Assembly (NCBI RefSeq): GCF_000374445.1
Contig: NZ_KB894418.1
Span: 62,001-126,000 of the forward strand
DNA length: 64,000 nt
DNA from: Actinokineospora enzanensis DSM 44649
GTDB lineage: Bacteria > Actinomycetota > Actinomycetes > Mycobacteriales > Pseudonocardiaceae
Direction of reading: 5' to 3'
Shown: positions 1 through 64,000 of the stretch, one piece after another
Position numbering within the stretch: position 1 is the stretch's first letter
Layout of the letters: each line of letters opens with the position of its first letter
Translations under genes and position numbers: made by a program
Notes under the pieces: model-generated
Seen by the model: only the letters and a program-made list of their open reading frames with translations
Databases searched by the model: none
What the model was told of the DNA's origin: nothing

Positions 1-539
1 ACCTCGTAGCCGTACAGCCGGTCCAGGATGCGCCGGGTCTCCTGCGCGTCGACCAGGTCGCGGTCGAGGTCGCGGGTGTTCTCCGCGGCGGCCCGGATGG
101 CGGGCTCGGTGATCTCGTGGAAGACCATCCGGCGCACCGGCACCTTGGGCTTGAGCGCCTCCAGCAGGTGCCAGGCGATGGCCTCGCCCTCGCGGTCGCC
201 GTCCGTGGCCAGGTAGAGCTCGTCGACGTCCTTGAGCAGGCCGCGCAGCTCGGTGACCGTGGACTTCTTGTCCGGGGTGACGATGTAGATCGGCTCGAAG
301 CCGTTGTCGACGTTGACCCCGAGGTTGGACCAGGCCTCGCCCTTGAACTTCTCCGGCACCTCCGCCGCCTTGCGCGGCAGGTCCCGGATGTGCCCCTTGG
401 ACGACTCCACGACGAAGTTGCGGCCCAGGTAGGAGGCGATCTTGCGTGCCTTGGCGGGCGACTCGACGATCACGAGCCGACGTGGCTGGGCACCGCCGGT
501 GCCGTCGCCGTTTCTCTTCGTCTCAGTCGAGCCTGCCAC
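1..539 (-). CDS. topA: DNA topoisomerase I, N-terminal part (truncated by window edge)
   Basis: Type IA topoisomerase that relaxes negative supercoils. Only the first 179 codons lie in the window. The protein starts at GTG 537-539 with a short polar leader ([12 protein letters not shown]). The Toprim core follows: [10 protein letters not shown] near residue 23, then KGHIRDLP, and [13 protein letters not shown] near residue 130, which holds the acidic metal-binding DxDxE-type residues. These motifs are diagnostic of bacterial TopA. The active-site tyrosine and the C-terminal zinc or basic repeats lie outside the window. The gene reads leftward and is the first marker of the topA-to-ponA2 gene order shared with mycobacteria. 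Confidence 0.97.
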
Positions 540-679
540 GTGTCCCGCTCTCTTCTAACCCCGTGTCCGTCCCGCGTCAGCCTGTCAGTGTGCACGCCAC
601 GCCGGGAAAGCCCTATCCCAGGTTGCCCAGCCCGGCGGATCGGCCGACGAAGTATGCCCCTTTTTCAGCTGTAGCACGC

Positions 680-1390
680 TCAGGACACGGCGCGCATCCG
701 GGAAACCGCGGGCCACTGGTCGTCACAGCCGGGTCCGGCAGGCGGGCCGACCAACTCACGCAGCCGGGCGAGCCTACGCCTGCCGGTCAGCCGCAGCGCG
801 GGCGCGCAGCGTCGGGTCGAGTGGATAACCGCAGGTAAACCCGATCGGGCGAGGGACTCGGCCAGCGGCTCGTGGGTGTGCGGGGCGGCCGGGTCGAGGG
901 GCAATAGATAGGTGCCGTCCAGCCAGTGGCCCGCGGCGAGGACCCACATCCGCAGGACGGCGCCGTCCGGCACGAATCCGACCGGAACGGACTTGACCGG
1001 GTCGTCACCCCAGGCGGCGGCGAGCGGGGCCAGGTCGGCCCGGAACGCGGTGCGCAGCAGCGGGCTGGGCGGCGGCACTTCCCGATCTTGTTCCGGCTCC
1101 TCTGCGATGTCCTCGACAGCGTCGGACGGATCTTCGTCTGGCTCCGGCGCCTGCTCGGCAACCGGTTCAGGGGCGGACACCGGGGTGAGCACGACATCGG
1201 CTCGTACCCCGCGCTCGGCACAGGCCCGGACCAGCGCGTTCGCCCGCCACGGGTCGGCGACGGGGACGGTCAGCCGGGCGGTGGCGCGGGCGAACACGGC
1301 GGTGCGGCCGGGCCCGCACAGCAGCCCCGCGAGGTCGGCGACCCGGGGGCGGCACGCCTCGGCGGAGAAGAACGACATCTGCTGCGCCAC
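680..1390 (-). CDS. conserved hypothetical protein next to topA
   Basis: A 236-aa soluble protein with no signal peptide or membrane segment. The N-terminal third is compact. Residues about 75-105 are a low-complexity acidic and proline-rich linker (EPDEDPSDAVEDIAEEPE), and a C-terminal domain follows with W and H residues (MWVLAAGHWLDGTY). Its place directly upstream of topA matches the uncharacterised Rv3647c position in mycobacteria; that homology is inferred from position. The GTG start at 1390 lies 7 bases after TATTCT (1403-1398 on this strand), a good -10 box for a leaderless mRNA; ATG 1378 is the alternative start. No catalytic motif is recognised. Confidence 0.7.
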   Translation of the reverse strand: MAQQMSFFSAEACRPRVADLAGLLCGPGRTAVFARATARLTVPVADPWRANALVRACAERGVRADVVLTPVSAPEPVAEQAPEPDEDPSDAVEDIAEEPEQDREVPPPSPLLRTAFRADLAPLAAAWGDDPVKSVPVGFVPDGAVLRMWVLAAGHWLDGTYLLPLDPAAPHTHEPLAESLARSGLPAVIHSTRRCAPALRLTGRRRLARLRELVGPPAGPGCDDQWPAVSRMRAVS

Positions 1391-1453
1391 GGCGGCCAGA
1401 ATAGAACAGCAGTTCGATCAGCGTAAAGCGCGCGGGAACCCTACGGGATCGGT

Positions 1454-2032
1454 TCAGTGACCGAGCGCGGGCAATCGCGCACAATTCGCCGCACGTTCCG
1501 CCCATCGGGTGAAATCCGAGCCCGGCACGCCCGCGAGCGGTGCGGCCGGGTCGAAGTCGGCGACCACCGGCACCACCTTGGCGAGTGCCTCGGCCACCAG
1601 ATCGGGCGAATCGCCGCTGGTGAGTGTGGCCTGCGCGGCCGCGACCTGGTCATGCGCGCCGCGCAGCGACTCCAGGGCGACCTGGGTGACCCGGTCACCA
1701 CCCGCGATCGGCGCGGCACCGAGCCCCGCCAGGGCCGTGACCGACCGGGTGAGCCGCTCGGCCAGCCCTGCCAGGTAGGTGGTCAGCTGCCCGCGCACGG
1801 CCGCCGGTTCGGCGAGGTCCGCCGCAGGCGGCACGGTGCCTAGCGCCGCCTCGGCGTCGGCGACCGCCGAGCACCACCGGTCGGCCCAGGCCTGCTTGGT
1901 GGCCGGATCGGGCTCCGGCGCGGGACCGGGCGCGCACGCCGCGACGAGCACGAGGCCCGCCGCGACGGTCGCGAACCGTTTACGCCTGATGATCAGAACC
2001 GGCTCAGGGGGTCGGCGTGGCCTGCGCGCCAC
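1454..2032 (-). CDS. putative lipoprotein, paralogue of its upstream neighbour
   Basis: A 192-aa exported protein: basic N-terminus (RRKRF), hydrophobic stretch, then a lipobox ending LVAAC with the lipidated Cys near residue 33. The mature part is mostly helical and starts with a W-C pair (WADRWCSAVADAEAALG). A second Cys near the end (AANCARL) may form a disulfide with it. The same layout occurs in the gene just upstream (2004-2669), so the two look like a tandem duplication. The GTG start overlaps the upstream gene by 29 bases and lacks a good ribosome site, so the start is uncertain. Function is unknown. Confidence 0.72.
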   Translation of the reverse strand: MARRPRRPPEPVLIIRRKRFATVAAGLVLVAACAPGPAPEPDPATKQAWADRWCSAVADAEAALGTVPPAADLAEPAAVRGQLTTYLAGLAERLTRSVTALAGLGAAPIAGGDRVTQVALESLRGAHDQVAAAQATLTSGDSPDLVAEALAKVVPVVADFDPAAPLAGVPGSDFTRWAERAANCARLPALGH

Positions 2033-2669
2033 CGGAGGCGTTGCCTGCGTCGTCGAGCATCTTGCAGGTGGGCGCCGCCTTGAACGCCTTGTCCAGCTCG
2101 GTGTCGCCGCGCAGCACGGAGGTCGGGTCCTCCATCTCGGCGTTCTGCATCTCCTCGGCGATCTGGGTGAAGACCTGCTGGAACGCCGCCGGGTCGGTGA
2201 CCGAGGCCTTCGCCATCGCGGCCTTGGCGTTCTCCGAGGCGGTCTTGAACTTCTGCAGGCCCTGCGTGGTCTGCTCGGCCAGCTTGGCGCCGTCCGGCAC
2301 CGGCGGCGCGCCTGCGTCCTTGATACCGGTGATCATCTTGTCCATCGCGGTGGCCATGGTGCCGAAGTAGTCCACCAGGCCCTGCTTGGCCACGGCCGGG
2401 TTGCTCGGGTCGATGTTCGGCTTGGCCGCCAGCTTGGCGACCTCGGGGGCCACGGTGGAGCAGACCTTCTCCGCCCACGCGGTGGCGCCGTCACTGGCCC
2501 CGGCGCCGCCATCGGCGGTGGTGGTCGCGGGCGCCGCGGTGGTGGTCGCGGCGGGCGGAGGCGTCGAGCCGGTGGTGCCACCAGCCTTCGAGTCGCTTCC
2601 CCCGCAACCCGCGAGTCCGATGATGAGGGCAGCGGCCGTCGCGGGGACCGCGACGAGTCGACGCGCCAT
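2004..2669 (-). CDS. putative lipoprotein
   Basis: A 221-aa lipoprotein. The start is ATG 2669 because AGGAG sits 8 bases upstream; a longer frame to 2789 would run through the hppA terminator hairpin. The signal peptide MARRLVAVPATAAALIIGLAGC has its lipobox Cys at residue 22, followed by GGSDSK and a low-complexity Thr/Ala/Pro linker to about residue 60. The mature helical domain begins AWAEKVCSTV and has a late Cys (APTCKML), the same W-C...C pattern as the next gene. It is likely anchored to the outer face of the membrane. No known domain is recognised. Confidence 0.8.
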   Translation of the reverse strand: MARRLVAVPATAAALIIGLAGCGGSDSKAGGTTGSTPPPAATTTAAPATTTADGGAGASDGATAWAEKVCSTVAPEVAKLAAKPNIDPSNPAVAKQGLVDYFGTMATAMDKMITGIKDAGAPPVPDGAKLAEQTTQGLQKFKTASENAKAAMAKASVTDPAAFQQVFTQIAEEMQNAEMEDPTSVLRGDTELDKAFKAAPTCKMLDDAGNASGGAQATPTP

Positions 2670-2752
2670 GTCTGTTCTCCTCGAATTGACGATCCGGGGA
2701 CCCTCCCGGCGTGGGGTGATGCTCGCACGTTCGGACATTCCCACGCAGAGCG

Positions 2753-2790
2753 GATGGGGCCGGCCCGCCTGTTGGCGAACCGGCCCCATC
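2753..2790 (-). terminator. candidate terminator downstream of hppA
   Basis: Perfect 11-bp inverted repeat (GATGGGGCCGG at 2753-2763, its complement at 2780-2790) with a 16-base loop that contains a small GCC/GGC stem. It lies 60 bases past the hppA stop and upstream of the lipoprotein ribosome site. No U-tract follows, as is common in high-GC actinobacteria. Confidence 0.55.
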
Positions 2791-2849
2791 GAGGTGATCG
2801 CAGGTCGACCACCGTGAATCGCTTCAGATCGACGAAATTCCCAGTCGGG

Positions 2850-5150
2850 TCAGACCTTGGCGGTCGCCTCGGCCGGGGTCTCCGCGATCGCGGTACCGCG
2901 CCGCTTGGACACCACGATCGCGGCGACGATCAGCACCACGGCGGCCAGCGAGATGGTCACCCGCAGGCCCGCGGAGGCGCTCTCGCCGACCGACAGCGTC
3001 ACGATCGCGGGCGCGATCAGCACCGACACCAGGTTCATCACCTTGATCAGCGGGTTGATCGCCGGGCCTGCCGTGTCCTTGAACGGGTCGCCGACGGTGT
3101 CGCCGATGACCGTGGCCGCGTGCGCGTCCGAGCCCTTGCCGCCGTGGTTGCCGTCCTCCACCAGCTTCTTCGCGTTGTCCCACGCGCCACCGGAGTTGGC
3201 CAGGAACACCGCCATCAGCGTGCCGGTCGCGATCGCGCCGCCCAGGTACCCGGCCAGCGGGCCGACACCGAGGCCGAAGCCGACCGCGATCGGGGCGAGC
3301 ACCGCCAGCAGACCGGGGGTGGCCAGCTCGCGCAGCGAGTCACGGGTGCAGATGTCGACCACCCGGCCGTACTCCGGCTTGCCGGTGCCCTCCATGATCC
3401 CGGGGATCTCGCGGAACTGGCGGCGCACCTCGAACACGATCGCACCTGCCGCGCGGGTCACCGCGTTGACCGCGAGACCGGAGAACATGAACACCACGGC
3501 CGCGCCGATCACCACGCCCACCAACACGTTGGGGCTGAACACGACGAAGGAGAACGCGGTGCTCAGCGAGTCCCCGGTGACACCGCCGATCTTGGCCAGC
3601 GCCTTGCCGATGGCGTCCTGGTAGGACCCGAACAGCGCGGTCGCGGCAAGCACCGCGGTGGCGATGGCGATGCCCTTGGTGATGGCCTTGGTGGTGTTGC
3701 CCACCGCGTCCAGCTCGGTCAGGATCTGCGCGCCCTCACCGTGCACGTCACCGGACATCTCGGCGATGCCCTGGGCGTTGTCGGAGACCGGGCCGAAGGT
3801 GTCCATGGCCACGATCACGCCGACCGTGGTGAGCAGGCCGCAGCCCGCGAGCGCGATGGCGAACAGCGCCACCACGACCGAACCGGACAGCAGGAACGCG
3901 CCGTAGACAGCCGCGCCGATGACGACGGCGGTGTACACGGCGGACTCGAAACCCACCGAGATGCCGGAGAGGATCACCGTGGCCGCACCGGTCAGCGAGG
4001 TCTTGCCGACCTCCTTGACCGGCTTGTGCTCGGTGCCGGTGTAGTAGCCGGTGAGCCAGAGGATGACGCCCGCGAGCACGATGCCGATGATCACCGCGAC
4101 GGCCGCGATCACCGCCGGGCTGCCCGCCACGTTGGTCTGCGTGCTGCCGGTCAGCTCGGAGAACGAGCCGGGCAGGAAGATGAACGCCGCCGCGGTGCAC
4201 AGCACGGCCGAGACGAGCGCGGAGATGTAGAACGAGCGGTTGATCGCGGCCAGGCCGCTCTCCCCCGGACGCACCTTGGTGATGTAGACGCCGAGCATCG
4301 CGGTGATCACGCCGAGCGCGGGGACGATCAGCGGGAAGAGCAGTCCGGACGCGCCGAACGCGGTACTGCCCAGGATCAGCGCGGCGACCAGGGTGACCGC
4401 GTAGGACTCGAACAGGTCGGCGGCCATGCCCGCGCAGTCGCCGACGTTGTCGCCCACGTTGTCCGCGATGGTGGCGGCGTTGCGCGGGTCGTCCTCGGGG
4501 ATGTTCTGCTCGACCTTGCCGACCAGGTCGGCGCCGACGTCCGCGGCCTTGGTGAAGATGCCGCCGCCGACCCGCATGAACATCGCGATCAGCGCGGCGC
4601 CGAAGCCGAAGCCCTCCAGCACCTTGGGCGCGGTGCCCGCGTAGGCGAGCACCACGATGGCGGCGCCGAAGAGTCCCAGGCCGACGGTGGCCATGCCGAC
4701 CACGCCGCCGGTGCGGAAGGCGATACGGGTCGCCTTCTCCCGCGCGCCGTCCTCGGTGGAGGCCGCGGCCACCCGCAGGTTGGCCTGGGTGGACAACCAC
4801 ATGCCCAGGTAGCCGATGGTGAACGAGAAGACCGCGCCCACCAGGAAGAACAGCGACCGGCCGATCAGTTCGCCGGTACTTTCCGCGGGGAGCAGGAACA
4901 GCAGCAGGAACACGGCTGTCCCGAAGATGAGAAGTGTGTTTCGCTGCCGCTTCAGATACGCCGCGGCGCCCTCTTGTACCGCCTTGGCGATGTCCTGCAT
5001 CTTCGCGGTGCCCTGACCGGCGGCCAGAACCTCCTTGAGCAGCACAAAGCCGACGGCAAGAGCGGCGAGGGCGATCACGGCGACCACGGCGACCACGCCG
5101 CGGTCACCGCCGGTGAGCGTCAGGCCCTCCGCGAGGAACTGCCCGGACAT
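2850..5150 (-). CDS. hppA: membrane-bound proton-pumping inorganic pyrophosphatase
   Basis: A 766-aa integral membrane pump that hydrolyses pyrophosphate and exports protons. The start ATG 5150 follows AGGAGGACGG. There are about 16 membrane segments. The pyrophosphate site motif DVGADLVGKVE is present, with the preceding GGGIFTKAA, as are the acidic repeats DNVGDNVGDCAGMAADLFES and DTVGDPFKDTAGP near the C-terminus. The ion-type position reads GNTTKAITKG: Lys here marks the K+-independent subfamily (Ala in K+-dependent enzymes). Length is normal for the family. Divergent from the helicase gene and followed by a hairpin at 2753-2790. Confidence 0.97.
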   Translation of the reverse strand: MSGQFLAEGLTLTGGDRGVVAVVAVIALAALAVGFVLLKEVLAAGQGTAKMQDIAKAVQEGAAAYLKRQRNTLLIFGTAVFLLLFLLPAESTGELIGRSLFFLVGAVFSFTIGYLGMWLSTQANLRVAAASTEDGAREKATRIAFRTGGVVGMATVGLGLFGAAIVVLAYAGTAPKVLEGFGFGAALIAMFMRVGGGIFTKAADVGADLVGKVEQNIPEDDPRNAATIADNVGDNVGDCAGMAADLFESYAVTLVAALILGSTAFGASGLLFPLIVPALGVITAMLGVYITKVRPGESGLAAINRSFYISALVSAVLCTAAAFIFLPGSFSELTGSTQTNVAGSPAVIAAVAVIIGIVLAGVILWLTGYYTGTEHKPVKEVGKTSLTGAATVILSGISVGFESAVYTAVVIGAAVYGAFLLSGSVVVALFAIALAGCGLLTTVGVIVAMDTFGPVSDNAQGIAEMSGDVHGEGAQILTELDAVGNTTKAITKGIAIATAVLAATALFGSYQDAIGKALAKIGGVTGDSLSTAFSFVVFSPNVLVGVVIGAAVVFMFSGLAVNAVTRAAGAIVFEVRRQFREIPGIMEGTGKPEYGRVVDICTRDSLRELATPGLLAVLAPIAVGFGLGVGPLAGYLGGAIATGTLMAVFLANSGGAWDNAKKLVEDGNHGGKGSDAHAATVIGDTVGDPFKDTAGPAINPLIKVMNLVSVLIAPAIVTLSVGESASAGLRVTISLAAVVLIVAAIVVSKRRGTAIAETPAEATAKV

Positions 5151-5404
5151 CCGTCCTCCTGATGATCTGCCTGTACAGCGCCGACTTCCGCCATTACCAC
5201 AAGGCCTCCGCCGACTCTGTTTTCGCGTGTGCGCCACCACAATCGGTGGGATGTCGGCGGAGTCTATTGGTAAAGCGGATCACATACGCGAGCCGTCCCA
5301 TACCGTGCACGTTGGGTGACGTTACGCGGGCGGACTGTGACCGATCTCTCATGATCATTTTGTGGGATGCTGGCGATCACCGCCGGGTGTGCGAACCTCT
5401 ACGG

Positions 5405-7729
5405 GTGAGTGTCGACGCGGCGACCGACCGTGGCGCCGCCCTGCTCGGCCGCGTGCTGGCGGGGGTGCCCAGCGGCGAGAACCCGGTGACGCATGTGGCG
5501 TCCCTGCCGGAACGGACCGCGCGCGCCGCACCGTGGCCGGACTGGACTCCCGAGTCCACCCGTGCCGCGTTCGCCCGCTGCGGCGTCCCGCTCCCTTGGC
5601 GGCACCAGGTGGCGGCGGCCGAGCACGCGTACGCCGGCCGCAGCGTGGTGATCGCGACCGGCACCGCGTCCGGCAAATCCCTGGCCTACCAACTGCCCGT
5701 CGCCACCACGCTCGCCACCGACCCGCGCGCAACCGCTCTATATCTCTCGCCCACCAAAGCACTCGGCGCCGACCAGCTCCGGTCCCTGCGCGAACTCGAC
5801 CTCCCGGACCTCCGCGCGTCGAGCTACGACGGCGACACCCCGATGGCCGAACGCGACTGGGTCCGCGCACACAGCCGGTGGGTGTTCACCAACCCGGACA
5901 TGCTCCACCGAGGGATCCTGCCCGCGCACGGCCGCTGGACCACGTTCTTCCGCCGCCTCCGCTACGTGGTCGTGGACGAATGCCACTCGTACCGGGGCGT
6001 GTTCGGCTCGCATGTGGCGCTGCTGCTACGCAGGCTCCGCCGAGTCGCCCAGCGGTACGGCAGCGACCCGGTGTTCATCCTCGCCTCGGCCACGGTCTCC
6101 GACCCGGCGGCCTCCGCCACCCGACTGTCCGGTGTGGACTGCGAAGCGGTCACCGAGGACACGTCTCCGCGCGGGGCCCGCACGGTCGCCCTGTGGGAAC
6201 CCCCGCTGACCGAGCTGTCGGGCGAGAACGGCGCCCCGGTCCGCCGCTCGGCGGGCGCGGAGACCGCGCGCATCCTGGCCGACCTGGTGATCGAGGGCGC
6301 CCGCTCGCTGGCGTTCGTCCGCTCCCGCATCGGCGCCGAGCTGACCGCCCTGGGCGCCCGCCGCATCCTGGACGAGGTCGACCCGGCGCTGTCCCCCCGG
6401 GTCGCCGCCTACCGCTCGGGCTTCCTCCCGGAGGAACGCCGAGCCCTCGAACACGCCCTGTCCACCGGCGACCTACTGGGCGTCGCCAGCACCAGCGCCC
6501 TGGAACTGGGCGTCGACATAGCCGGTCTGGACGCGGTCGTCGTCGCGGGTTTCCCGGGCACGCTGGCCTCGTTCTGGCAACAGGCCGGACGCGCCGGACG
6601 CGCGGGTGATGGTTCGCTGGTGGTGTTCGTGGCCAGGGACGACCCGCTGGACACATACCTGGTGCACAACCCGTCGGCGATCCTGGACAAGCCGATCGAG
6701 GCAACCGTCACCGACCCGGGCAACCCTTATGTGCTGGCTCCCCAGCTTGCTTGCGCCGCCGCAGAGCTACCCCTTACCGAGAAGTGCTTAGCCGCCTTCG
6801 GCGACGGCGCGCGCGCCGTACTGGATGACCTTGTCGCGAACGGCACCCTCCGCAAACGCCCCAACGGCTGGTACTGGACGGAACACGAGCGCCCACACAG
6901 TTCGGTAGACATCCGAGGCTCCGGCGGCGAACAGATAGCGCTGGTCGAAGCCGACTCCGGCCGCATGCTGGGCACAGTCGACGCAGGCCGGGCGTGCTCG
7001 ACGGTGCACGAGGGGGCGCTGTATCTGCACCAGGGCAACTCGTATGTCGTCGACGAACTCGACCTCGACTCGGGCCTGGCCTTGGTGCACGCCGAAACCC
7101 CGGACTGGACTACTACGCCACGCGAGGTCGTCGACATCACCGTGCTGTCGACCCTCTCGCAGAGAGCCCACACTGCCCCGGGTGGTGGCACGGTCACTGT
7201 GTGCTTGGGCGAGGTGGCAGTGACCTCTCAAGTCGTGGCGTACCTCCGGCGGTTGCCGTCGGGAGAGGTCATGGACCAGATTCCGTTGGAACTACCGGAG
7301 CAGACTCTCCAGACCCGCGCTGTTTGGTACACGGTCGGTGCGGATGTGCTTACCCGTGCTGGTATCAAACCTGGTGCGGTGCCGGGTGCGTTGCACGCGG
7401 CTGAACACGCTGCCATCGGCTTGTTGCCTCTGTTCGCTACGTGCGATCGGTGGGACATCGGCGGGGTTTCCACCGCTCTGCATCCGGATACCGGGCATCC
7501 GACCGTGTTTGTGCACGATGGTCATCCCGGTGGGGCTGGGTTCGCGGATCGTGGCCACGCCGCTCTTGTTCCGTGGCTGCGGGCGACCCGGCGAGCTATC
7601 GCCTCGTGTGAGTGTCCGGCGGGTTGTCCCTCGTGCGTGCAGTCGCCCAAGTGCGGCAACGGGAATGAGCCGTTGAACAAGGACGGTGCGGTCGCGGTGT
7701 TGACGGCCGTGCTCAGCGCGCTGGACTGA
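5405..7729 (+). CDS. DEAD/DEAH-box helicase with C-terminal DUF1998 (YprA/MrfA type)
   Basis: A 774-aa superfamily-2 helicase. Motif I is GTASGKS, motif II DECH, motif III SAT, and motif VI QQAGRAGRAG. The C-terminal DUF1998-type domain ends with a cysteine cluster (CECPAGCPSC...C) that should bind zinc. Relatives such as Bacillus MrfA act in DNA repair; the role here is inferred from family. GTG 5405 (SVDAATDRGAALL) is preferred because relatives begin just before the RVLAGVP segment; ATG 5351 and the frame-open position 5162 are upstream alternatives. The last 400 bases use more T- and G-ending codons than the rest. The 3' end overlaps the convergent methyltransferase by 17 bases. Confidence 0.93.
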   Translation: MSVDAATDRGAALLGRVLAGVPSGENPVTHVASLPERTARAAPWPDWTPESTRAAFARCGVPLPWRHQVAAAEHAYAGRSVVIATGTASGKSLAYQLPVATTLATDPRATALYLSPTKALGADQLRSLRELDLPDLRASSYDGDTPMAERDWVRAHSRWVFTNPDMLHRGILPAHGRWTTFFRRLRYVVVDECHSYRGVFGSHVALLLRRLRRVAQRYGSDPVFILASATVSDPAASATRLSGVDCEAVTEDTSPRGARTVALWEPPLTELSGENGAPVRRSAGAETARILADLVIEGARSLAFVRSRIGAELTALGARRILDEVDPALSPRVAAYRSGFLPEERRALEHALSTGDLLGVASTSALELGVDIAGLDAVVVAGFPGTLASFWQQAGRAGRAGDGSLVVFVARDDPLDTYLVHNPSAILDKPIEATVTDPGNPYVLAPQLACAAAELPLTEKCLAAFGDGARAVLDDLVANGTLRKRPNGWYWTEHERPHSSVDIRGSGGEQIALVEADSGRMLGTVDAGRACSTVHEGALYLHQGNSYVVDELDLDSGLALVHAETPDWTTTPREVVDITVLSTLSQRAHTAPGGGTVTVCLGEVAVTSQVVAYLRRLPSGEVMDQIPLELPEQTLQTRAVWYTVGADVLTRAGIKPGAVPGALHAAEHAAIGLLPLFATCDRWDIGGVSTALHPDTGHPTVFVHDGHPGGAGFADRGHAALVPWLRATRRAIASCECPAGCPSCVQSPKCGNGNEPLNKDGAVAVLTAVLSALD

Positions 7730-8303
7730 TGATCAGGTAGCGCTCGTCGGTGATCGGGCCGCCCCAGAGTTCGGGGTCCGTCAGTGGGCGGAGTTCTGCC
7801 TTGCTGCGGTGCCTGTGGACATGGGCTAGGCATTCGGTGGCTGGGATTCCCGCGCCGGTGGACCAGTGGCCTTCGATGAGGATGAGGGTTCCCGTGGGAC
7901 GGAGGAGTTTCAGCCAGCGGGCGAGGGTGGCGGGTGGGTCCGGCATTGCCCAGAGGACGTGGCGGGATAGGACTATATCGAAGAAATTGTCTCCGAATGG
8001 GGGGCTGGTGGCGTCGCCTTCGGCGAAGTGGATCTGGAGGTGGTCGGCTTTGTGACGGGCTTGGTCGAGCATCCTGGGGGACTGGTCCAGGGCGTGGACT
8101 TGGTGGCCTGCTTCGGCCAGGAGGAGGGCGAGGGAGCCGGTGCCGCAGCCCAGGTCGATGACGTTGGAGCGGGTGGGGATCAAGGGGAGGAGGAGGGTGG
8201 ACCAGGCTTTGCGGACGGTGGGGTCGCGTAGGCCGTGGTCGGGTGCTTGGTCGAAGGTGGCGGCGGCGGCATCCCACAGCTCGCGACTGGCGGCCTCGTC
8301 CAT
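7713..8303 (-). CDS. class I SAM-dependent methyltransferase
   Basis: A 196-aa methyltransferase of the Methyltransf_11/25 type. Motif I, NVIDLGCGTGSLALLL (about residues 49-64), binds S-adenosylmethionine. An acidic residue ends strand 2 (VHALDQS), and FAEGDATSPPF and FFDIVLSRHVLWAMPDP are the usual motifs II and III. The start ATG 8303 (MDEAASRELWDAAAATFD) fits the family's N-terminus better than the longer frame to 8393. It overlaps the helicase stop tail to tail. The substrate cannot be told from sequence. Confidence 0.9.
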   Translation of the reverse strand: MDEAASRELWDAAAATFDQAPDHGLRDPTVRKAWSTLLLPLIPTRSNVIDLGCGTGSLALLLAEAGHQVHALDQSPRMLDQARHKADHLQIHFAEGDATSPPFGDNFFDIVLSRHVLWAMPDPPATLARWLKLLRPTGTLILIEGHWSTGAGIPATECLAHVHRHRSKAELRPLTDPELWGGPITDERYLIISPAR

Positions 8304-8805
8304 GCCCTCACCCTGACACCCACCACCGACAAGTCCGGGTACGGAGACCCTGCTGTATTGAGGGCGACGCAAGAACTGGACAACCCTGGACATGCAGCAG
8401 CGCGCCGGGGGCGATGGTCGAGGACCATCGCGCGGCCCGGCGCGCTGCGTGCCGCCGAGTTTCGCGGCCTGGTCTGCTTACCGCGCTGAGTCACGGGTGT
8501 GTGCGCGGGACAGTCGACGGGGAATACCTCGACACCTGCGGCGGGTGGCACCGGGAGGCGGTCGGTGCCATGCAGGGCGGTCATCCCGGGGCGGGGTTAC
8601 GTCGACTGCGGCTGGTGCCGCTGTCCCTGTCCGTGACTGGCGCGGGAGACACAGGCCTCCAGCGTCACTCGGCTGGCTGCCCACCCAGTCGGCGGCTTCC
8701 TCGGGCGGGAGGTCGAGCCGCCACCGTGGGGTGGGCGGTGTGGTGGTCGCTGCCGCCGGGCGGAGGCGGCGCGACCGACCACTGTGGTCGATGTTGAGTT
8801 GTCAA
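8304..8805. other. 500-base gap with hairpins, no supported gene
   Basis: No frame here has a good start, ribosome site and family signature together. The stretch holds the double hairpin at 8400-8445 (separate entry) and a perfect dyad GACCACtGTGGTC at 8779-8791, just past the prim-pol stop. A minus-strand frame reading RWRLDLPPEEAADW looks protein-like but has no start codon upstream before a stop, so it may be a decayed gene end. Confidence 0.4.
8400..8445. repeat. two-stage hairpin
   Basis: Outer arms GCGCGCCGGG (8400-8409) and CCCGGCGCGC (8436-8445) pair perfectly over 10 bp. Inside them GCGATGGTC (8411-8419) and GACCATCGC (8423-8431) pair over 9 bp around a GAG loop, with 1 and 4 unpaired bases at the junction. 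It could end transcription from either side. It is not part of any gene recognised here. Confidence 0.6.
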
Positions 8806-9423
8806 TCAGCCCGCGATGGCGAGGGAACGCGTGGCGGCGGACTCGTGTACCGCGTCCAAGAGGGCGTCCTGGACGATCCGCGAGGTGGGGATCTGCCAGC
8901 CGCACACCTCGGGCTTGACGCGCCAGTGGACCACCCCGTGTTCGGCGGGGCTGGGTGGCAGGGCGATCCAACTGCCGTCGGCGTGGTGGGTGATGTCGGC
9001 GGCCGCCAAGTCCGCGTCCAGCTGGGTGCCGGAGCGGGTCAGGAAGAACCAGCGGCTGTCGGGGGTGGCGATGATCGGCACCGGCATGCCCACGGAGCGG
9101 AGCGCGCGGGCGGCGCGCCTGCCCAGGTCGTCGCCGACCTCCAGGGCGTCGTATCCGGCGCCGGTGGCCAGCAGCAGGCTGTACGGGCGGCCGGTCCACC
9201 AGGTCGCCACCTGCTCGGCGCGGGTGCCCACCCGCTCCTGCCAGTCGGAGTGCACGGGAACGGGGCCGGTGTCCTCGACACCCTCCCGACCCGCCCAGTG
9301 GCCTGCCACCGGGTACGTGCCCGGCAGCACCGGCCAGCCGCGGAACGCCAGGCCGATCGCCTCTGCCCGCAGCTCGACGCGGAACGCCCGCCGCCAGCTC
9401 TCCGACCTTTCGGTTTCCAACAT
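8806..9423 (-). CDS. stand-alone prim-pol (bifunctional primase/polymerase) domain protein
   Basis: A 205-aa protein resembling the N-terminal bifunctional DNA primase/polymerase domain (Prim-Pol, AEP superfamily): AIGLAFRGWPVLPGTYP near the start, then SLLLATGAGYDALEVG, PIIATPDSRWFFLTRSG, and WIALPPSP...VVHWRV. In plasmid replication proteins this domain is fused to a helicase; here it stands alone. ATG 9423 is preferred because GAGGAGG lies about 11 bases upstream; GTG 9432 would be only 2 bases from it. The classical catalytic DxD is not obvious, so activity is uncertain. Confidence 0.75.
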   Translation of the reverse strand: MLETERSESWRRAFRVELRAEAIGLAFRGWPVLPGTYPVAGHWAGREGVEDTGPVPVHSDWQERVGTRAEQVATWWTGRPYSLLLATGAGYDALEVGDDLGRRAARALRSVGMPVPIIATPDSRWFFLTRSGTQLDADLAAADITHHADGSWIALPPSPAEHGVVHWRVKPEVCGWQIPTSRIVQDALLDAVHESAATRSLAIAG

Positions 9424-9744
9424 CTCGGGCACTGCCTCCTCGCCGGTCCGAGCGTCGGGCTCGGCGCTCTACACCTCACTCAACGGCACCGGGTGCCCCG
9501 GGCGAAACTCGTTGTCGACAACTGGTCGGTCTGACGAGGTAAATGACCAGTCATCCGATCCGGGCGACCAAACTAGGCGAACCGGTCACCGCCGCCGGGC
9601 TGCTCACCCCATCGGGCTGACCCGAGCACCGGCCTGCACCCCATCACACCTCCTTCACAGTAGCGATCACCTGCGGAAACGGGTCAAATTCCGGCGTACT
9701 GCGGGAATTCGGCGACTACCCCGACGGTGTCCGTGTGATGCCGT
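9424..9744. other. intergenic region with dyads upstream of the prim-pol gene
   Basis: No gene seen. It contains three short perfect dyads: GGCACCgGGTGCC (9485-9497), GTTGTCGACAAC (9511-9522) and TGACcaGTCA (9544-9553). They lie in the upstream region of the prim-pol gene and past the end of the tad operon, so they may be operator or terminator elements. No clear terminator with a T-run is visible for the tad operon. Confidence 0.4.
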
Positions 9745-10116
9745 TCACCGTATGGAGCCGACCGTTGAACCGTCCGCGGCCGGTCCGGCGCGGGCGCGCG
9801 CCGATGCCGCACCGGCGGTCGGCAGGCCCGGACGAACGGTCACCGCGACCGCGGCCACCCAACCGTCCAGGCCGCACGCGTCCAATCGGGCGCCCATCCG
9901 CTCGACCACCCACCGGGCCCGCGCACACGCCGCCTCGGGGCCCGACACTGCATGCGCCGCGGCCGCGAGGGCGGCGAGATCGGCGGCCGCCTCCGCCCGG
10001 TGCCGGGCCACGGTCGCCGCACCCAACGTCAACACCAGGAGAAAGATCGACATCAGCACTGCGCTCACCGCCGCCACCCACACCGTCGCGAACCCGCCGT
10101 CCGCCCGGCCGGTCAC
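9745..10116 (-). CDS. TadG-like pilus/secretion protein (Rv3654c type)
   Basis: A 123-aa protein that begins GFATVWVAAVSAVLMSIFLLVLTLGAATVARHRAE-like: a short N-terminus, one hydrophobic helix (about residues 10-35) and an Ala-rich helix (AAADLAALAAA). This is the TadG/TadE-like N-terminal anchor seen in actinobacterial tad loci. It is the last gene of the operon; its GTG overlaps the tadE stop (GTGA), so translation is coupled. The C-terminal 40 residues are Ala/Arg-rich with no motif. It is probably exported as a minor pilin-like component. Confidence 0.82.
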   Translation of the reverse strand: MTGRADGGFATVWVAAVSAVLMSIFLLVLTLGAATVARHRAEAAADLAALAAAAHAVSGPEAACARARWVVERMGARLDACGLDGWVAAVAVTVRPGLPTAGAASARARAGPAADGSTVGSIR

Positions 10117-10445
10117 GGCATTCCCCCGGGTTCGGCCACGGCATAGGCGTCCCCGTCGATCCGGACCGGCAGGACAGTGCCGATGACACTGACCGATACC
10201 GAGATCCGGTCGCCGTCGATGTGGACGGTGACGTCCGCGCCTGCGGGCGCGATGGCCGCCGCCGCCCGCCGGGCCTGGTCGGGCTCGCCCCTGGCGACCA
10301 GCCGCGCGGCCTCTCTGGCCGCGTCGACACAGCGGATCCGGTCGGTCACCGCGCGCACGCCCGCCAGCACGAGCCCGAGCACGACGACCAGGGCCCCGAG
10401 GGCCACCGCCGCCTCCACGGTGACCGACCCGCGCTCGCCGCTCAT
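10113..10445 (-). CDS. tadE: TadE family pilus assembly protein
   Basis: A 110-aa protein with the pilin-like start ERGSVTVEAAVALGALVVVLGLV: Gly-Ser before the hydrophobic helix and a Glu at position +5, as in type IV/Flp pilins. The rest (residues 35-110) is a small soluble domain. ATG 10445 is chosen because it overlaps the stop of the 51-aa upstream gene (ATGA). The frame extends to 10550, but that part overlaps the smaller pilin gene. It belongs to the Rv3655c position of the tad locus. Confidence 0.85.
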   Translation of the reverse strand: MSGERGSVTVEAAVALGALVVVLGLVLAGVRAVTDRIRCVDAAREAARLVARGEPDQARRAAAAIAPAGADVTVHIDGDRISVSVSVIGTVLPVRIDGDAYAVAEPGGMP

Positions 10446-10597
10446 CCGGACAGCGCCCGGGTGATCAGCTCGGTGAGCGCGTGCAGCACCGCCGAACCTT
10501 TGACGATCAGCAGCAGCACCCCGGCGATCGCGGCCGCGACGAGCGTGCACAGCGCGAACTCGACGGTGATCGAACCCCGGTCTTCAGTGGAAAACAT
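10442..10597 (-). CDS. small Flp pilin-like protein (DUF4244 type)
   Basis: A 51-aa protein: MFSTEDRGSITVEFALCTL, then a hydrophobic helix (VAAAIAGVLLLIV) and a short tail. Gly8-Ser9 followed by TVEF matches the prepilin processing site G/S-x-x-x-E, with Glu13 at +5. GGAGGAATC precedes the ATG, and the TGA overlaps the tadE start. Its position (Rv3656c) and size suit the major Flp pilin subunit of this locus. It is short enough to be missed by simple gene callers. Confidence 0.85.
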   Translation of the reverse strand: MFSTEDRGSITVEFALCTLVAAAIAGVLLLIVKGSAVLHALTELITRALSG

Positions 10598-10629
10598 GAT
10601 TCCTCCCAAACACATCTATTTCGGACTTT

Positions 10630-11343
10630 TCAGAATCGGAACACCCGGGTGGCCATCCCGATGACCACCGGCAGCACGCCCAGACACAGGAACGCGGGCA
10701 GGAAACACAGCCCGAGCGGCCCGATGACCACCACGGCGACCCGCTGCGCCCGCGCCTCGGCCGCCTCCCCCGCCCGGTCCCGGATACCGGCCGCCGCGAT
10801 CCGAGCCACCCCGGCCAGCGCCGCCCCCGAACGCGCACTGCGCCGCGCGCCCCTGGCCAGCTCGGCGGTCTCCGGACAGGTCAACGCACCCCGCCAGGCC
10901 CGCGCCGAGTCAGCGCCGAGCGCGAGCTGCTCGGCCACATCCCGCAACACCGCGCGCGGCCGCCCGGGTAACTCGTCGACCACCGCCCGGATGGCATCGG
11001 GCACCGGCAGCCCCGCCTGCAGGCATGCGGCCAGCAGATCCCAGGCCACCGCGACCACGAACGGATCGGCCACCGGCCCCTTGGGCCGCAGCACCCGGGC
11101 GGCGCCCAACCAGGCCCCGCCCGCGAACACCAGCCCGACCACTATTCCCGTGCCGACCCCGCTGAATGTGCCAATGACCATCCCGGCGAACGTCGCCACC
11201 GAGAGACCAACAGCGACCGGCAAAGTCACCGGGCGTTGCCGAATCGGCCGTCGACCCATCATTCGCGCCAACCGCTTGGGCGCATAGGGATGGAAAGTCC
11301 CAATGAGCAAGGCGAGCGCGAACAGAATCAATGACACGCTCAC
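10630..11343 (-). CDS. tadC: type II secretion F family protein, TadC
   Basis: A 237-aa inner-membrane platform protein. The N-terminus has a hydrophobic helix (SLILFALALLIG), then two more helices near residues 45-80 (AVGLSVATFAGMVIG...). A T2SSF cytoplasmic helical domain follows (LLAACLQAGLPVPDAIRAVVDELPG; SGAALAGVARIAAAGIR), and a final membrane pair ends VVIGMATRVF. The pattern is that of GspF/TadC. GTG 11343 is chosen over the frame end at 11409, which adds an unlikely Cys/Trp-rich leader. It lies 80 bases downstream of tadB. Confidence 0.88.
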   Translation of the reverse strand: MSVSLILFALALLIGTFHPYAPKRLARMMGRRPIRQRPVTLPVAVGLSVATFAGMVIGTFSGVGTGIVVGLVFAGGAWLGAARVLRPKGPVADPFVVAVAWDLLAACLQAGLPVPDAIRAVVDELPGRPRAVLRDVAEQLALGADSARAWRGALTCPETAELARGARRSARSGAALAGVARIAAAGIRDRAGEAAEARAQRVAVVVIGPLGLCFLPAFLCLGVLPVVIGMATRVFRF

Positions 11344-11422
11344 CGCACACCCCCGCCGAATAGGACATGACGGTCTACATATGTGGGCCCACCCGGCACA
11401 AGCGGACACCGCATCAATCCGT

Positions 11423-12187
11423 TCACCGAGTCACCGCCTGATGAGTGAGGTGGTCGGTCCAAACAAGGCCCGCGCAGATCAATGCGGAACCGACAATGAG
11501 CAGTGCCTGCCCGGCGGCGGTGTGGGCGAGGGTGTGCCAGGGCCGGGCTCCCATGGACTCCCCGAACAGCACAGCGGGCACCGGCATCGCGGCCAAAGCG
11601 GTGGCACTGGACCGTGCCCCGGCCGTGCGGGCGAGTACCTGGCGGGTGAAACGGGAACGGTGACGCAGGTCGCCGCTCACTGACGCCAGCACGTCGGCCA
11701 GCGGCAACCCGTGCCGAACCGCGAGCCGCCACGCGTGCGTCAGCGGTCCACCCGTCGCCATCGCGGTGTCGCCACCCAGCCGGGTCGTCGCCGCGGCCGT
11801 ACGAAGGACAGCAGCCGCATCGGGTTCGGCATCGACGGCGACCCGCTCGGCCGCGTCCACCGGATGCGTCCCGACCGATAGCTCCGCAACGAACGCCGCC
11901 ACGGCCTCGGCCAGCCCGTCCCGCGCGGCCAGGCTCTCGCGCAACGTCCGCGCCTTCTGCTGCCGACGCCACACCACAGCGCCGACCAAGCCGAACGCCA
12001 CCGCGCCGCCCGGACCGAGCAGCACCCAGCCGACAACGCCGGACACGACAACAACCAACACCGCAGGCGGCGGAGTCGAGACCCGGGGCACCCATCGCGC
12101 CCGAGGCCACAACCCGCGCAGCCGACGCGCGGCCTGCCCGCCTGGCCACACCACCACGGCACCGGCGAGCAGCAACAGGGTCATCAT
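11423..12187 (-). CDS. tadB: type II secretion F family protein, TadB
   Basis: A 254-aa membrane protein, paired with tadC. Two hydrophobic helices lie near residues 3-15 and 40-70, with the T2SSF helical domain in the middle (ESLAARDGLAEAVAAFVAELSVGTHPVDAAERVA) and a C-terminal helix (GQALLIVGSALICAGLVW). ATG 12187 overlaps the cpaF stop, giving translational coupling. It should act with TadC as the base on which the CpaF ATPase works. Confidence 0.88.
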   Translation of the reverse strand: MMTLLLLAGAVVVWPGGQAARRLRGLWPRARWVPRVSTPPPAVLVVVVSGVVGWVLLGPGGAVAFGLVGAVVWRRQQKARTLRESLAARDGLAEAVAAFVAELSVGTHPVDAAERVAVDAEPDAAAVLRTAAATTRLGGDTAMATGGPLTHAWRLAVRHGLPLADVLASVSGDLRHRSRFTRQVLARTAGARSSATALAAMPVPAVLFGESMGARPWHTLAHTAAGQALLIVGSALICAGLVWTDHLTHQAVTR

Positions 12188-13338
12188 GGGACCTCAACCC
12201 CCCGACTCCGCAACAACGACACCAGGTCACCTCGATGCGGCGTCCAGACCCCATCTGTCCACACAGGATCGACCCGGGCGCCCTCGGACGTCCTGGCGAG
12301 CACACCGATCTGGCTCACCGCCCGCCTGGGTACCCGCCGAACATGCACCACAACGTGAATCGCGGCGGCCAACTGACTGTGCAACGCCGCTCTGGACAAC
12401 CCGCCCAGCGCTGCCAACGCCTCCAACCGAGCGGGTACCTCCGCGGGCGAGTTGGCGTGCACCGTGCCCGCGCCCCCGTCGTGCCCGGTGTTCAAGGACG
12501 CGAGCAACTCCACGACCTCGGCGCCGCGCATCTCCCCCACCACCAACCGATCCGGGCGCATGCGCAGGCCCTGCCGGACGAGATCACGCAGGCTCACCTC
12601 GCCCGCTCCCTCGATGTTGGGCGGGCGCGCGATCAACCGAACGAACTGAGGATGCCTCGGCTCCAGTTCGCCCGCATCCTCCACACACACGATCCGCTCC
12701 TCGTGCGGTACACAACCGAGCAAGGCAGCCAGCAAGGTCGTCTTCCCCGCGCCCGTACCGCCGGATATCAGGAAAGCCAAGCGGGCGGCGACAATCGCGG
12801 ACAGCACCTCGTGGATCTCGTCGTCGAACATGCCCAGCGCACGCAGATCGGCCAGGCCGTGCGCGGCAGGCCGCAGAACCCGCAACGACAGGCACGTGTG
12901 CTCGGCGACCGGTGGCAGCACCGCGTGCAGCCGGATGTGCGCGCCGGAACGCAGCCAGCCGTCCACATAGGGTTGGGCGTCATCGAGCCTGCGCCCGGCG
13001 GACATGGCCAAGCGCTGAGCGAGTCGCCGCACCGCGTCCTCGTCGGGAAAGCGGACCTCGGTGCGCCGCAGGCCTGCCGCCCCGTCGACCCACACCTGGT
13101 CCGGGGCGGTGACCAGGACATCGGTGGTGGTCGGATCGCGCAGCAGCGGATCGAGCGGGCCCGCGCCGACGAACTCCTGGCGCAGCCTGGTCAGCGCGTC
13201 GAGGAGGTCGGTATGGCCGACGAGCCCGCCCGCCTCCGCGCGCACGGCGCCCGCGACCGCGGCGGCGGTGATGGCCGGGGTGTCTCGCGAGCCGCGGGCG
13301 AGCCGTTCGCGGACGCGCTCCACCAGATCAATGGACAT
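12184..13338 (-). CDS. cpaF: TadA/CpaF-type secretion ATPase
   Basis: A 384-aa GspE-superfamily ATPase that powers pilus assembly or secretion. Walker A GGTGAGKTTLL lies near residue 200, Asp box (CVEDAGEL) near 225, and Walker B-like RLVVGEMRGAEVVELL near 270 with the His box GHDGGAGTVHANS following. An N-terminal domain with DPLLRDPTTTDVLV is typical of CpaF. Start ATG 13338 has GGAGA upstream. It is the second gene of the ssd-cpaF-tadB-tadC-pilin-tadE-tadG unit. Confidence 0.95.
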   Translation of the reverse strand: MSIDLVERVRERLARGSRDTPAITAAAVAGAVRAEAGGLVGHTDLLDALTRLRQEFVGAGPLDPLLRDPTTTDVLVTAPDQVWVDGAAGLRRTEVRFPDEDAVRRLAQRLAMSAGRRLDDAQPYVDGWLRSGAHIRLHAVLPPVAEHTCLSLRVLRPAAHGLADLRALGMFDDEIHEVLSAIVAARLAFLISGGTGAGKTTLLAALLGCVPHEERIVCVEDAGELEPRHPQFVRLIARPPNIEGAGEVSLRDLVRQGLRMRPDRLVVGEMRGAEVVELLASLNTGHDGGAGTVHANSPAEVPARLEALAALGGLSRAALHSQLAAAIHVVVHVRRVPRRAVSQIGVLARTSEGARVDPVWTDGVWTPHRGDLVSLLRSRGVEVP

Positions 13339-13382
13339 GGATGTCTCCTAGGGTGGTCGGAATGCCGGGCCGGACAGGGTGA

Positions 13383-14468
13383 TCACGCCGCTAACCGGGA
13401 CCGGGCGTCGGCCGGTTCGGCCAGCGCACGCAGGGTCGCTCGGGCGGCGCGCGCCAGGGCGGCCCGCCTGCCGAGGCGGAACGTGCCGTGCTCCAGGGCT
13501 TGCGGCAGACCGGAATCACAGCGGTACGTGGTCAGCAGCGGCAGTCCGACGGCCGCCGCGATGTCTTCCGCGTGCAGCCGTCCTGGCGAGGGACCGCGCA
13601 CGACCAGGGATGCGCGGATGCCCAACCCGGCCAGACGCCCCGCGACTTGTTTGGCGGCTGCGGTGGCCCGCAGTTCTGCGGGCATGACGACAACAGTGAG
13701 ATCGGCCCGCTCCAATGCGGCGCGCGCGGCCGGATCAAGACCACGCGGGATGTCGCAGACGACCGTCTCGCCCCCGCGCCGACCAGCCTCCAACACGGCG
13801 ACCACCGCGTCCGGCGTCGGACCGTCCCCTTCCCTGGCACCGGAAAGCAAGGTCAGGCGGGACGTGCCCTTGGTACGTCCGGGCAACGCGGAGTGCAGGC
13901 TCGACACCGGCACCCGACCCGCGGTGGCGCGCAGGTCCGGCCACCGCAGGCCGGGGTGTTCCTCCGCGCCCAGCACCAGATCGAGCCCGCCACCGAGCGC
14001 GTCGCAGTCGATGAGGAGCGCGCTGCCCCCGCCTTCCAGCACGGACAATGCCACCGCGACAGCGAACACCGACGCGCCCGCGCCACCTCGACCACCGACG
14101 ACCGCCAGCACCCGGCCCGCCGTCCCCGCGGGTGCTTCCGAGGCGTCGGCCAGCACCGACAACACGGCTTCCTCGTCGGCGGGCAGGGACAGCACCCGCT
14201 CGGCACCCAGTGCCAGCGCGGGTTCCCAGATCTCCGACGGCGGCGGACCGTGCGACACCAGCACAACTCCGCCGCGCCGCGGAAAGGCGGCGCTCGCGCA
14301 CTCGTCCGCGGTCGGCGCGTCGAGCAGCACGAGCGGCGCCGACGACCAGTGCGCGCGGACCTCGGACACGTCCACGGCACGGGTCAGCTCGACCGGGGCG
14401 GCGGCGGACAACCGCAGCACCTCGTCCAGCAGGGTGTCGTCGCGCAGGCAGATCAGGGGTCGGGACAT
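13383..14468 (-). CDS. ssd: septum-site-determining-like P-loop protein (Ssd, Rv3660c type)
   Basis: A 361-aa MinD/ParA-like protein at the head of the tad operon. An N-terminal receiver-like domain (about residues 1-110) precedes the ATPase domain. The P-loop position reads GGRGGAGASVFA, where the canonical KGGxGKT lysines are missing (Arg and Ala/Ser instead), as in the Ssd branch. LLIDCDALGGGLDLVLG is the Walker A' strand with Asp. Mycobacterial Ssd affects septum formation; tad-linked members may instead localise the pilus machine (CpaE/TadZ-like). The ATG has GAGGAG 9 bases upstream. Confidence 0.88.
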   Translation of the reverse strand: MSRPLICLRDDTLLDEVLRLSAAAPVELTRAVDVSEVRAHWSSAPLVLLDAPTADECASAAFPRRGGVVLVSHGPPPSEIWEPALALGAERVLSLPADEEAVLSVLADASEAPAGTAGRVLAVVGGRGGAGASVFAVAVALSVLEGGGSALLIDCDALGGGLDLVLGAEEHPGLRWPDLRATAGRVPVSSLHSALPGRTKGTSRLTLLSGAREGDGPTPDAVVAVLEAGRRGGETVVCDIPRGLDPAARAALERADLTVVVMPAELRATAAAKQVAGRLAGLGIRASLVVRGPSPGRLHAEDIAAAVGLPLLTTYRCDSGLPQALEHGTFRLGRRAALARAARATLRALAEPADARSRLAA

Positions 14469-14666
14469 GGGGCTCAGCTCCTCGGCCTTCGGTGTGGATG
14501 GGCTGTGACCAGAATCTGGTGAAACTGGGAAGCGCCGAAAGACCGCAGGTCAACCTGTGGACAACTGAGCGGATTGTGGATAACTCGCCGTTACGCGGAG
14601 GGTCGCGAGCCGAATCTGTCGGTGATGTAGGGCAAGCTGGAGGGGGAAGCCCTGCCGCGGAAATGG

Positions 14667-14702
14667 GACGACCCCCGCCAGGGGGGAGGGGCGGGGGCCG
14701 TC
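14667..14702. terminator. GC-rich hairpin between ssd and the HAD gene
   Basis: Thirteen-base arms (14667-14679 and 14690-14702) with a single A-C mismatch around a short purine loop. It lies in the 5' region shared by the divergent ssd and HAD genes, so it may be a terminator for read-through or a structured leader. The rest of the 420-base gap (14469-14889) shows nothing else recognisable. Confidence 0.4.
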
Positions 14703-14889
14703 AACGGGTTCAGCCCCGGGGGGTCGGACTGAACCGGCCTGGCTCTCGGCCAGGTAGGCATACTGTATCCCCTTCCCACCCTCCCATGGCCACATACGGC
14801 AGAAGACACCCGCCCGAGTTCTGCTCGTGTCGCGTACGTCGCTGCGCCGGGTGGCCGAACGCGTGGGTGCCCGCTCCTATGCTGACCTG

Positions 14890-15717
14890 GTGAGTGCCCC
14901 CGACCGGACCGCCGAGCGCGCCGCGCCCGCGCGGGTTGCCGCGTTCTTCGACCTGGACAAGACCGTCATCGCCAAGTCCAGCGCGCTGGCGTTCAGCAGG
15001 CCGTTCTTCCAGGGCGGCCTGATCAACCGCCGGGGCGTGCTGAAGAGCGCCTACGCCCAGTTCGTGTTCGCCTCCTCCGGCGCCGACGCGGACCAGGTGG
15101 AGCGGATGCGCGCGCACCTGACCGCGCTGTGCGCGGGCTGGGACGTGGAGCAGGTGCGGGCGATCGTGGAGGAGACGCTGCACGACATCGTGGACCCGTT
15201 GGTCTACGCGGAGGCGGCGGAGCTGGTGGCCGCGCACAAGGCGGACGGGCACGACGTGGTGGTGATCTCGGCCTCGGGCGAGGAGATCGTCGCGCAGATC
15301 GCGGCGATGATCGGCGCCACGCACAGCGTGGGCACTCGCATGGTCGCGGTGGACGGCCGGTACACCGGGGAGATCGACTTCTACTGCTACGGCCCGAACA
15401 AGGCGGCGGCGATCCGCGAGCTGGCCGACCGACACGGCTACGACCTGGCCGCCAGCCACGCCTATTCCGACTCCAGCACGGATCTGCCGATGCTGGAGGC
15501 GGTCGGCAGGCCGTCGGTGGTCAACCCCGACCGCGGCCTGCGCAGGCTCGCGGCGGAACGGGAGTGGCCGGTGCTGACCTTCACCAAGCCCGTATCGCTG
15601 CGGTCCCGCTTCCACGCGCCGTCCGGCACCGCGGTGGCGATGACCGCGATCGGCCTCGGCGCGGTGGCCACGGCCGGTGCCGCCTGGTACGGCCTGCACC
15701 GCAGACGCAGGCGCTGA
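14890..15717 (+). CDS. HAD-IB family phosphatase (SerB-like, Rv3661 type)
   Basis: A 275-aa HAD-superfamily hydrolase. Motif I FFDLDKTVIAKSS has the nucleophile Asp and the second Asp near residue 20. Motif II Ser is in VVISASGEEIV, and motif III YSDSSTDLPMLEAVG carries the metal-binding Asp pair. The C-terminus has one hydrophobic helix (AMTAIGLGAVATAGAAWYG) and a basic tail, so it is probably membrane-tethered. Start GTG 14890 lies 6 bases after TATGCT (14878-14883), fitting a leaderless mRNA; the frame extends to GTG 14827. HAD-IB members dephosphorylate phosphoserine or phospholipid-type substrates; the substrate here is not known. Confidence 0.9.
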   Translation: MSAPDRTAERAAPARVAAFFDLDKTVIAKSSALAFSRPFFQGGLINRRGVLKSAYAQFVFASSGADADQVERMRAHLTALCAGWDVEQVRAIVEETLHDIVDPLVYAEAAELVAAHKADGHDVVVISASGEEIVAQIAAMIGATHSVGTRMVAVDGRYTGEIDFYCYGPNKAAAIRELADRHGYDLAASHAYSDSSTDLPMLEAVGRPSVVNPDRGLRRLAAEREWPVLTFTKPVSLRSRFHAPSGTAVAMTAIGLGAVATAGAAWYGLHRRRRR

Positions 15718-16135
15718 CCCCCGGTGGCGGATTCCCGCTGCGCCACAAGGAAACCCCGAGCCACCCGCCGGGCGGTTGCGCGCCGACCGTCACCGCCGGT
15801 ATCCGTCCGGGCGGGCAGCGCAGCCTACGCTCACAGCGGGTCGCGGTCGATGCCTTCCACGGCCTTGACCGGTGCACACGAAAGTGCCCTTGAAGTGACC
15901 TTCGCCACTCGGTAGAAAGAAGTTGCGGACCCCGAGTCGGCCAGGGACAGGGCGAAGAGAAGCCTGGATCCACCCCGAACGGGCTCCGTGCGCGGACACC
16001 GGAGCACCCACGCGCAGCACGCCGCGGGAGGCATGTCGTCAAGGGACTGCGTACCGGGACGCCGGACGCCGAGTCCAGGTAGGTACGACTTCAGTTGCAC
16101 GCTTGGTAGCCCGAGTGATTCGCGCCGACGGTTTG

Positions 16136-16164
16136 GGCGGTCCCGCTCCACGAGTGGGACCGCC
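16136..16164 (+). terminator. hairpin terminator candidate
   Basis: Nine-base perfect arms GGCGGTCCC (16136-16140 plus 16141-16144) and GGGACCGCC (16156-16164), an 11-base loop, then TAATCGTTTC on the plus strand. It could terminate a transcript from the HAD gene side. Confidence 0.5.
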
Positions 16165-16328
16165 TAATCGTTTCCCGACTTCCGTCCACCCGGGCCGTCC
16201 ACTCCCCACCGTGTTCCCGACACTGTGTCCTCTCCCCTGTGTCCTCCCCCTCTGTCCCCAGCACTGTGTCCCCAGCTCATGGCCTGCACGGTTCCCACAC
16301 AACTTCTCCCGGTGACGGCCCCAAACCC

Positions 16329-16343
16329 GGTGGTAACTTCACC
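16329..16343. promoter_or_regulatory. candidate MurR/RpiR operator upstream of nagZ
   Basis: GGTG-GTAACTT-CACC, an imperfect dyad 72 bases before the nagZ start. Its core GTAACTTC resembles GTAAGTTTC in front of murR (21412-21432), so both could be sites for the same MurNAc-responsive regulator. This is inference from the match of two short words. Confidence 0.35.
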
Positions 16344-16414
16344 AGGAGACCCGCGTCCTGGTGTCGTTCTCCCGCCGGGAGTCGCGCAGGCCCACGGAGC
16401 CCACGGAGGAACCC

Positions 16415-18265
16415 GTGTCCCCGCACCGCCCGTTCCGCGCGCTCGCCGTGGCCGCCGCCTGTGGCGCGGTGGTCGTCACCGCCGCGCTGGTCACCGTCAC
16501 GGTGCCTGCGGCGGCCCCCGGCGACGAGGGGCCGGACGTGCCCGCGACACCCCAGGGGACCTCGGTGAAGGCCCTCGACGCCTGGCTCGACGCGCTGGTG
16601 GGCTCGCTGCCGCTGGAGCAGAAGGTGGGCCAGCTGTTCGTCACGAACGTGTGGGGCAAGTCGGCTGGTGCGGCGACCGAGGAGAACCGCGAGCACTTCG
16701 GCGTGGACACCGCCGCCGAGGTGGTGCGGCGCTACCACGTGGGCGGTGTCATCTACTTCAACAACAGCACCACCGACAACGTGGACAACCCGGCGCAGCT
16801 GGCCGCGTTCTCCAACGGCCTGCAGCGGGCCGCCGGGTCGGCCGCGCCGCGGATCCCGCTGGTGATCGGCATCGACCAGGAGGGCGGCAACGTCACCCGG
16901 ATCCCGGCACCCGCCACCGAGTACCCGGGGTCGATGGCGATCGGCGCAGGCCGCAGCGCCGACGACGCGCGCACGCTGGGCACGGTCAACGGCCACGAGC
17001 TGCGCGCCATGGGGATCAACCAGGACTTCGCGCCGGTCGCCGACGTGAACTCCAACCCGCTGAACCCGATCATCGGCGCCCGCTCCTTCGGCGCCCGGCC
17101 CGACCTGGTCGGCGAGCTGGTGGCCGCCGAGGTGCACGGCTACCAGGAGGGCGGCCCGCCCACCGAGACGGTCGCGGCGGTCGCCAAGCACTTCCCCGGG
17201 CACGGGGACGCGGCCACCGACAGCCACACCGGGCTACCGCGGATCGACCGGTCGGCCGTGGAGTGGCGGGCGGTCGACCTGCCGCCGTTCCGCGCCGCGA
17301 TCGCCGCCGGGGTCGACTCGGTGATGACCGCGCACATCCAGTTCCCCAGCCTGGACCCGTCCGGGGTGCCCGCCACGCTGTCCAAGCCGATCCTGACCGG
17401 GCTGCTGCGCCAGGAGCTGGGGTTCCGCGGCGTGATCGTCACCGACGCGCTGGACATGCAGGGCGTGCGGGAGATGTTCGGCGACGCCGAGGTGCCGGTG
17501 CGGGCCTTGGAGGCGGGCGCCGACCAGCTGTTGATGCCGCCCGACCTGGGGCTCGCCGAGGACTCGGTGATCGCGGCCGTGCGGTCCGGACGGCTCACCG
17601 AGCAGCGCATCGACGAGAGCGTGCGGCGGATCCTCACGCTGAAGTGGAAGCGCGGCATCCTGACCCGGCCATTGGTGGACGTGAACGCGGTCCCGAAGCG
17701 GGTAGGCACGCCCGCGAACCAGGCCACGATCCAGCAGCTCACCGACCGGACCATCACCGTGCTGCGCAACGACCGCGACACGCTGCCGCTCCGACCCGCC
17801 CCGGCGAAGGTGCTGGTGACCGGCGTGGGCGACACCGGGACGCCGGACGCCTCCCCCACGGACCTGGCCGCCCGCGTCCAGTCACGCGGCGTGTCGGCGA
17901 CGGCCGTGCCGACCGGGACGAAACCGTCGGACGCGACTGTCACCCGAGCCGTCGCGGCCGCGCGTGAGTCGGATGTCGTGGTGGTGTTGACCAACAACCT
18001 GGCCTCGAACACCGCCCAGCGGAACTTGGTCACCGCACTACTCGGCACAGGCAAGCCTGTCGTGGCCGTGGCGACGTTGGTGCCCTACGACGCGGGGTTC
18101 GTGGACGCGCCCACCTGGGTAGCCACCTACTCATACCGGTCGGTGTCGTTGGAGTCGCTCACCAAGGTCCTGCTCGGCGAGATCTCCCCGCACGGCAAGC
18201 TGCCGGTGGACATCCCGGCGGGCGACACCATCCGGTTCCCGTTCGGCCACGGCCTCACCTGGTAG
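16415..18265 (+). CDS. nagZ: secreted glycoside hydrolase family 3 beta-N-acetylglucosaminidase (NagZ type)
   Basis: A 616-aa exported enzyme that removes GlcNAc from GlcNAc-MurNAc wall fragments. The signal region is PFRALAVAAACGAVVVTAALVTV. The GH3 N-terminal domain has PLVIGIDQEGGNVTR, GINQDFAPVADVNSN, and the NagZ signature KHFPGHGDAATDSHTGLP with the catalytic Asp-His loop; the nucleophile Asp is in GVIVTDALDMQGV. A C-terminal GH3_C-like domain (about residues 430-610) makes it longer than the single-domain E. coli NagZ. GTG 16415 follows GGAGGAACCC. It is first of a nagZ-namZ-hydrolase-murR-murQ cluster, with namZ only 4 bases downstream. Confidence 0.95.
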   Translation: MSPHRPFRALAVAAACGAVVVTAALVTVTVPAAAPGDEGPDVPATPQGTSVKALDAWLDALVGSLPLEQKVGQLFVTNVWGKSAGAATEENREHFGVDTAAEVVRRYHVGGVIYFNNSTTDNVDNPAQLAAFSNGLQRAAGSAAPRIPLVIGIDQEGGNVTRIPAPATEYPGSMAIGAGRSADDARTLGTVNGHELRAMGINQDFAPVADVNSNPLNPIIGARSFGARPDLVGELVAAEVHGYQEGGPPTETVAAVAKHFPGHGDAATDSHTGLPRIDRSAVEWRAVDLPPFRAAIAAGVDSVMTAHIQFPSLDPSGVPATLSKPILTGLLRQELGFRGVIVTDALDMQGVREMFGDAEVPVRALEAGADQLLMPPDLGLAEDSVIAAVRSGRLTEQRIDESVRRILTLKWKRGILTRPLVDVNAVPKRVGTPANQATIQQLTDRTITVLRNDRDTLPLRPAPAKVLVTGVGDTGTPDASPTDLAARVQSRGVSATAVPTGTKPSDATVTRAVAAARESDVVVVLTNNLASNTAQRNLVTALLGTGKPVVAVATLVPYDAGFVDAPTWVATYSYRSVSLESLTKVLLGEISPHGKLPVDIPAGDTIRFPFGHGLTW

Positions 18266-18269
18266 TCCC

Positions 18270-19532
18270 GTGGACCGCAGGCGATTCCTGACCGCGTCCG
18301 CGCTGGCCGCGCCACTGGTCACGGCCGCCGCCGCGCCCGCTGCCGCCGATGATCCACCACATCCCCATGAACCGGTCATCCCAGGAGCGGATGATGCCGC
18401 CGCGGCGGGCTGGCGGGCCCTGGTGGGGCACGAGGTCGCCGTCGTGGCCAACCACACCGCCACGCTCCGCGACGGCACGCACATCGTCGACTCGATGGTG
18501 GCCGCAGGCGTCCGACCGCGAGCGATCTTCGGCCCGGAGCATGGCTTCCGCGGCACCGCGCAGGCGGGCGGCTCCACCGGCGACCACCCCGACCCGCGCA
18601 CCGGCATCCAGGTCTACGACGCGTACACCCTGACCGAGGACGAACTAGCGGAGCACTTCCTTTACGCGGGCATAGACCTGGTCGTGTTCGACATCGCCGA
18701 TGTGGGCGCCCGCTTCTATACCTACATCTGGACGATGTACACCGCCATGCGCGCCGCCGCCCGGGTCGACGCGGCTTTCCTGGTCCTGGACCGGCCGAAC
18801 CCGATCGGCGGCGAGGCGAGCGGCCCGGTGCTCGACCCCGCGTTCGCCTCCCCGGTCGGCAGGCTGCCGATCGCCCTGCGGCACGGCATGACCACGGGCG
18901 AGCTGGCCGCCTTGTTCCAGGCCGAGTTCCTGCCCGAGCAGCCTGCCGCCGAACACCTGGCCGAGCTCACGGTCGTGCCCGCGCGGGGCTGGCGGCGGGA
19001 CCGGTTCTTCGCCGATACCGGCCTTGGCTGGATCCTGCCCAGCCCGAACATGCCGACCGCGGACACCGCGCTCGTCTACCCCGGTACGGGGCTGTTCGAG
19101 GGCACGCTGCTGTCCGAGGGCCGCGGCACCACCCGCCCGTTCGAGATCATCGGCGCGCCGGGGATCGACTGGCACTGGGCGGAGGCGCTCAACGACCTCG
19201 GGCTGCCGGGCGTCCGCTTTCGCGAGCACTACTTCCAGCCGACCTTCGACAAGTTCACCGGCCAGGCGTGCGGCGGCGTCCAGGTGCACGTGACCGATGC
19301 GCGCCGCTTCGCCGCGGTGGAGACGGCCGTCGCCATGATCGTGGCGCTCCGGCGGACGCACCCGGCGGTGTTCGGCTGGCGGCCGGACGACCACGTGGAC
19401 CGACTGTTCGGCTCGGACCGGCTGCGCCGACAGGTATCGGCGGGCGCGGACACCGACGAGATCGTGGGTGGCTGGGCCGAGGAGCTGACGCGGTTCCGCG
19501 AGCGCCGACGACCGTATCTGCGATATCCATGA
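18270..19532 (+). CDS. namZ: exo-beta-N-acetylmuramidase NamZ (DUF1343)
   Basis: A 420-aa secreted protein with a twin-arginine-like N-terminus (MDRRRFLTASALAAPLVTAAAA). DUF1343 hallmarks are present: VVANHTATL, FGPEHGFRG, VFDIADVGARFYTYIWTM, LDRPNPIGG, RHGMTTGELA, and LVYPGTGLFEGTLLSEGRGTTRPFE. Bacterial members release MurNAc from the non-reducing end of wall glycans, which complements the upstream NagZ. GTG 18270 begins 4 bases after the nagZ stop, so the two are probably co-translated. The RR motif suggests Tat export. Confidence 0.93.
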   Translation: MDRRRFLTASALAAPLVTAAAAPAAADDPPHPHEPVIPGADDAAAAGWRALVGHEVAVVANHTATLRDGTHIVDSMVAAGVRPRAIFGPEHGFRGTAQAGGSTGDHPDPRTGIQVYDAYTLTEDELAEHFLYAGIDLVVFDIADVGARFYTYIWTMYTAMRAAARVDAAFLVLDRPNPIGGEASGPVLDPAFASPVGRLPIALRHGMTTGELAALFQAEFLPEQPAAEHLAELTVVPARGWRRDRFFADTGLGWILPSPNMPTADTALVYPGTGLFEGTLLSEGRGTTRPFEIIGAPGIDWHWAEALNDLGLPGVRFREHYFQPTFDKFTGQACGGVQVHVTDARRFAAVETAVAMIVALRRTHPAVFGWRPDDHVDRLFGSDRLRRQVSAGADTDEIVGGWAEELTRFRERRRPYLRYP

Positions 19533-19548
19533 GCATGAGGTGGGGGCG

Positions 19549-21282
19549 ATGGCCAGGAGAATGGGGCTCGGGGTCGTGCTGTTGGCCATGGGCGTGCTCA
19601 CCGCCATGACCGCGACCGCCGATACCGCCGCGGTTCGGCCGGGACCGGGCGGGCGGTTCGATCTGCCGATGCTCGACTTCGCCGCGCCGGGCACGGTTCT
19701 ACGGACTGGCACGCCTGCCTCCGCCGGTCTTGATCCGGCGCCGATAGAGACAGCCGATGGCGCGCTCGACCGGTGGACAGAAGGTGCCCAGCCGTTGTTC
19801 CCCGGCGCTGTCTCACTACTCGTGCACAACGGTGTGGTGGTGGACAGGCACGCGGTCGGCAACGCCGTGCGCTACGCGGACGCGACCACGGAACTGCCCC
19901 CGAGTCAGCGAGTCGCGATGCGCGCGGACACGATCTTCGACGTGGCCTCGGTGAGCAAGCTGTTCACCTCGATCGCGGTGCTGTGCCTGATCGACGACGG
20001 CAAGGTCCGGCTGGACGAACGGGTCGCGACCTACCTCCCGGAGTTCGGCGTCAACGGGAAGCAGGGCATCACTGTCCAACAGTTGTTGACACACACCTCC
20101 GGTCTGGAACCGGATCTGCCGCTGTGGCGGGACTGGCCGGACAAGGCTTCCCGCATCAAGGCGGTCATGGACCACGCGCCGTCAAACCCGCCGGGGTCCA
20201 CCTACACCTACTCCGATCTGAACCTGATCACCCTGGGCGTGTTGGTCGAACGGGTCGGCGGCCGACCGTTGGACGCGTTCGTCGCCGACCGGATCACCAC
20301 TCCGCTAGGGCTCAAGGACACCGGTTACAACCCGCCCGCGGCCAAGCTGGGCCGGATCGCCGCCACCGAGTACGAGACGGCTCCCCCGCGCGGGATGGTC
20401 CGCGGACAGGTGCACGACGAGAACGCGTGGTCTCTCGGCGGTGTCTCGGGGCATGCCGGGGTGTTCTCCACCGCGGACGACCTCGCGGTGCTGGGGCAGA
20501 TGATCCTCAACGGCGGTACCTACCGCGGGGCGCGCGTCCTGCGCGAGGACGCGGTTCGTCGGATGTTGACCAACTACAACTCCGCCTTCCCGGACGACGC
20601 GCACGGTCTGGGCGTCGAACTCGACCAGCGCTGGTACATGGGCGGGCTGAGCGGGCCGCGCACAGCCGGACACACGGGGTTCACCGGGACCTCGCTCGTG
20701 GTCGACCCGGCCTCCCGCTCGATCGCGATCCTGTTGACGAACCGCGTGCACCCGACCCGCTCCGGCGCCTCGATCAACCCGGCCCGGCAGGCGGTGGCGA
20801 CCGGCCTGGCCCGTGCGTTGGCCGTCCGTTCCCCTGGCGGGGGCACGCACTGGTCGAGCCTGCTCGACGACAACGCGACCGCGACGCTGACGACGCCGAC
20901 CCTGCGGGCGTCCGGTCCGCCGCGAATTTCCTTCCAGGCGTTCGTCGACACGGACGCGGGCGACGGGCTCGTGGTGGAGACGAGTGGTGACGGAACGGCG
21001 TGGCGGCCGGTGACGGCGCGGGTGCGCGGGGTGGGCGCGCCAACGGGCCCGGTGGTCAGTTTGTCCGGTTCCGGACACCGTAGTTGGTGGACTGTCAACG
21101 CGACCGCGCCGGTCGGCGGGGATATTACCCTGCGTTGGCGATTTACCACCGATAGTCACTACACCGGCCGGGGGGTAATCATCGACCGGATTGTTGTGAC
21201 CGACGGTAGTCATGTGCTGCTCAACGGTGAGAAAGAACCCCACTTGTTGCGCCCGCTCGGGTGGCGTCCGGAAAGTCGTTGA
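19549..21282 (+). CDS. secreted serine hydrolase of the beta-lactamase/AmpC (transpeptidase-like) family
   Basis: A 577-aa exported protein. After a signal peptide (LGVVLLAMGVLTAM) the Beta-lactamase (PF00144) domain runs over about residues 60-420: SVSK is the Ser-x-x-Lys nucleophile motif, YSD takes the place of Tyr-x-Asn, and HTGFTGT fits the third motif. A beta-rich C-terminal domain (about 440-575) may bind carbohydrate or wall. In this cluster it may cut peptide or ester groups from muropeptides (inference). ATG 19549 is preferred (GGTGGGGG upstream); GTG 19540 is the alternative. Confidence 0.88.
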   Translation: MARRMGLGVVLLAMGVLTAMTATADTAAVRPGPGGRFDLPMLDFAAPGTVLRTGTPASAGLDPAPIETADGALDRWTEGAQPLFPGAVSLLVHNGVVVDRHAVGNAVRYADATTELPPSQRVAMRADTIFDVASVSKLFTSIAVLCLIDDGKVRLDERVATYLPEFGVNGKQGITVQQLLTHTSGLEPDLPLWRDWPDKASRIKAVMDHAPSNPPGSTYTYSDLNLITLGVLVERVGGRPLDAFVADRITTPLGLKDTGYNPPAAKLGRIAATEYETAPPRGMVRGQVHDENAWSLGGVSGHAGVFSTADDLAVLGQMILNGGTYRGARVLREDAVRRMLTNYNSAFPDDAHGLGVELDQRWYMGGLSGPRTAGHTGFTGTSLVVDPASRSIAILLTNRVHPTRSGASINPARQAVATGLARALAVRSPGGGTHWSSLLDDNATATLTTPTLRASGPPRISFQAFVDTDAGDGLVVETSGDGTAWRPVTARVRGVGAPTGPVVSLSGSGHRSWWTVNATAPVGGDITLRWRFTTDSHYTGRGVIIDRIVVTDGSHVLLNGEKEPHLLRPLGWRPESR

Positions 21283-21411
21283 CGATCAGACGCTAACAAT
21301 CCGCGTTCGGGCAGCGATGCGGTGGTCAAGCCCCCACCAGGGGCGACGACGGTCGCGGACACATTTGGGTAGCGTTGCCACCGGATGTCATGCACCGCCT
21401 TGTACTACCCC

Positions 21412-21432
21412 CTAACTGTTAGTAAGTTTCCC
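21412..21432. promoter_or_regulatory. candidate autoregulatory operator of murR
   Basis: CTAACtGTTAG (21412-21422) is a perfect 5-1-5 dyad running into TAAGTTTCC, ending 2 bases before the GTG of murR. This position would overlap a promoter or start site and suits autorepression. It shares the GTAAnTT core with the dyad upstream of nagZ. Confidence 0.45.
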
Positions 21433-21434
21433 AC

Positions 21435-22367
21435 GTGAGTGCGAGTCAAATGACAGCAGAACACAGCGAGTCAAGTCCGTTGGTCCGCATTCGCTCGCTC
21501 CTGCCCGGCCTGGCCCGTGCGGAGCAGCGGGTCGCCAAGGTCGTGCTCGACAGCCCCTCGACGGTGGCCCGGCGCAGCATCACCGAGGTCGCCGAGGCCG
21601 CCGGTACCAGTGAGACGACCGTGACCCGGTTCTGCAAGGCGATCGGCGTCGGGGGTTACCCCGAGCTGCGGATCGCGCTTGCCGCCGACACGGCTCGCAG
21701 CGCCGCCCGAGCGGACCGCGATCTCGGCGGGGAGATCGCGCCGGAGGACGACCTCAAAACCGTGGTCGGCAAGGTCACCTTCGCCGACGCGCGCGCCGTC
21801 GAGGAGACCTCCGAACAGCTCGACATCGACGTGCTGGCCAAGGTCGTCGACGCGGTGGCCACCGCGGGCCGGGTCGACGTCTACGGCGTTGGCGCCAGCG
21901 CCTTCGTCGCCGCCGACCTGCAACAGAAGCTGCACCGGATCGGTCGGGTCAGCTTCGCGTGGAACGACACGCACATCATGCTGACCTCGGCGGCGGTGCT
22001 CGGCCCCGGCGATGTCGCGGTCGCGATCTCGCACACCGGTGCCACCGCCGACACGGTCGAGGCGCTGCGCACCGCGCGCGAGCACGGCGCCACCACGGTC
22101 GCGCTCACGAACTACCCCACCTCCCCGATCGCCGAGGTGGCCGACCACGTGCTGACCACCGCGGCCCGGGAGACCACCTTCCGGTCCGGGGCGACGGCCA
22201 GCCGCATCGCCCAACTGACCGTCGTCGACTGCCTGTTCATCGGCGTCGCCCAGCGCCACCTGGACCAGTCCATCAAGGCGCTGGACTCGACCAGGGACGC
22301 GGTCGGCACCCACCGGCTGGAGACCCGCCACGACGGCAGGCGCAAGCCTCGGGAGACCGGGAAATGA
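21435..22367 (+). CDS. murR: MurR/RpiR family transcriptional regulator with SIS domain
   Basis: A 310-aa regulator. The N-terminal HTH_6 domain has RSITEVAEAAGTSETTVTRFCKAIGVGGYPELR (helix-turn-helix near residues 48-80). The SIS sugar-isomerase domain (about 125-260) has VDVYGVGASAFVAADLQ and AISHTGATADTVEALRTA, which bind sugar phosphates. In E. coli MurR senses MurNAc-6-P; this gene's placement between the muramidase genes and murQ supports the same signal. It starts at GTG 21435 and ends 43 bases before murQ. Confidence 0.92.
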   Translation: MSASQMTAEHSESSPLVRIRSLLPGLARAEQRVAKVVLDSPSTVARRSITEVAEAAGTSETTVTRFCKAIGVGGYPELRIALAADTARSAARADRDLGGEIAPEDDLKTVVGKVTFADARAVEETSEQLDIDVLAKVVDAVATAGRVDVYGVGASAFVAADLQQKLHRIGRVSFAWNDTHIMLTSAAVLGPGDVAVAISHTGATADTVEALRTAREHGATTVALTNYPTSPIAEVADHVLTTAARETTFRSGATASRIAQLTVVDCLFIGVAQRHLDQSIKALDSTRDAVGTHRLETRHDGRRKPRETGK

Positions 22368-22410
22368 TCCGGGGTGCGCGGTTCCGCCGCACCGGGAAGG
22401 GGGACCTGAG

Positions 22411-23337
22411 ATGACCGTGCCACGCCAGTCGATTCACGTCGACTCCCCGACCGAACGGCGGAATCCGCGCACCAGGGGCATCGACCGGATGTCGACCCTC
22501 GACATCCTGCGCACCATCAACACCGAGGACCGGACGGTGGCGGAGGCGGTCGCCGCCGCCCTGCCCCAGCTGAGCCGGGCCGTGGACAAGGCGACCGAGG
22601 CGCTGCGCGCCGGCCACCGCGTGCACTACGTGGGCGCGGGCACCTCCGGCAGGCTCGCCACCATCGACGCCGCCGAGCTACCGCCCACCTACAACGTCCC
22701 CGACGACTGGTTCCTGGTCCACCACGCGGGCGGCGCGGCCGCCCTGCGTGACGCGGCCGAGGGCGCCGAGGACGACGAGTCGGCGGGCGCCGCGGAGATG
22801 ACCAGGGACGCCCGCGCGGGTGACTTCGTCCTCGGCCTCACCGCGTCCGGCCGCACCCCGTACGTGCTCGGCGCGCTCAACGCCGCGCACAGGATCGGCG
22901 CCACCACCGCGCTGGTGTCCAACAACCCGGACACCGCGCGCGCGCCCGGCGTGGACCTGCTCATCGCGGTGGACACCGGGCCGGAGGCCATCTCCGGCTC
23001 CACCAGGATGAAGGCGGGCACCGCGCAGAAGATCCTGCTCACCTCGTTCTCCACCGCGGTCATGGTCAAGCTGGGCCGCACCTACGACAACCTGATGGTC
23101 AGCATGCGGGCCACCAACGCCAAGCTCCGCGGCCGCAGCCTGCGCATCCTGCGCGAGGCAACCGGTTCGGGGCCGCAGGAGTGCACCGCGGCACTGATGG
23201 CGGCACACGGGGACCTGAAGGTGGCCATCGTGCACCTGCTGTCCGGTGTGGACATCCGGGAGGCGGCGGAGGCGCTGGCCGAGTCCAGCGGGCACGTGCG
23301 ACGGGCACTGGGGTTACTCAACGTCGCCGCGCTCTGA
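22411..23337 (+). CDS. murQ: N-acetylmuramic acid 6-phosphate etherase
   Basis: A 308-aa cytoplasmic enzyme that splits the lactyl ether of MurNAc-6-P to give GlcNAc-6-P and D-lactate. SIS-fold motifs: HYVGAGTSGRLATIDAAELPPT, a conserved Glu in the helix, GLTASGRTPYVLGAL, and SGSTRMKAGTAQKI. The C-terminal helical domain includes KAVE-like residues and ends HVRRALGLLNVAAL. ATG 22411 is preceded by a purine-rich AAGGGGGACC. No MurNAc kinase is seen in this window, so the phosphate must be added elsewhere (by a PTS or AmgK/AnmK-type kinase). Confidence 0.96.
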   Translation: MTVPRQSIHVDSPTERRNPRTRGIDRMSTLDILRTINTEDRTVAEAVAAALPQLSRAVDKATEALRAGHRVHYVGAGTSGRLATIDAAELPPTYNVPDDWFLVHHAGGAAALRDAAEGAEDDESAGAAEMTRDARAGDFVLGLTASGRTPYVLGALNAAHRIGATTALVSNNPDTARAPGVDLLIAVDTGPEAISGSTRMKAGTAQKILLTSFSTAVMVKLGRTYDNLMVSMRATNAKLRGRSLRILREATGSGPQECTAALMAAHGDLKVAIVHLLSGVDIREAAEALAESSGHVRRALGLLNVAAL

Positions 23338-23434
23338 ACCACGCCACGCCGTGTGGTCGCGGGATTCGAGTTGTCCACAAGCCCCGGATCCGTCCACAGG
23401 GCACGGCCAACCCACCGATCTCTTGTGGGCTGGA

Positions 23435-24163
23435 TCAGCTTGCGGCGTCGGCGATGCCGGTGGCCTCGCGGGCACCCGCGGTGATCGCCGCGCAGGTGCG
23501 GATGATCCAGTCGGTGATGCCGTCCGGCTCGCCAAGGGCGAAGGCGAGGGCGGCCTGGCGGTAGCCGCCGGGGTCGCGCAGGAAGGCCACCTCCGGGACG
23601 CCCAGTCCCTTGGGGTCCAGGCCGGTCCCGATCAGCGTGAGACGGGCCGCGGCGCGCGCGATCACGCCGTCGGCCGTGCCGAACGGTGCCAGGGCGAGGA
23701 GTTCGCCGTGCACGACCGCGGCGAGGACCGGGCCCGGCACGCTGGTGCCGCCCGCCACCAAGCCCGCCAACAGGTCCAGCCTGCTCGTCACGCCCAACCC
23801 GGACCGGGGACGCCCCAAAGACTCGTTGGGGGCCAGGTCCGCCGCGGCCAGGACGTGCAGTTTGGCCAGTGCCTGCAGCGGAGCCCGCTCCCAAGTGGGC
23901 AGCAACGGACCCAACGCCTCCGCCACGCGCAACGCGCCTGTCAAGACCGGGTCCGACACCTCGCCACTGTCCGGGATCTCCGCGGCGCCACCGTCGAGCA
24001 CGGCGGACGCGCGCGCCGCGCGGACAGAAGCCTCAGCGGCGGTAGTAGGCCAGCCGCGGCGGTTCGTGGGGTGGCGGTGAACATCCGCGATCGCGTCGCG
24101 GGCAGCGGTGACCGCGTCGGCCACCCCCGGCAGGTCCAGCAACGGCGCCAGCGGATCTGTCAC
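23435..24163 (-). CDS. Fic-like protein with degenerate active site (Rv3662c position)
   Basis: A 242-aa protein. The helical layout follows Fic proteins: SVRAARASAVLDGG (compare SSxIEG, residues 46-59), LQALAKLH (97-103), then VHGELLALAPFGTADGVIAR (151-170) where active Fic enzymes have HxFx(D/E)GNGRxxR, and a late GGYRQAALAFALGE. The catalytic His is Ala159 and the GNGR is ADGVIAR, so AMP transfer is unlikely. GTG 24163 (TDPLAPLLDLPGV) is chosen; the longer frame overlaps the cyclase gene. It lies convergent to murQ, and the context gives no further clue. Confidence 0.7.
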   Translation of the reverse strand: MTDPLAPLLDLPGVADAVTAARDAIADVHRHPTNRRGWPTTAAEASVRAARASAVLDGGAAEIPDSGEVSDPVLTGALRVAEALGPLLPTWERAPLQALAKLHVLAAADLAPNESLGRPRSGLGVTSRLDLLAGLVAGGTSVPGPVLAAVVHGELLALAPFGTADGVIARAAARLTLIGTGLDPKGLGVPEVAFLRDPGGYRQAALAFALGEPDGITDWIIRTCAAITAGAREATGIADAAS

Positions 24164-24197
24164 ATCCGCACAGTACCCAGCGACCCGCCCCGAGCCG

Positions 24198-25589
24198 TCA
24201 GCCCGCGTCCACTGTGCGCTCGCGCGCGTGCCGAGGGCCGGGCAGCGGGATCGCCGGCGTGACCCGGATCTGGTTGCGGCCGCCGTCCTTGGCCTCCGCC
24301 AGCGCCTGGTCCGCGAACTCCTGCAAGGTCGCCAGGTCGGTGCCATGCTCCGGGGACAGCGCGATACCGCCGGAGATGGTGAAGTCGCCGACCAGTTCGG
24401 TGCGGCCACCGGCGGCCTTGGTCAGTTCCACGGTCATGTCCGCGACCGCGGCGCGGATGCGTTCGGCGATGGCCCACGCGTCGGCGCGGCTGGTGCCCGG
24501 CAGCAGCACCGAGAACTCCTCGCCGCCCCACCGACAGACCAGGTCGTCGCGGCGGACGCTGGCCCGCAGCACCAGGGCCAGGGCCTTGAGCACCTCGTTG
24601 GCGCCGAGGTGGCCGAGCCGGGAGTTGACCTGCTTGAACCGATCCAGATCGAACATCATCACCGCCGTCGGCCGCTGCCGCGCCTGGTCGGCGACCAGCG
24701 CCAGCGCGGCGGCCGGGTTGAAGCCGCGCTGGTTGGCCAGGCCGGTCAGCGGGTCGTGCAGCGCGTCCACCTCCAGCCGGTCCCGTTCCAGCTCCAGCTG
24801 CTCGATGCGCTGGGTGTGCCGGGTGTACCCGACGACCACCGCCAGCAGCGCGGCGAGCACCAGCCCGTAGGCCACGCCGGAGCTCCACGCGGCGATCAGG
24901 CCAAGGCAGAGGGTGATGGCCAGGTCGGCGTTCTCCTTGCGGTTGCCCATGATCGCCAGCCAGGAGCGGTCGCCGCGCAGCCCCCGGGCGACGCCGATGA
25001 CGATCGTCTGGGCGGCGTAGTACGCGGCGAACGCGGCGGCCACCGCGATGGTCGCGCCGAGCATCTTCCGCGGGTCGACCGGCGCGCCGCGGGCCCACTC
25101 GTGCACCGGAGTGGCCACTGCCAGTGCCTGCGCGGCCAACGCGGAGGACATGATGGCGAATGTGGTGAACACATAGCGCCCCGGTGGTTTCCGGGCGATG
25201 AAGTACCGGCGCAGCCGGATGATCAGAACCAGTGCTACCACCAGCGGTACCGGCAGTACGAACGCGCCCGCGGTGGTCCAGACCCCGGTGTGGTCGATGT
25301 GCTCACCGGACAGGTGCGCGGCCCGACGGCGTTCCTCCGCGGGCTTGGTAGCCTCCATGTGCAAAATCGCGCCGACCGCGATCAGCGCGAACAGCCGCAG
25401 CGACAATGCGTCCGCCGGGCCCGCGGTCACCGTCCCGGTCACTGCCCAACCGAAGATCGTGATCTCGGTCACCACGATCCACAGGAAGCCCCACGTGGTC
25501 GTGTGCGCCAGCAGATCGAGTGCCCGAAGCCGCTGGGGGAGGGATATGCCGATCAAGCAAGAGTCTCTGGGACTTGTCAGACTGGGCAT
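24198..25589 (-). CDS. membrane-bound diguanylate cyclase (GGDEF)
   Basis: A 463-aa protein that should make cyclic di-GMP from GTP. The N-terminal two thirds hold about eight membrane helices (residues 25-260), a MASE-like sensor. The GGDEF domain occupies about residues 290-445, with DPLTGLANQRGF, MMFDLDRFKQVNSRLGH (metal Asp) and the active-site loop RWGGEEFSVLLPG. RRDD five residues upstream is an intact product-inhibition I-site. The last 20 residues are basic. ATG 25589 follows AAAGGGGGACA. It is divergent from the mini-ORFs at 25681 and 25770. Confidence 0.94.
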   Translation of the reverse strand: MPSLTSPRDSCLIGISLPQRLRALDLLAHTTTWGFLWIVVTEITIFGWAVTGTVTAGPADALSLRLFALIAVGAILHMEATKPAEERRRAAHLSGEHIDHTGVWTTAGAFVLPVPLVVALVLIIRLRRYFIARKPPGRYVFTTFAIMSSALAAQALAVATPVHEWARGAPVDPRKMLGATIAVAAAFAAYYAAQTIVIGVARGLRGDRSWLAIMGNRKENADLAITLCLGLIAAWSSGVAYGLVLAALLAVVVGYTRHTQRIEQLELERDRLEVDALHDPLTGLANQRGFNPAAALALVADQARQRPTAVMMFDLDRFKQVNSRLGHLGANEVLKALALVLRASVRRDDLVCRWGGEEFSVLLPGTSRADAWAIAERIRAAVADMTVELTKAAGGRTELVGDFTISGGIALSPEHGTDLATLQEFADQALAEAKDGGRNQIRVTPAIPLPGPRHARERTVDAG

Positions 25590-25680
25590 TGTCCCCCTTT
25601 GCGACAGACGGGACACTGAACGTGACCCGCGGCGGGCGGGATGCGTTCGGTCCCCCGGGACCCGAGAGGGAGGTAGCACC
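25590..25680 (+). promoter_or_regulatory. divergent upstream region of the cyclase and the mini-ORFs
   Basis: The only place a promoter for the plus-strand mini-ORFs can lie. No clear -35/-10 pair is seen. The GAGAGGGAGG just before 25681 is a strong ribosome site. Confidence 0.35.
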
Positions 25681-25701
25681 ATGCGGAACCGCGAGTACTG
25701 A
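25681..25701 (+). CDS. six-residue mini-ORF MRNREY, first copy
   Basis: ATG, five sense codons and TGA encode Met-Arg-Asn-Arg-Glu-Tyr. GGAGG at 25669-25673 lies 7 bases before the ATG, an ideal ribosome site. An almost identical unit follows 89 bases downstream. The two differ at a synonymous Arg codon (CGG against CGC) but keep the same peptide, stop codon and the following GCCG, a sign that the peptide itself is selected. No gene follows on this strand until acs. It could be a signal peptide, a tiny precursor, or a minigene that affects translation; none of these is established. Confidence 0.5.
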   Translation: MRNREY

Positions 25702-25769
25702 GCCGAAGTGCCGGAGCCACGGCTCCCGCTGTCGTCCCAACCGTACGCGCAGCCGAGGAGGAAGCCGAG

Positions 25770-25790
25770 ATGCGCAACCGCGAGTACTGA
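25770..25790 (+). CDS. six-residue mini-ORF MRNREY, second copy
   Basis: Second ATG-to-TGA unit with the same six residues. AGGAGG at 25756-25761 lies 8 bases before the ATG. Between the copies is a small GGAGCC/GGCTCC hairpin (25713-25726). No modifying enzyme (P450, radical SAM, YcaO, peptidase) is encoded next to it: the neighbours are a diguanylate cyclase and an MFS exporter, both on the opposite strand. The exporter may be unrelated. Confidence 0.5.
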   Translation: MRNREY

Positions 25791-25887
25791 GCCGCAGCCC
25801 GGTTCGACAACTGTTCCCGGGTCGGTCCCGAGCACCGGGCCCCACTGACTCGCGCCCGACTGATCCGTCCCCGACAGATCACCTGAG

Positions 25888-27075
25888 TCACGCCACCGCC
25901 TCCTTCGGGACCGTCGACCTCCCGTGATGCCAGACGAAGCCCGCTATCGCGCAGCCTATGGTCCCCACCACACCGGCGAACGCGATGGTCAACGAAGCGG
26001 ACCCGAACAATTCGGTGAGCAGGCCGCCTGCCAGTACCGACATTCCCTGGCCCGCTCGCAGTCCGGTGCGCACCATCCCCGTGGCGCGCCCCGTGACCGC
26101 GTCCGGCAATAGCTCCACATAGGCCGATTTGGCCAAGATCTGGTACGCGGCGCCCAAACCGGACGCCGCGAGCAATACCGCCGCGAGCACCGGGTGCGGG
26201 CGAACGGCGAAGAACACCAACGCGCCAAGGCAGAGCAGCGACAGCGGGGCGATCAGCGCGTGCTGGGAGTCCCGCGGTCTGCCCGCCCGACAGAACAGGT
26301 AGGCACCGAACACCAGACCGAGCGGGTCGGCGGCGAGCAGCAGGCCGACCGTCCAGGTGGGAGCGCCGAGCTCGTGCACCAGCGGCACGATCAGGCCGTG
26401 CGGCATGACCGTCAACGCGGCCAGTAGCGACAGCGACACCACCGCGCGCCTGCGGCGGTCCGGTCGGAGTATCCCGGACGTGGCAACGGAAGCAGTGCGT
26501 GCGGCCGGACGGGCCCGCATGCCGAACCGCAGCAACGCCGCCGAGGCCAGGAAGGTGAGCGCGTCCAGGGCCAGCGCGGGTGTGGTGCCGAGCAGCGCCA
26601 CCACCGCGCCCGCGCCCGCCAGCCCGACGAGCTGGCCGACCTCACGCAGCGTGGTCAGCCGGGCCTGTCCGGCGGCGAGGTACTCGTTGCCAAGCAACAC
26701 CCGGGCCTGCGCGGTCTGCGCGGCCTTGAACGGCGCCTGCGCGGCCGCTTCCAGCGCGACGCACACCGCAACCAACGCAACAGGCGCCCCGGGAATGGCC
26801 ATCACCCCCACGACCACCGCCTGGCTCAGGCACGCCACCACCATCACCTCGCGGCGCGGAAACCGGTCGGCCACACCGGACAGCAGCGGGCCTGCGACGA
26901 TGTCCGGCAGGAAGGTGAGCGCGTAAGTCAGCGCGGTCAGGGCAGCGGAGGAAGTGCGCTGGTAGACCAGGACGGAAATGGCGACGCGGGCCAGCTGATC
27001 CCCCGCCACGGACTGTGCCTCGGCGATCCACAGCGCGCGGAATTCCGGGCGTGCGAGATGCGACTCCCCACCCAT
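25888..27075 (-). CDS. MFS transporter
   Basis: A 395-aa protein with about 12 hydrophobic helices, so a drug/efflux-type major facilitator. The loop after helix 2 has GVADRFPRREVMV, matching the MFS motif A (GxxxDRxGRR). The middle basic loop (RPDRRRRAVVS) separates the two halves. ATG 27075 is preferred because GGGGGGACGG lies upstream; GTG 27087 is the alternative. The substrate is unknown. It ends 98 bases past the second mini-ORF, facing it. Confidence 0.9.
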   Translation of the reverse strand: MGGESHLARPEFRALWIAEAQSVAGDQLARVAISVLVYQRTSSAALTALTYALTFLPDIVAGPLLSGVADRFPRREVMVVACLSQAVVVGVMAIPGAPVALVAVCVALEAAAQAPFKAAQTAQARVLLGNEYLAAGQARLTTLREVGQLVGLAGAGAVVALLGTTPALALDALTFLASAALLRFGMRARPAARTASVATSGILRPDRRRRAVVSLSLLAALTVMPHGLIVPLVHELGAPTWTVGLLLAADPLGLVFGAYLFCRAGRPRDSQHALIAPLSLLCLGALVFFAVRPHPVLAAVLLAASGLGAAYQILAKSAYVELLPDAVTGRATGMVRTGLRAGQGMSVLAGGLLTELFGSASLTIAFAGVVGTIGCAIAGFVWHHGRSTVPKEAVA

Positions 27076-27353
27076 CCGTCCCCCCACCAGCGTCGGTATC
27101 TCCTGCCTGGATCACCGTCGACCACGGTACGTCCCCACCAGGCTACTTTCCGCAGAATCGGAAGAGGACAGCCGAACGGAGCAGATGCCCCCCGATCGGA
27201 CGAACTTGGAAAGCGCTTCGATTGGGTCGCTACTGGTCTACACCTATGCGGTGTCGGACTGTCCCCGCGAACCCGGGAGCACTAGATTCTGGTGTCGACA
27301 GCCGGCCGCTCCCGTCGAGCGGAGCCGGATATTCACCTGAGGAGGTCAGGCCC

Positions 27354-29333
<1,980 letters not shown>

Positions 29334-29454
29334 GTTCTTTTCCTCCCACCACCCACCCCCACTTCCCCGCCCGGCATCGTCCCCGACCTGGTAGAGCACC
29401 GTCAGGGCATTGCCGCCGGGGCAGGGGGAGGGCCACGGGAGACAACCTGCCTAC

Positions 29455-29508
29455 GCGCGACGAAAAGCCTCCCGTCACCACTCGGTGGCGGGAGGCTTTT
29501 CGTCGCGC
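29455..29508. terminator. strong bidirectional terminator between acs and the acyltransferase
   Basis: Perfect 20-bp inverted repeat (29455-29474 and 29489-29508) whose arms contain CGAAAAGCC and GGCTTTTCG, so both strands give a GC stem followed by a U-run. The loop includes the stop codon of the acyltransferase gene. It serves both converging genes. Confidence 0.9.
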
Positions 29509-30197
29509 AGCCCGGCCAACAACTCGGTGACCGCGTGCATGATCCGTTTGGTCGCCTCGTCCACGGTCTCCCGGTCCGTGCCCTCCAGGTCGGACAGGTC
29601 GACCGGGTCACCGGCGAGGATGTCGACGGTCTTGCGCGGGAACAGCCGCGGGAACCGGGCGGTGGGCGGCAGCAGCTTGTGCGTGCCCCAGTTGACGACC
29701 GGGATCACCGGCACGCCGGTCTCCAGCGCCACCCTGGCCACCCCGCTCTTCACCCGCCGTGACGGCCAGTGGTCCGTATCGTCCGAGAAACCCGCCTCGG
29801 GAAAGAACATCACGCACTCTCCGCGTTCGATCGCTTGCACAGCGCCGATGTACGCGTGCCGGGCCTGGGCGGTGTTCCGCTCCACCGGGATGTGCCCGCC
29901 GCTGGCGAGCACCCGGCCGACCACCGGGATCCGCCACAGGCTCGATTTGGCCAGGTAGCGCGGGATGCGCCCGGCGGCCAGCGCGAACGCGGTGACCGTC
30001 ACCGGGTCGGCGAACGACAGGTGGTTGGACACCAGCGCCACCCCGCCGGTGCGCGGCAGCTTTTCGCCGCCGCGGAAGCGCAGCCGCGTACTCAGCGCGA
30101 GCAGCGGCCAGATCAGGTAGATGGCCAGGCCGTACCAGGCGCCGCGGCCACGCCGCGGGGTCCGGAACATCAACGCGAGGGCCCGCCAGGTGCCCAT
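29475..30197 (-). CDS. 1-acyl-glycerol-3-phosphate acyltransferase (PlsC family)
   Basis: A 240-aa membrane-associated acyltransferase of phospholipid synthesis. One N-terminal hydrophobic helix (WYGLAIYLIWPLLALS) precedes the catalytic NHLSFAD motif (NHx4D, near residue 60). Motif II is HIPVERN, motif III FFPEAGFS and motif IV PVIPVVNWG. ATG 30197 is chosen; ATG 30236 and GTG 30218 are possible upstream starts. The stop lies in the loop of the shared terminator. Divergent from the VIT gene across a perfect dyad at 30261-30277. Confidence 0.92.
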   Translation of the reverse strand: MGTWRALALMFRTPRRGRGAWYGLAIYLIWPLLALSTRLRFRGGEKLPRTGGVALVSNHLSFADPVTVTAFALAAGRIPRYLAKSSLWRIPVVGRVLASGGHIPVERNTAQARHAYIGAVQAIERGECVMFFPEAGFSDDTDHWPSRRVKSGVARVALETGVPVIPVVNWGTHKLLPPTARFPRLFPRKTVDILAGDPVDLSDLEGTDRETVDEATKRIMHAVTELLAGLRDEKPPATEW

Positions 30198-30260
30198 GGG
30201 TCTACTGGTGTCACGCACCCGGCAATCTTGCGGCATCCGTCGACCGGTCCGCGAAACCGG

Positions 30261-30277
30261 GAGTGGTCCGACCACTC
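30261..30277. promoter_or_regulatory. perfect 8-1-8 palindrome, candidate operator
   Basis: GAGTGGTC-C-GACCACTC lies between the divergent acyltransferase and VIT transporter genes, 22 bases before the VIT start. Size and place suit a dimeric repressor. Which metal or lipid signal it would serve cannot be told. Confidence 0.45.
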
Positions 30278-30298
30278 GCCGTCCCGCAGAATGCCCAG

Positions 30299-31027
30299 GT
30301 GGACACAGAACGCGACACCGCGCCCGCCCACGCGGGTGAGCCGCACCGGAACGGGCTGTCCGGACGGCTGAACTGGCTGCGCGCCGGGGTGCTCGGCGCC
30401 AACGACGGCATCATCTCCACCGCCGGTCTGGTGGTCGGTGTCGCGGGCGCGACGGCCGACCGGACCGCGATCCTGGCCGCGGGCGTGGCGGGTCTGGTGG
30501 CGGGCGCGCTGTCGATGGCGGGCGGCGAGTACGTGTCGGTGAGCACCCAGCGCGACACCGAGCGGGCCGCGTTGCGCTTGGAGGAGCGCGAACTAGCGGA
30601 GATGCCCGAGGCCGAGGAGCAGGAACTGGCCGACATCTACCGCGAGAAGGGCCTGTCGGCGGAGCTGGCGGCCCAGGTCGCGCGGGAACTGACGCAGAAG
30701 GACGCACTGCACGCGCACGCCGAGGCGGAACTGGGCATCGACCCGGACAACCTGACCAGCCCGTGGCAGGCGGCCGTGGCGTCGTTCCTGTCGTTCGCGA
30801 TCGGCGCGCTCATCCCGTTGGTCTCCATCGCACTGCCACCGGTGGACGCGCGCGTGTGGACATGCATCATCGCGGTCGTGGTGGGTCTGGTTCTAACCGG
30901 CTTCATCAGCGCACGGCTCGGTGGCGCTCCCCCGCGTCGGGCGATTCTGCGGAACGTGGTGGTGGGGACGCTGGCGATGGTGGTGACCTACTACGTGGGC
31001 GTGCTGTTCGGCGTCACTGTCGGTTGA
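30299..31027 (+). CDS. VIT family Fe2+/Mn2+ transporter
   Basis: A 242-aa CCC1/VIT1-type membrane protein that may export or sequester iron or manganese. GVLGANDGIISTAGLVVGVAGA is the first-helix signature, followed by AGALSMAGGEYVSVSTQ. A charged central helix (ERAALRLEERELAEMPEAEEQELADIY) is the metal-binding cytoplasmic region of the family, and three C-terminal helices end it. GTG 30299 gives a short polar start; GTG 30263 is the upstream alternative and would run through the palindrome. Confidence 0.9.
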   Translation: MDTERDTAPAHAGEPHRNGLSGRLNWLRAGVLGANDGIISTAGLVVGVAGATADRTAILAAGVAGLVAGALSMAGGEYVSVSTQRDTERAALRLEERELAEMPEAEEQELADIYREKGLSAELAAQVARELTQKDALHAHAEAELGIDPDNLTSPWQAAVASFLSFAIGALIPLVSIALPPVDARVWTCIIAVVVGLVLTGFISARLGGAPPRRAILRNVVVGTLAMVVTYYVGVLFGVTVG

Positions 31028-31104
31028 TGCCGATGGGCTAAGGTGGCTGTGGGTGCGCCGGGAAGTCTGGTCGGCAATGGACCAGCCCTACCCTGGAGCA
31101 GCCC

Positions 31105-32304
31105 TTGTCGCGTCGCCGCCGCCCGTCCACCCCGAAGGCGCTCACCGAGTTCGCCCGGTATCTCCGCACGGAGACAGTCGGCGGGATGGTGTTGCTGGGC
31201 GCCGCGGCCGTGGCGCTCCTCCTGGCGAACTCGCCGATTTCCTCGATCTACGAGGCAATCCGGGATGTCCGCATCGGACCCCACGTTCTGCACCTGGATC
31301 TGACCGTCGGCGAGTGGGCGCAAGACGGCCTTTTGGCGGTCTTCTTCTTCGTCGCGGGGCTGGAACTCAAGCGTGAACTCGTTCTGGGTGAACTGTCCCG
31401 GTTTAGAGCCGCGCTACTGCCCGTGTTGGCCGCGATCGGCGGGATGGTCGTACCGGCACTGATAGCACTAGCGGTGGCGTGGGGGGATCCGCGCGCGGGA
31501 TCCGTGTGGGCGATCCCGGTTGCGACGGACATCGCGTTCGCTCTGGGCGTGTTGGCACTGACCGGGTCCGGGATGCCGAGCAGCGCGCGGGTGTTCCTGC
31601 TCAGTCTGGCCGTGGTGGACGATCTGGGCGCCATCGCGCTGATCGCGGTCCTGTTCACCGCGTCGTTCAACCTGTTCGCGTTCGCCGTCGCGGTAGTGCT
31701 GCTCGCCCTCTATTGGTACCTACAGCACCGTCGGATCACCTCGCCGTGGTTGTACGTGCCGCTCGCGGTGGCGGTGTGGGTCGCGGTCCACACAAGTGGT
31801 GTCCACGCGACGATCGCCGGTGTCGCCCTCGCGTTGTTGACCAGGGTCCGGAAGGACCCGTACGAACCGGAAGCCCCGGCGCTACGGCTCGAACACCGGC
31901 TCCAGCCGTGGTCCGCCGGGATCGCCGTGCCGGTGTTCGCGGTCTTCGCGGCGGGTGTGTCGGTCAACGGCGACGCACTGGCCCGGCTCGTCCACGACCG
32001 AGTCGCCTGGGCGATCGGTCTCGGCCTGGTGCTGGGCAAGCTGATCGGCATCGCGGGATCGGCGCTGCTCGCCGTGCGGCTGCGGGTGGCCGCCCTGCCC
32101 GCGGGTCTGGGCACCCGTGACCTGATCGCCGTCGCAACGCTGGGCGGGGTGGGGTTCACGGTCAGCCTGCTGATCGCGGATCTGTCCCTGCCAGCCACCG
32201 ACGTGGGCACGGCCAAGGCCGCCGTACTCGCCGCCTCCGCGGTCGCGGCCCTGCTGGCCGCCGCGATTCTGATCAAGCGCGGCCGCGCGCGCCGAGCGGG
32301 CTAA
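31105..32304 (+). CDS. nhaA: Na+/H+ antiporter NhaA
   Basis: A 399-aa antiporter with 12 helices. The ion site pair is in SLAVVDDLGAIALIAVLF (the two Asp equal to Asp163/164 of E. coli). ATDIAFALGVLALTG, the discontinuous helix IV, is intact, and LGTRDLIAVATLGGVGFTVSLLIADLSL holds the helix X-XI segment. Start is TTG 31105 with GGAG 6 bases upstream (CCTGGAGCAGCCC); an upstream start is less likely. Length is normal. It lies downstream of the VIT gene by 77 bases. Confidence 0.94.
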   Translation: MSRRRRPSTPKALTEFARYLRTETVGGMVLLGAAAVALLLANSPISSIYEAIRDVRIGPHVLHLDLTVGEWAQDGLLAVFFFVAGLELKRELVLGELSRFRAALLPVLAAIGGMVVPALIALAVAWGDPRAGSVWAIPVATDIAFALGVLALTGSGMPSSARVFLLSLAVVDDLGAIALIAVLFTASFNLFAFAVAVVLLALYWYLQHRRITSPWLYVPLAVAVWVAVHTSGVHATIAGVALALLTRVRKDPYEPEAPALRLEHRLQPWSAGIAVPVFAVFAAGVSVNGDALARLVHDRVAWAIGLGLVLGKLIGIAGSALLAVRLRVAALPAGLGTRDLIAVATLGGVGFTVSLLIADLSLPATDVGTAKAAVLAASAVAALLAAAILIKRGRARRAG

Positions 32305-32358
32305 CGCGAAACGCGGAGAGTACCGCCCGCCCGGCCCCCGACGATCGAGCATGGCACC

Positions 32359-32844
32359 ATGACGCAGGTGACCAGCGCGCACGGAAAAGCAGACGGTTCG
32401 GGGCTGCCGCAAGTCCCCTCGATCCCCCTCGCTGACGACCGCGCCCTCGCGGCGGCGGGTGACCAGTCCCTGGGGACCCTGGTCAAGGACGCCACGACGC
32501 ACCTGTCCACCCTGGTCCGGGCCGAGGTCGAGCTGGCCAAGTCGGAGGTGGCCAAGGAGATCAAGAAGGGTGTCAAGGGCAGCGTCTTCTTCATCATCGC
32601 GCTGGCGGTCGGCCTCTACAGCACGTTCTTCCTGTTCTTCTTCATCGCCGAGCTGCTGGCCGATCTCGGGCTGTACCGGTCCGCCGCGTACGGCATCGTG
32701 TTCGGCGCCATGCTGCTGTTCACCCTGCTGTTCGTGTTCCTGGGCATCCGAAAGGTGAAGTCGATCCGGGCGCCGGAACGGACGATCTCCACGGTCAAGG
32801 ACACCGCGTCCGCGCTGACCCACCGCGGCGAACCCAAGTCCTGA
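32359..32844 (+). CDS. actinobacterial holin-X family (DUF1469) membrane protein
   Basis: A 161-aa protein with a long N-terminal soluble stretch and a helical segment DATTHLSTLVRAEVELAKSEVAKEIKKG typical of phage holin family 6/PF07332. Two membrane helices follow (SVFFIIALAVGLYSTFFLFFFIAELL and YGIVFGAMLLFTLLFVFLGI). Basic tail. This corresponds to the Rv3669 position beside the hydrolase gene (ephE) and marP. Despite the name there is no evidence of lytic action; these chromosomal members are of unknown role. Confidence 0.9.
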   Translation: MTQVTSAHGKADGSGLPQVPSIPLADDRALAAAGDQSLGTLVKDATTHLSTLVRAEVELAKSEVAKEIKKGVKGSVFFIIALAVGLYSTFFLFFFIAELLADLGLYRSAAYGIVFGAMLLFTLLFVFLGIRKVKSIRAPERTISTVKDTASALTHRGEPKS

Positions 32845-32869
32845 CGGACCGGCGCTGAGCACCCCCACC

Positions 32870-33796
32870 GTGTCCCGCCCGGACCCGTCCAGCGTTCGCG
32901 TGGACGGACCGTGGGCGCACCGGGACGTCCACGCCAACGGCATCCGGCTGCACGTCGCCGAGACGGGCGAGGGTCCACTGGTCCTGCTGCTGCACGGGTT
33001 CACCGGGTTCTGGTGGACCTGGCGGCACCAGCTCGTCGCGCTGGGCGACGCCGGTTTCCGCGCGGTCGCGGTGGACCTACGCGGCTACGGCGACTCGGAC
33101 AAGCCCCCGCGCGGCTACGACGCGTGGACGCTGTCCGGGGACATCGCCGGGCTGGTCAAGTCACTCGGCGAGACCCGCGCCCACTTGGTCGGCCACGACT
33201 GGGGCGGCCTTCTCGCCTGGAGTGTGGCCGCGCTGCACCCGCGCGTCGTGCATTCCGTAGCGGCGGTGTCCGCCCCGCACCCGCTGGCCTTGCGCGGTCA
33301 GATCCGGCGTACCGCGTTGCGCCGCAAACCCCGCAACCAGGCCCGCGCGATGGCGCACCTGTTCCGCGCACAGCCACCACTGCTGCCCGAACGCACGCTG
33401 ACCCGTGACCGTGCCGCGGTCGTGGAAGCGCGGTTGCGGTCCTGGTCCGGGAAGTACTGGTCGGAACTGGGCGAGGCCGCGGAGCGCTACCGGACCGCGA
33501 TGCTCGTCCCCGGGGTGGCGCACAGCGCGTTGGAGTACCACCGCTGGGCAGTGCGCTCGCAGGTGCGCGGCGAGGGCAGGCGGTTCACCGAGGCACTGAC
33601 CCGCAAGATCGAGGTCCCCGTGCTCCAGCTCTACGGCGCCGACGACCCGTGCGTGCTCCCCCGCACCCGCGAGGCCTCCACCCCGTGGCTGGGCGGCCCG
33701 GCCGAGAAGCACGAACTGTCCCAAGTGGGCCATTTCCCCCACGAGGAGTCCCCCGGCACCGCGAACGCCCTACTCACCGCCTTCATCAAGGGCTGA
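32870..33796 (+). CDS. alpha/beta hydrolase, epoxide hydrolase-like (EphE/Rv3670 type)
   Basis: A 308-aa soluble enzyme. LLLHGFTGFWWTW gives the oxyanion loop HGF. GHDWGGLLAWSVA has Asp as nucleophile in G-x-D-x-G, as in epoxide hydrolases and dehalogenases. VGHFPHEESP near the end gives the catalytic His, and DDPCVLPRTRE a likely acid. GTG 32870 is 26 bases after the previous stop. Substrate is unknown. It is convergent with marP, with 85 bases between. Confidence 0.9.
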   Translation: MSRPDPSSVRVDGPWAHRDVHANGIRLHVAETGEGPLVLLLHGFTGFWWTWRHQLVALGDAGFRAVAVDLRGYGDSDKPPRGYDAWTLSGDIAGLVKSLGETRAHLVGHDWGGLLAWSVAALHPRVVHSVAAVSAPHPLALRGQIRRTALRRKPRNQARAMAHLFRAQPPLLPERTLTRDRAAVVEARLRSWSGKYWSELGEAAERYRTAMLVPGVAHSALEYHRWAVRSQVRGEGRRFTEALTRKIEVPVLQLYGADDPCVLPRTREASTPWLGGPAEKHELSQVGHFPHEESPGTANALLTAFIKG

Positions 33797-33881
33797 AGCC
33801 CCGTCCTGCGGCGGGTGCGCTCCCAAGCCGGGGACGATGCCGGGAGGGGATGAGGGGGCGAGCGGTTGGAGGAACGCACCA

Positions 33882-35066
33882 CTAGTTGGCGCAGCGGCCG
33901 GTGTTGACCGGCTGGCTGAGTGCGGGTGCCTTGGCGACTTCCTCCCTGACCTCGGCCGCCGTCAGCGCGAACCCGGTCTCGGAGTTGTCGACCGCCGCGC
34001 CGAACACCACGCCGATGACCTCGCCGCCCGGGTTGACCAGCGGGCCGCCGGAGTTGCCGCTGAGCACCTTGGCGCGCAGCGTGAACACGTCCCGGTTGAC
34101 CGTGGCGGCGTCGTAGATGTCCGGTCCGCGCAGCGCGATGCGGTCGCGGATGCGCGCGGGCGAGGCAGTGTAGGGACCGTCCAGCGGGTAGCCCAGGACG
34201 ATGCCGTCCTGTCCGCCCGCCGCGTCGCCCGCGGCGAACGGGAGCGGGTCCACGCGCAGCCCGGGGACGGCCAGGATCGCCACATCGGTCTCCGGGTCGT
34301 AGTGCACGACCCGGGCGGGCAGGTCGCGGTCGGCGGTCTCCACGCTCACCTCGTCGGTGCCCGCGACCACGTGCGCGTTGGTCATCACCCGCTGCGGGGA
34401 GATCACGAACCCGCTGCCCTCCAGCGCCCGCTCGCAGGACGGCGCCTTGGCGTTGATCTTGAGCACGCTCGGCTGCACCCGCCGCACCACCGCGCTGGCC
34501 TGCAGGGCCGGGTCCGGCGGCGCGACCTCCTTGTTCGGGGTCCGGTTGAACGGGTCGACCGCGGCCGGGAAGCCGGACACGTCCAGCAGCTGCCGCAGCT
34601 CGTTGGGCAGACCGCGGGCGGCCTGCGGCATGACCTCGTCCACCCCGCCGAGCACGGCCGAGTTGTTGATCGCCGAGGCCAGCCCCGGCAGCCCGCCAAC
34701 GGTGGTCAGCGGCAGCGCGATCAGCCAGGACACCACGAACACGACCGCGCCCTGCACGATCGCGCCAAGCGCACTGTCCACCCCGGCCAGCTTGGGCGAG
34801 GAGATCTTCTGCCGGAGCGTACGGCCCGCCCACACGCCGAGCGTCTCGCCGAGGGCCACCAGCAGCACGAAGATCGCCACCGCGAAGGCCACCCTGGTGG
34901 GCGTCGAGTCGATCCGCTCCACCACCAGTGGGGCGATCTTGATCCCGGCCACCGCGCCGAGCAGCACGCCGAGGAACGCGGGCAGCGCGGTGATCACGCC
35001 CTGCCGCGCCCCGGACACCGCCGCCAGCACGGCCAGCGCGACGACCAGCACATCCACCCAGTTCAC
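33882..35066 (-). CDS. marP: membrane-anchored periplasmic serine protease MarP
   Basis: A 394-aa protease. Four N-terminal membrane helices (residues 1-145, beginning NWVDVLVVALAVL) belong to the CvpA-like domain. A chymotrypsin-like domain follows: the catalytic His in MTNAHVVAGTDEV, Asp in DPETDVAILAV, and Ser in LSGNSGGPLVNPGG. In M. tuberculosis MarP is needed for acid resistance. GTG 35066 overlaps the nudix stop (GTGA), so it is last in a coupled nth-tlpA-nudix-marP unit. Confidence 0.95.
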   Translation of the reverse strand: MNWVDVLVVALAVLAAVSGARQGVITALPAFLGVLLGAVAGIKIAPLVVERIDSTPTRVAFAVAIFVLLVALGETLGVWAGRTLRQKISSPKLAGVDSALGAIVQGAVVFVVSWLIALPLTTVGGLPGLASAINNSAVLGGVDEVMPQAARGLPNELRQLLDVSGFPAAVDPFNRTPNKEVAPPDPALQASAVVRRVQPSVLKINAKAPSCERALEGSGFVISPQRVMTNAHVVAGTDEVSVETADRDLPARVVHYDPETDVAILAVPGLRVDPLPFAAGDAAGGQDGIVLGYPLDGPYTASPARIRDRIALRGPDIYDAATVNRDVFTLRAKVLSGNSGGPLVNPGGEVIGVVFGAAVDNSETGFALTAAEVREEVAKAPALSQPVNTGRCAN

Positions 35067-35755
35067 GCGGGCGACCTCCGCTCCGCCACGGACCGCCAGG
35101 CGTGGTCCAGGTCCCGCACGTCCGAGCTGTCCCATGGCCGGGCCCAGCCGCCGATGTCCAACAGCAAGGTGAGCAGGCCTGCGGTGAAGCCCCAGATGAG
35201 CATGCCGGGCGCGGCGAACGCGGGCCCGATGTAACCGCCCGCGTGCGACACCCGGAACCGGTTGGCCGGGTCGGCCAGCTCCGCGATCGGGATCCGGGCG
35301 ACCGCCTGCGTCTCGGCCGGGTCGACCGCGCTGACCGCGCTGGGTGTGCGCCAGTGCGCGAGCACCGGCGTGACCGCGAAACCGGACACCGGCACGTGCA
35401 ACCGGGGTAACAACGCGACCGGCTGGACACCCGCCGGGTCGAGCCCGGTCTCCTCGACCGCCTCGCGCAGTGCGGTGGCCACCGGGCTCGCGTCGGTCGG
35501 CTCGGCGCTGCCGCCCGGGAAGGCGACCTGGCCGGAGTGGTACCCGCCGTTGTCGGCACGCAGCTGGAACAGCAGGTCAGGGCCGTGGTCGGCGGTCTCG
35601 CCGAGCAGCATCAGCACCGCCGCCGGGCGGCTGCCCGGACCGGGCGCGGCGAACCGGCGCCACTCGCCGAGGTCGAGGTCGGCGGTGGCCGCGACCAGCG
35701 GCGCCAGCCAGTCCGGCAGCCCCGCCGGGTCGACCAGTGGTCCGTGCGTGCTCAT
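35063..35755 (-). CDS. NUDIX hydrolase (CoA pyrophosphatase type, Rv3672c)
   Basis: A 230-aa enzyme. The Nudix box reads GSAEPTDASPVATALREAVEETGLDP (GX5EX7REUXEEXGU with the REx2EE core), preceded by QVAFPGG. The UPF0035 signature LLPRLHVPVSGFAVTP is downstream, pointing to the CoA pyrophosphohydrolase (NudL) group. ATG 35755 overlaps the stop of the thioredoxin-like gene; the frame is open much further upstream but that part is the shadow of its neighbours. Likely housekeeping nucleotide or CoA turnover. Confidence 0.93.
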   Translation of the reverse strand: MSTHGPLVDPAGLPDWLAPLVAATADLDLGEWRRFAAPGPGSRPAAVLMLLGETADHGPDLLFQLRADNGGYHSGQVAFPGGSAEPTDASPVATALREAVEETGLDPAGVQPVALLPRLHVPVSGFAVTPVLAHWRTPSAVSAVDPAETQAVARIPIAELADPANRFRVSHAGGYIGPAFAAPGMLIWGFTAGLLTLLLDIGGWARPWDSSDVRDLDHAWRSVAERRSPA

Positions 35756-36381
35756 CGGCCCCCTCCGAGGTAGCGGTCCACGGTGGTGCGGATGTCGGCC
35801 ACCGACCGGAACACCCGGGGCTGGGCCACCATGGTGACCGTCCCGTCTGCCCTGATCAGGTACGACGCGGGCAGCGCGTCCGGCACGCGCAGCCCCTTGC
35901 GGACCTGGTCGTCGCGGTCGAACAGGTTCGGGTAGCGCACGCCGAGCGAGCCGAGCAGGTCCAGCGCGTCCCGCTGCGGGCTCTGCACCGCGAGCCCGAC
36001 CACGGACACCGCGCCGGGACTCGCCGCGTACTCCGCCAGCAGCGGCAGCTCGTCCCGGCACGGCGCGCACCACGTGGCCCACACGTTCACCAGGACGGGC
36101 CGACCACCCAGGAAGTTGCCCGCGTCGACCGCCGTCCCGTCGGCCATGCACTCCGCGCGCGCGCCCCGGAGCGTGGCCACGGTGGCCGAGCCGTTCGCAC
36201 AGGCCGCGAGCCCCGCGGCCTGGCGGGCGGCGGTGAGATCGGGTTCGGGCTCGGCGGGCGCGGTCAGGGCCTGCCCGGCGTCCGGGTCGGCGGACCGGGC
36301 GGAGTCGCGCGGCCACACGGCCACGGTCACGGCGACCGCCAGGATCACCACGACCAGGGCCCACCGCAGCGCCGTGTTCAC
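35752..36381 (-). CDS. TlpA/ResA-like membrane-anchored thioredoxin
   Basis: A 209-aa protein. One N-terminal membrane helix ([20 protein letters not shown]) anchors a periplasmic thioredoxin fold. Active site [15 protein letters not shown] near residue 110, followed by the cis-Pro region ([11 protein letters not shown]). Two more Cys (AACANG and AECMAD) lie upstream and may pair. It may keep exported Cys proteins reduced or help cytochrome c maturation; here it travels with marP, as in Rv3673c-Rv3671c. GTG 36381 overlaps the nth stop. Confidence 0.92.
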
Positions 36382-37166
36382 CCCGTCGGCTTCCCCGGCC
36401 GGTAGCCCTCGTGCACCCGCTCGGCCAGCGCCACCAGGTGCGGCGCCTCCGGCCCCTTGACCAGCTTGGCGGCGGCCGCGGGCTCGGTGGGCCCGGCGCC
36501 GAAGGACGGGCAGTCGCGGAAGAGCAGGCAGGCACCGCAGGCGGGCTTGCGGGCGTGGCACACCCGGCGACCGTGGAAGATCACCCAGTGCGACAGCATG
36601 GTCCAGTCCTTGCGCGGCACCAGGGCGCCGATCGCGTGCTCGACCTTGACCGGATCGTCCTCCTCGGTCCACGCCCAGCGCCGGACCAGCCTGCCGAAGT
36701 GGGTGTCCACGGTGATGCCAGGTACCCCGAACGCGTTGCCGAGAATCACGTTGGCCGTCTTCCGGCCGATGCCGGGCAGCTTCACCAGCTCGTCGAGCTT
36801 GCCGGGGACCTCCCCGCCGTGCTGTTCGACCAGCGCGGCGCCCAGCCCGATCAGCGAGCTCGTCTTGTTCCGGTAGAAGCCGGTCGGCCGGATCATCTCC
36901 TCCAGCTCGGTCCGGTCGGCGCCCGCGTAGTCGGCGGCCGAGCGGTACTTGGCGAACAGCGCCGGGGTGGTCAGGTTCACCCGCACGTCGGTGCACTGGG
37001 CGGACAGGATCGTGGCCACGGCCAGTTCGAGCGGGGTGGTGAAGTCGAGCTCGCAGTGCGCGTCCGGGTAGCCCTCGGCCAACGCGCGCGTCATCCGCCG
37101 CACCCGGCGGGTCATGGCGAGATCCGGGCCGCCTTCCTGGGGCGGTCGTCGGGTGGTGGGAGGCAC
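36378..37166 (-). CDS. nth: endonuclease III
   Basis: A 262-aa DNA glycosylase/AP lyase of base excision repair. The HhH motif [18 protein letters not shown] carries the catalytic Lys, and VDTHFGRL the catalytic Asp. The FeS cluster pattern Cx6Cx2Cx5C reads [17 protein letters not shown] near residue 205. GTG 37166 is 6 bases after TAGGCT, so a leaderless start; ATG 37115 is a possible shorter start. It is the first gene of the nth-tlpA-nudix-marP operon. Confidence 0.96.
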
Positions 37167-37311
37167 CTCGCTAGCCTACGGGCCGTCGGACAACCCCGAC
37201 TGTGCCCCAGACGTCAACCACTGTGACATCGGCAGACACTGAATCGACTTGCCCCGACGGACCGGTCGCCGAGCCGGCCAGCCTGGGCGACGAAACGAGG
37301 ATCGCGAGGCC

Positions 37312-37563
37312 ATGGCTGTCTGGTTCGTGTTCGTGGTGCCGTTAGTGATCATGTTCTTCGCGCTCTTCATGGAGCGGGTGGAGGCCCGGCTGCGGCACGT
37401 CGCCGTGCAGGAGACCGAGGTCGAGGAGTTCCTGGAGTCGGCGCGGCCGGAGGAGGTGCGGGCCCTCTACGGGCACGGCATCGGCCGCGCGCTGGAGCTG
37501 TTCCGGCTGCGCAGGCTGGGTGGCCGGGCGGCCAAGCTGCGCGGTCGCCGGGGTCGCGACTAG
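37312..37563 (+). CDS. small membrane protein beside crp (Rv3675 type)
   Basis: An 83-aa protein: an N-terminal membrane helix (VWFVFVVPLVIMFFALFM) followed by a charged helix (RVEARLRHVAVQETEVEEFLESARPEEVRALYG) and a basic tail. The bitopic shape and position between nth and crp match Rv3675. ATG 37312 has GAGG 11 bases upstream. Function is unknown. Confidence 0.82.
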   Translation: MAVWFVFVVPLVIMFFALFMERVEARLRHVAVQETEVEEFLESARPEEVRALYGHGIGRALELFRLRRLGGRAAKLRGRRGRD

Positions 37564-37723
37564 GCGATAGGGTCGGGCGGCCAGGGCGTGGGCGGCGCAC
37601 CGGACGATCCACACCGGACTGTGGGCGCGCCGGTGAGGGATCTTCGGCGCACGCCCTACACTGCACGTAGTGATCGGTGGTCGCGCCCTAGTCGGCCGCC
37701 GGGTGGACACAGGAGGACCGACG

Positions 37724-38398
37724 GTGGATGAGACCCTGGCCCGCGCGGGCATCTTCCAAGGGGTCGAGCCGGCCGCGGCCGAAGCGCTCGCTCAGACGCT
37801 GGAGGCCGTGGAGTTCCCGCGAGGGCACGTCATCTTCGCCGAGGGCGAGCCAGGTGACCGGCTGTACATCATCCAGTCCGGCAAAGTGAAGCTCGGCCGC
37901 AAGTCCCCGGACGGCCGGGAGAACCTGCTCGGCATCTTCGGCCCGTCGGACATGTTCGGCGAGCTGTCGATCTTCGACCCGGGCCCGCGCACGTCCACCG
38001 CGACCACGGTCACCGAGGTCCGCGCGGTCACCATGGACCGCCCGGCGCTGCGGCAGTGGATCGCCACCCGCCCGGAGATCGCCGAGCAGCTGCTGCGCGT
38101 GATCGCCCGCAGGCTGCGCCGCACCAACGGCATGCTGGCCGACCTGATCTTCACCGACGTGCCCGGCCGGGTGGCCAAGGCGCTGCTGCAGCTCGCGCAG
38201 CGGTTCGGCAGCCAGGAGGCGGGGCTGCTGCGGGTCACCCACGACCTCACCCAAGAGGAGATCGCCCAGTACGTCGGCGCCTCCCGGGAGACCGTCAACA
38301 AGGCGCTGGCCGACTTCGCGCACCGCGGCTGGCTGCGCCTGGAGGGCAAGAGCGTGCTGATCCTGGACCCGGAGCGGCTGGCCCGACGCGCCCGCTGA
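37724..38398 (+). CDS. crp: cAMP receptor-like transcription factor CRP
   Basis: A 224-aa CRP/FNR regulator. The cyclic-nucleotide domain covers residues 1-115, with [21 protein letters not shown] and the phosphate-binding cassette [20 protein letters not shown]. The C helix ([20 protein letters not shown]) links to the [30 protein letters not shown] 37724 has AGGAGGA 6 bases upstream; a longer frame to 37670 adds only an unlikely leader. Closely matches the cAMP-binding Rv3676 of mycobacteria in length and place. A strong terminator follows. Confidence 0.96.
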
Positions 38399-38421
38399 GC
38401 CCGTCCTGTTCCTGACATAGC

Positions 38422-38456
38422 GCGAGGGTCCGACCTGCCCAAGGTCGGACCCTCGC
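38422..38456 (+). terminator. intrinsic terminator of crp
   Basis: Perfect 15-bp stem (38422-38436 and 38442-38456) with a 5-base loop, then TCTTTGT. Lies 24 bases past the crp stop. Confidence 0.9.
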
Positions 38457-38808
38457 TCTTTGTGGTTCGGCGGGAGGACGGGCGCCGCCCCCGACGCGGC
38501 GCGCCGACCTCCCGCTCTCGCGTGAACCATCCCCCGACGGCTCACGCACCCCGCCCTCCGGATCAGGCCCCGACCCGTAGCCGGAGGGAGCTCGAACGAC
38601 CAGGCCGCGCTGTCCACGTTGACACCGAGTCCTGGCGCACAGCCAAGTGGTTTCAACCTCAAGGACTCGCGTCCGACCGGATCCGTTGCTCGGCGCTGCG
38701 GGGAATCACCCTGGTTGTTACGCAACCGAGACATACCCGCTCCAACGGTGGCGGAAACCACCGAATAATTTGTGGTACGGCCGTACCGGAACCGGCATAC
38801 TGGTACGC
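38457..38808. promoter_or_regulatory. regulatory gap upstream of the MFS gene with several dyads
   Basis: No gene seen. The 3' half holds three dyads: GGTTG-N5-CAACC (38713-38727), CGGTGG-N6-CCACCG (38746-38763) and the perfect palindrome GGTACGGCCGTACC (38774-38787). The last lies just upstream of CATACT (38796-38801), a -10-like box 7 bases before the ATG at 38809, so a repressor bound there would block the promoter. Confidence 0.5.
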
Positions 38809-40056
38809 ATGTCCCACTCTGCCGGTCTCGCCGACTACCGCGCCGCGCTCACCACCCCCGGTGCGCGCGGTCCCGTGCTGGCCGCGCTGATCGGCAGGCT
38901 GCCGGTGGCCATGGTGGGGCTCTCGCTCATGCTCTACGTGCGCAACAGCACCGGCTCGTTCGCCACCGCGGGGCTGGTGTCGGCCGCCTCGCTGATCGGC
39001 GTCGCGATCGGCTCGGTCGGCCAGGGCAGGCTGATGGACCGGGTCGGCCCGTCCCGCCCGATCCTGGTGACCTCCGCCGTGTTCGCGGTGCTGGTGGCCA
39101 CCAGCATCGTGGCCATCGAGCAGCGCGCGACCACCACCGTGCTGGTGCTCCTCGGCTTCGGCGTCGGCCTGTCCGAGCCGATGATCGGCTCCGCCTCGCG
39201 TGCCATGTGGACCCGCCTCACCCCGCCCGGCCGCTCCCGCGGCGCCGCGCTGGCCTACGAGGCGATCAGCATGGAGGTCTTCTTCATCGCGGGCCCGGCC
39301 ATCTCCGGCCTGCTCACCAGCGCGCACTGGCCCGGCACCGGCCTGGTCGTCGGCGCGTCCTGCATGGTCGGCGGCAGCGTGTGGTTCGCACTCACCGACA
39401 CGATCTGGCGCTCCCGCCCGGAACGCCGCGGCACCCGGGCCACCGGCCTGCAGGGCCTACTCGGGCCGCTCGTCAGCCCCGGCATGCGCACGGTGTGCGT
39501 GGCCGCGATGGGCTTCGGCGCGGTCATCGGGTTCGTGGAGATCGCCATCCCGGCGGCCGCCACCAACGCGGGCAACCAGCCGGCAGGCGGCCTGCTCCTC
39601 GGCCTGCTGTCGATCAGCTCCGTGGTGTTCGGGGTCGCCTACGGCGTGCGGCCGTGGCCCCGGGCGATGCACCTGCGGCTGCCCGCGCTGCTGGCGGGCT
39701 TCGCCCTGTTGGTCGCGTTGCTGGCCATTCCCACCTCACTGGTGTGGCTGGGCGTCGCGGTGCTGTTCGCCGGGCTGCTCGTGACCCCGCAGGCGACCAG
39801 CCACTCGGCGGCGCTGGAGCTGGTGGCGCCGCCGGAGACCGCCACCGAGGCGTTCGGCTGGGTGATCACCTCGGTGACCATCGGCATCGCGCTCGGCCAG
39901 CTGGTCAGCGGACAGCTGGTGGAGCACGTGGCGGTGTGGGCGTCGTACCTGGCCGCGACCGTGCTTGGGCTGACGTTCGCCGCGATCGTCTACGCCCGTC
40001 GACAGTCAGTGCACGCCATCACCAGCGCGCCGCCCGCGCACGCGATGGCTGTCTGA
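38809..40056 (+). CDS. MFS transporter behind a dyad-rich promoter
   Basis: A 415-aa, roughly 12-helix major facilitator. Motif A-like GQGRLMDRVGPSRPIL follows helix 2, and a charged loop (RSRPERRGTRATG) separates the halves. ATG 38809 is taken: the frame is open further upstream but the -10 box CATACT with 7 bases to the ATG supports a leaderless start here. Similar in form to the MFS gene at 60389; the drug or metabolite carried is unknown. Confidence 0.9.
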   Translation: MSHSAGLADYRAALTTPGARGPVLAALIGRLPVAMVGLSLMLYVRNSTGSFATAGLVSAASLIGVAIGSVGQGRLMDRVGPSRPILVTSAVFAVLVATSIVAIEQRATTTVLVLLGFGVGLSEPMIGSASRAMWTRLTPPGRSRGAALAYEAISMEVFFIAGPAISGLLTSAHWPGTGLVVGASCMVGGSVWFALTDTIWRSRPERRGTRATGLQGLLGPLVSPGMRTVCVAAMGFGAVIGFVEIAIPAAATNAGNQPAGGLLLGLLSISSVVFGVAYGVRPWPRAMHLRLPALLAGFALLVALLAIPTSLVWLGVAVLFAGLLVTPQATSHSAALELVAPPETATEAFGWVITSVTIGIALGQLVSGQLVEHVAVWASYLAATVLGLTFAAIVYARRQSVHAITSAPPAHAMAV

Positions 40057-40086
40057 TTGTCGGTCGGCCGGGCTACCGTGCCCGGC

Positions 40087-41184
40087 ATGGACCTGACTGC
40101 CACCACTGCCGACCTCGCCGCCGCGGTTGCCGACCTGGTGCGTCTGGTGCCCGGGAAGCTGATCGACCCGGTGCTCGGCGGGGTGCTGGTCACCGCCGAC
40201 GCCGACGGGGTGGTCTTCGGGGCGAGCGACCGGGAGCGCACGGCGCGGGTGTCCTGCGGGGCGCTGGTGCACACCGACGGGCGGGTGCTGGTGCCGGGAA
40301 AGCCGCTGGCGGAGACGTTGCGAGCGTTGACGCAGGAGCGGGTGCGGTTGGTGGTGGAGGGGAGTCGGCTGGCGATCCGGGCGGAGGGGGCTCGGTTCGC
40401 GTTGCCGTTGCTGGAGGTCGACCTGCATCCGGGGGTAGGGGTGCCGTCCGTGTCCGGCGGGGTGGTGGCCGGACGGCATCTGGCTACCGCGTTGGCCACT
40501 GTGTCGGCGACGGCGTCTCGGGATGACGCGTTGCCGATCTTCACCGGGGTGCGGCTGCGCGCCGAGGGCGAGCGGTTGGTGTTGCGGGCCACTGATCGGT
40601 ATCGGATGGCTATTGCGAGTGTGCCGTTCGCCGGTGGTGGGGAGCTGGACGTGATGGTGCCCGCCACGTTGTTGGCCGAGGTGGGGAAGCAGATCGGGTC
40701 GGTCGAGCAGGTGCGGCTTTCGGCGAGCGAGAACCAGTTCACGCTGTGTTGGACCGAGACCGTGGTGACCACCGCGGTACTTGATGGGGCGTATCTCAGC
40801 GAGACGAAGCTGTCGTTGTCCGGAGTGGACACCGTGGTGAAGGTTTCCGCCGATGACCTCGCCGCGGCGGTTCGACGGGTGGGGCTGTACAGCGATGTCC
40901 GGGGGGCGCTTGCTGTCGAGGTGCGGGATTCCGAGGTGCTGCTTCGGGCTACCGCGCAGCAGGCTGGCGAGGCTGAGGAGACGGTGAAGGCAACGGTTTC
41001 CGGCGGACGGACCAGTCCGTCGTTTCAGAGTCGGTACTTGCTTGACGCGTTGCGGCCGTTTGTGGGGCAGCGGGTTCGGTTGAGTGTGCAGCCGGGGATG
41101 CGGGCAACCGTGGTGACGGCTGTCGAGGCGGGGGATGTGGATCTTCGGTACATCGTGATGCCGATGCTGCCGCCCAAGGGATAG
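40087..41184 (+). CDS. second DNA polymerase III beta-clamp-like protein
   Basis: A 365-aa DnaN-type protein of three similar domains. Recognisable elements: KLIDPVLGGVLVTADADG, a first-domain loop, SRDDALPIFTGVRLRAEGERLVLRATDRYRMA in domain 2, and the family C-terminus DLRYIVMPMLPPKG. The normal dnaN sits beside dnaA at the origin; nothing of that kind is here, so this is a paralogue. Start ATG 40087 lies 7 bases after TACCGT. The codons are unusually rich in G-ending and TTG forms compared with the flanks. It may replace or compete with the main clamp in repair, or be specialised; that is inference. Confidence 0.85.
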   Translation: MDLTATTADLAAAVADLVRLVPGKLIDPVLGGVLVTADADGVVFGASDRERTARVSCGALVHTDGRVLVPGKPLAETLRALTQERVRLVVEGSRLAIRAEGARFALPLLEVDLHPGVGVPSVSGGVVAGRHLATALATVSATASRDDALPIFTGVRLRAEGERLVLRATDRYRMAIASVPFAGGGELDVMVPATLLAEVGKQIGSVEQVRLSASENQFTLCWTETVVTTAVLDGAYLSETKLSLSGVDTVVKVSADDLAAAVRRVGLYSDVRGALAVEVRDSEVLLRATAQQAGEAEETVKATVSGGRTSPSFQSRYLLDALRPFVGQRVRLSVQPGMRATVVTAVEAGDVDLRYIVMPMLPPKG

Positions 41185-41219
41185 CGCCTGCCTCCGCTTT
41201 GGCCGGCAGGATGAGTGTC

Positions 41220-42092
41220 ATGAGTGCGGTGCGAGTGGGGCTTGTCGGTGCCGGTCCGTGGGCGACGGCTGTACACGGTCCCGGGTTGATTGCTCATCCG
41301 TCCACCGAACTCACTTCGGTGTGGGCGCGGCGACCAGAGGCGGCCGCCGAGCTGGGCGGTCCGGTGGCCGCGAGTTTCGACGAACTCCTGTCCCAGGTGG
41401 ACGCGGTGGCCTTTGCCGTGCCACCCGCCGTCCAGGTCGACCTCGCGATCCAGGCGGCGCGCGCCGGGAAGCACCTCATCCTGGAGAAGCCGATCGCGGC
41501 GTCCGTCGAGGACGCGGAGCGGCTGGTCCAGGCCGTCGACGAGGCGGGCGTGGCGTCCATCGTGGTCTTCATCCGACGGTTCGCACCCGAGGTGGTCCAC
41601 TGGTTGGCCGATGCTCACGCCAATCCCGGGTGGGCGGGAGCGAGCGCCCGCTGGCTGTCCGGAGCCCTCCTGGGTGGCGCGTACTCCGCCTCGACCTGGC
41701 GCCACGAGGGTGGCGCGCTGGCCGATATCGGGCCGCACGTGCTGGACCTGCTGGACGCCGCCCTGGGCACGATCACCGAGGTCCACGCCGCCCAGTACGC
41801 CGAGCCCGACCTCTGGCACCTGATCCTCGGCCACGAGTCCGGCGCCACCAGCACCGCGTCCCTCTCGATGCGCCTGCCGATGCGCCCCACCGTCACCGAG
41901 GTCTCGCTCTACGGCGACGCAGGCTACCGAGAGCTCTCCGGGCGGGCCACCCCCGCCCAGGAGTCCTACTCCGTCCTCCTCGACCAGTTCACCGAAACGG
42001 TCCACTCAGGACAGACGAGCCACCCCGTGGATGTCCGTCGCGGCCTGCACATCCAGCGCCTGCTGCACCGGGCCCGCGCGCTCACTGCATAG
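41220..42092 (+). CDS. Gfo/Idh/MocA family oxidoreductase
   Basis: A 290-aa NAD(P)-dependent dehydrogenase. VRVGLVGAGPWATAVHGPGL is the Rossmann GxGxxG-type start, and EKPIAASVEDAERLV is the family EKP motif. The C-terminal domain has WRHEGGALADIGPHVLDLLDAALG with the conserved GGxxxDxGxHxxD. ATG 41220 follows GCAGGATGAGTGTC; ATG 41211 and TTG 41199 are upstream options. Ends overlapping the convergent NUDIX gene by 11 bases. Substrate, probably a sugar or inositol, is not known. Confidence 0.92.
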   Translation: MSAVRVGLVGAGPWATAVHGPGLIAHPSTELTSVWARRPEAAAELGGPVAASFDELLSQVDAVAFAVPPAVQVDLAIQAARAGKHLILEKPIAASVEDAERLVQAVDEAGVASIVVFIRRFAPEVVHWLADAHANPGWAGASARWLSGALLGGAYSASTWRHEGGALADIGPHVLDLLDAALGTITEVHAAQYAEPDLWHLILGHESGATSTASLSMRLPMRPTVTEVSLYGDAGYRELSGRATPAQESYSVLLDQFTETVHSGQTSHPVDVRRGLHIQRLLHRARALTA

Positions 42093-42948
42093 CGTCGTCG
42101 GGTCGGGCGTCGAGGTGGTTGGCGGCCGTGGCGTAGGCGGGGTCGTCCGGGAGGACGACGCGGAGGCGGTTGCCGTCGCGGACCACCTTGGGGATGATCT
42201 TGTCCACCGTTCGCTCGGCGGCCATGGCGGTGGCCACCGAGCGGTGTTCGGCCAGTTCGGTCAGGGTCATCCAGGTGGGAGGCAGTAGGCCGCGGGTGCC
42301 TGCACGCCAGTCGTCCAACGCTTCATTGGGGGTACGCCAGGTCACGTCCTGGGCCTCGGTGGTGGCGCCGTCGGCATGTTGGCCATCGGGCATGGCGGCG
42401 AGGAAGAACCGCGTGTCGTAGCGGCGGGGTTCCTCGGCCGGGGTGACCCAGTTGGACCACGGGCGCAGCAGGTCCGCGCGGAGTACCAGGGCGTTGTCGG
42501 CCAGGAACTGGGCGAAGGAGTACTTCCGGTCGACCAGGTCCTGCCGGGCCGCGTGGAACGGGCGGGGCTCGGAGACGACGCTGTGCGCGTCGGGGCCCGC
42601 GAGCAGGACACCGGATTCCTCGAAGGTCTCCCGCACGGCCGCGCACACCAGGGCTCGGGCGAGTGACTCCGGGCAGTCGAACCGCCCGGCCCACCACGCG
42701 GGTTCCGGGCCGTGCCAGGCGACCGAGGTGTCGGCGTCCCGCTGGTCGACGCCGCCGCCGGGGAAGACTGTCATGCCGCCCGCGAAGGCCATGCCCGTGA
42801 CCCGGCGGAGCAGGAACACCTCCAGGCCCGGTTCCGTGTCGCGGACCAGCATCACCGTGGCCGCGTCCCGGGGGACGGCGGGCGGGTTCGGCGGTTCGTC
42901 CGGTACGGCGCCGTCGGGCAGGACCAGTTCGGCGGGCAGTTCGGGCAC
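42082..42948 (-). CDS. NUDIX hydrolase
   Basis: A 288-aa protein with a Nudix-type core: GMTVFPGGGVDQRD, then AAVRETFEESGVLLAG, which matches the REx2EE half of the Nudix box with a Phe in the middle. Regions at about 120-160 and 180-200 (RFFLAAMPDGQHADG; EAQDVTWRTPNEALDDW) follow the NUDT19-like long members. Product class unknown. Divergent from the metallo-beta-lactamase gene with 35 bases between. Confidence 0.9.
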   Translation of the reverse strand: MPELPAELVLPDGAVPDEPPNPPAVPRDAATVMLVRDTEPGLEVFLLRRVTGMAFAGGMTVFPGGGVDQRDADTSVAWHGPEPAWWAGRFDCPESLARALVCAAVRETFEESGVLLAGPDAHSVVSEPRPFHAARQDLVDRKYSFAQFLADNALVLRADLLRPWSNWVTPAEEPRRYDTRFFLAAMPDGQHADGATTEAQDVTWRTPNEALDDWRAGTRGLLPPTWMTLTELAEHRSVATAMAAERTVDKIIPKVVRDGNRLRVVLPDDPAYATAANHLDARPDDAMQ

Positions 42949-42983
42949 GACCCGACCATACGCGCGTGGCTATCGTGGGGACT

Positions 42984-43784
42984 GTGTCGGATTCCGGAGC
43001 CCACCCGGCCTACGGCGTGCCGCGGCCGGTGTTGCCGTTCGCGACCGTCCTGCTGGAGGACAACCCCAACGCGATGACCCTGGACGGGACCAACACGTGG
43101 CTGTTGCGGGCCCCCGGGGCCGCGGGCTGCGTGGTGGTCGACCCCGGCGAGGAGGACCTGCCGCACCTGGAACGGGTGCTCGCGGCGGCCGGGCCGGTCG
43201 AGGCGATCCTGATCACGCACCACCACCCCGACCATGTCGCGGGCGCGCCGTGGCTGGCCGAGCGGGCCGGGGCGCCGGTTCGGGCGTTCGACCCGGCGCT
43301 CTGCGTGGACGCGCCGCCGCTGGCCGACGGGGAGGTGCTCGCCATGGCGGGTCTCGACCTGGAGGTGCTGCACACACCAGGCCACACGGCCGACTCGATC
43401 TGTCTGGCGATAGATCACGGCGGCCGCTCGGCGGTGCTGACCGGGGACACGGTCCTCGGGCGCGGGACCACGGTGATCGCCCCGCCGGACGGCGCGCTCG
43501 GCCCCTACCTGGACTCGCTGCGGCTGCTCGCCGGACGCCCGCCGGGCAGCGCGGTGCTCCCCGGCCACGGCCCGGACCTGCCCGACCTGGCAGGCGTCGC
43601 CCGGCAGTACCTCACCCACCGCGAACAGCGCCTGAACCAGATCCGGACAGCACTCAGCCAGCTGGGGCCCGACGCGACCGCGCGCCAGGTGGTCGAGGTC
43701 GTCTACGCCGATGTTGACGAGTCGCTGTGGCCCGCGGCCGAGTGGTCGGTACGGGCCCAGCTGGACTACCTCCGGACCACCTGA
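42984..43784 (+). CDS. metallo-beta-lactamase fold hydrolase (Rv3677c type)
   Basis: A 266-aa LACTB2-like protein. TLDGTNTWLLRAPG is the family start and THHHPDHVAGAPWLAE the zinc-binding HxHxDH variant (HHHPDH). HTPGHTADSICL gives the next His, LTGDTVLGRG the Asp and VLPGHGPDL the last His. GTG 42984 is chosen because it lies 7 bases after TATCGT; GTG 42966 is the longer option. Human relatives are ribonucleases; its role here is not known. The C-terminal winged helix-like part is complete. Confidence 0.93.
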   Translation: MSDSGAHPAYGVPRPVLPFATVLLEDNPNAMTLDGTNTWLLRAPGAAGCVVVDPGEEDLPHLERVLAAAGPVEAILITHHHPDHVAGAPWLAERAGAPVRAFDPALCVDAPPLADGEVLAMAGLDLEVLHTPGHTADSICLAIDHGGRSAVLTGDTVLGRGTTVIAPPDGALGPYLDSLRLLAGRPPGSAVLPGHGPDLPDLAGVARQYLTHREQRLNQIRTALSQLGPDATARQVVEVVYADVDESLWPAAEWSVRAQLDYLRTT

Positions 43785-43802
43785 AGTCTACAGTGGACGA
43801 AA

Positions 43803-44747
43803 TCAGGACCGGGGGTTGTCCGGCGGCTGCAGCGGCATGCCGTTGACCATGGTGGAGCTGTTGGCCTCGTGCCAGTCGTAGGACTGGCCGTTGGACAGCT
43901 CACCCGGCCAGTCCGACGGCGCTGGCTCGGTCTGCTCCCGCCGGGCCAGTTCCTCCTGCAGCTGCCGAAGCAGGCCGAGCTCCTGGTCGTTCAGCGGGTC
44001 GTCGCCGGGCGCGGCCGCGGGCTCCTCGGACAGCCAGGACTTGGTCTCGGCCTTGGTTACCGGATCCCCTTTGGGCAGCACGGGCGGCACCGGCGCCACG
44101 GCGGCGGGCGTGCGGGGCACCTTGACCTCCGTCGCGTACCGCATGGCCGTGTGGTGGTAGTCCGTCGGCTCGGTGCCGTCGCGCAGCACCTCGACCGAGG
44201 CAGTCAGGCCCGCCCGGCGCAGCGCGTGCTCGACCCGGTAGGCGGTGGCGGCGGCCGAGCCGGTCGGCCCGACGCCGATCAGGACCACCCGGTGCGGCAC
44301 CGCGCCGGTGGCCGCGCCCGCGGGCGTCAGCCGCCAGACCGCCCACACCGCGCGGATGTCCGGCAGCGCCCCGAGCACCCGGTTGGTCGCGTCGGCCACG
44401 CCGTCCTCGGCGCCGACGGCGTCGACCTTGCCCGGCGCAAAGCGGTGCCGGGTGACCAGGTCGGGCTCCACGATGGGCAGCCGGTCCACCACGACGGCGT
44501 CGCCGTGCGTGGCGGCGACCAGCGCGCGCAGCTCGTCCCGCTCGCTCTTGCCGATGCCGATCGGACCGGCGGCCAGGCAGCCGGTGATCAGCTCAAGGGC
44601 CCGGTCGACCTCGGCGGAGGCCAGCAGCTCCCGGGCGTCGGCGAGCGCGTCGTCGTCGAGCCTGCCCGCCAGCGCCAGCAGGAGGTCGTGCACCCGGACC
44701 GGCAAAGCGACACCTGCCCATCCCTTGCCCGCGGCGACCTGCGTCAC
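43803..44747 (-). CDS. hypothetical protein, paralogue of the next gene
   Basis: A 314-aa soluble protein with no recognised domain. The first 70 residues (VHDLLLALAGRLDDDALADARELLASAEVDRALELITGC...) resemble the start of the 197-aa protein encoded just upstream (HELLIGLAGRLGDRQLWRFRDWL...), and both have a later RVVLIGVG/RVVLVTTVG segment and a conserved YHHTA/YHRAA. Its C-terminal 100 residues are low-complexity, acidic and Pro-rich (DPLNDQELGLLRQLQEELA). It lies last in a coupled cluster with RidA and DUF4177 proteins. Confidence 0.75.
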   Translation of the reverse strand: MTQVAAGKGWAGVALPVRVHDLLLALAGRLDDDALADARELLASAEVDRALELITGCLAAGPIGIGKSERDELRALVAATHGDAVVVDRLPIVEPDLVTRHRFAPGKVDAVGAEDGVADATNRVLGALPDIRAVWAVWRLTPAGAATGAVPHRVVLIGVGPTGSAAATAYRVEHALRRAGLTASVEVLRDGTEPTDYHHTAMRYATEVKVPRTPAAVAPVPPVLPKGDPVTKAETKSWLSEEPAAAPGDDPLNDQELGLLRQLQEELARREQTEPAPSDWPGELSNGQSYDWHEANSSTMVNGMPLQPPDNPRS

Positions 44748-44775
44748 GTTCCGTCCCCTCCCACTCGTCCGGCGC

Positions 44776-45369
44776 CTAGCTGGGAACCAGGTGGCCCTCG
44801 GGGACCAACGGTTCCGAGGCCGCGAACGCGGCCCGGTGGTAGCGCGGCGGCTCCATCGAGCGCGGCAGCACCTCCACCGCGGGCTCGTAGGTGCCCAGGG
44901 CGCGCAGCACCCGCTGCAGCTCCCCGGTCAGCCTCGGCTCCTCCCCCACCGTGGTCACCAGCACGACCCGGCTGACCGGACCGGTGCCCAAGCGCGGGCG
45001 CCGCCAGGTGGAGCGGGCTTCCAGCACGTCGGAGCGGCCACGCAGGATGGCGCCGAGGACGACGGCCACCGAGTCGCCCATGCTCACCCATTCGGGCGAC
45101 TCTGCGGAGAAGGTGTAGTCGAGTTCGCCGATTTCGTCCACCCACGGCAGCGCGTTCAGCCGTTCGGCGTCGGCGCCGTGCGCCATGAGGGCGTTCACCG
45201 CGAGCTTGTACTCATCCGGGGTGATCGCCACCCGCTCGCGCAGCAGGGTGAGCGGGAGCGACCGGGCGACGGCGTCGATGGCGCCGCCCGCCAGCCAGTC
45301 GCGGAACCGCCAGAGCTGGCGGTCACCCAGCCTGCCCGCCAGTCCGATCAGTAACTCGTGGGCGCTCAC
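44776..45369 (-). CDS. hypothetical protein, paralogue of the downstream gene
   Basis: A 197-aa soluble protein. Its start (SAHELLIGLAGRLGDRQLWRFRDWLAGG) and middle (SRVVLVTTVGEEPRL...YEPAVEVLPRSMEPPRYHRAAF) align with the next gene, pointing to duplication within the operon. GTG 45369 overlaps the ridA stop (GTGA), so it is co-translated with RidA. No catalytic signature is seen. The repeat domain seems to be a helical N-terminal part plus a Rossmann-like half. Confidence 0.78.
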   Translation of the reverse strand: MSAHELLIGLAGRLGDRQLWRFRDWLAGGAIDAVARSLPLTLLRERVAITPDEYKLAVNALMAHGADAERLNALPWVDEIGELDYTFSAESPEWVSMGDSVAVVLGAILRGRSDVLEARSTWRRPRLGTGPVSRVVLVTTVGEEPRLTGELQRVLRALGTYEPAVEVLPRSMEPPRYHRAAFAASEPLVPEGHLVPS

Positions 45370-45821
45370 GCGACCTCCACAACCAGCTCGACCTCGACCG
45401 GGACGCCCAGCGGCAGCTCGGCCACCCCGACCGCGGAGCGGGCGTGCCTGCCGCGTTCCCCGAAGATCTCGGCGAGCAGGTCCGACGCGCCGTTGAGCAC
45501 CGCGGGCTGTCCGGTGAAGCCCTCGGCGGAGGCGACGAACCCGACCACCTTCACCACCCGGACCACGGCGTCGATGCCCACCAGGGCGTCCACCGCGGCC
45601 AGCGCGTTGAGCGCGCAGACCCGGGCCAACCGCTGGCCCTCCTCCGGACTCACCCCGGCGCCGACCTTGCCGGTGGCCGCCACGGTCCCGTCCACCAGCG
45701 GGATCTGCCCCGCGGTGTAGACGAGCGAGCCGGTCTGCACGGCGGGCAGGTAGGAGCCTGCGGGCGGCGCCACCGGGGGCAGCGCGATGTCCAGTTCGGC
45801 GAGCCGGGCGCGCCAGGTCAT
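45366..45821 (-). CDS. RidA family protein (Rv3678c type)
   Basis: A 151-aa YjgF/YER057c/UK114 protein. Features: GSYLPAVQTGSLVYTAGQIPLVDG, VCALNALAAVDALVGIDAVVRVVKVVGFVAS and the C-terminal RSAVGVAELPLGVPVEVELVVEVA. The usual catalytic Arg of RidA (in R-x-x-V/A-x-V) is present as RSAVGV. RidA enzymes deaminate reactive imines and enamines. ATG 45821 overlaps the DUF4177 stop (ATGA). It is co-transcribed with the two paralogues downstream. Confidence 0.92.
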   Translation of the reverse strand: MTWRARLAELDIALPPVAPPAGSYLPAVQTGSLVYTAGQIPLVDGTVAATGKVGAGVSPEEGQRLARVCALNALAAVDALVGIDAVVRVVKVVGFVASAEGFTGQPAVLNGASDLLAEIFGERGRHARSAVGVAELPLGVPVEVELVVEVA

Positions 45822-45979
45822 CACGCCCCCTTGGGGCGCTTGAGGTAAGCGACCATCTGCTCGCCGGTCGGTCCGGGGACCACGGACACCAGCTCCCAGC
45901 CGTCCTCGCCCCAGGTGTCGAGGATCTGCTTGGTCGCGTGGATCAGCAGCGGCACGGTGGCGTACTCCCACTTCGTCAT
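45821..45979 (-). CDS. DUF4177 small protein
   Basis: A 52-aa protein: MTKWEYATVPLLIHATKQIL then DTWGEDGWELVSVVPG and VAYLKRPKGA. The W-E-Y start and GWELVSV core are DUF4177 marks. It overlaps ridA by ATGA and matches the Rv3678A position. Too short for a function to be told. The start is the only ATG that gives the conserved N-terminus. Confidence 0.85.
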   Translation of the reverse strand: MTKWEYATVPLLIHATKQILDTWGEDGWELVSVVPGPTGEQMVAYLKRPKGA

Positions 45980-46028
45980 GCCGCGCAGCCTAGAGCAGTG
46001 AACTATCCGCCGTGGGTACGGTTTGGAC

Positions 46029-46277
46029 ATGGAGTTATGGCGGATCGTCGCCGTCGGGCTGCTGGGGGCGAGCGGGTTGGTCCTGGTGCTGGTGACCATG
46101 GCCAAGGTGCGCGACCGCACCCGCTCGGCCGGGTCCGCCGCGATCGGCGGGGTGATCGCGTTCACGCTGACCGCGCTGCTGTGCGTGCTGACCCTCACGG
46201 TGTTCCCGGCCCCGGTCGCCTGGGGGTTGGTGGCGGTCGCCGCGGTGGCGGTCGTGGTGATGCTGTCCGTGGGCTGA
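46029..46277 (+). CDS. small two- to three-helix membrane protein
   Basis: An 82-aa hydrophobic protein: IVAVGLLGASGLVLVLVTM, a short basic loop (KVRDRTRSA), then IGGVIAFTLTALLCVLTLTVF and VAWGLVAVAAVAVVVML. ATG 46029 lies 6 bases after TACGGT. No domain known. It precedes the paired ATPase genes by 55 bases. It could be spurious, but the -10 box and clean topology support it. Confidence 0.6.
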   Translation: MELWRIVAVGLLGASGLVLVLVTMAKVRDRTRSAGSAAIGGVIAFTLTALLCVLTLTVFPAPVAWGLVAVAAVAVVVMLSVG

Positions 46278-46332
46278 TCGTTTCCCCCGCCTCGGAGGGC
46301 GCCCCCGGTATCCAGGCATTTACGCTGAAATG

Positions 46333-47337
46333 GTGACCACCCCCGTCGTCGGCTGGACCGAGCAGATCGCCCGTGCCCGGTTGCACGTGGTGACCGGCAA
46401 GGGCGGCACCGGCAAGTCCACCGTGGCCGGTGCGCTGGCCCTGGCGCTGGCGCACGGCGGCAGGCGGGTCCTGCTGATCGAGGTGGAGGGCCGCCAGGGC
46501 ATCGCCCAGCTGTTCGACACCCAGCCGCTTCCTTACGCCGAGCAGAAGGTGGCCGGGGTGCCCGGCGGCGGCGAGGTGCGCGCGCTGCACGTGGACGTCG
46601 AGGCGGCGCTGCTGGAGTACCTGTCGATGTTCTACAACCTGGGCTTCGCGGGCCGCACGCTGCGCAAGATGGGCGCGATCGAGTTCGCCACCACGCTCGC
46701 CCCCGGCCTCCGCGACGTGCTGCTCACCGGCAAGATCAAGGAGTGCGTGACGCGCACCGACGAGACCGGCAGGCACGTCTACGACGCGGTGGTGGTGGAC
46801 GCCCCGCCGACCGGGCGGATCGTCAAGTTCCTGGACGTCACCAAGGCCATGGCGGACCTGGCCAAGGTCGGCCCGATCAAGGGGCAGAGCGACGGCGTGG
46901 TGCGCCTGCTGCACTCCGGGGACACCGCCGTGCACCTGGTGACGCTGCTGGAGGAGATGCCGGTGCGCGAGACCATCGAGGCCGTCGAGGAGCTGGACGG
47001 CGCCGACCTGCGCCCGGGGGCGATCCTGCTGAACCGGGTCCGCCCGCCCCGGCTACCCGCCCGGTCGGTCACCGCGGCCGCGGACGGCCGGGTGGACGCG
47101 AGCCGGGTGCGCGAGGGGCTGCGCAGCGCCGGGCTGGCGCTGGCCGAGGAGGACCTGGACGGGCTGGTCGAGGAGACCGTGGAGCACGCCATCCGGGTCC
47201 AGGCCGAGCAGCGTGCCCGGGAACAGCTGGCCGAGATCGACCTGCCCGCGGTGGAGCTGCCCGACCACGTGGACGGCATCGACGTCGGCACGCTCTACGA
47301 GCTGGCCGAGGCGCTGGTGGACCAGGGGGTCCGGTGA
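46333..47337 (+). CDS. ArsA-type anion-transporter-like ATPase, first of a pair
   Basis: A 334-aa soluble P-loop ATPase (Rv3679 type). The deviant Walker A is [16 protein letters not shown], the A' box [17 protein letters not shown], and [17 protein letters not shown] follows. Family members work with a partner ATPase; here the partner begins at the overlapping GTGA. GTG 46333 is 6 bases after TACGCT; ATG 46330 is 3 bases after. These pairs are usually near whiB4, as here, and do not imply arsenic resistance. Confidence 0.93.
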
Positions 47338-48458
47338 GCGGCACGTTGGACATGGACGCCCTGATCGACGACCCGGACACCCGGGTGATCGTCTGCTGCG
47401 GCTCGGGCGGGGTGGGCAAGACCACCACGGCGGCGGCGATCGCGGTGCGCGCCGCCGAGCGCGGCCGGGCCGCGGTGGTGCTGACCATCGACCCGGCCCG
47501 CAGGCTGGCGCAGGCGCTCGGCCTGGCCGAGCTGGGCAACTCGCCGCGCCAGGTCGAGGTGGCCGGGTTCGAGCCGAAGGGCTCGCTCAGCGCGATGATG
47601 CTGGACATGCGCCGCACGTTCGACGACATGGTGCTGGCGCACGCCGGGCCGAAACGGGCCGAGGAGGTGCTGGCCAACCCGTTCTACCGGACCATCTCGT
47701 CGTCGTTCTCCGGCACCCAGGAGTACATGGCGATGGAGAAGCTCGGCCAGCTGGCCGCCGAGGGCAGCTGGGACCTGATCGTGGTGGACACCCCGCCGTC
47801 GCGGTCCGCGCTGGACTTCCTGGACGCCCCGCAGCGGCTGTCCACCGCGCTGGACGGGCGCATGATCAAGTTGCTCACCGGGCCTGCCCGAGCGGGCGGC
47901 TGGGGGCTGCGGAAGGTGGTCAGCGCCGGGTTCGGGCTGTTCGCCAAGGCCGTGTCCACGATCGTGGGCGGCCAGATGCTGGCCGACGCGTCGGCGTTCG
48001 TGCAGGCGTTCGACGGGATGTTCGGCGGGTTCCGGGAGCGCGCGCTCAAGACCTACGAGCTGCTGCGCTCCAGCGGCACCGCGTTCGTGGTGGTGGCCGC
48101 GCCGGAGCCGGACGCGCTGCGCGAGGCCAGCTACTTCGTGGAGCGGCTGGCCGAGGAGCAGATGCCGCTGGCCGGGCTGGTGGTCAACCGCACCCACCCG
48201 GTGCTGTCCGGACTGCCCGCGGCGAAGGCGCTGGGCGCGGCGGACAACCTGGAGGCCCGCGGCGGCGCCCCACTGGCGGCCGCGGTGCTGCGGCTGCACG
48301 CCGATCGGGTGGCGCTGGCACAGCGCGAGCGGCGGCTTGTGACGAGGTTCACCAAGGCGCACCCGGCGGTGGCACTGGCGCACGTGCCCGCGATGGCGAG
48401 TGATGTGCACGACCTGGGCGGGTTGCGCGAGATCGGCGACCGGCTGGCCGCCGAATAG
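47334..48458 (+). CDS. ArsA-type anion-transporter-like ATPase, second of a pair
   Basis: A 374-aa partner ATPase (Rv3680 type). P-loop [39 protein letters not shown] as A' box, and a mid-domain [30 protein letters not shown]. The second region [10 protein letters not shown] lacks arsenic-type Cys triads. GTG overlaps the first ATPase's stop, so the two proteins are probably made together and act as a complex. Confidence 0.93.
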
Positions 48459-48594
48459 CGCCGGAATTGACCTGTGGACAAATAGCTGACAAATGTCCGG
48501 ACAGAAAGACCTGGGCACCGCCCTATGTGCGGCACCCGGACAGGACGACCACCCGCGCCGGCACCTGGACCGCCGCGGGATGGCCGTCGGTCGG

Positions 48595-48906
48595 TCAGCC
48601 GACCCGCGCGTCCACGTCGTCGTAGGTGTGCCTGCGGCGCGCGTCGTCGAGCAGCTCACGCCACGAGGTCACGTCCGGCCTGCGGCGCAGCAGTGCCCGG
48701 CGTTCCCGCTCGGTCATGCCGCCCCACACCCCGAACTCGATCCGGTTGTCCAGCGCCTCGGCGAGGCACTCGGTGCGGACCGGGCACGCGATGCAGACCA
48801 TCTTGGCCTTGCGCTGCTCGGCGCCGCGGACGAAGAGCCCATCGGGGTCCTCGTCCCGGCACGTCGCGCGGACACGCCAGTCAGCTTGCTGAGCGTCGAG
48901 ATGCAT
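48595..48906 (-). CDS. whiB4: WhiB family iron-sulfur transcription regulator (WhiB4 type)
   Basis: A 103-aa protein. Four Cys: TCRDED (Cys1), then VCIACPVRTECL (Cys2-x2-Cys3-x5-Cys4), which bind a 4Fe-4S cluster. GVWGGMTERERRALLRR is the G-V/I-W-G-G turn before the basic DNA-binding tail. ATG 48906 has the conserved DWRVRATC just after and GGGGGAT upstream; the frame is open to 49089 but that part is not WhiB-like. Position between the ArsA pair and ponA2 equals WhiB4 in mycobacteria, which acts in redox response. Confidence 0.93.
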   Translation of the reverse strand: MHLDAQQADWRVRATCRDEDPDGLFVRGAEQRKAKMVCIACPVRTECLAEALDNRIEFGVWGGMTERERRALLRRRPDVTSWRELLDDARRRHTYDDVDARVG

Positions 48907-49172
48907 ATCCCCCACCCCTGTCGTCGTCGCGACCCTTTGAACCCGGCACCCCCCGGTACCGGTGCTTCCCAGCCCCACAGGTGTGGGACCACGCGAGGCT
49001 GTTCGGCGCTGTCGTGAGACGTTGACGAACATTAGCGGGTCCCGGTTCCATCGAGAACAGTGGCTGGTGCGGCTGTTACGAAAAGTCAATACGCCTTGAG
49101 GTGTCGTCGGAAAGGCACGTGGCGTGACGCTCTTGACAGTGCTCCGACCGGGTCACGCGTAGGCTGGCCCCC

Positions 49173-51698
49173 GTGCGTGTGGGAGACAGCCTGCTGAAAC
49201 TTCTCGGACTCTGCCTGCTGGCGGGGGTGCTCGTGGCCGGGATGCTGTTCCCGGTGGTCGGCGCGCTCGGAGTGGCCTCCAACCGGGCCAGCGACACCAT
49301 CGACAGCGTCTCCGCCGACCTGGTGGCGACACCGTTGCCGCTGGTCACGACCATCACCGACAACGCGGGCAACCCGATCGCGTCGCTCTACGACCAGTAC
49401 CGGCTGCCGGTCGGCGCGGACCAGATCTCGCCGACCATGAAGGCCGCCCTGGTCTCGGTCGAGGACCGCCGCTTCTACGAGCACCACGGCGTGGACTGGA
49501 AGGGGACCATCCGCGCCGCGATCTCCAACGGCGCGGGCGCCGACACCCAGGGTGCCTCCACGATCACGCAGCAGTACGTCAAGAACTACCTGATCAACGT
49601 GGTCAACCGGGACAACAAGATCGAACAGTCCAAGGCCCAGGAACAGACCATCGCGCGCAAGCTGCGCGAGGCGCGGATCGCCATCCAGCTCGAACAGAAG
49701 ATGAGCAAGGAGGAGATCCTCACCGGGTACCTGAACGTGGTCGAGTTCGCCTACGAGATCTACGGCATCGGCGCCGCCGCGAACTCCTACTTCGGCACCA
49801 CCCCGGACAAGCTGACCGTCGCCCAGGCGGCGCTGCTGGCGGGCGCGGTGAACAACCCGGTGCTCTACAACCCGTGGCGCAAACCGACCGAGACGTTGTC
49901 GCGGCGCAACTTCGTGATCGACAAGATGGTGGAGAACCAGAAACTTTCTCCGGAAATGGCCGAGAAGGCCAAGAAGGAACCCCTCGGCGTGCTGCCCGAG
50001 CCGAAGAAACCGGCGGCGAACTGCGTCGGCGCGGGCCCGGAGGTCGGGTTCTTCTGCCAGTACGTGTTCGAATACCTGGAGAAGCTGGGCTTCACCGAGG
50101 ACCAGATCAAGACCGGCGGCTACACGATCAAGACCAGCATGGACCCGCGGGCCACCCAGCTGGCCAAGCAGGCCGCCGAGGAGGAGGTGCCCAAGACCAC
50201 CCCGGGCATCGCCAACGTGATGTCGATCGTGCAGCCGGGCAAGGACCGCCACCAGGTGGTGGCGCTGGTCGCCAACCGGGACTACGGGCTGGACCCGGCC
50301 AAGGGCCAGACCACCTACGGCCTGCCCAGCCGGGTGTCGAACAAGTTCGGCACCGGGTCCATCTACAAGATCTTCACCTCGGCCGCCTACCTGGAGAAGG
50401 GCGGCGGCATCAACAACGTCATCGACGTGCCCGCCTACTACCAGTCCTCGGTGTTCGTCGGCGGCGGGCTAAGCTGCCCGAAGGCGCCCAAGTACAACGA
50501 CCGGTATTACTGCGTCAAGAACGCCAGCAAGGCAGGCGACCAGAAGATGCCGCTGCAGACCGCGCTCGCGCAGTCGCCGAACACCGCCTTCGTGATCCTG
50601 GAGGAGCGGGTCGGCATGGGCCCGGTGGTCGACATGGCCAACCGGCTGGGCATGCGCGACACCATGGCCTCCAGCGACGCCGGGCTCGACCCGGACCCGG
50701 CCTCCACGGACTCACAGCGCAACCGGAGCCAGACGGACTTCTTCAAGCCCACCCCCACCTCGCCGGGGCAGGCGTCGTTCACCCTCGGCCCGAGCCCGCT
50801 GAGCACACTGGAGCTGGCCAATGTCGGCGCCACGATCATGAGCGGCGGCGTGTGGTGCCCACCGACGCCGCTGGTCGACGTGCTGGACCGGAACGGCAAG
50901 AAGGTCGACGTCAACGAGGCCCCGTGCGAGCAGGCGGTGGCCGAGCCACTGGCGAACACCCTGGCCACCGGGCTGTCCCAGGACTCGGTGTCCGGCACGT
51001 CCGCGCAGGCGGCGCACATGTTCAACTGGAACCGGCCGATGATGGGCAAGACCGGCACCACCCAGCAGCAGAAGTCGGCTGGCTTCCTGGGCGCCACCGC
51101 GCAGTACTCGGCGGCCGTGGAGACCTTCAACGACAGCCCGAAGCCACAGGGCATCTGCGACACCGACCCACCCCGACTGTGCCCGACCGGCAACATCTTC
51201 GGCGGCAAGGTCCCGGCACGCACCTGGTTCTCCATGATGAGCAAGTACATGGACGGCATGCCGGTGCTGCCGCTACCGCCGACGGACCCGCGCTACCTCG
51301 ACGGCGGGGACGGCATGCAGGTGCCGGACGTGACGAACCGGAGCCAGCAGGAAGCCACCGACATCCTGCGCCAGGCGGGCTACCAGGTGGTCGCCAAGGA
51401 TCGCAACGACGCCCGCAAGAAGGGCACCGTGGTCGCCCAGTCCCCGCGCGGGGGCGCCATCCAGGGCGAGACCATCACGATCTACGTCAGCACCGGCTTC
51501 GTACCCCCACCACGCACGACGGACCAACCGATCCCGGGCGACCCGAACAACCCCGGCGATCCCGGCACCGGGGGCGGGGGTCCCGGCCCGGGTAATGGTG
51601 GTGGCGGGGGCGGTGGTGGCCCCGGCAACGGCGGTGGAAACGGCGGCGGCGGCCGTGGCGGCGATGGTGACATCACCATCGAGCCAGGCATCCCGTAA
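49173..51698 (+). CDS. ponA2: bifunctional class A penicillin-binding protein (PonA2 type)
   Basis: An 841-aa cell wall synthase. One N-terminal membrane helix (LGLCLLAGVLVAGMLFPVVG). The GT51 glycosyltransferase has VSVEDRRFYEHHGVDW (Glu97) and QGASTITQQYVKN. The transpeptidase has GTGSIYK (Ser396-x-x-Lys399), SPN, and KTGTTQ (residue 626). A PASTA domain (about 712-773, VPDVTNRSQQEATDIL) binds wall, and the last 60 residues are a Gly-rich tail. GTG 49173 is 7 bases after TAGGCT, a leaderless start. A clear terminator follows. Confidence 0.97.
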   Translation: MRVGDSLLKLLGLCLLAGVLVAGMLFPVVGALGVASNRASDTIDSVSADLVATPLPLVTTITDNAGNPIASLYDQYRLPVGADQISPTMKAALVSVEDRRFYEHHGVDWKGTIRAAISNGAGADTQGASTITQQYVKNYLINVVNRDNKIEQSKAQEQTIARKLREARIAIQLEQKMSKEEILTGYLNVVEFAYEIYGIGAAANSYFGTTPDKLTVAQAALLAGAVNNPVLYNPWRKPTETLSRRNFVIDKMVENQKLSPEMAEKAKKEPLGVLPEPKKPAANCVGAGPEVGFFCQYVFEYLEKLGFTEDQIKTGGYTIKTSMDPRATQLAKQAAEEEVPKTTPGIANVMSIVQPGKDRHQVVALVANRDYGLDPAKGQTTYGLPSRVSNKFGTGSIYKIFTSAAYLEKGGGINNVIDVPAYYQSSVFVGGGLSCPKAPKYNDRYYCVKNASKAGDQKMPLQTALAQSPNTAFVILEERVGMGPVVDMANRLGMRDTMASSDAGLDPDPASTDSQRNRSQTDFFKPTPTSPGQASFTLGPSPLSTLELANVGATIMSGGVWCPPTPLVDVLDRNGKKVDVNEAPCEQAVAEPLANTLATGLSQDSVSGTSAQAAHMFNWNRPMMGKTGTTQQQKSAGFLGATAQYSAAVETFNDSPKPQGICDTDPPRLCPTGNIFGGKVPARTWFSMMSKYMDGMPVLPLPPTDPRYLDGGDGMQVPDVTNRSQQEATDILRQAGYQVVAKDRNDARKKGTVVAQSPRGGAIQGETITIYVSTGFVPPPRTTDQPIPGDPNNPGDPGTGGGGPGPGNGGGGGGGGPGNGGGNGGGGRGGDGDITIEPGIP

Positions 51699-51720
51699 CA
51701 GGCAAGGCAAAGATAGTTTT

Positions 51721-51751
51721 GAGGCCGGAACGCAATTCGCGTTCCGGCCTC
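51721..51751 (+). terminator. intrinsic terminator of ponA2
   Basis: Perfect 13-bp arms (51721-51733, 51739-51751), loop AATTC, then TTTTCATC. 22 bases past the ponA2 stop. Confidence 0.9.
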
Positions 51752-51833
51752 TTTTCATCGATCCCCCGGGACCACGCGGTCACGCAGTCGAGGCCGCTGC
51801 CGGGGAACTAAGGCTGCACCAGCCAGCCCCTGG

Positions 51834-52304
51834 TCACCCAGCCAATCGGGCCTTGACCGCGTCCGACACCCGGCGACCGTCGGCCCGGCCCGCGATCTTC
51901 GCATTGGCGGCCTTCATGACCTGCCCCATCTGCCGCGGCCCCGGCGTCTCGCCCAGCTGCGCGGTGACCTCGGCGACCGCCTCGTCGACCAGGGCGGCCA
52001 GCTCGTCATCGGCGAGCTGCTTGGGCAGGTAGTCGGTGAGCACCTCGGCCTCGTCCAGCTCCAGCTGGGACTGCTCGGCCCGGCCCGCGCCCGCGAACGC
52101 CTCGGCCGCCTCCTTACGCTTCTTGACCTCCTTGGCCAGCACCTTCAGGACCTCATCGTCGGAGAGTTCCCTGGCCTGGGTACCCGCGACCTCCTCGGTC
52201 GTCACCGCGGCCAGCGCCATGCGCAGCGTGGCGGTCCGGGTCTTCTCCCGGTTCTTCATCGCGGCGGTGAGGTCCGTCTGCAGGCGGTTCTTGAGCTCGG
52301 CCAT
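51834..52304 (-). CDS. yqeY: GatB/YqeY domain protein
   Basis: A 156-aa helical protein. MAELKNRLQTDLTAAMKNREKTRTATLRMALAAVTTEE is the YqeY start. LTDYLPKQLADDELAALVDEAVAEVTAQLG and MGQVMKAANAKIAGRADGRRVSDAVKARL resemble the tRNA-binding end of GatB. The exact role is unknown. The start ATG 52304 is chosen; a longer frame to 52511 is unlikely. It is divergent from the phosphoesterase gene with about 56 bases between. Confidence 0.94.
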   Translation of the reverse strand: MAELKNRLQTDLTAAMKNREKTRTATLRMALAAVTTEEVAGTQARELSDDEVLKVLAKEVKKRKEAAEAFAGAGRAEQSQLELDEAEVLTDYLPKQLADDELAALVDEAVAEVTAQLGETPGPRQMGQVMKAANAKIAGRADGRRVSDAVKARLAG

Positions 52305-52360
52305 GGGGCGAACAGTACTGACATTCGGCCCACGCCCGTCGAACCCGTACCCTCGTGGGT

Positions 52361-53326
52361 GTGAGTGACGCCGTGAGGACCCTCGGTCGCATCGCCCTCG
52401 GGACCACCGCGCTCGGCGCGGCCACCGTCGCCTACGCGGCGGGTTATGAACGCACCCGGTGGACCCTGCGACAAGCCACCCTGCCGGTCCTGGCGGAAGG
52501 CGCGCGACCACTGCGCGTGCTGCACATCACCGACCTGCACATGCTCCCCGGGCAGAAGTCCAAGCAGCGCTGGGTGGCAGAGCTGGACAAGCTCAACCCG
52601 GACCTGGTGGTCAACACCGGCGACAACCTGGCACACCGCCAGGCCGTGCCCGCCGTGGTCCGCGCCCTCGGCCCACTGCTCAACCGCCCCGGCGTGTTCG
52701 TCTTCGGCAGCAACGACTACTACGCGCCCAAGCCGAAGAACCCGCTGCGCTACCTGTTCCCGTCGAACAAGCGCATCCACGGCATCCCCCTGCCCTGGCA
52801 GGACCTCCGCGCCGCCATGGTCGAACGCGGCTGGATCGACCTGACCCACACCCGCACCCTGTTCACCGTCGACGGCCGCACCATCGCCGCCGCCGGTGTC
52901 GACGACCCGCACCTCAAGCGCGACCGCTACGACGACATCGCGGGCAAACCGGACCGCCAGGCCACCCTCCGCCTCGGCGTCACCCACTCCCCCGAACCGC
53001 GCGTCCTGGACCGCTTCGCCGAAGACGGCTACGACCTGGTGATGGCAGGCCACACCCACGGCGGCCAACTCCGCATCCCCGGCTACGGCGCCCTTGTCAC
53101 CAACTGCGAACTCGACCGCGGCCGCGCCCGAGGCACCTCACGCTGGGGAGCCCACACGTGGCTCCACGTATCCGCGGGCCTGGGCACCTCCCCCTACGCC
53201 CCGGTCCGCTTCGCCTGCCCGCCCGAGGCCAGCCTGCTGACCCTCGTACCCCGCACTACCAGCAACGATCCGGCGCTGGACGGCTCAGGGGGAGCCCGGT
53301 TCGGAGCCGGTGCACGCGTCCGTTAG
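52361..53326 (+). CDS. metallophosphoesterase (Rv3683 type)
   Basis: A 321-aa enzyme. An N-terminal hydrophobic stretch ([21 protein letters not shown]) may anchor it. Motifs: [11 protein letters not shown] (DxH), [11 protein letters not shown] (GDN in place of GDxx), VFGSNDYY (GSND in place of GNHE), VTHSPE and [14 protein letters not shown] (GHxH). These give the two-metal site of the calcineurin-like family. GTG 52361 lies 7 bases after TACCCT; GTG 52355 is the longer option. The substrate is not known. Confidence 0.92.
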
Positions 53327-53343
53327 ACTTACCAACGTTCCAC

Positions 53344-53418
<75 letters not shown>

Positions 53419-53420
53419 GT

Positions 53421-53461
53421 AGATCAGGGGCCACCGAAAGCATTTCGGTGGCCCCTGATCT
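53421..53461 (+). terminator. terminator of tRNA-Pro
   Basis: A 19-bp inverted repeat (53421-53439 with 53443-53461) and a 3-base loop, then CGTTTCC. Four bases past the tRNA end. Confidence 0.88.
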
Positions 53462-53490
53462 CGTTTCCAAGTCACCGCACCGGCGGTGAC

Positions 53491-54186
53491 TTAACGGGGA
53501 CGTTCAGCCAGTATGCGCGGGCATGAGCTGTTTCGGGAGATGTAGGCCTCCAGCGATGGACTGATCAGGGCGGCGAGCGCCAGCAGACGATCGTGCCGTT
53601 CCGCCAGGTCCACATTGGTCAGGGATTCGTGGTGGGCGACGCGGTTGCGCAGCTGGTGCAGTCTCGCGGCATGTCCGTCGACCACGGGGCGAGCCGTTCC
53701 CGGCACGAAGGCATGGTGCAGGTAGGGGACCCACAGTGGTTGGTGTTGCCTGCGGCTGGTCAGGTAGCGCCAGAAACCGAAGTTCAGTTCGGCGATGACC
53801 TTGCCCGGCGCGGGTTGGGTGCCGGGCAAGGACACAGGCGTGGCCTTCCGGACCGCCTGGGCGAGCTGTTCGCGGGACTTCCTGTTGTCATCGACGAGGC
53901 GACCGTTGGCCGCGGTCGTCATCTGAGGCGGGAAGAACACGTGCGCTTGGAAGACCCAGTGCTGTCCGCCAGGCTGGACACCCCGGCTCAATGCTCGGGC
54001 GTAGGCGTTGCGCAGCCCGACTTCGAGGTGGGCGAGGTCGTGGTGGAACGCAGACGAGATCGCGGTGTTCCACTCGTAGAGCGCGACCGCGAGCTCGCGG
54101 TCCTGGTTCGCGGCCTGCAGGTACACCGCGAACCTGGGTACCGAAAGCCAGTCTTCGATCCAGCTGCCCGCACCGGCCGCTGCCAT
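53491..54186 (-). CDS. Abi-like (abortive infection) family protein
   Basis: A 231-aa soluble protein with Abi_2-type features: an N-terminal W-x-x-DWLSVPRF and AVALYEWNTAISSAFHHDLAHLEVGLRNAYARAL, then ELNFGFWRYLTSRRQHQPLW, and the RxxxxH-like LRNRVAHHESL near residue 190. The family includes phage exclusion and some toxin-type proteins. ATG 54186 has GAGAGG 5 bases upstream; GTG 54192 is also possible. It follows a tRNA gene on the opposite strand, a usual site of defence islands. Biological effect not shown. Confidence 0.82.
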   Translation of the reverse strand: MAAAGAGSWIEDWLSVPRFAVYLQAANQDRELAVALYEWNTAISSAFHHDLAHLEVGLRNAYARALSRGVQPGGQHWVFQAHVFFPPQMTTAANGRLVDDNRKSREQLAQAVRKATPVSLPGTQPAPGKVIAELNFGFWRYLTSRRQHQPLWVPYLHHAFVPGTARPVVDGHAARLHQLRNRVAHHESLTNVDLAERHDRLLALAALISPSLEAYISRNSSCPRILAERPR

Positions 54187-54508
54187 GCACACCTCTCACT
54201 GTGACCGATCCGGCGGGTTACCTCGATCGGCCAAATCTGCTAAAATTGCTCTCGAATAGCCCCGGATGCGCCCCTGACCTGCTGGTCATGCCGCCGGGGC
54301 TTTGCATTTCCCGGGGCTCTCGCCGAGCTGATGACCACATCCTACGTGTATGAACGGTCACCGCGCGTGAGCATGGTCCCGGCGCGCCCATGTCAGCCTG
54401 TCCTGGGCGCGTCGGGTGTCGACCACCACAGGTTGAGGCCGACTCAGCGGTTGACCTCCATCGCGGTGAAGGTCGTACGGTCGTCCTGTCTAGTGGGAGG
54501 ATGGGTGT
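54187..54508. other. 320-base gap with a branched hairpin
   Basis: No gene. It holds a hairpin of AGCCCCGG (54258-54265) with CCGGGGCT (54294-54301), enclosing an inner TGACC/GGTCA stem, followed by TTGCATTT. It may end transcription from either side, or be a structured RNA. The rest shows nothing recognisable. Confidence 0.4.
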
Positions 54509-55066
54509 GTGACTGTTTCTGTGGTAGGTATTGGGGGGTCGTTGCGGGTCGGCTCGCAGTCTGAGCGGGCGCTGCATATTGCGTTGGCCGGGGCGGCTGA
54601 GGCTGGGGCTCGGACGACCGTATTGTCCGGGGCTGATCTGGTGTTGCCGTTCTATGATCCGGCGATTCCCGAGCGGACGGACGCGGCCAAGAATTTGGTA
54701 GAGACGTTGCGGGAGGCTGATGGGATTATTCTGGCCTCGCCCGGGTACCACGGGACTATCTCTGGGCTGGTGAAGAACGCGCTCGATTATGTCGAGGATC
54801 TGCGTGGGGATGAGCGGGTCTATTTCGATGGGCGGGCGGTTGGGTGTATCGCTACTGCTGCGGGGTGGCAGGCGTCGGTTAATACGTTGGCGGCGTTGCG
54901 GGCTGTGGTGCATGCGTTGCGGGGGTGGCCTACGCCGTTGGGGGTGGCGGTTAATACGCTTGAGGTTAAGTTCGACGAGGTGGGGGGGTGTACTGCGCCT
55001 CATGTTCCGGAGAATTTGCGGGTTATTGGGGTGCAGGTTGCGGAGTTTGCGCTCAAGCATAGATAA
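54509..55066 (+). CDS. NADPH-dependent FMN reductase family protein
   Basis: A 185-aa flavodoxin-like protein: VVGIGGSLRVGSQSERAL is the FMN phosphate-binding loop (GSLRxxS), and ILASPGYHGTISGLVKNALDYVEDL is the family's SPxYxxxxxGxLKNxLD signature. Such proteins reduce FMN, quinones or azo compounds. GTG 54509 has GGGAGG 7 bases upstream. Codons are rich in G- and T-ending forms (GGG, TTG, GCT), unlike the backbone. Confidence 0.9.
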   Translation: MTVSVVGIGGSLRVGSQSERALHIALAGAAEAGARTTVLSGADLVLPFYDPAIPERTDAAKNLVETLREADGIILASPGYHGTISGLVKNALDYVEDLRGDERVYFDGRAVGCIATAAGWQASVNTLAALRAVVHALRGWPTPLGVAVNTLEVKFDEVGGCTAPHVPENLRVIGVQVAEFALKHR

Positions 55067-55369
55067 AATTGGGCTGGTGCTGTGTTTGTTGGCCTCGGCT
55101 TCGCCTCGGCGGCGGGATCGCCTTTAGCCGGTCTCTTCCCGCCCGATCCCACTCGGCCCTGGGGGCCTCCTGGGATCGGGCGGGAAGAGACCGGCGCGAT
55201 CCCGCGTGGTGGTCCAGTCAGGGGTGGCTGGGTTAGGGGTGGTCGAGTTGGGGGGTGGCTGGGGTGGGAGGGTGGGGGGGCGAGACGGTGCGATCCCGTG
55301 TGGTGGTGGGGTTTAGGGAGAGTGGGGGCTGGGTGGTCGGGACTGGAGCCGGGGTGGGAGGAGGTTCGG
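55067..55369. other. G-rich gap with a very long hairpin
   Basis: No gene. Contains the 94-base inverted repeat (separate entry) and a second GCGATCCCGTGTGGTGGT (55290-55307), a 17/18 match to 55196-55213. The end is a G-rich tract leading to the ribosome site of the esterase gene. Confidence 0.5.
55112..55205. repeat. 94-base nearly perfect inverted repeat
   Basis: Inner arms 55127-55151 and 55171-55195 pair perfectly over 25 bp around a 19-base loop. Outer arms GCGGGATCGC (55112-55121) and GCGATCCCGC (55196-55205) add 10 more, with 5 unpaired bases on the left only. There is no U-run, and this is longer than usual for a terminator. Confidence 0.85.
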
Positions 55370-56416
55370 GTGAGGTTGGCTGAGGTGGTTGCCCGGGTTC
55401 CGGTGGGGGTTCAGGCTGCGGTGGTGCGGGCCGTGGTGGGGATGCCTGCTGGGGTGCGGCGGATGTTGGTGGGGGCTCCTGTGCGGGTGGATGGGCAGGA
55501 GTTGGCACTGGAAGCGCAGTTGGTGTTGTGGTTCAACCGGCTGGTTAGGCATTCGTTTTTGGCGGAGCAGCCGGAGGTGGCGCGGGGGCGGATGGACAGG
55601 TCGCGGGGGTTGATTGGGGGGCCTGCGATTCCTGGGGTGGCCACGCGTGAAGTGCCGGTGGGGCGGGTTTATGTGCCTACCGGGGTTGGGGAACGGGCGC
55701 CACTGTTGGTTTTCTATCATGGTGGCGGGTGGGTTGTCGGGTCTGTTGACTCGCATGATGATGTTTGTCGGTTCTTGGCTTGGCATGCCGGAGTGAAGGT
55801 GTTGTCGGTCGAATATCGACTGGCGCCTGAGGAGCCGTTTCCTGCCGCTGTTGATGATGCGATGGCAGGGTTTCGGTATGCGGTCGAAAATGCCGCCGAG
55901 CTTGGGATCGACCCGGAGCTGATTGCCGTGGGCGGCGACTCGGCTGGCGGGAATCTTGCGGCTGTGACGGCGTATCAGGCGAAGCGGAACGACAGCCCGC
56001 AGCCGGTGTTTCAGATGTTGCTCTATCCGGCGGTGGATGCGACGACTCGGCGGGCGTCGAGGGATTTGTTCACCGATGGGTATTTCCTCACCGATGCCGA
56101 TATCGACTGGTTTTGCGACCACTACTGCCCGGATGTCGAGCAGCGCGGCGACGTGCGGATTTCCGTGCTGGGAGCAGAGGATCTGAGCGGATTACCCGCC
56201 GCCTACATCGCTACGGCCGGGTTTGATCCGTTGCGTGATGAAGGGGCGGCGTACGCCGAGCGGCTGCGGGAGGCGGGTGTGCCGGTCGTGTACAGCTGTC
56301 AGCGGGACCTGATCCACGGTTACGCCAGCTTCTTCGCCGTCGGGACGCGGTTCCGGGAGGCGTTGCTGGAGGCGGCGACGGCGTTGCGGCTCGGTCTGGC
56401 GCTCAACGGCCGGTGA
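55370..56416 (+). CDS. alpha/beta hydrolase, HSL-type esterase/lipase
   Basis: A 348-aa esterase. LVFYHGGGWVVGS is the HGGG oxyanion motif of the hormone-sensitive lipase family. GGDSAGGN carries the nucleophile (G-D-S-A-G). The Asp is in TAGFDPLRDEG and the His in DLIHGYASF. GTG 55370 has GGAGGAGG 5 bases upstream; the frame is open to 55082 but that part is a run of G-rich, low-complexity codons over the inverted repeat. G/T-ending codons are frequent, as in its neighbour. Substrate unknown. Confidence 0.92.
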   Translation: MRLAEVVARVPVGVQAAVVRAVVGMPAGVRRMLVGAPVRVDGQELALEAQLVLWFNRLVRHSFLAEQPEVARGRMDRSRGLIGGPAIPGVATREVPVGRVYVPTGVGERAPLLVFYHGGGWVVGSVDSHDDVCRFLAWHAGVKVLSVEYRLAPEEPFPAAVDDAMAGFRYAVENAAELGIDPELIAVGGDSAGGNLAAVTAYQAKRNDSPQPVFQMLLYPAVDATTRRASRDLFTDGYFLTDADIDWFCDHYCPDVEQRGDVRISVLGAEDLSGLPAAYIATAGFDPLRDEGAAYAERLREAGVPVVYSCQRDLIHGYASFFAVGTRFREALLEAATALRLGLALNGR

Positions 56417-56455
56417 GGGTGCCCGCCCCAGGCAAGAGGGCAGGCACCCGGGCGG

Positions 56456-58297
56456 CTAGCGGAGTTTCAGGGCGCGCAGGGCGAAGTGGACCTCGATCAG
56501 GGACTGCTTGATCGTCTCGGCCACCACCAGCGACCCGTGGCCCGCGTCGTAGCGATACACCTCGTACGGCTGTTCGCGGGCGGCTAGGCGGTCGAGGTAG
56601 TTGTCGATCTGGCGGATGGGGCAGCGCGGGTCGTTCTCCCCCGCCAGCACCAGGACCGGCACCCGGACCTGGTCGACGTAGGTGATTGGGGAGCACTCGA
56701 CGTAGCGGTCGTGGAAGTCGGCGGGCGAGCCGCCGAAAAGTGCCCGGTCGAAGGCGCGCAGGGGTTCCATCTCGTCCTCGTACGCCGCCAGGTAGTCGGC
56801 CACCGGGACACCCGCCACGCCCGCCGCCCACAGGTCCGGCTGGGTGCCAAGAGCCAGGAGGGCTAGGTAGCCACCCCAGGAGGCGCCGTTGACCACGCAC
56901 GCCTTCGGGTCGGCCAGGCCGGATTGCACGGCCCACGTGTGCACGGCCCGCACGTCCTCCAGTTCCGTGAGACCGGGGCGGCCCTCGATGGCGTCGCGCC
57001 AGACGGAGCCGTAGCCGGTCGAGCCTCGGTAGTTCACGTGCACCACGGCGAAGCCCGCGTCGACCCACATGGCGCGGTACGCCGAGAACCGGTCCTCGTC
57101 CGCCGCGTGCGGGCCGCCGTGCAGGCTGAACACCGTGGGCAGCGGGCCGTCGGGGGCGTGGGCGGGGCGGGCGACGAGGGCGTGCACGCGGCCGTTCGGG
57201 GTGTCCACGAAGGCGTCCACGACGGGTGAGCTGGACGGCGCGCGGTCGCCGGGCGGGGTCAGCAGGACGGCGTCCGTGCCGTCGGCGAACAGGGCGCGGA
57301 CCACGGACGGCTCCGCGGCGCTGGACCAGGAGTACTCGACCGTCCCGTCCGGACGGGTGTGCGCGTTGCCGATCGTGCCTGCCGGAGTGTCCAAAGTGGA
57401 CAGTGTGCCGCTCGCGATGTCGTAGCGATGCAGGGTGTTGCGGGCCTCGTGGGTGTGCGCGACCAACAGGGCAGTGCCGTCGGTGTACCAGTCTGCCTCG
57501 ACCTCGCCGGGCAGGTCGAGGACGATCTCCTGCTCGGTGTCCGCGGCGACGTCCCAGATCAGCAGTTCCTCGCGGCCGCGGCGCTCGTGCAGGACCAGCA
57601 GCCGCTGGTCGCCCGCGACCGGGCTGAACGCGATCCCGTTGAGCCCCTTGCCCTTGCCGTCCCACTTCTCGGCCACAGTAGACCCGTCGGCGACGGACAG
57701 CACGCGCAGCGCGGGGTGGCGGTTGTCGCCGTGTTCGGAGTGCGCGATGGCCAGCAGGGTCTCGTCCCGGGAGAGCGCGGACACGCCGCCGTCGTGCTCG
57801 TTCTGGTAGATGACCTTCGCCTCCTGGCCCGCGTGCGCCAGGAAGATCGTGGTCCCGTCGTCGTCCGCGACACCGACCACGCGCACCCGGTCGCCGATCT
57901 CCAGACCGGCCGGGTAGCCCGCCTTGCTGCCGGGCACCGCGGGGGCGGCCGCGCTGCCCGCCGGGCGGCCCGCGAACGGCTCGACCACCCAGACGCCGAA
58001 CTCGTCGCCGTCGGTGTCGGCGAACCACCAGATCGACTCGCCGTCCGGGGCGACGGTGGCGTGCAGGGTGCCGTTGGGGCGGTCGGTGACCTGCCGGTGC
58101 GTGTCGGTGGCGCGGTCCCAGGCGTAGACCTCCCAGACGCCGCTGGCGTTGGAGACGTAGACGGTGCGGTCGGGCGCCTCCAGCGCCCAGTCGGGCAGGG
58201 ACACCCGGGCGGCGTGGAAGCGTGCCCGCCAGCGCGCCTCGGCCTGCTCGTCGCTGAACAGGTGGTCCGGCACCTCGGCCAGGGGATGAGTGGTCAC
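56456..58297 (-). CDS. S9 family (prolyl oligopeptidase-type) peptidase
   Basis: A 613-aa enzyme without signal peptide. Residues 1-350 form a WD/beta-propeller-like domain (VYVSNASGVWEVYAWDRATD; HATVAPDGESIWWFAD). The peptidase domain has VNGASWGGYLAL (Ser473), AGENDPRCP (Asp556) and YDAGHGSL (His587). The order and spacing fit S9C-type dipeptidyl or acylaminoacyl peptidases. GTG 58297 start has only a weak ribosome site. Divergent from the next gene. Confidence 0.92.
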   Translation of the reverse strand: MTTHPLAEVPDHLFSDEQAEARWRARFHAARVSLPDWALEAPDRTVYVSNASGVWEVYAWDRATDTHRQVTDRPNGTLHATVAPDGESIWWFADTDGDEFGVWVVEPFAGRPAGSAAAPAVPGSKAGYPAGLEIGDRVRVVGVADDDGTTIFLAHAGQEAKVIYQNEHDGGVSALSRDETLLAIAHSEHGDNRHPALRVLSVADGSTVAEKWDGKGKGLNGIAFSPVAGDQRLLVLHERRGREELLIWDVAADTEQEIVLDLPGEVEADWYTDGTALLVAHTHEARNTLHRYDIASGTLSTLDTPAGTIGNAHTRPDGTVEYSWSSAAEPSVVRALFADGTDAVLLTPPGDRAPSSSPVVDAFVDTPNGRVHALVARPAHAPDGPLPTVFSLHGGPHAADEDRFSAYRAMWVDAGFAVVHVNYRGSTGYGSVWRDAIEGRPGLTELEDVRAVHTWAVQSGLADPKACVVNGASWGGYLALLALGTQPDLWAAGVAGVPVADYLAAYEDEMEPLRAFDRALFGGSPADFHDRYVECSPITYVDQVRVPVLVLAGENDPRCPIRQIDNYLDRLAAREQPYEVYRYDAGHGSLVVAETIKQSLIEVHFALRALKLR

Positions 58298-58531
58298 CCG
58301 GCTGATCCTGCCGGCTGGACCGGCCGCCGTCGCCCGCTGTTAGAGGGGGACGGCCGTCCGAACGCCGGTTCCGGATGGCCGACCAGGCCAACCCGAGCCA
58401 CCCTCGATTTGTGGCGTTTTCGCAGCTCAAACCGGTTGCGACAAGCGGGTGAACCGACCTTGGTTCGAACATATGTGTCATACCCCGGCGGTAAGATCGA
58501 GGTCGACGACCAGCGAGGGGAGACGGGCGAG

Positions 58532-59185
58532 ATGCCTACCCAGGTCCAGACGCACCGGCCGGATGACGCGGTGACGGTGAGTGCTTCTTCCTTTGCCGAG
58601 TACGCCGCCGGGGATCGGCGGCGGCGCACCGAGATCGTGACCGCGGCGCACGAGCGGGCGGCCGACCCGGACAACTGCGGGCGGGTGTTCTACCTGCCGA
58701 TCCTGGCCGCGATGGCCACCGCCGCGCGGTCGGAGTACCCGGAGCGGGTGCTGTCCGGCGCGGTGGCCGCGGCCGAGCTCAACGGGCAGCCGCGGGCGTT
58801 CGCCGAGGTGGCCGACGGGTTCCTGGCCTGGTGGTGGCGGTCCCGGCTGACCGCGGTCGACAGCGGGGCGACGGTGCTGCGGGTCGGCGAGCTGGAGCTG
58901 GTGGTGGCGCCGCACCTGGCGGTGCGCGACCGGCACGGCGGCACCCAGATCGTGCTGTTCCACCTGAAGGAGGCGCCGCTGACCAAGGACGCGGCCAATG
59001 CGGCGCTGCGTGTGCTGGCGGTGTGCGAGCCCGAGCTGCTGGCGGGTGCGCGGCCGCTGGTGGTCGACGTCCGCCGGGCGAAGGAGCACCGGCTCCGCCG
59101 CGACCTGAGCACCACGAGATTGGACGCCTGGCTGAGCGCGGAGGCGGCCGCCTATTCCACGCACTGGCACCACATGGCTCCGTGA
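58532..59185 (+). CDS. conserved hypothetical protein
   Basis: A 217-aa soluble protein with no recognised domain. Alternating Ala/Arg-rich helices: AAGDRRRRTEIVTAAHERAADPDNCGRVFYLPILAAMATAARS, then GATVLRVGELELVVAPHLAVRDRHGGTQIVLFHLKEAPLTKDAANAALRVLAV. The C-terminus is DAWLSAEAAAYSTHWHHMAP. GGGGAG lies about 11 bases before ATG 58532; upstream in the same frame (to 57359) is a shadow of the peptidase gene. A transporter-independent nuclease or regulator is possible but not supported. Confidence 0.7.
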   Translation: MPTQVQTHRPDDAVTVSASSFAEYAAGDRRRRTEIVTAAHERAADPDNCGRVFYLPILAAMATAARSEYPERVLSGAVAAAELNGQPRAFAEVADGFLAWWWRSRLTAVDSGATVLRVGELELVVAPHLAVRDRHGGTQIVLFHLKEAPLTKDAANAALRVLAVCEPELLAGARPLVVDVRRAKEHRLRRDLSTTRLDAWLSAEAAAYSTHWHHMAP

Positions 59186-59244
59186 TGCACCAATTCCCGC
59201 AAGAATTCGACTCTGCTGAATAGCGGGATCGCGGAAACGAAAAT

Positions 59245-59288
59245 GGGCCGGTAATCCGATCCGGGGGGATGGATCGGATTACCGGCCC
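59245..59288 (-). terminator. terminator of the Gly/Leu-repeat protein gene
   Basis: Perfect 18-bp stem (59245-59262, 59271-59288), 8-base loop, then ATTTTCGTTTCC on the minus strand: a classical intrinsic terminator for the leftward gene. Confidence 0.9.
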
Positions 59289-59327
59289 GGTGCCACTATC
59301 GGCACACGAGAGAGCTACGAGGTGGGA

Positions 59328-60029
59328 TCAGTGGCCCAGCAGGCCGCCGACCAGCGGCAGGCCGGAGAGCAGGCCACCGGCGCCGCCCGCACCACCGGTC
59401 AGGCCGCCAAGCAGGCCACCCACCAGCGGCAGACCGCCCAGCAGGCCACCCGCACCACCGGCGCCGCCGGTCAGGCCGCCCAGCAGACCGCCGACGAGCG
59501 GCAGACCGCCCAGCAGGCCACCGGCACCGCCGGACGCGCCGCCGGTCAGGCCGCCGAGCAGACCGGTGACGGCGCCCAGACCGGGCAGGCCACCGACCAC
59601 GCCGGAGTTACCGGTGAGGCTGCCCAGCAGGTTGTTCACCAGCTGCTGCACGCTGGTCAACAGGTTGGTCACGACGCTCAGCCCCGGCACACCGCCGGTG
59701 GCTCCGCCGAGCAGGCCGCTCACGTCCGGGATGGGCAGGCCGGACAGGCCAGGCAGACCCTGCTGGACCTGCGCGAGCTTGGCGCTCGCGTCGGCCGCCC
59801 GCGGGTCGGGTGTCTGCGCCAGTGTGGTGCGCAAGTCGTTGAACGCGGTGCGTACACCCGCGAGGTCTTGTCGGTCGATCGCTGTCTTGAGCTGGCTGTC
59901 GACCGTCTGGATCCGCTCGACAGTTGCCGACGACGCGGTGGCGGTTTCCGCCTGTGCCAATCCGGCACCACCGAGGGCGAGAAGACTACCCGCGGCGGCC
60001 GCGGCGACGAAGCGAGCGATCTTGTTCAT
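59328..60029 (-). CDS. secreted Gly/Leu-repeat protein
   Basis: A 233-aa exported protein. Signal peptide MNKIARFVAAAAAGSLLALGG...AQA (residues 1-27). A helical part (about 28-100, IQTVDSQLKTAIDRQDLAGVRTAF) precedes a hydrophobic region of Gly, Leu and Val: three near-identical 30-residue repeats built on GGLLGGLPLVGGLLGGLTGG run to the C-terminus. There are no Cys. The tail resembles chaplin/rodlin-like or other self-assembling surface proteins only in composition. A strong terminator follows. Confidence 0.85.
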   Translation of the reverse strand: MNKIARFVAAAAAGSLLALGGAGLAQAETATASSATVERIQTVDSQLKTAIDRQDLAGVRTAFNDLRTTLAQTPDPRAADASAKLAQVQQGLPGLSGLPIPDVSGLLGGATGGVPGLSVVTNLLTSVQQLVNNLLGSLTGNSGVVGGLPGLGAVTGLLGGLTGGASGGAGGLLGGLPLVGGLLGGLTGGAGGAGGLLGGLPLVGGLLGGLTGGAGGAGGLLSGLPLVGGLLGH

Positions 60030-60388
60030 CGGTTTCTCCTTGTCGGTTGTCCATGTGTTGGACCACCAACTCAGTACCGGGGAAATGCGCTCGAATCCAT
60101 TCTTCCCAGCCGCCGCGAAACAATGATCAAGCGGAGAGTGAGGGGTTTATTCCGACTTCGGGTGACGGTGGAGTGACTACGGGTAAGTCACGGACTACGG
60201 CTAGTCATCACCGCCGAGAGGAACGCGGCCGCGTCCCTGCCCGAAGGGGCAGGTGTCGCACGATCAGGCGGGAAACCGGCAGACCTGGCCGGTCGAGTGA
60301 CAGACCGGTCGGTTTTTCTGGAGTGGTTCAAGAAAGCGGTGTCGGATATTGGCTTGACCGAACCCGCTCGGTGCGGTGCCATCGGCGC
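60030..60388 (+). other. 360-base gap with two hairpins; possible small RNA or leader
   Basis: No gene. Hairpin 1: CCTGCCC with GGGCAGG at about 60236-60253. Hairpin 2: CCGGTC (60289-60294) with GACCGG (60303-60308), then TCGGTTTTT on the plus strand. A T-run after the second hairpin suggests a terminator or attenuator about 75 bases before the MFS start. Nothing else is seen. Confidence 0.4.
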
Positions 60389-61561
60389 ATGCAGCTGTAC
60401 CGCCGGATGCTCGGCCTCCCCGGCGTGCGCACGCTGATGACCTTGATGTTCTTCGCCCGCATCCCGCTGGCGGCCGCCAGCATGGTGCTCACCCTGCAGG
60501 TCGCCGTCGGCCTCGGCCGCGGTTACGGCCAAGCGGGCCTCGTCGGCGCGGCCAGCACGATCGGCGTGGCGATCGGCGCACCGGTGATGGGCATGGTCGT
60601 CGACCGGTACGGGCTTCGCCCGATGGTGTTGTTCGCCACTGTCTGCGAGACCGCGTTCTGGCTCACCGCCCGGTACATGTCCTACCCCGTCCTGCTCGGC
60701 GCGGCGTTCCTCGGCGGGCTGCTGTCCCTGCCCACCATGTCGATCGCCCGCCAGGCCATCGCCGCGATGGTCCCGGACGACCTGCGTCGCACGGCGTTCT
60801 CGATGGACTCGATCTCGGTTGAACTGAGCTTCATGGTCGGCCCCTCGGTGGCGGTCGTCCTCGCCACCAACGTCTCCCCGGCGGCCGCGACCACCGCGCT
60901 GGGCATCGCGAGTTTCGTGGTCGGCATGGCGATCGCGATCTTCAACCCCCGCGTACGCGCCGAACACGAGCAGGACGAGCGCGGCCGGATCCCCCGACGG
61001 GAATGGCTGACCCCCCGCCTGATCGGCGTCATGGCGGTGGGCGGCGGGGCGGTGTTCGTCCTCGCGGGCACGGACGTGACGGTCGTGGCCGCGCTGCGGG
61101 GACAAGGTCAGCTGGACTGGGCCTGGGCCCTGGTGGTGATCATCTGCACGGCGTCGGCCCTGGGTGGGCTGGTGCATGGGGCGGTGCACCGGTCGCTGCC
61201 GCAGGTGTGGCTGATGGTGCTGCTCGGCGCGCTGACGATTCCGGTGGGACTGCTGCTGGACCCGTGGTGGTTGATGGCGCTGGCGCTGGTGCCCGCGAGC
61301 GCCATGTGCGCGCCGACGATCGCGGCCACGGGTGAGGAGGTGACCCGGCTGTCGCCCGTGTCGATGCGCGGGGAGGCGACCGGGTTGCAGAGCTCGGCGA
61401 TGACGTTGGGCGCCTCGATGGGGGCGCCGGTGGTGGGGTTCGTGGTGGACCACTCGTCGCCGGGGTGGGGGTTCGTGGTGGGGGGCGCGGGTGGGCTGTT
61501 GATCGGGATCGGGGCGATGGTGTTGAGCAGCCGATCCGCTCGACGGGTTCCGGTCGCGTAG
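60389..61561 (+). CDS. MFS transporter
   Basis: A 390-aa protein of about 12 helices. GMVVDRYGLRPMVLF follows helix 2 (motif A-like GxxxDRxGxRP). The loop EHEQDERGRIPRREW divides the halves. ATG 60389 is preceded by no clear ribosome site. It is similar in length and layout to the MFS gene at 38809, and its 3' end lies just before the partial tRNA-Pro copy. Substrate unknown. Confidence 0.88.
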   Translation: MQLYRRMLGLPGVRTLMTLMFFARIPLAAASMVLTLQVAVGLGRGYGQAGLVGAASTIGVAIGAPVMGMVVDRYGLRPMVLFATVCETAFWLTARYMSYPVLLGAAFLGGLLSLPTMSIARQAIAAMVPDDLRRTAFSMDSISVELSFMVGPSVAVVLATNVSPAAATTALGIASFVVGMAIAIFNPRVRAEHEQDERGRIPRREWLTPRLIGVMAVGGGAVFVLAGTDVTVVAALRGQGQLDWAWALVVIICTASALGGLVHGAVHRSLPQVWLMVLLGALTIPVGLLLDPWWLMALALVPASAMCAPTIAATGEEVTRLSPVSMRGEATGLQSSAMTLGASMGAPVVGFVVDHSSPGWGFVVGGAGGLLIGIGAMVLSSRSARRVPVA

Positions 61562-61597
61562 GTGCGCCTGTCTGTTTCTTAGACGCTTGTTCGCACC

Positions 61598-61628
61598 CTT
61601 CGTTCGGGACGAAGAGGTCGCGGGTTCA
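61598..61628 (+). repeat. partial tRNA-Pro duplicate, possible attachment site
   Basis: 30 of 31 bases match the anticodon arm, variable loop and 5' half of the T-arm of the tRNA-Pro gene (53371-53401). The match begins exactly at the anticodon stem and ends within the T-loop. No acceptor or D-arm is present, so this is not a working tRNA. Many integrases recombine within tRNA anticodon loops, giving such a split copy, but no integrase is present in the 8.2-kb interval. Confidence 0.75.
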
Positions 61629-61680
61629 CCTCCGGCCGCTTCCATCGCTGGGATGGGTGAAAAGTTCGGGCCGGAAATGG

Positions 61681-61718
61681 CTCGCGCCGCAGGTCCGGGG
61701 GTGGGCCTGCGGCGCGAG
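61681..61718 (-). terminator. terminator of the lysC-asd operon
   Basis: Perfect 13-bp inverted repeat (61681-61693, 61706-61718) with a 12-base loop, 15 bases past the asd stop on the minus strand. No U-run follows. Confidence 0.6.
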
Positions 61719-61732
61719 ACGGTTCTATCGGG

Positions 61733-62793
61733 TTACAGCGTGGAGATCAGGGATTCGGCGATCTCGTAGGTGTTGAGGGCGGCACCCTTGCGGAGGTTGT
61801 CGCCGCAGACGAAGAAGTCGAGGGTGTTGGGGAAGTCGAGGGCCTGGCGGATTCGGCCGACGTAGGTGGGGTCGCCGCCGACGACGTCGGCGGGGGTGGG
61901 GAACTTGCCGGTCGCGGGGTCGTCGACCAGGACGATGGAGGGCTGGCCCGCGAAGATCTCCTGGGCCTTGGCGACGGTGACCGGCGAGGCGAAGGTGGCG
62001 TGGACCGCGAGCGAGTGGGTGGTGACCACTGGGACGCGGACGCAGGTGGCGGAGACCTTCAGGTCCGGGATGCCGAGGATCTTGCGGGACTCGTTGCGGA
62101 CCTTCAGTTCCTCGCTGGCCCAGCCGTCCTCCTTCAGCGAGCCTGCCCAGGGGACCACGTTCATGGCCAGCGGGGCCGGGAACGGGGAGTCCTCTTGGGA
62201 CAGACCGGCCGCGGTCAGGGCCTCGCGGACGTCGCCTGCGCGGGTGCCGACCTGCTTGCCGCTGACGGCCGCGTACTCGGCGTACAGGCGGTCGATGCCT
62301 GCCTGGCCCGCGCCGGAGGCCGCCTGGTAGGAGGCGACGACCAGTTCGCGCAGGCCGAACGCGTGGTGCAGGGCACCGATGGCGGCCATCATCGACAGGG
62401 TGGTGCAGTTGGGATTGGCGATGATGCCGCGCGGGCGGGTGGTGACCTTGTCCTGGTTGACCTCCGGCACCACCAGCGGCACCTGGTCGTCCATCCGGAA
62501 CGCGCCGGAGTTGTCGACCGCGATGGCGCCGCGGGCGGCGGCGATCGGGGCCCATTCGGCGGAGACCTCGTCCGGGACGTCGAACATGGCGACGTCGACG
62601 CCGTCGAAGACCTCCGGGGCCAGGGCCTGGACGGTCAGCTCCTGGCCGCGGACGGTGAGCTTCTTGCCTGCCGAGCGCGGCGACGCGATCAGCCGGACCT
62701 CACCCCACGGCCACTCGGCGCGGCCATTGAGAATGTCGATCATCATGGTGCCCACGGCGCCGGTCGCGCCGACCAGGGCGAGTACGGGTGCCA

Positions 62794-62794
<1 letters not shown>
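61733..62794 (-). CDS. asd: aspartate-semialdehyde dehydrogenase
   Basis: A 353-aa enzyme that reduces aspartyl phosphate in the DAP, lysine, threonine and methionine pathway. The N-terminal [18 protein letters not shown] binds [17 protein letters not shown] carries the catalytic Cys. [26 protein letters not shown] includes the substrate-binding Arg/His region, with [13 protein letters not shown] following. ATG 62794 overlaps the lysC stop (ATGA), so the two are co-translated. Length matches other actinobacterial Asd. Confidence 0.98.

Positions 62795-64000
<1,206 letters not shown>

Follow-up and report, generated by a model that had tools for sequence, protein, structure and literature searches.

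Tandem arrays of complete penta- to octapeptide genes are paired with membrane diguanylate cyclase genes in actinomycetes

The MRNREY locus of Actinokineospora enzanensis

We analysed a stretch of 64,000 nucleotides from Actinokineospora enzanensis DSM 44649 (hereafter the window), in which the original prediction had placed two tandem six-codon ORFs encoding the same hexapeptide, MRNREY, each with a ribosome-binding site. The window sequence confirmed this observation. Micro-ORF 1 (ATGCGGAACCGCGAGTACTGA, MRNREY-stop) was read at 25681-25701 and micro-ORF 2 (ATGCGCAACCGCGAGTACTGA, MRNREY-stop) at 25770-25790, both on the + strand, with GGAGG ribosome-binding sites on the same strand at 25669-25673 and 25757-25761, respectively 7 and 8 nt before the ATG. 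As had been noticed, the two copies differ at a synonymous Arg codon (CGG versus CGC), which is their sole difference. The GCCG that was said to follow both stops did not hold up, being not conserved in relatives, in which other bases usually follow copy 2. The array lies, as claimed, on the + strand between a GGDEF gene and an MFS gene that are both on the - strand.

The GGDEF gene (24198-25589, - strand, ATG start at 25589-25587) encodes a membrane protein of 463 amino acids comprising a sensor transmembrane region at residues ~32-260 and a GGDEF domain (PF00990, E-value 1.6e-41), and is predicted from these features to be a diguanylate cyclase. The GG(D/E)EF active-site motif is present as GGEEF, and an alignment of 43 homologues shows no variation at its residues G355, G356, E357 and E358. 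A multi-transmembrane sensor joined to a GGDEF output is also the layout of membrane diguanylate cyclases with MASE or 7TMR sensors; a Pfam scan of 43 members with E-values up to 1 gave no MASE or 7TMR family among the 25 of 28 matched families that were listed, the stray matches to membrane-protein families having a best E-value of 0.002 or weaker and concerning 1-8 of the 43 members. The membrane domain weakly resembles ECF transporter S-components (RibU, ThiT, PanT), from which it differs in being fused to GGDEF; at 10-13% sequence identity this likeness is only suggestive.

On the other side of the array, and convergent with it, lies an MFS transporter gene of exporter type (25888-27087, - strand, start codon uncertain), whose highest-scoring models, each below its cut-off, are TIGR00900 (an H+ antiporter) and EntS; no solved structure was related to it by sequence at an E-value of 0.001. 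Among the four window proteins scanned by Pfam, none matched a modifying-enzyme family. The 5' region from the cyclase start to the array (25590-25668, no strand applicable) adjoins a TTGTCAGACTGGGCATTGTCC stretch that overlaps the cyclase start and is present in 11 of 11 loci of the genus. Scanning for sigma-70-like sites and terminators gave none at the array, and 25590-25668 is at most a putative promoter region. At the gathering threshold the array had zero Rfam matches, and no viral contig carried the exact motif. Elsewhere in the window, a 6C RNA was found at 14663-14738 on the - strand (Rfam RF01066, 70.5 bits).

Copy 1 shares its frame with a 167-amino-acid ORF (25198-25701), which we rejected as the source of copy 1 because it is antisense to the GGDEF gene and copy 2 lies in a different frame. 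Nor does the array look like a leader peptide or attenuator, which would have a regulated gene downstream on its own strand: the next gene is convergent, and the sequence beyond the array gains nothing in folding over its shuffled versions.

Conservation within the genus

The prediction had proposed that the peptide is under selection and could be tested in related genomes. In this comparison the hexapeptide, the copy number and the order were kept in 11 of 11 orthologous loci, all codon changes being silent. An MRNREY unit with a ribosome site is carried by 11 of the 16 Actinokineospora genomes, and all 11 close cyclase orthologues (at least 75% identity) have two copies upstream, 9 of which were also recovered in a second comparison. 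Codons are exchanged among these loci at three positions (CGG/CGC, AAC/AAT and CGC/CGT/AGA, with the CGC to AGA swap of Arg codons seen in one genome), and no residue changes except at the start codon: copy 1 starts with GTG in 8 of the 11 loci and with ATG in 3, copy 2 with ATG in 11 of 11. One genome (G006) has an ATG two codons further upstream of copy 1 and in frame, a possible alternative start. GGAGG precedes copy 1 with a spacing of 7 in 10 of 11 genomes, the remaining one (G013, locus L050) having AGAGAGG. Two members of the genus whose cyclase homologue is more diverged (G010 with 67% and G001 with 54% identity) have neither the micro-ORFs nor a detected MFS gene at that place. Of the 11 loci, 4 (G003, G009, G012, G013) retain intact micro-ORFs and cyclase beside an MFS gene that is reduced to fragments or escaped detection.

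Scans for paired micro-ORFs

The MRNREY pair is beyond chance. We searched, independently of any motif, for two ORFs with ribosome sites lying 45-130 nt apart and sharing identical last four residues, on both strands of 2,062,138 bases from 71 sequences (70 fetched loci, most of them fetched because of their arrays, and the window). In the 64 kb window the MRNREY pair was the only one found. Pairs were detected in 39 of the 71 sequences, and by core all 39 are arrays of this system, with the exception of one out-of-frame by-product inside the array of L247. An order-1 resampled copy of the scanned DNA yielded 458 such ORFs and 0 pairs.

A GTDB-wide scan for the motif with a ribosome site gave 9 stretches, all from Actinokineospora, the window's own record possibly having been left out. 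The more general pattern GGAGG-RTG-..-GAYCGNGANNNNTGA matched 68 of 200 genomes of the family, in 22 of 46 genera, while its reversed form had zero matches in the 200 family genomes. A class-wide motif search matched 31 of 394 genomes, two of which are family members; of 31 matches outside the family that were examined, 2 were in frame with a DR[DE]x end (MADREC and VPARDRER), and as each of these is a lone match we took them as chance. Two-unit patterns, which are too narrow to measure prevalence, matched 2 of the 394 genomes of the class (the window's genome and one chance-like match) and, in a similar form, gave 7 matches in 170 family genomes.

Arrays across the family

A protein search retrieved 54 cyclase matches (E-value at most 1e-50) in 36 of 120 genomes. 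At least one divergent upstream micro-ORF ending in R, then D or E, then one further residue was present at 39 of the 50 family homologues that were examined (26 of 30 and 13 of 20); 2 of the 11 homologues lacking an adjacent micro-ORF belong to a genus in which it sits ~4 kb away. In three genomes of one genus (L150, L122, L124), other genes separate MRDREM from the cyclase over ~4 kb, and the protein divergent to the cyclase resembles a cytochrome P450 by eye.

Over 75 sensor loci we counted 63 with micro-ORFs (201 copies) and 12 without, figures that do not represent a prevalence, many of these loci having been chosen by motif. The copy finder accepted only ends of the form R[DE][WFYLMAT]. 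It therefore imposed the R and allowed seven last residues, but left open which of the seven stood there, whether D or E preceded it and what the fourth-last residue was; units outside the filter, such as MRSRAW in L165 and LSGRNF in L162, were uncounted. The cores include DREY, DRDF, DRDW, SRDW, VRDW, SRDF, GRDF, NRDF, NRDM, DREA, DREL and DRET. Arrays comprise 1-23 micro-ORFs, the largest being in G013 with units mostly 60-75 nt apart. In the window's genome, three cyclase paralogues each face an array (MRNREY twice, RGDREL three times, SRDW eleven times); at its two further sensor paralogues, C2 and C3, no array was found.

Within these limits of the motif filter, each of the 50 multi-copy arrays of the family keeps a single sequence for the last four residues of its peptides. 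Pairwise comparison of the last four codons in the same arrays gave 464 synonymous versus 0 non-synonymous differences, against 0.34-0.76 differences per site in the 24 bases that follow the stop. The residues before the core vary within arrays, with M, V or L as start and S, T, A, R or N next. Gene conversion hardly accounts for cores kept uniform through synonymous change while the spacers diverge; the pattern suggests that a single partner reads the C-terminal tetrapeptide.

The core type follows the cyclase lineage. On a tree of 72 cyclases, built after leaving out three short rows (L139, L157, L160), the core labels need 17 changes for a least possible 12 and a mean of 46.7 after shuffling, none of 200 shuffles being as low, a clustering to which near-copies contribute. 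The paralogous cassettes of one genome fall in different cyclase clades with different cores. Peptide-level selection and the pairing of micro-ORFs with cyclase genes are well supported.

The GGDEF/MFS setting that had been noticed in the window recurs far beyond the genus. Of 51 loci, 43 have a called gene of the GGDEF cluster and 37 one of the MFS cluster, and the five clusters that follow in frequency occur in 23, 22, 21, 21 and 21 loci; these five look like the shared synteny of one cyclase clade, with the exception of the short-chain dehydrogenase cluster (21 loci), which also occurs in two SRDW loci. Direct comparison recovered a GGDEF homologue in 37 and an MFS homologue in 30 of 41 loci. 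In most loci the MFS gene is convergent with the array; exceptions are L133, where it comes downstream of the cyclase, and the SRDW loci L190-L193, where it shares the strand of the array, a dehydrogenase gene separating it from the array in the two of these that were tested (L190, L191). One locus (L120) has a micro-ORF and an MFS gene, and no cyclase homologue in the fetched 15 kb.

Loci outside the family

Using a profile of the sensor region (A3) with an E-value threshold of 1e-8, we obtained matches in 38 of 246 genomes of the class. The arrays of these other families differ in sequence and were found only via the sensor domain. Divergent upstream micro-ORFs of different sequence accompany 23 of the 29 loci outside the window's family, in at least 2 copies at 18 of them; the other 6 have no recognisable micro-ORF. 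The multi-copy peptides are MRDNTWT, MRDTTWS, MRDNNWN, MRDSNWT, MRANSWD (family code f34), MRHTSWS, MRSVQWA and VRGWKWS; single copies, accepted by their resemblance (Trp near the end), include MRDVHWG, MASVVQWG and MLRGVTWT, among others. Such arrays are sometimes non-uniform, L201 mixing RDVNWT with RDSNWT and L207, L212 and L238 varying near the end, and for ORFs ending in W and one residue we counted 83 synonymous and 20 non-synonymous differences over five codons. An MFS homologue was detected in 12 of 20 larger regions (which include two short contigs and the window's own genome), all 12 with an array, two of them read by eye; of the 8 regions without one, 4 have a micro-ORF. The architecture occurs in several actinomycete families, each micro-ORF having a ribosome site.

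In L239 (G472, 5380-5770), between a sensor gene and an MFS gene that is followed by a second sensor gene, the array unit MRDTNWVLRDTNWSW carries the core twice in one ORF. In the two f34 loci that were tested (L230:4843-5904 and L233:7532-8593), the cyclase is directly followed by a gene for a lactonase-type seven-bladed propeller (PF10282).

Proposed function and alternative explanations

We propose, at about an even chance, that these loci produce a directly translated micropeptide ligand, with the MFS protein as its probable exporter and the divergent membrane cyclase as its probable sensor; of this reading, export and binding to the cyclase are what we infer. The MRNREY ORFs would be genes for a ready-made micropeptide, with the divergent membrane diguanylate cyclase as its partner. 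The peptide would probably be deformylated, with removal of the methionine in some arrays, and may then be exported by the adjacent MFS protein, to bind the membrane domain of the cyclase from outside through its C-terminal tetrapeptide. Binding would change c-di-GMP and hence development, and tandem copies would raise the dose of peptide. Each locus would thereby form a self-contained cassette of peptide signal and receptor, several separate cassettes existing in some cells. Among the roles that had been listed for the window, a signal peptide or exported cargo of the MFS protein fits best, whereas a trap for ribosomes or tRNAs is a poor fit, since the peptide changes from array to array within one genome.

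It is unlikely, if less so than any other alternative, that the peptide acts inside the cell and is never exported, as a cytoplasmic autoregulatory ligand or inhibitor of the cyclase or of another partner, with the MFS gene as a hitchhiker. The peptide has no signal sequence and no recurrent processing enzyme, the micro-ORFs stay in the 4 of 11 genus loci where the MFS gene is lost, and the basic loops 81-102 and 124-136 of the cyclase could both face the cytoplasm, all of which would suit such a role. The MFS gene, however, recurs beside arrays in several arrangements and families and accompanies the micro-ORF of L120, where the 15 kb fetched contain no cyclase homologue, and the weak resemblance to S-components predicts a pocket that faces outward.

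We regard as improbable a device acting at the level of translation, be it minigenes that tie up ribosomes or tRNAs or make them stall, or a regulatory RNA whose stability or antisense pairing with the MFS mRNA would be controlled by translation of the short ORFs. The strong ribosome sites and very short ORFs, up to 23 in series, agree with such a device, and convergence of the window array with the MFS gene would allow an antisense action on that gene; yet the different cores in the arrays of one genome would be needless for a generic effect on ribosomes, the window array has no downstream gene on its strand, the position of the array relative to the MFS gene shifts between loci, and shuffled versions of the sequence beyond the window array fold just as well.

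Little probability, too, is left for micro-ORFs that encode precursors of a modified or antibiotic peptide (of the microcin C or RiPP kind), exported by the MFS protein and with c-di-GMP regulating production. This has precedents in the 7-residue microcin C precursors and the 18-bp biarylitide genes, as described in PMC6495379 and PMC13417212, and the MFS protein is of exporter type. Against it, no gene besides GGDEF and MFS recurs in most of the 51 loci, the four scanned window proteins match no modifying-enzyme family, and the C-terminal residue ranges over Y, F, W, L, M, A and T, which is unlike one chemistry.

A repeated DNA or RNA binding site merely resembling coding sequence, as might be suggested by the repeat architecture and by GACCGCGA-like cores that hardly vary across much of the family, is very improbable and already disfavoured by variation mainly at third codon positions, by exchanges between AGC and TCN Ser codons, between CGC and AGA Arg codons, among ATG, GTG and TTG starts and among TGA, TAA and TAG stops, and by variable spacers.

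Relation to known systems

The microcin C operon contains an MFS exporter, MccC, and its short precursor ends in Asn. According to PMC6495379, mccA of microcin C7 encodes a seven-residue, directly translated formyl-peptide, and the present loci resemble it in having what would be a directly translated, peptide-sized gene with an MFS gene nearby. They differ from it in their tandem arrays paired with a cyclase and in their ends, which are Tyr in the window copies and F, W, Y, M, A, L or T in the 201 family copies (one of these being required by the search). An MccB-like adenylating enzyme was absent from the four window proteins scanned by Pfam, and by eye no such cluster recurred in the 51 loci. 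Biarylitides need two aromatic residues to cross-link, whereas MRNREY has one and is encoded in multiple copies. Their 18-bp precursor genes, which encode a pentapeptide, are among the smallest known, as stated in PMC13417212. A cytochrome P450 next to the precursor, as in biarylitides, was not found among the four window neighbour proteins scanned.

Phr/NprX and other Gram-positive pheromones have mature signals of 5-8 residues, each with its own receptor and with paralogous specificities in one cell; signals of the Phr/NprX type are released from longer, secreted precursors, and their receptors are cytoplasmic. The present system would share with them the peptide size of 5-8 residues, the paired receptor and the several specificities per cell, and differs in having ORFs no longer than the peptide and a membrane GGDEF protein as partner. 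Inheritance of the candidate ligand core with the lineage of its putative receptor, as for a secreted pheromone, is what the cyclase tree gave (17 versus 46.7 changes, near-copies contributing). We found no description of these loci in open-access PMC papers, a search that covered neither preprints nor subscription-only papers. Tiny genes and peptide pheromones are already known; what appears to be new is the linkage of a membrane cyclase to tandemly repeated genes that are each complete and peptide-sized. We consider it plausible, at slightly below even probability, that they represent a new actinomycete form of cell-cell or self-signalling with polycistronic complete penta- to octapeptide genes, dedicated MFS export, S-component-like cyclases that read the peptides and several specificities per cell.

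To our knowledge, what membrane cyclases sense is mostly unknown. As most of the cyclases examined here come with genes for a candidate ligand, the receptor-ligand pair is directly testable with synthetic peptide, and genome sequences could reveal many more such pairs of receptor and peptide. In sporulating actinomycetes c-di-GMP controls development, according to PMC4151990, a paper on BldD. Arrays of up to 23 penta- or hexapeptide genes would also show that five or six codons suffice for a gene, that such a gene can be multiplied as a unit and that gene finders easily overlook it.

Isolated motif matches

Three motif matches adjoining neither gene (VRDRDM in L121, MSDRDF in L127 and MTDREW in L135) were left out of the arrays; these loci remain in the 51-locus neighbour count and in the 71-sequence pair scan. 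The lone MSDRDF of G126 (L127:7334-7355, - strand) has a ribosome site and lies among genes that look prophage-like by eye, with a terminase-like protein nearby; the chromosomal array of this genome has a DRDF core, and the match may be a phage mimic or chance. The lone MTDREW of G247 (L135:7613-7634, - strand) follows a gene for a small membrane protein near a response regulator (by eye), in a genome that also has a DREW array elsewhere (L136). Near MSQGDRDM of G007, L115 encodes at 4510-5331 (- strand) a protein that by eye resembles radical SAM proteins and has a very Cys/Pro-rich C-terminal tail.
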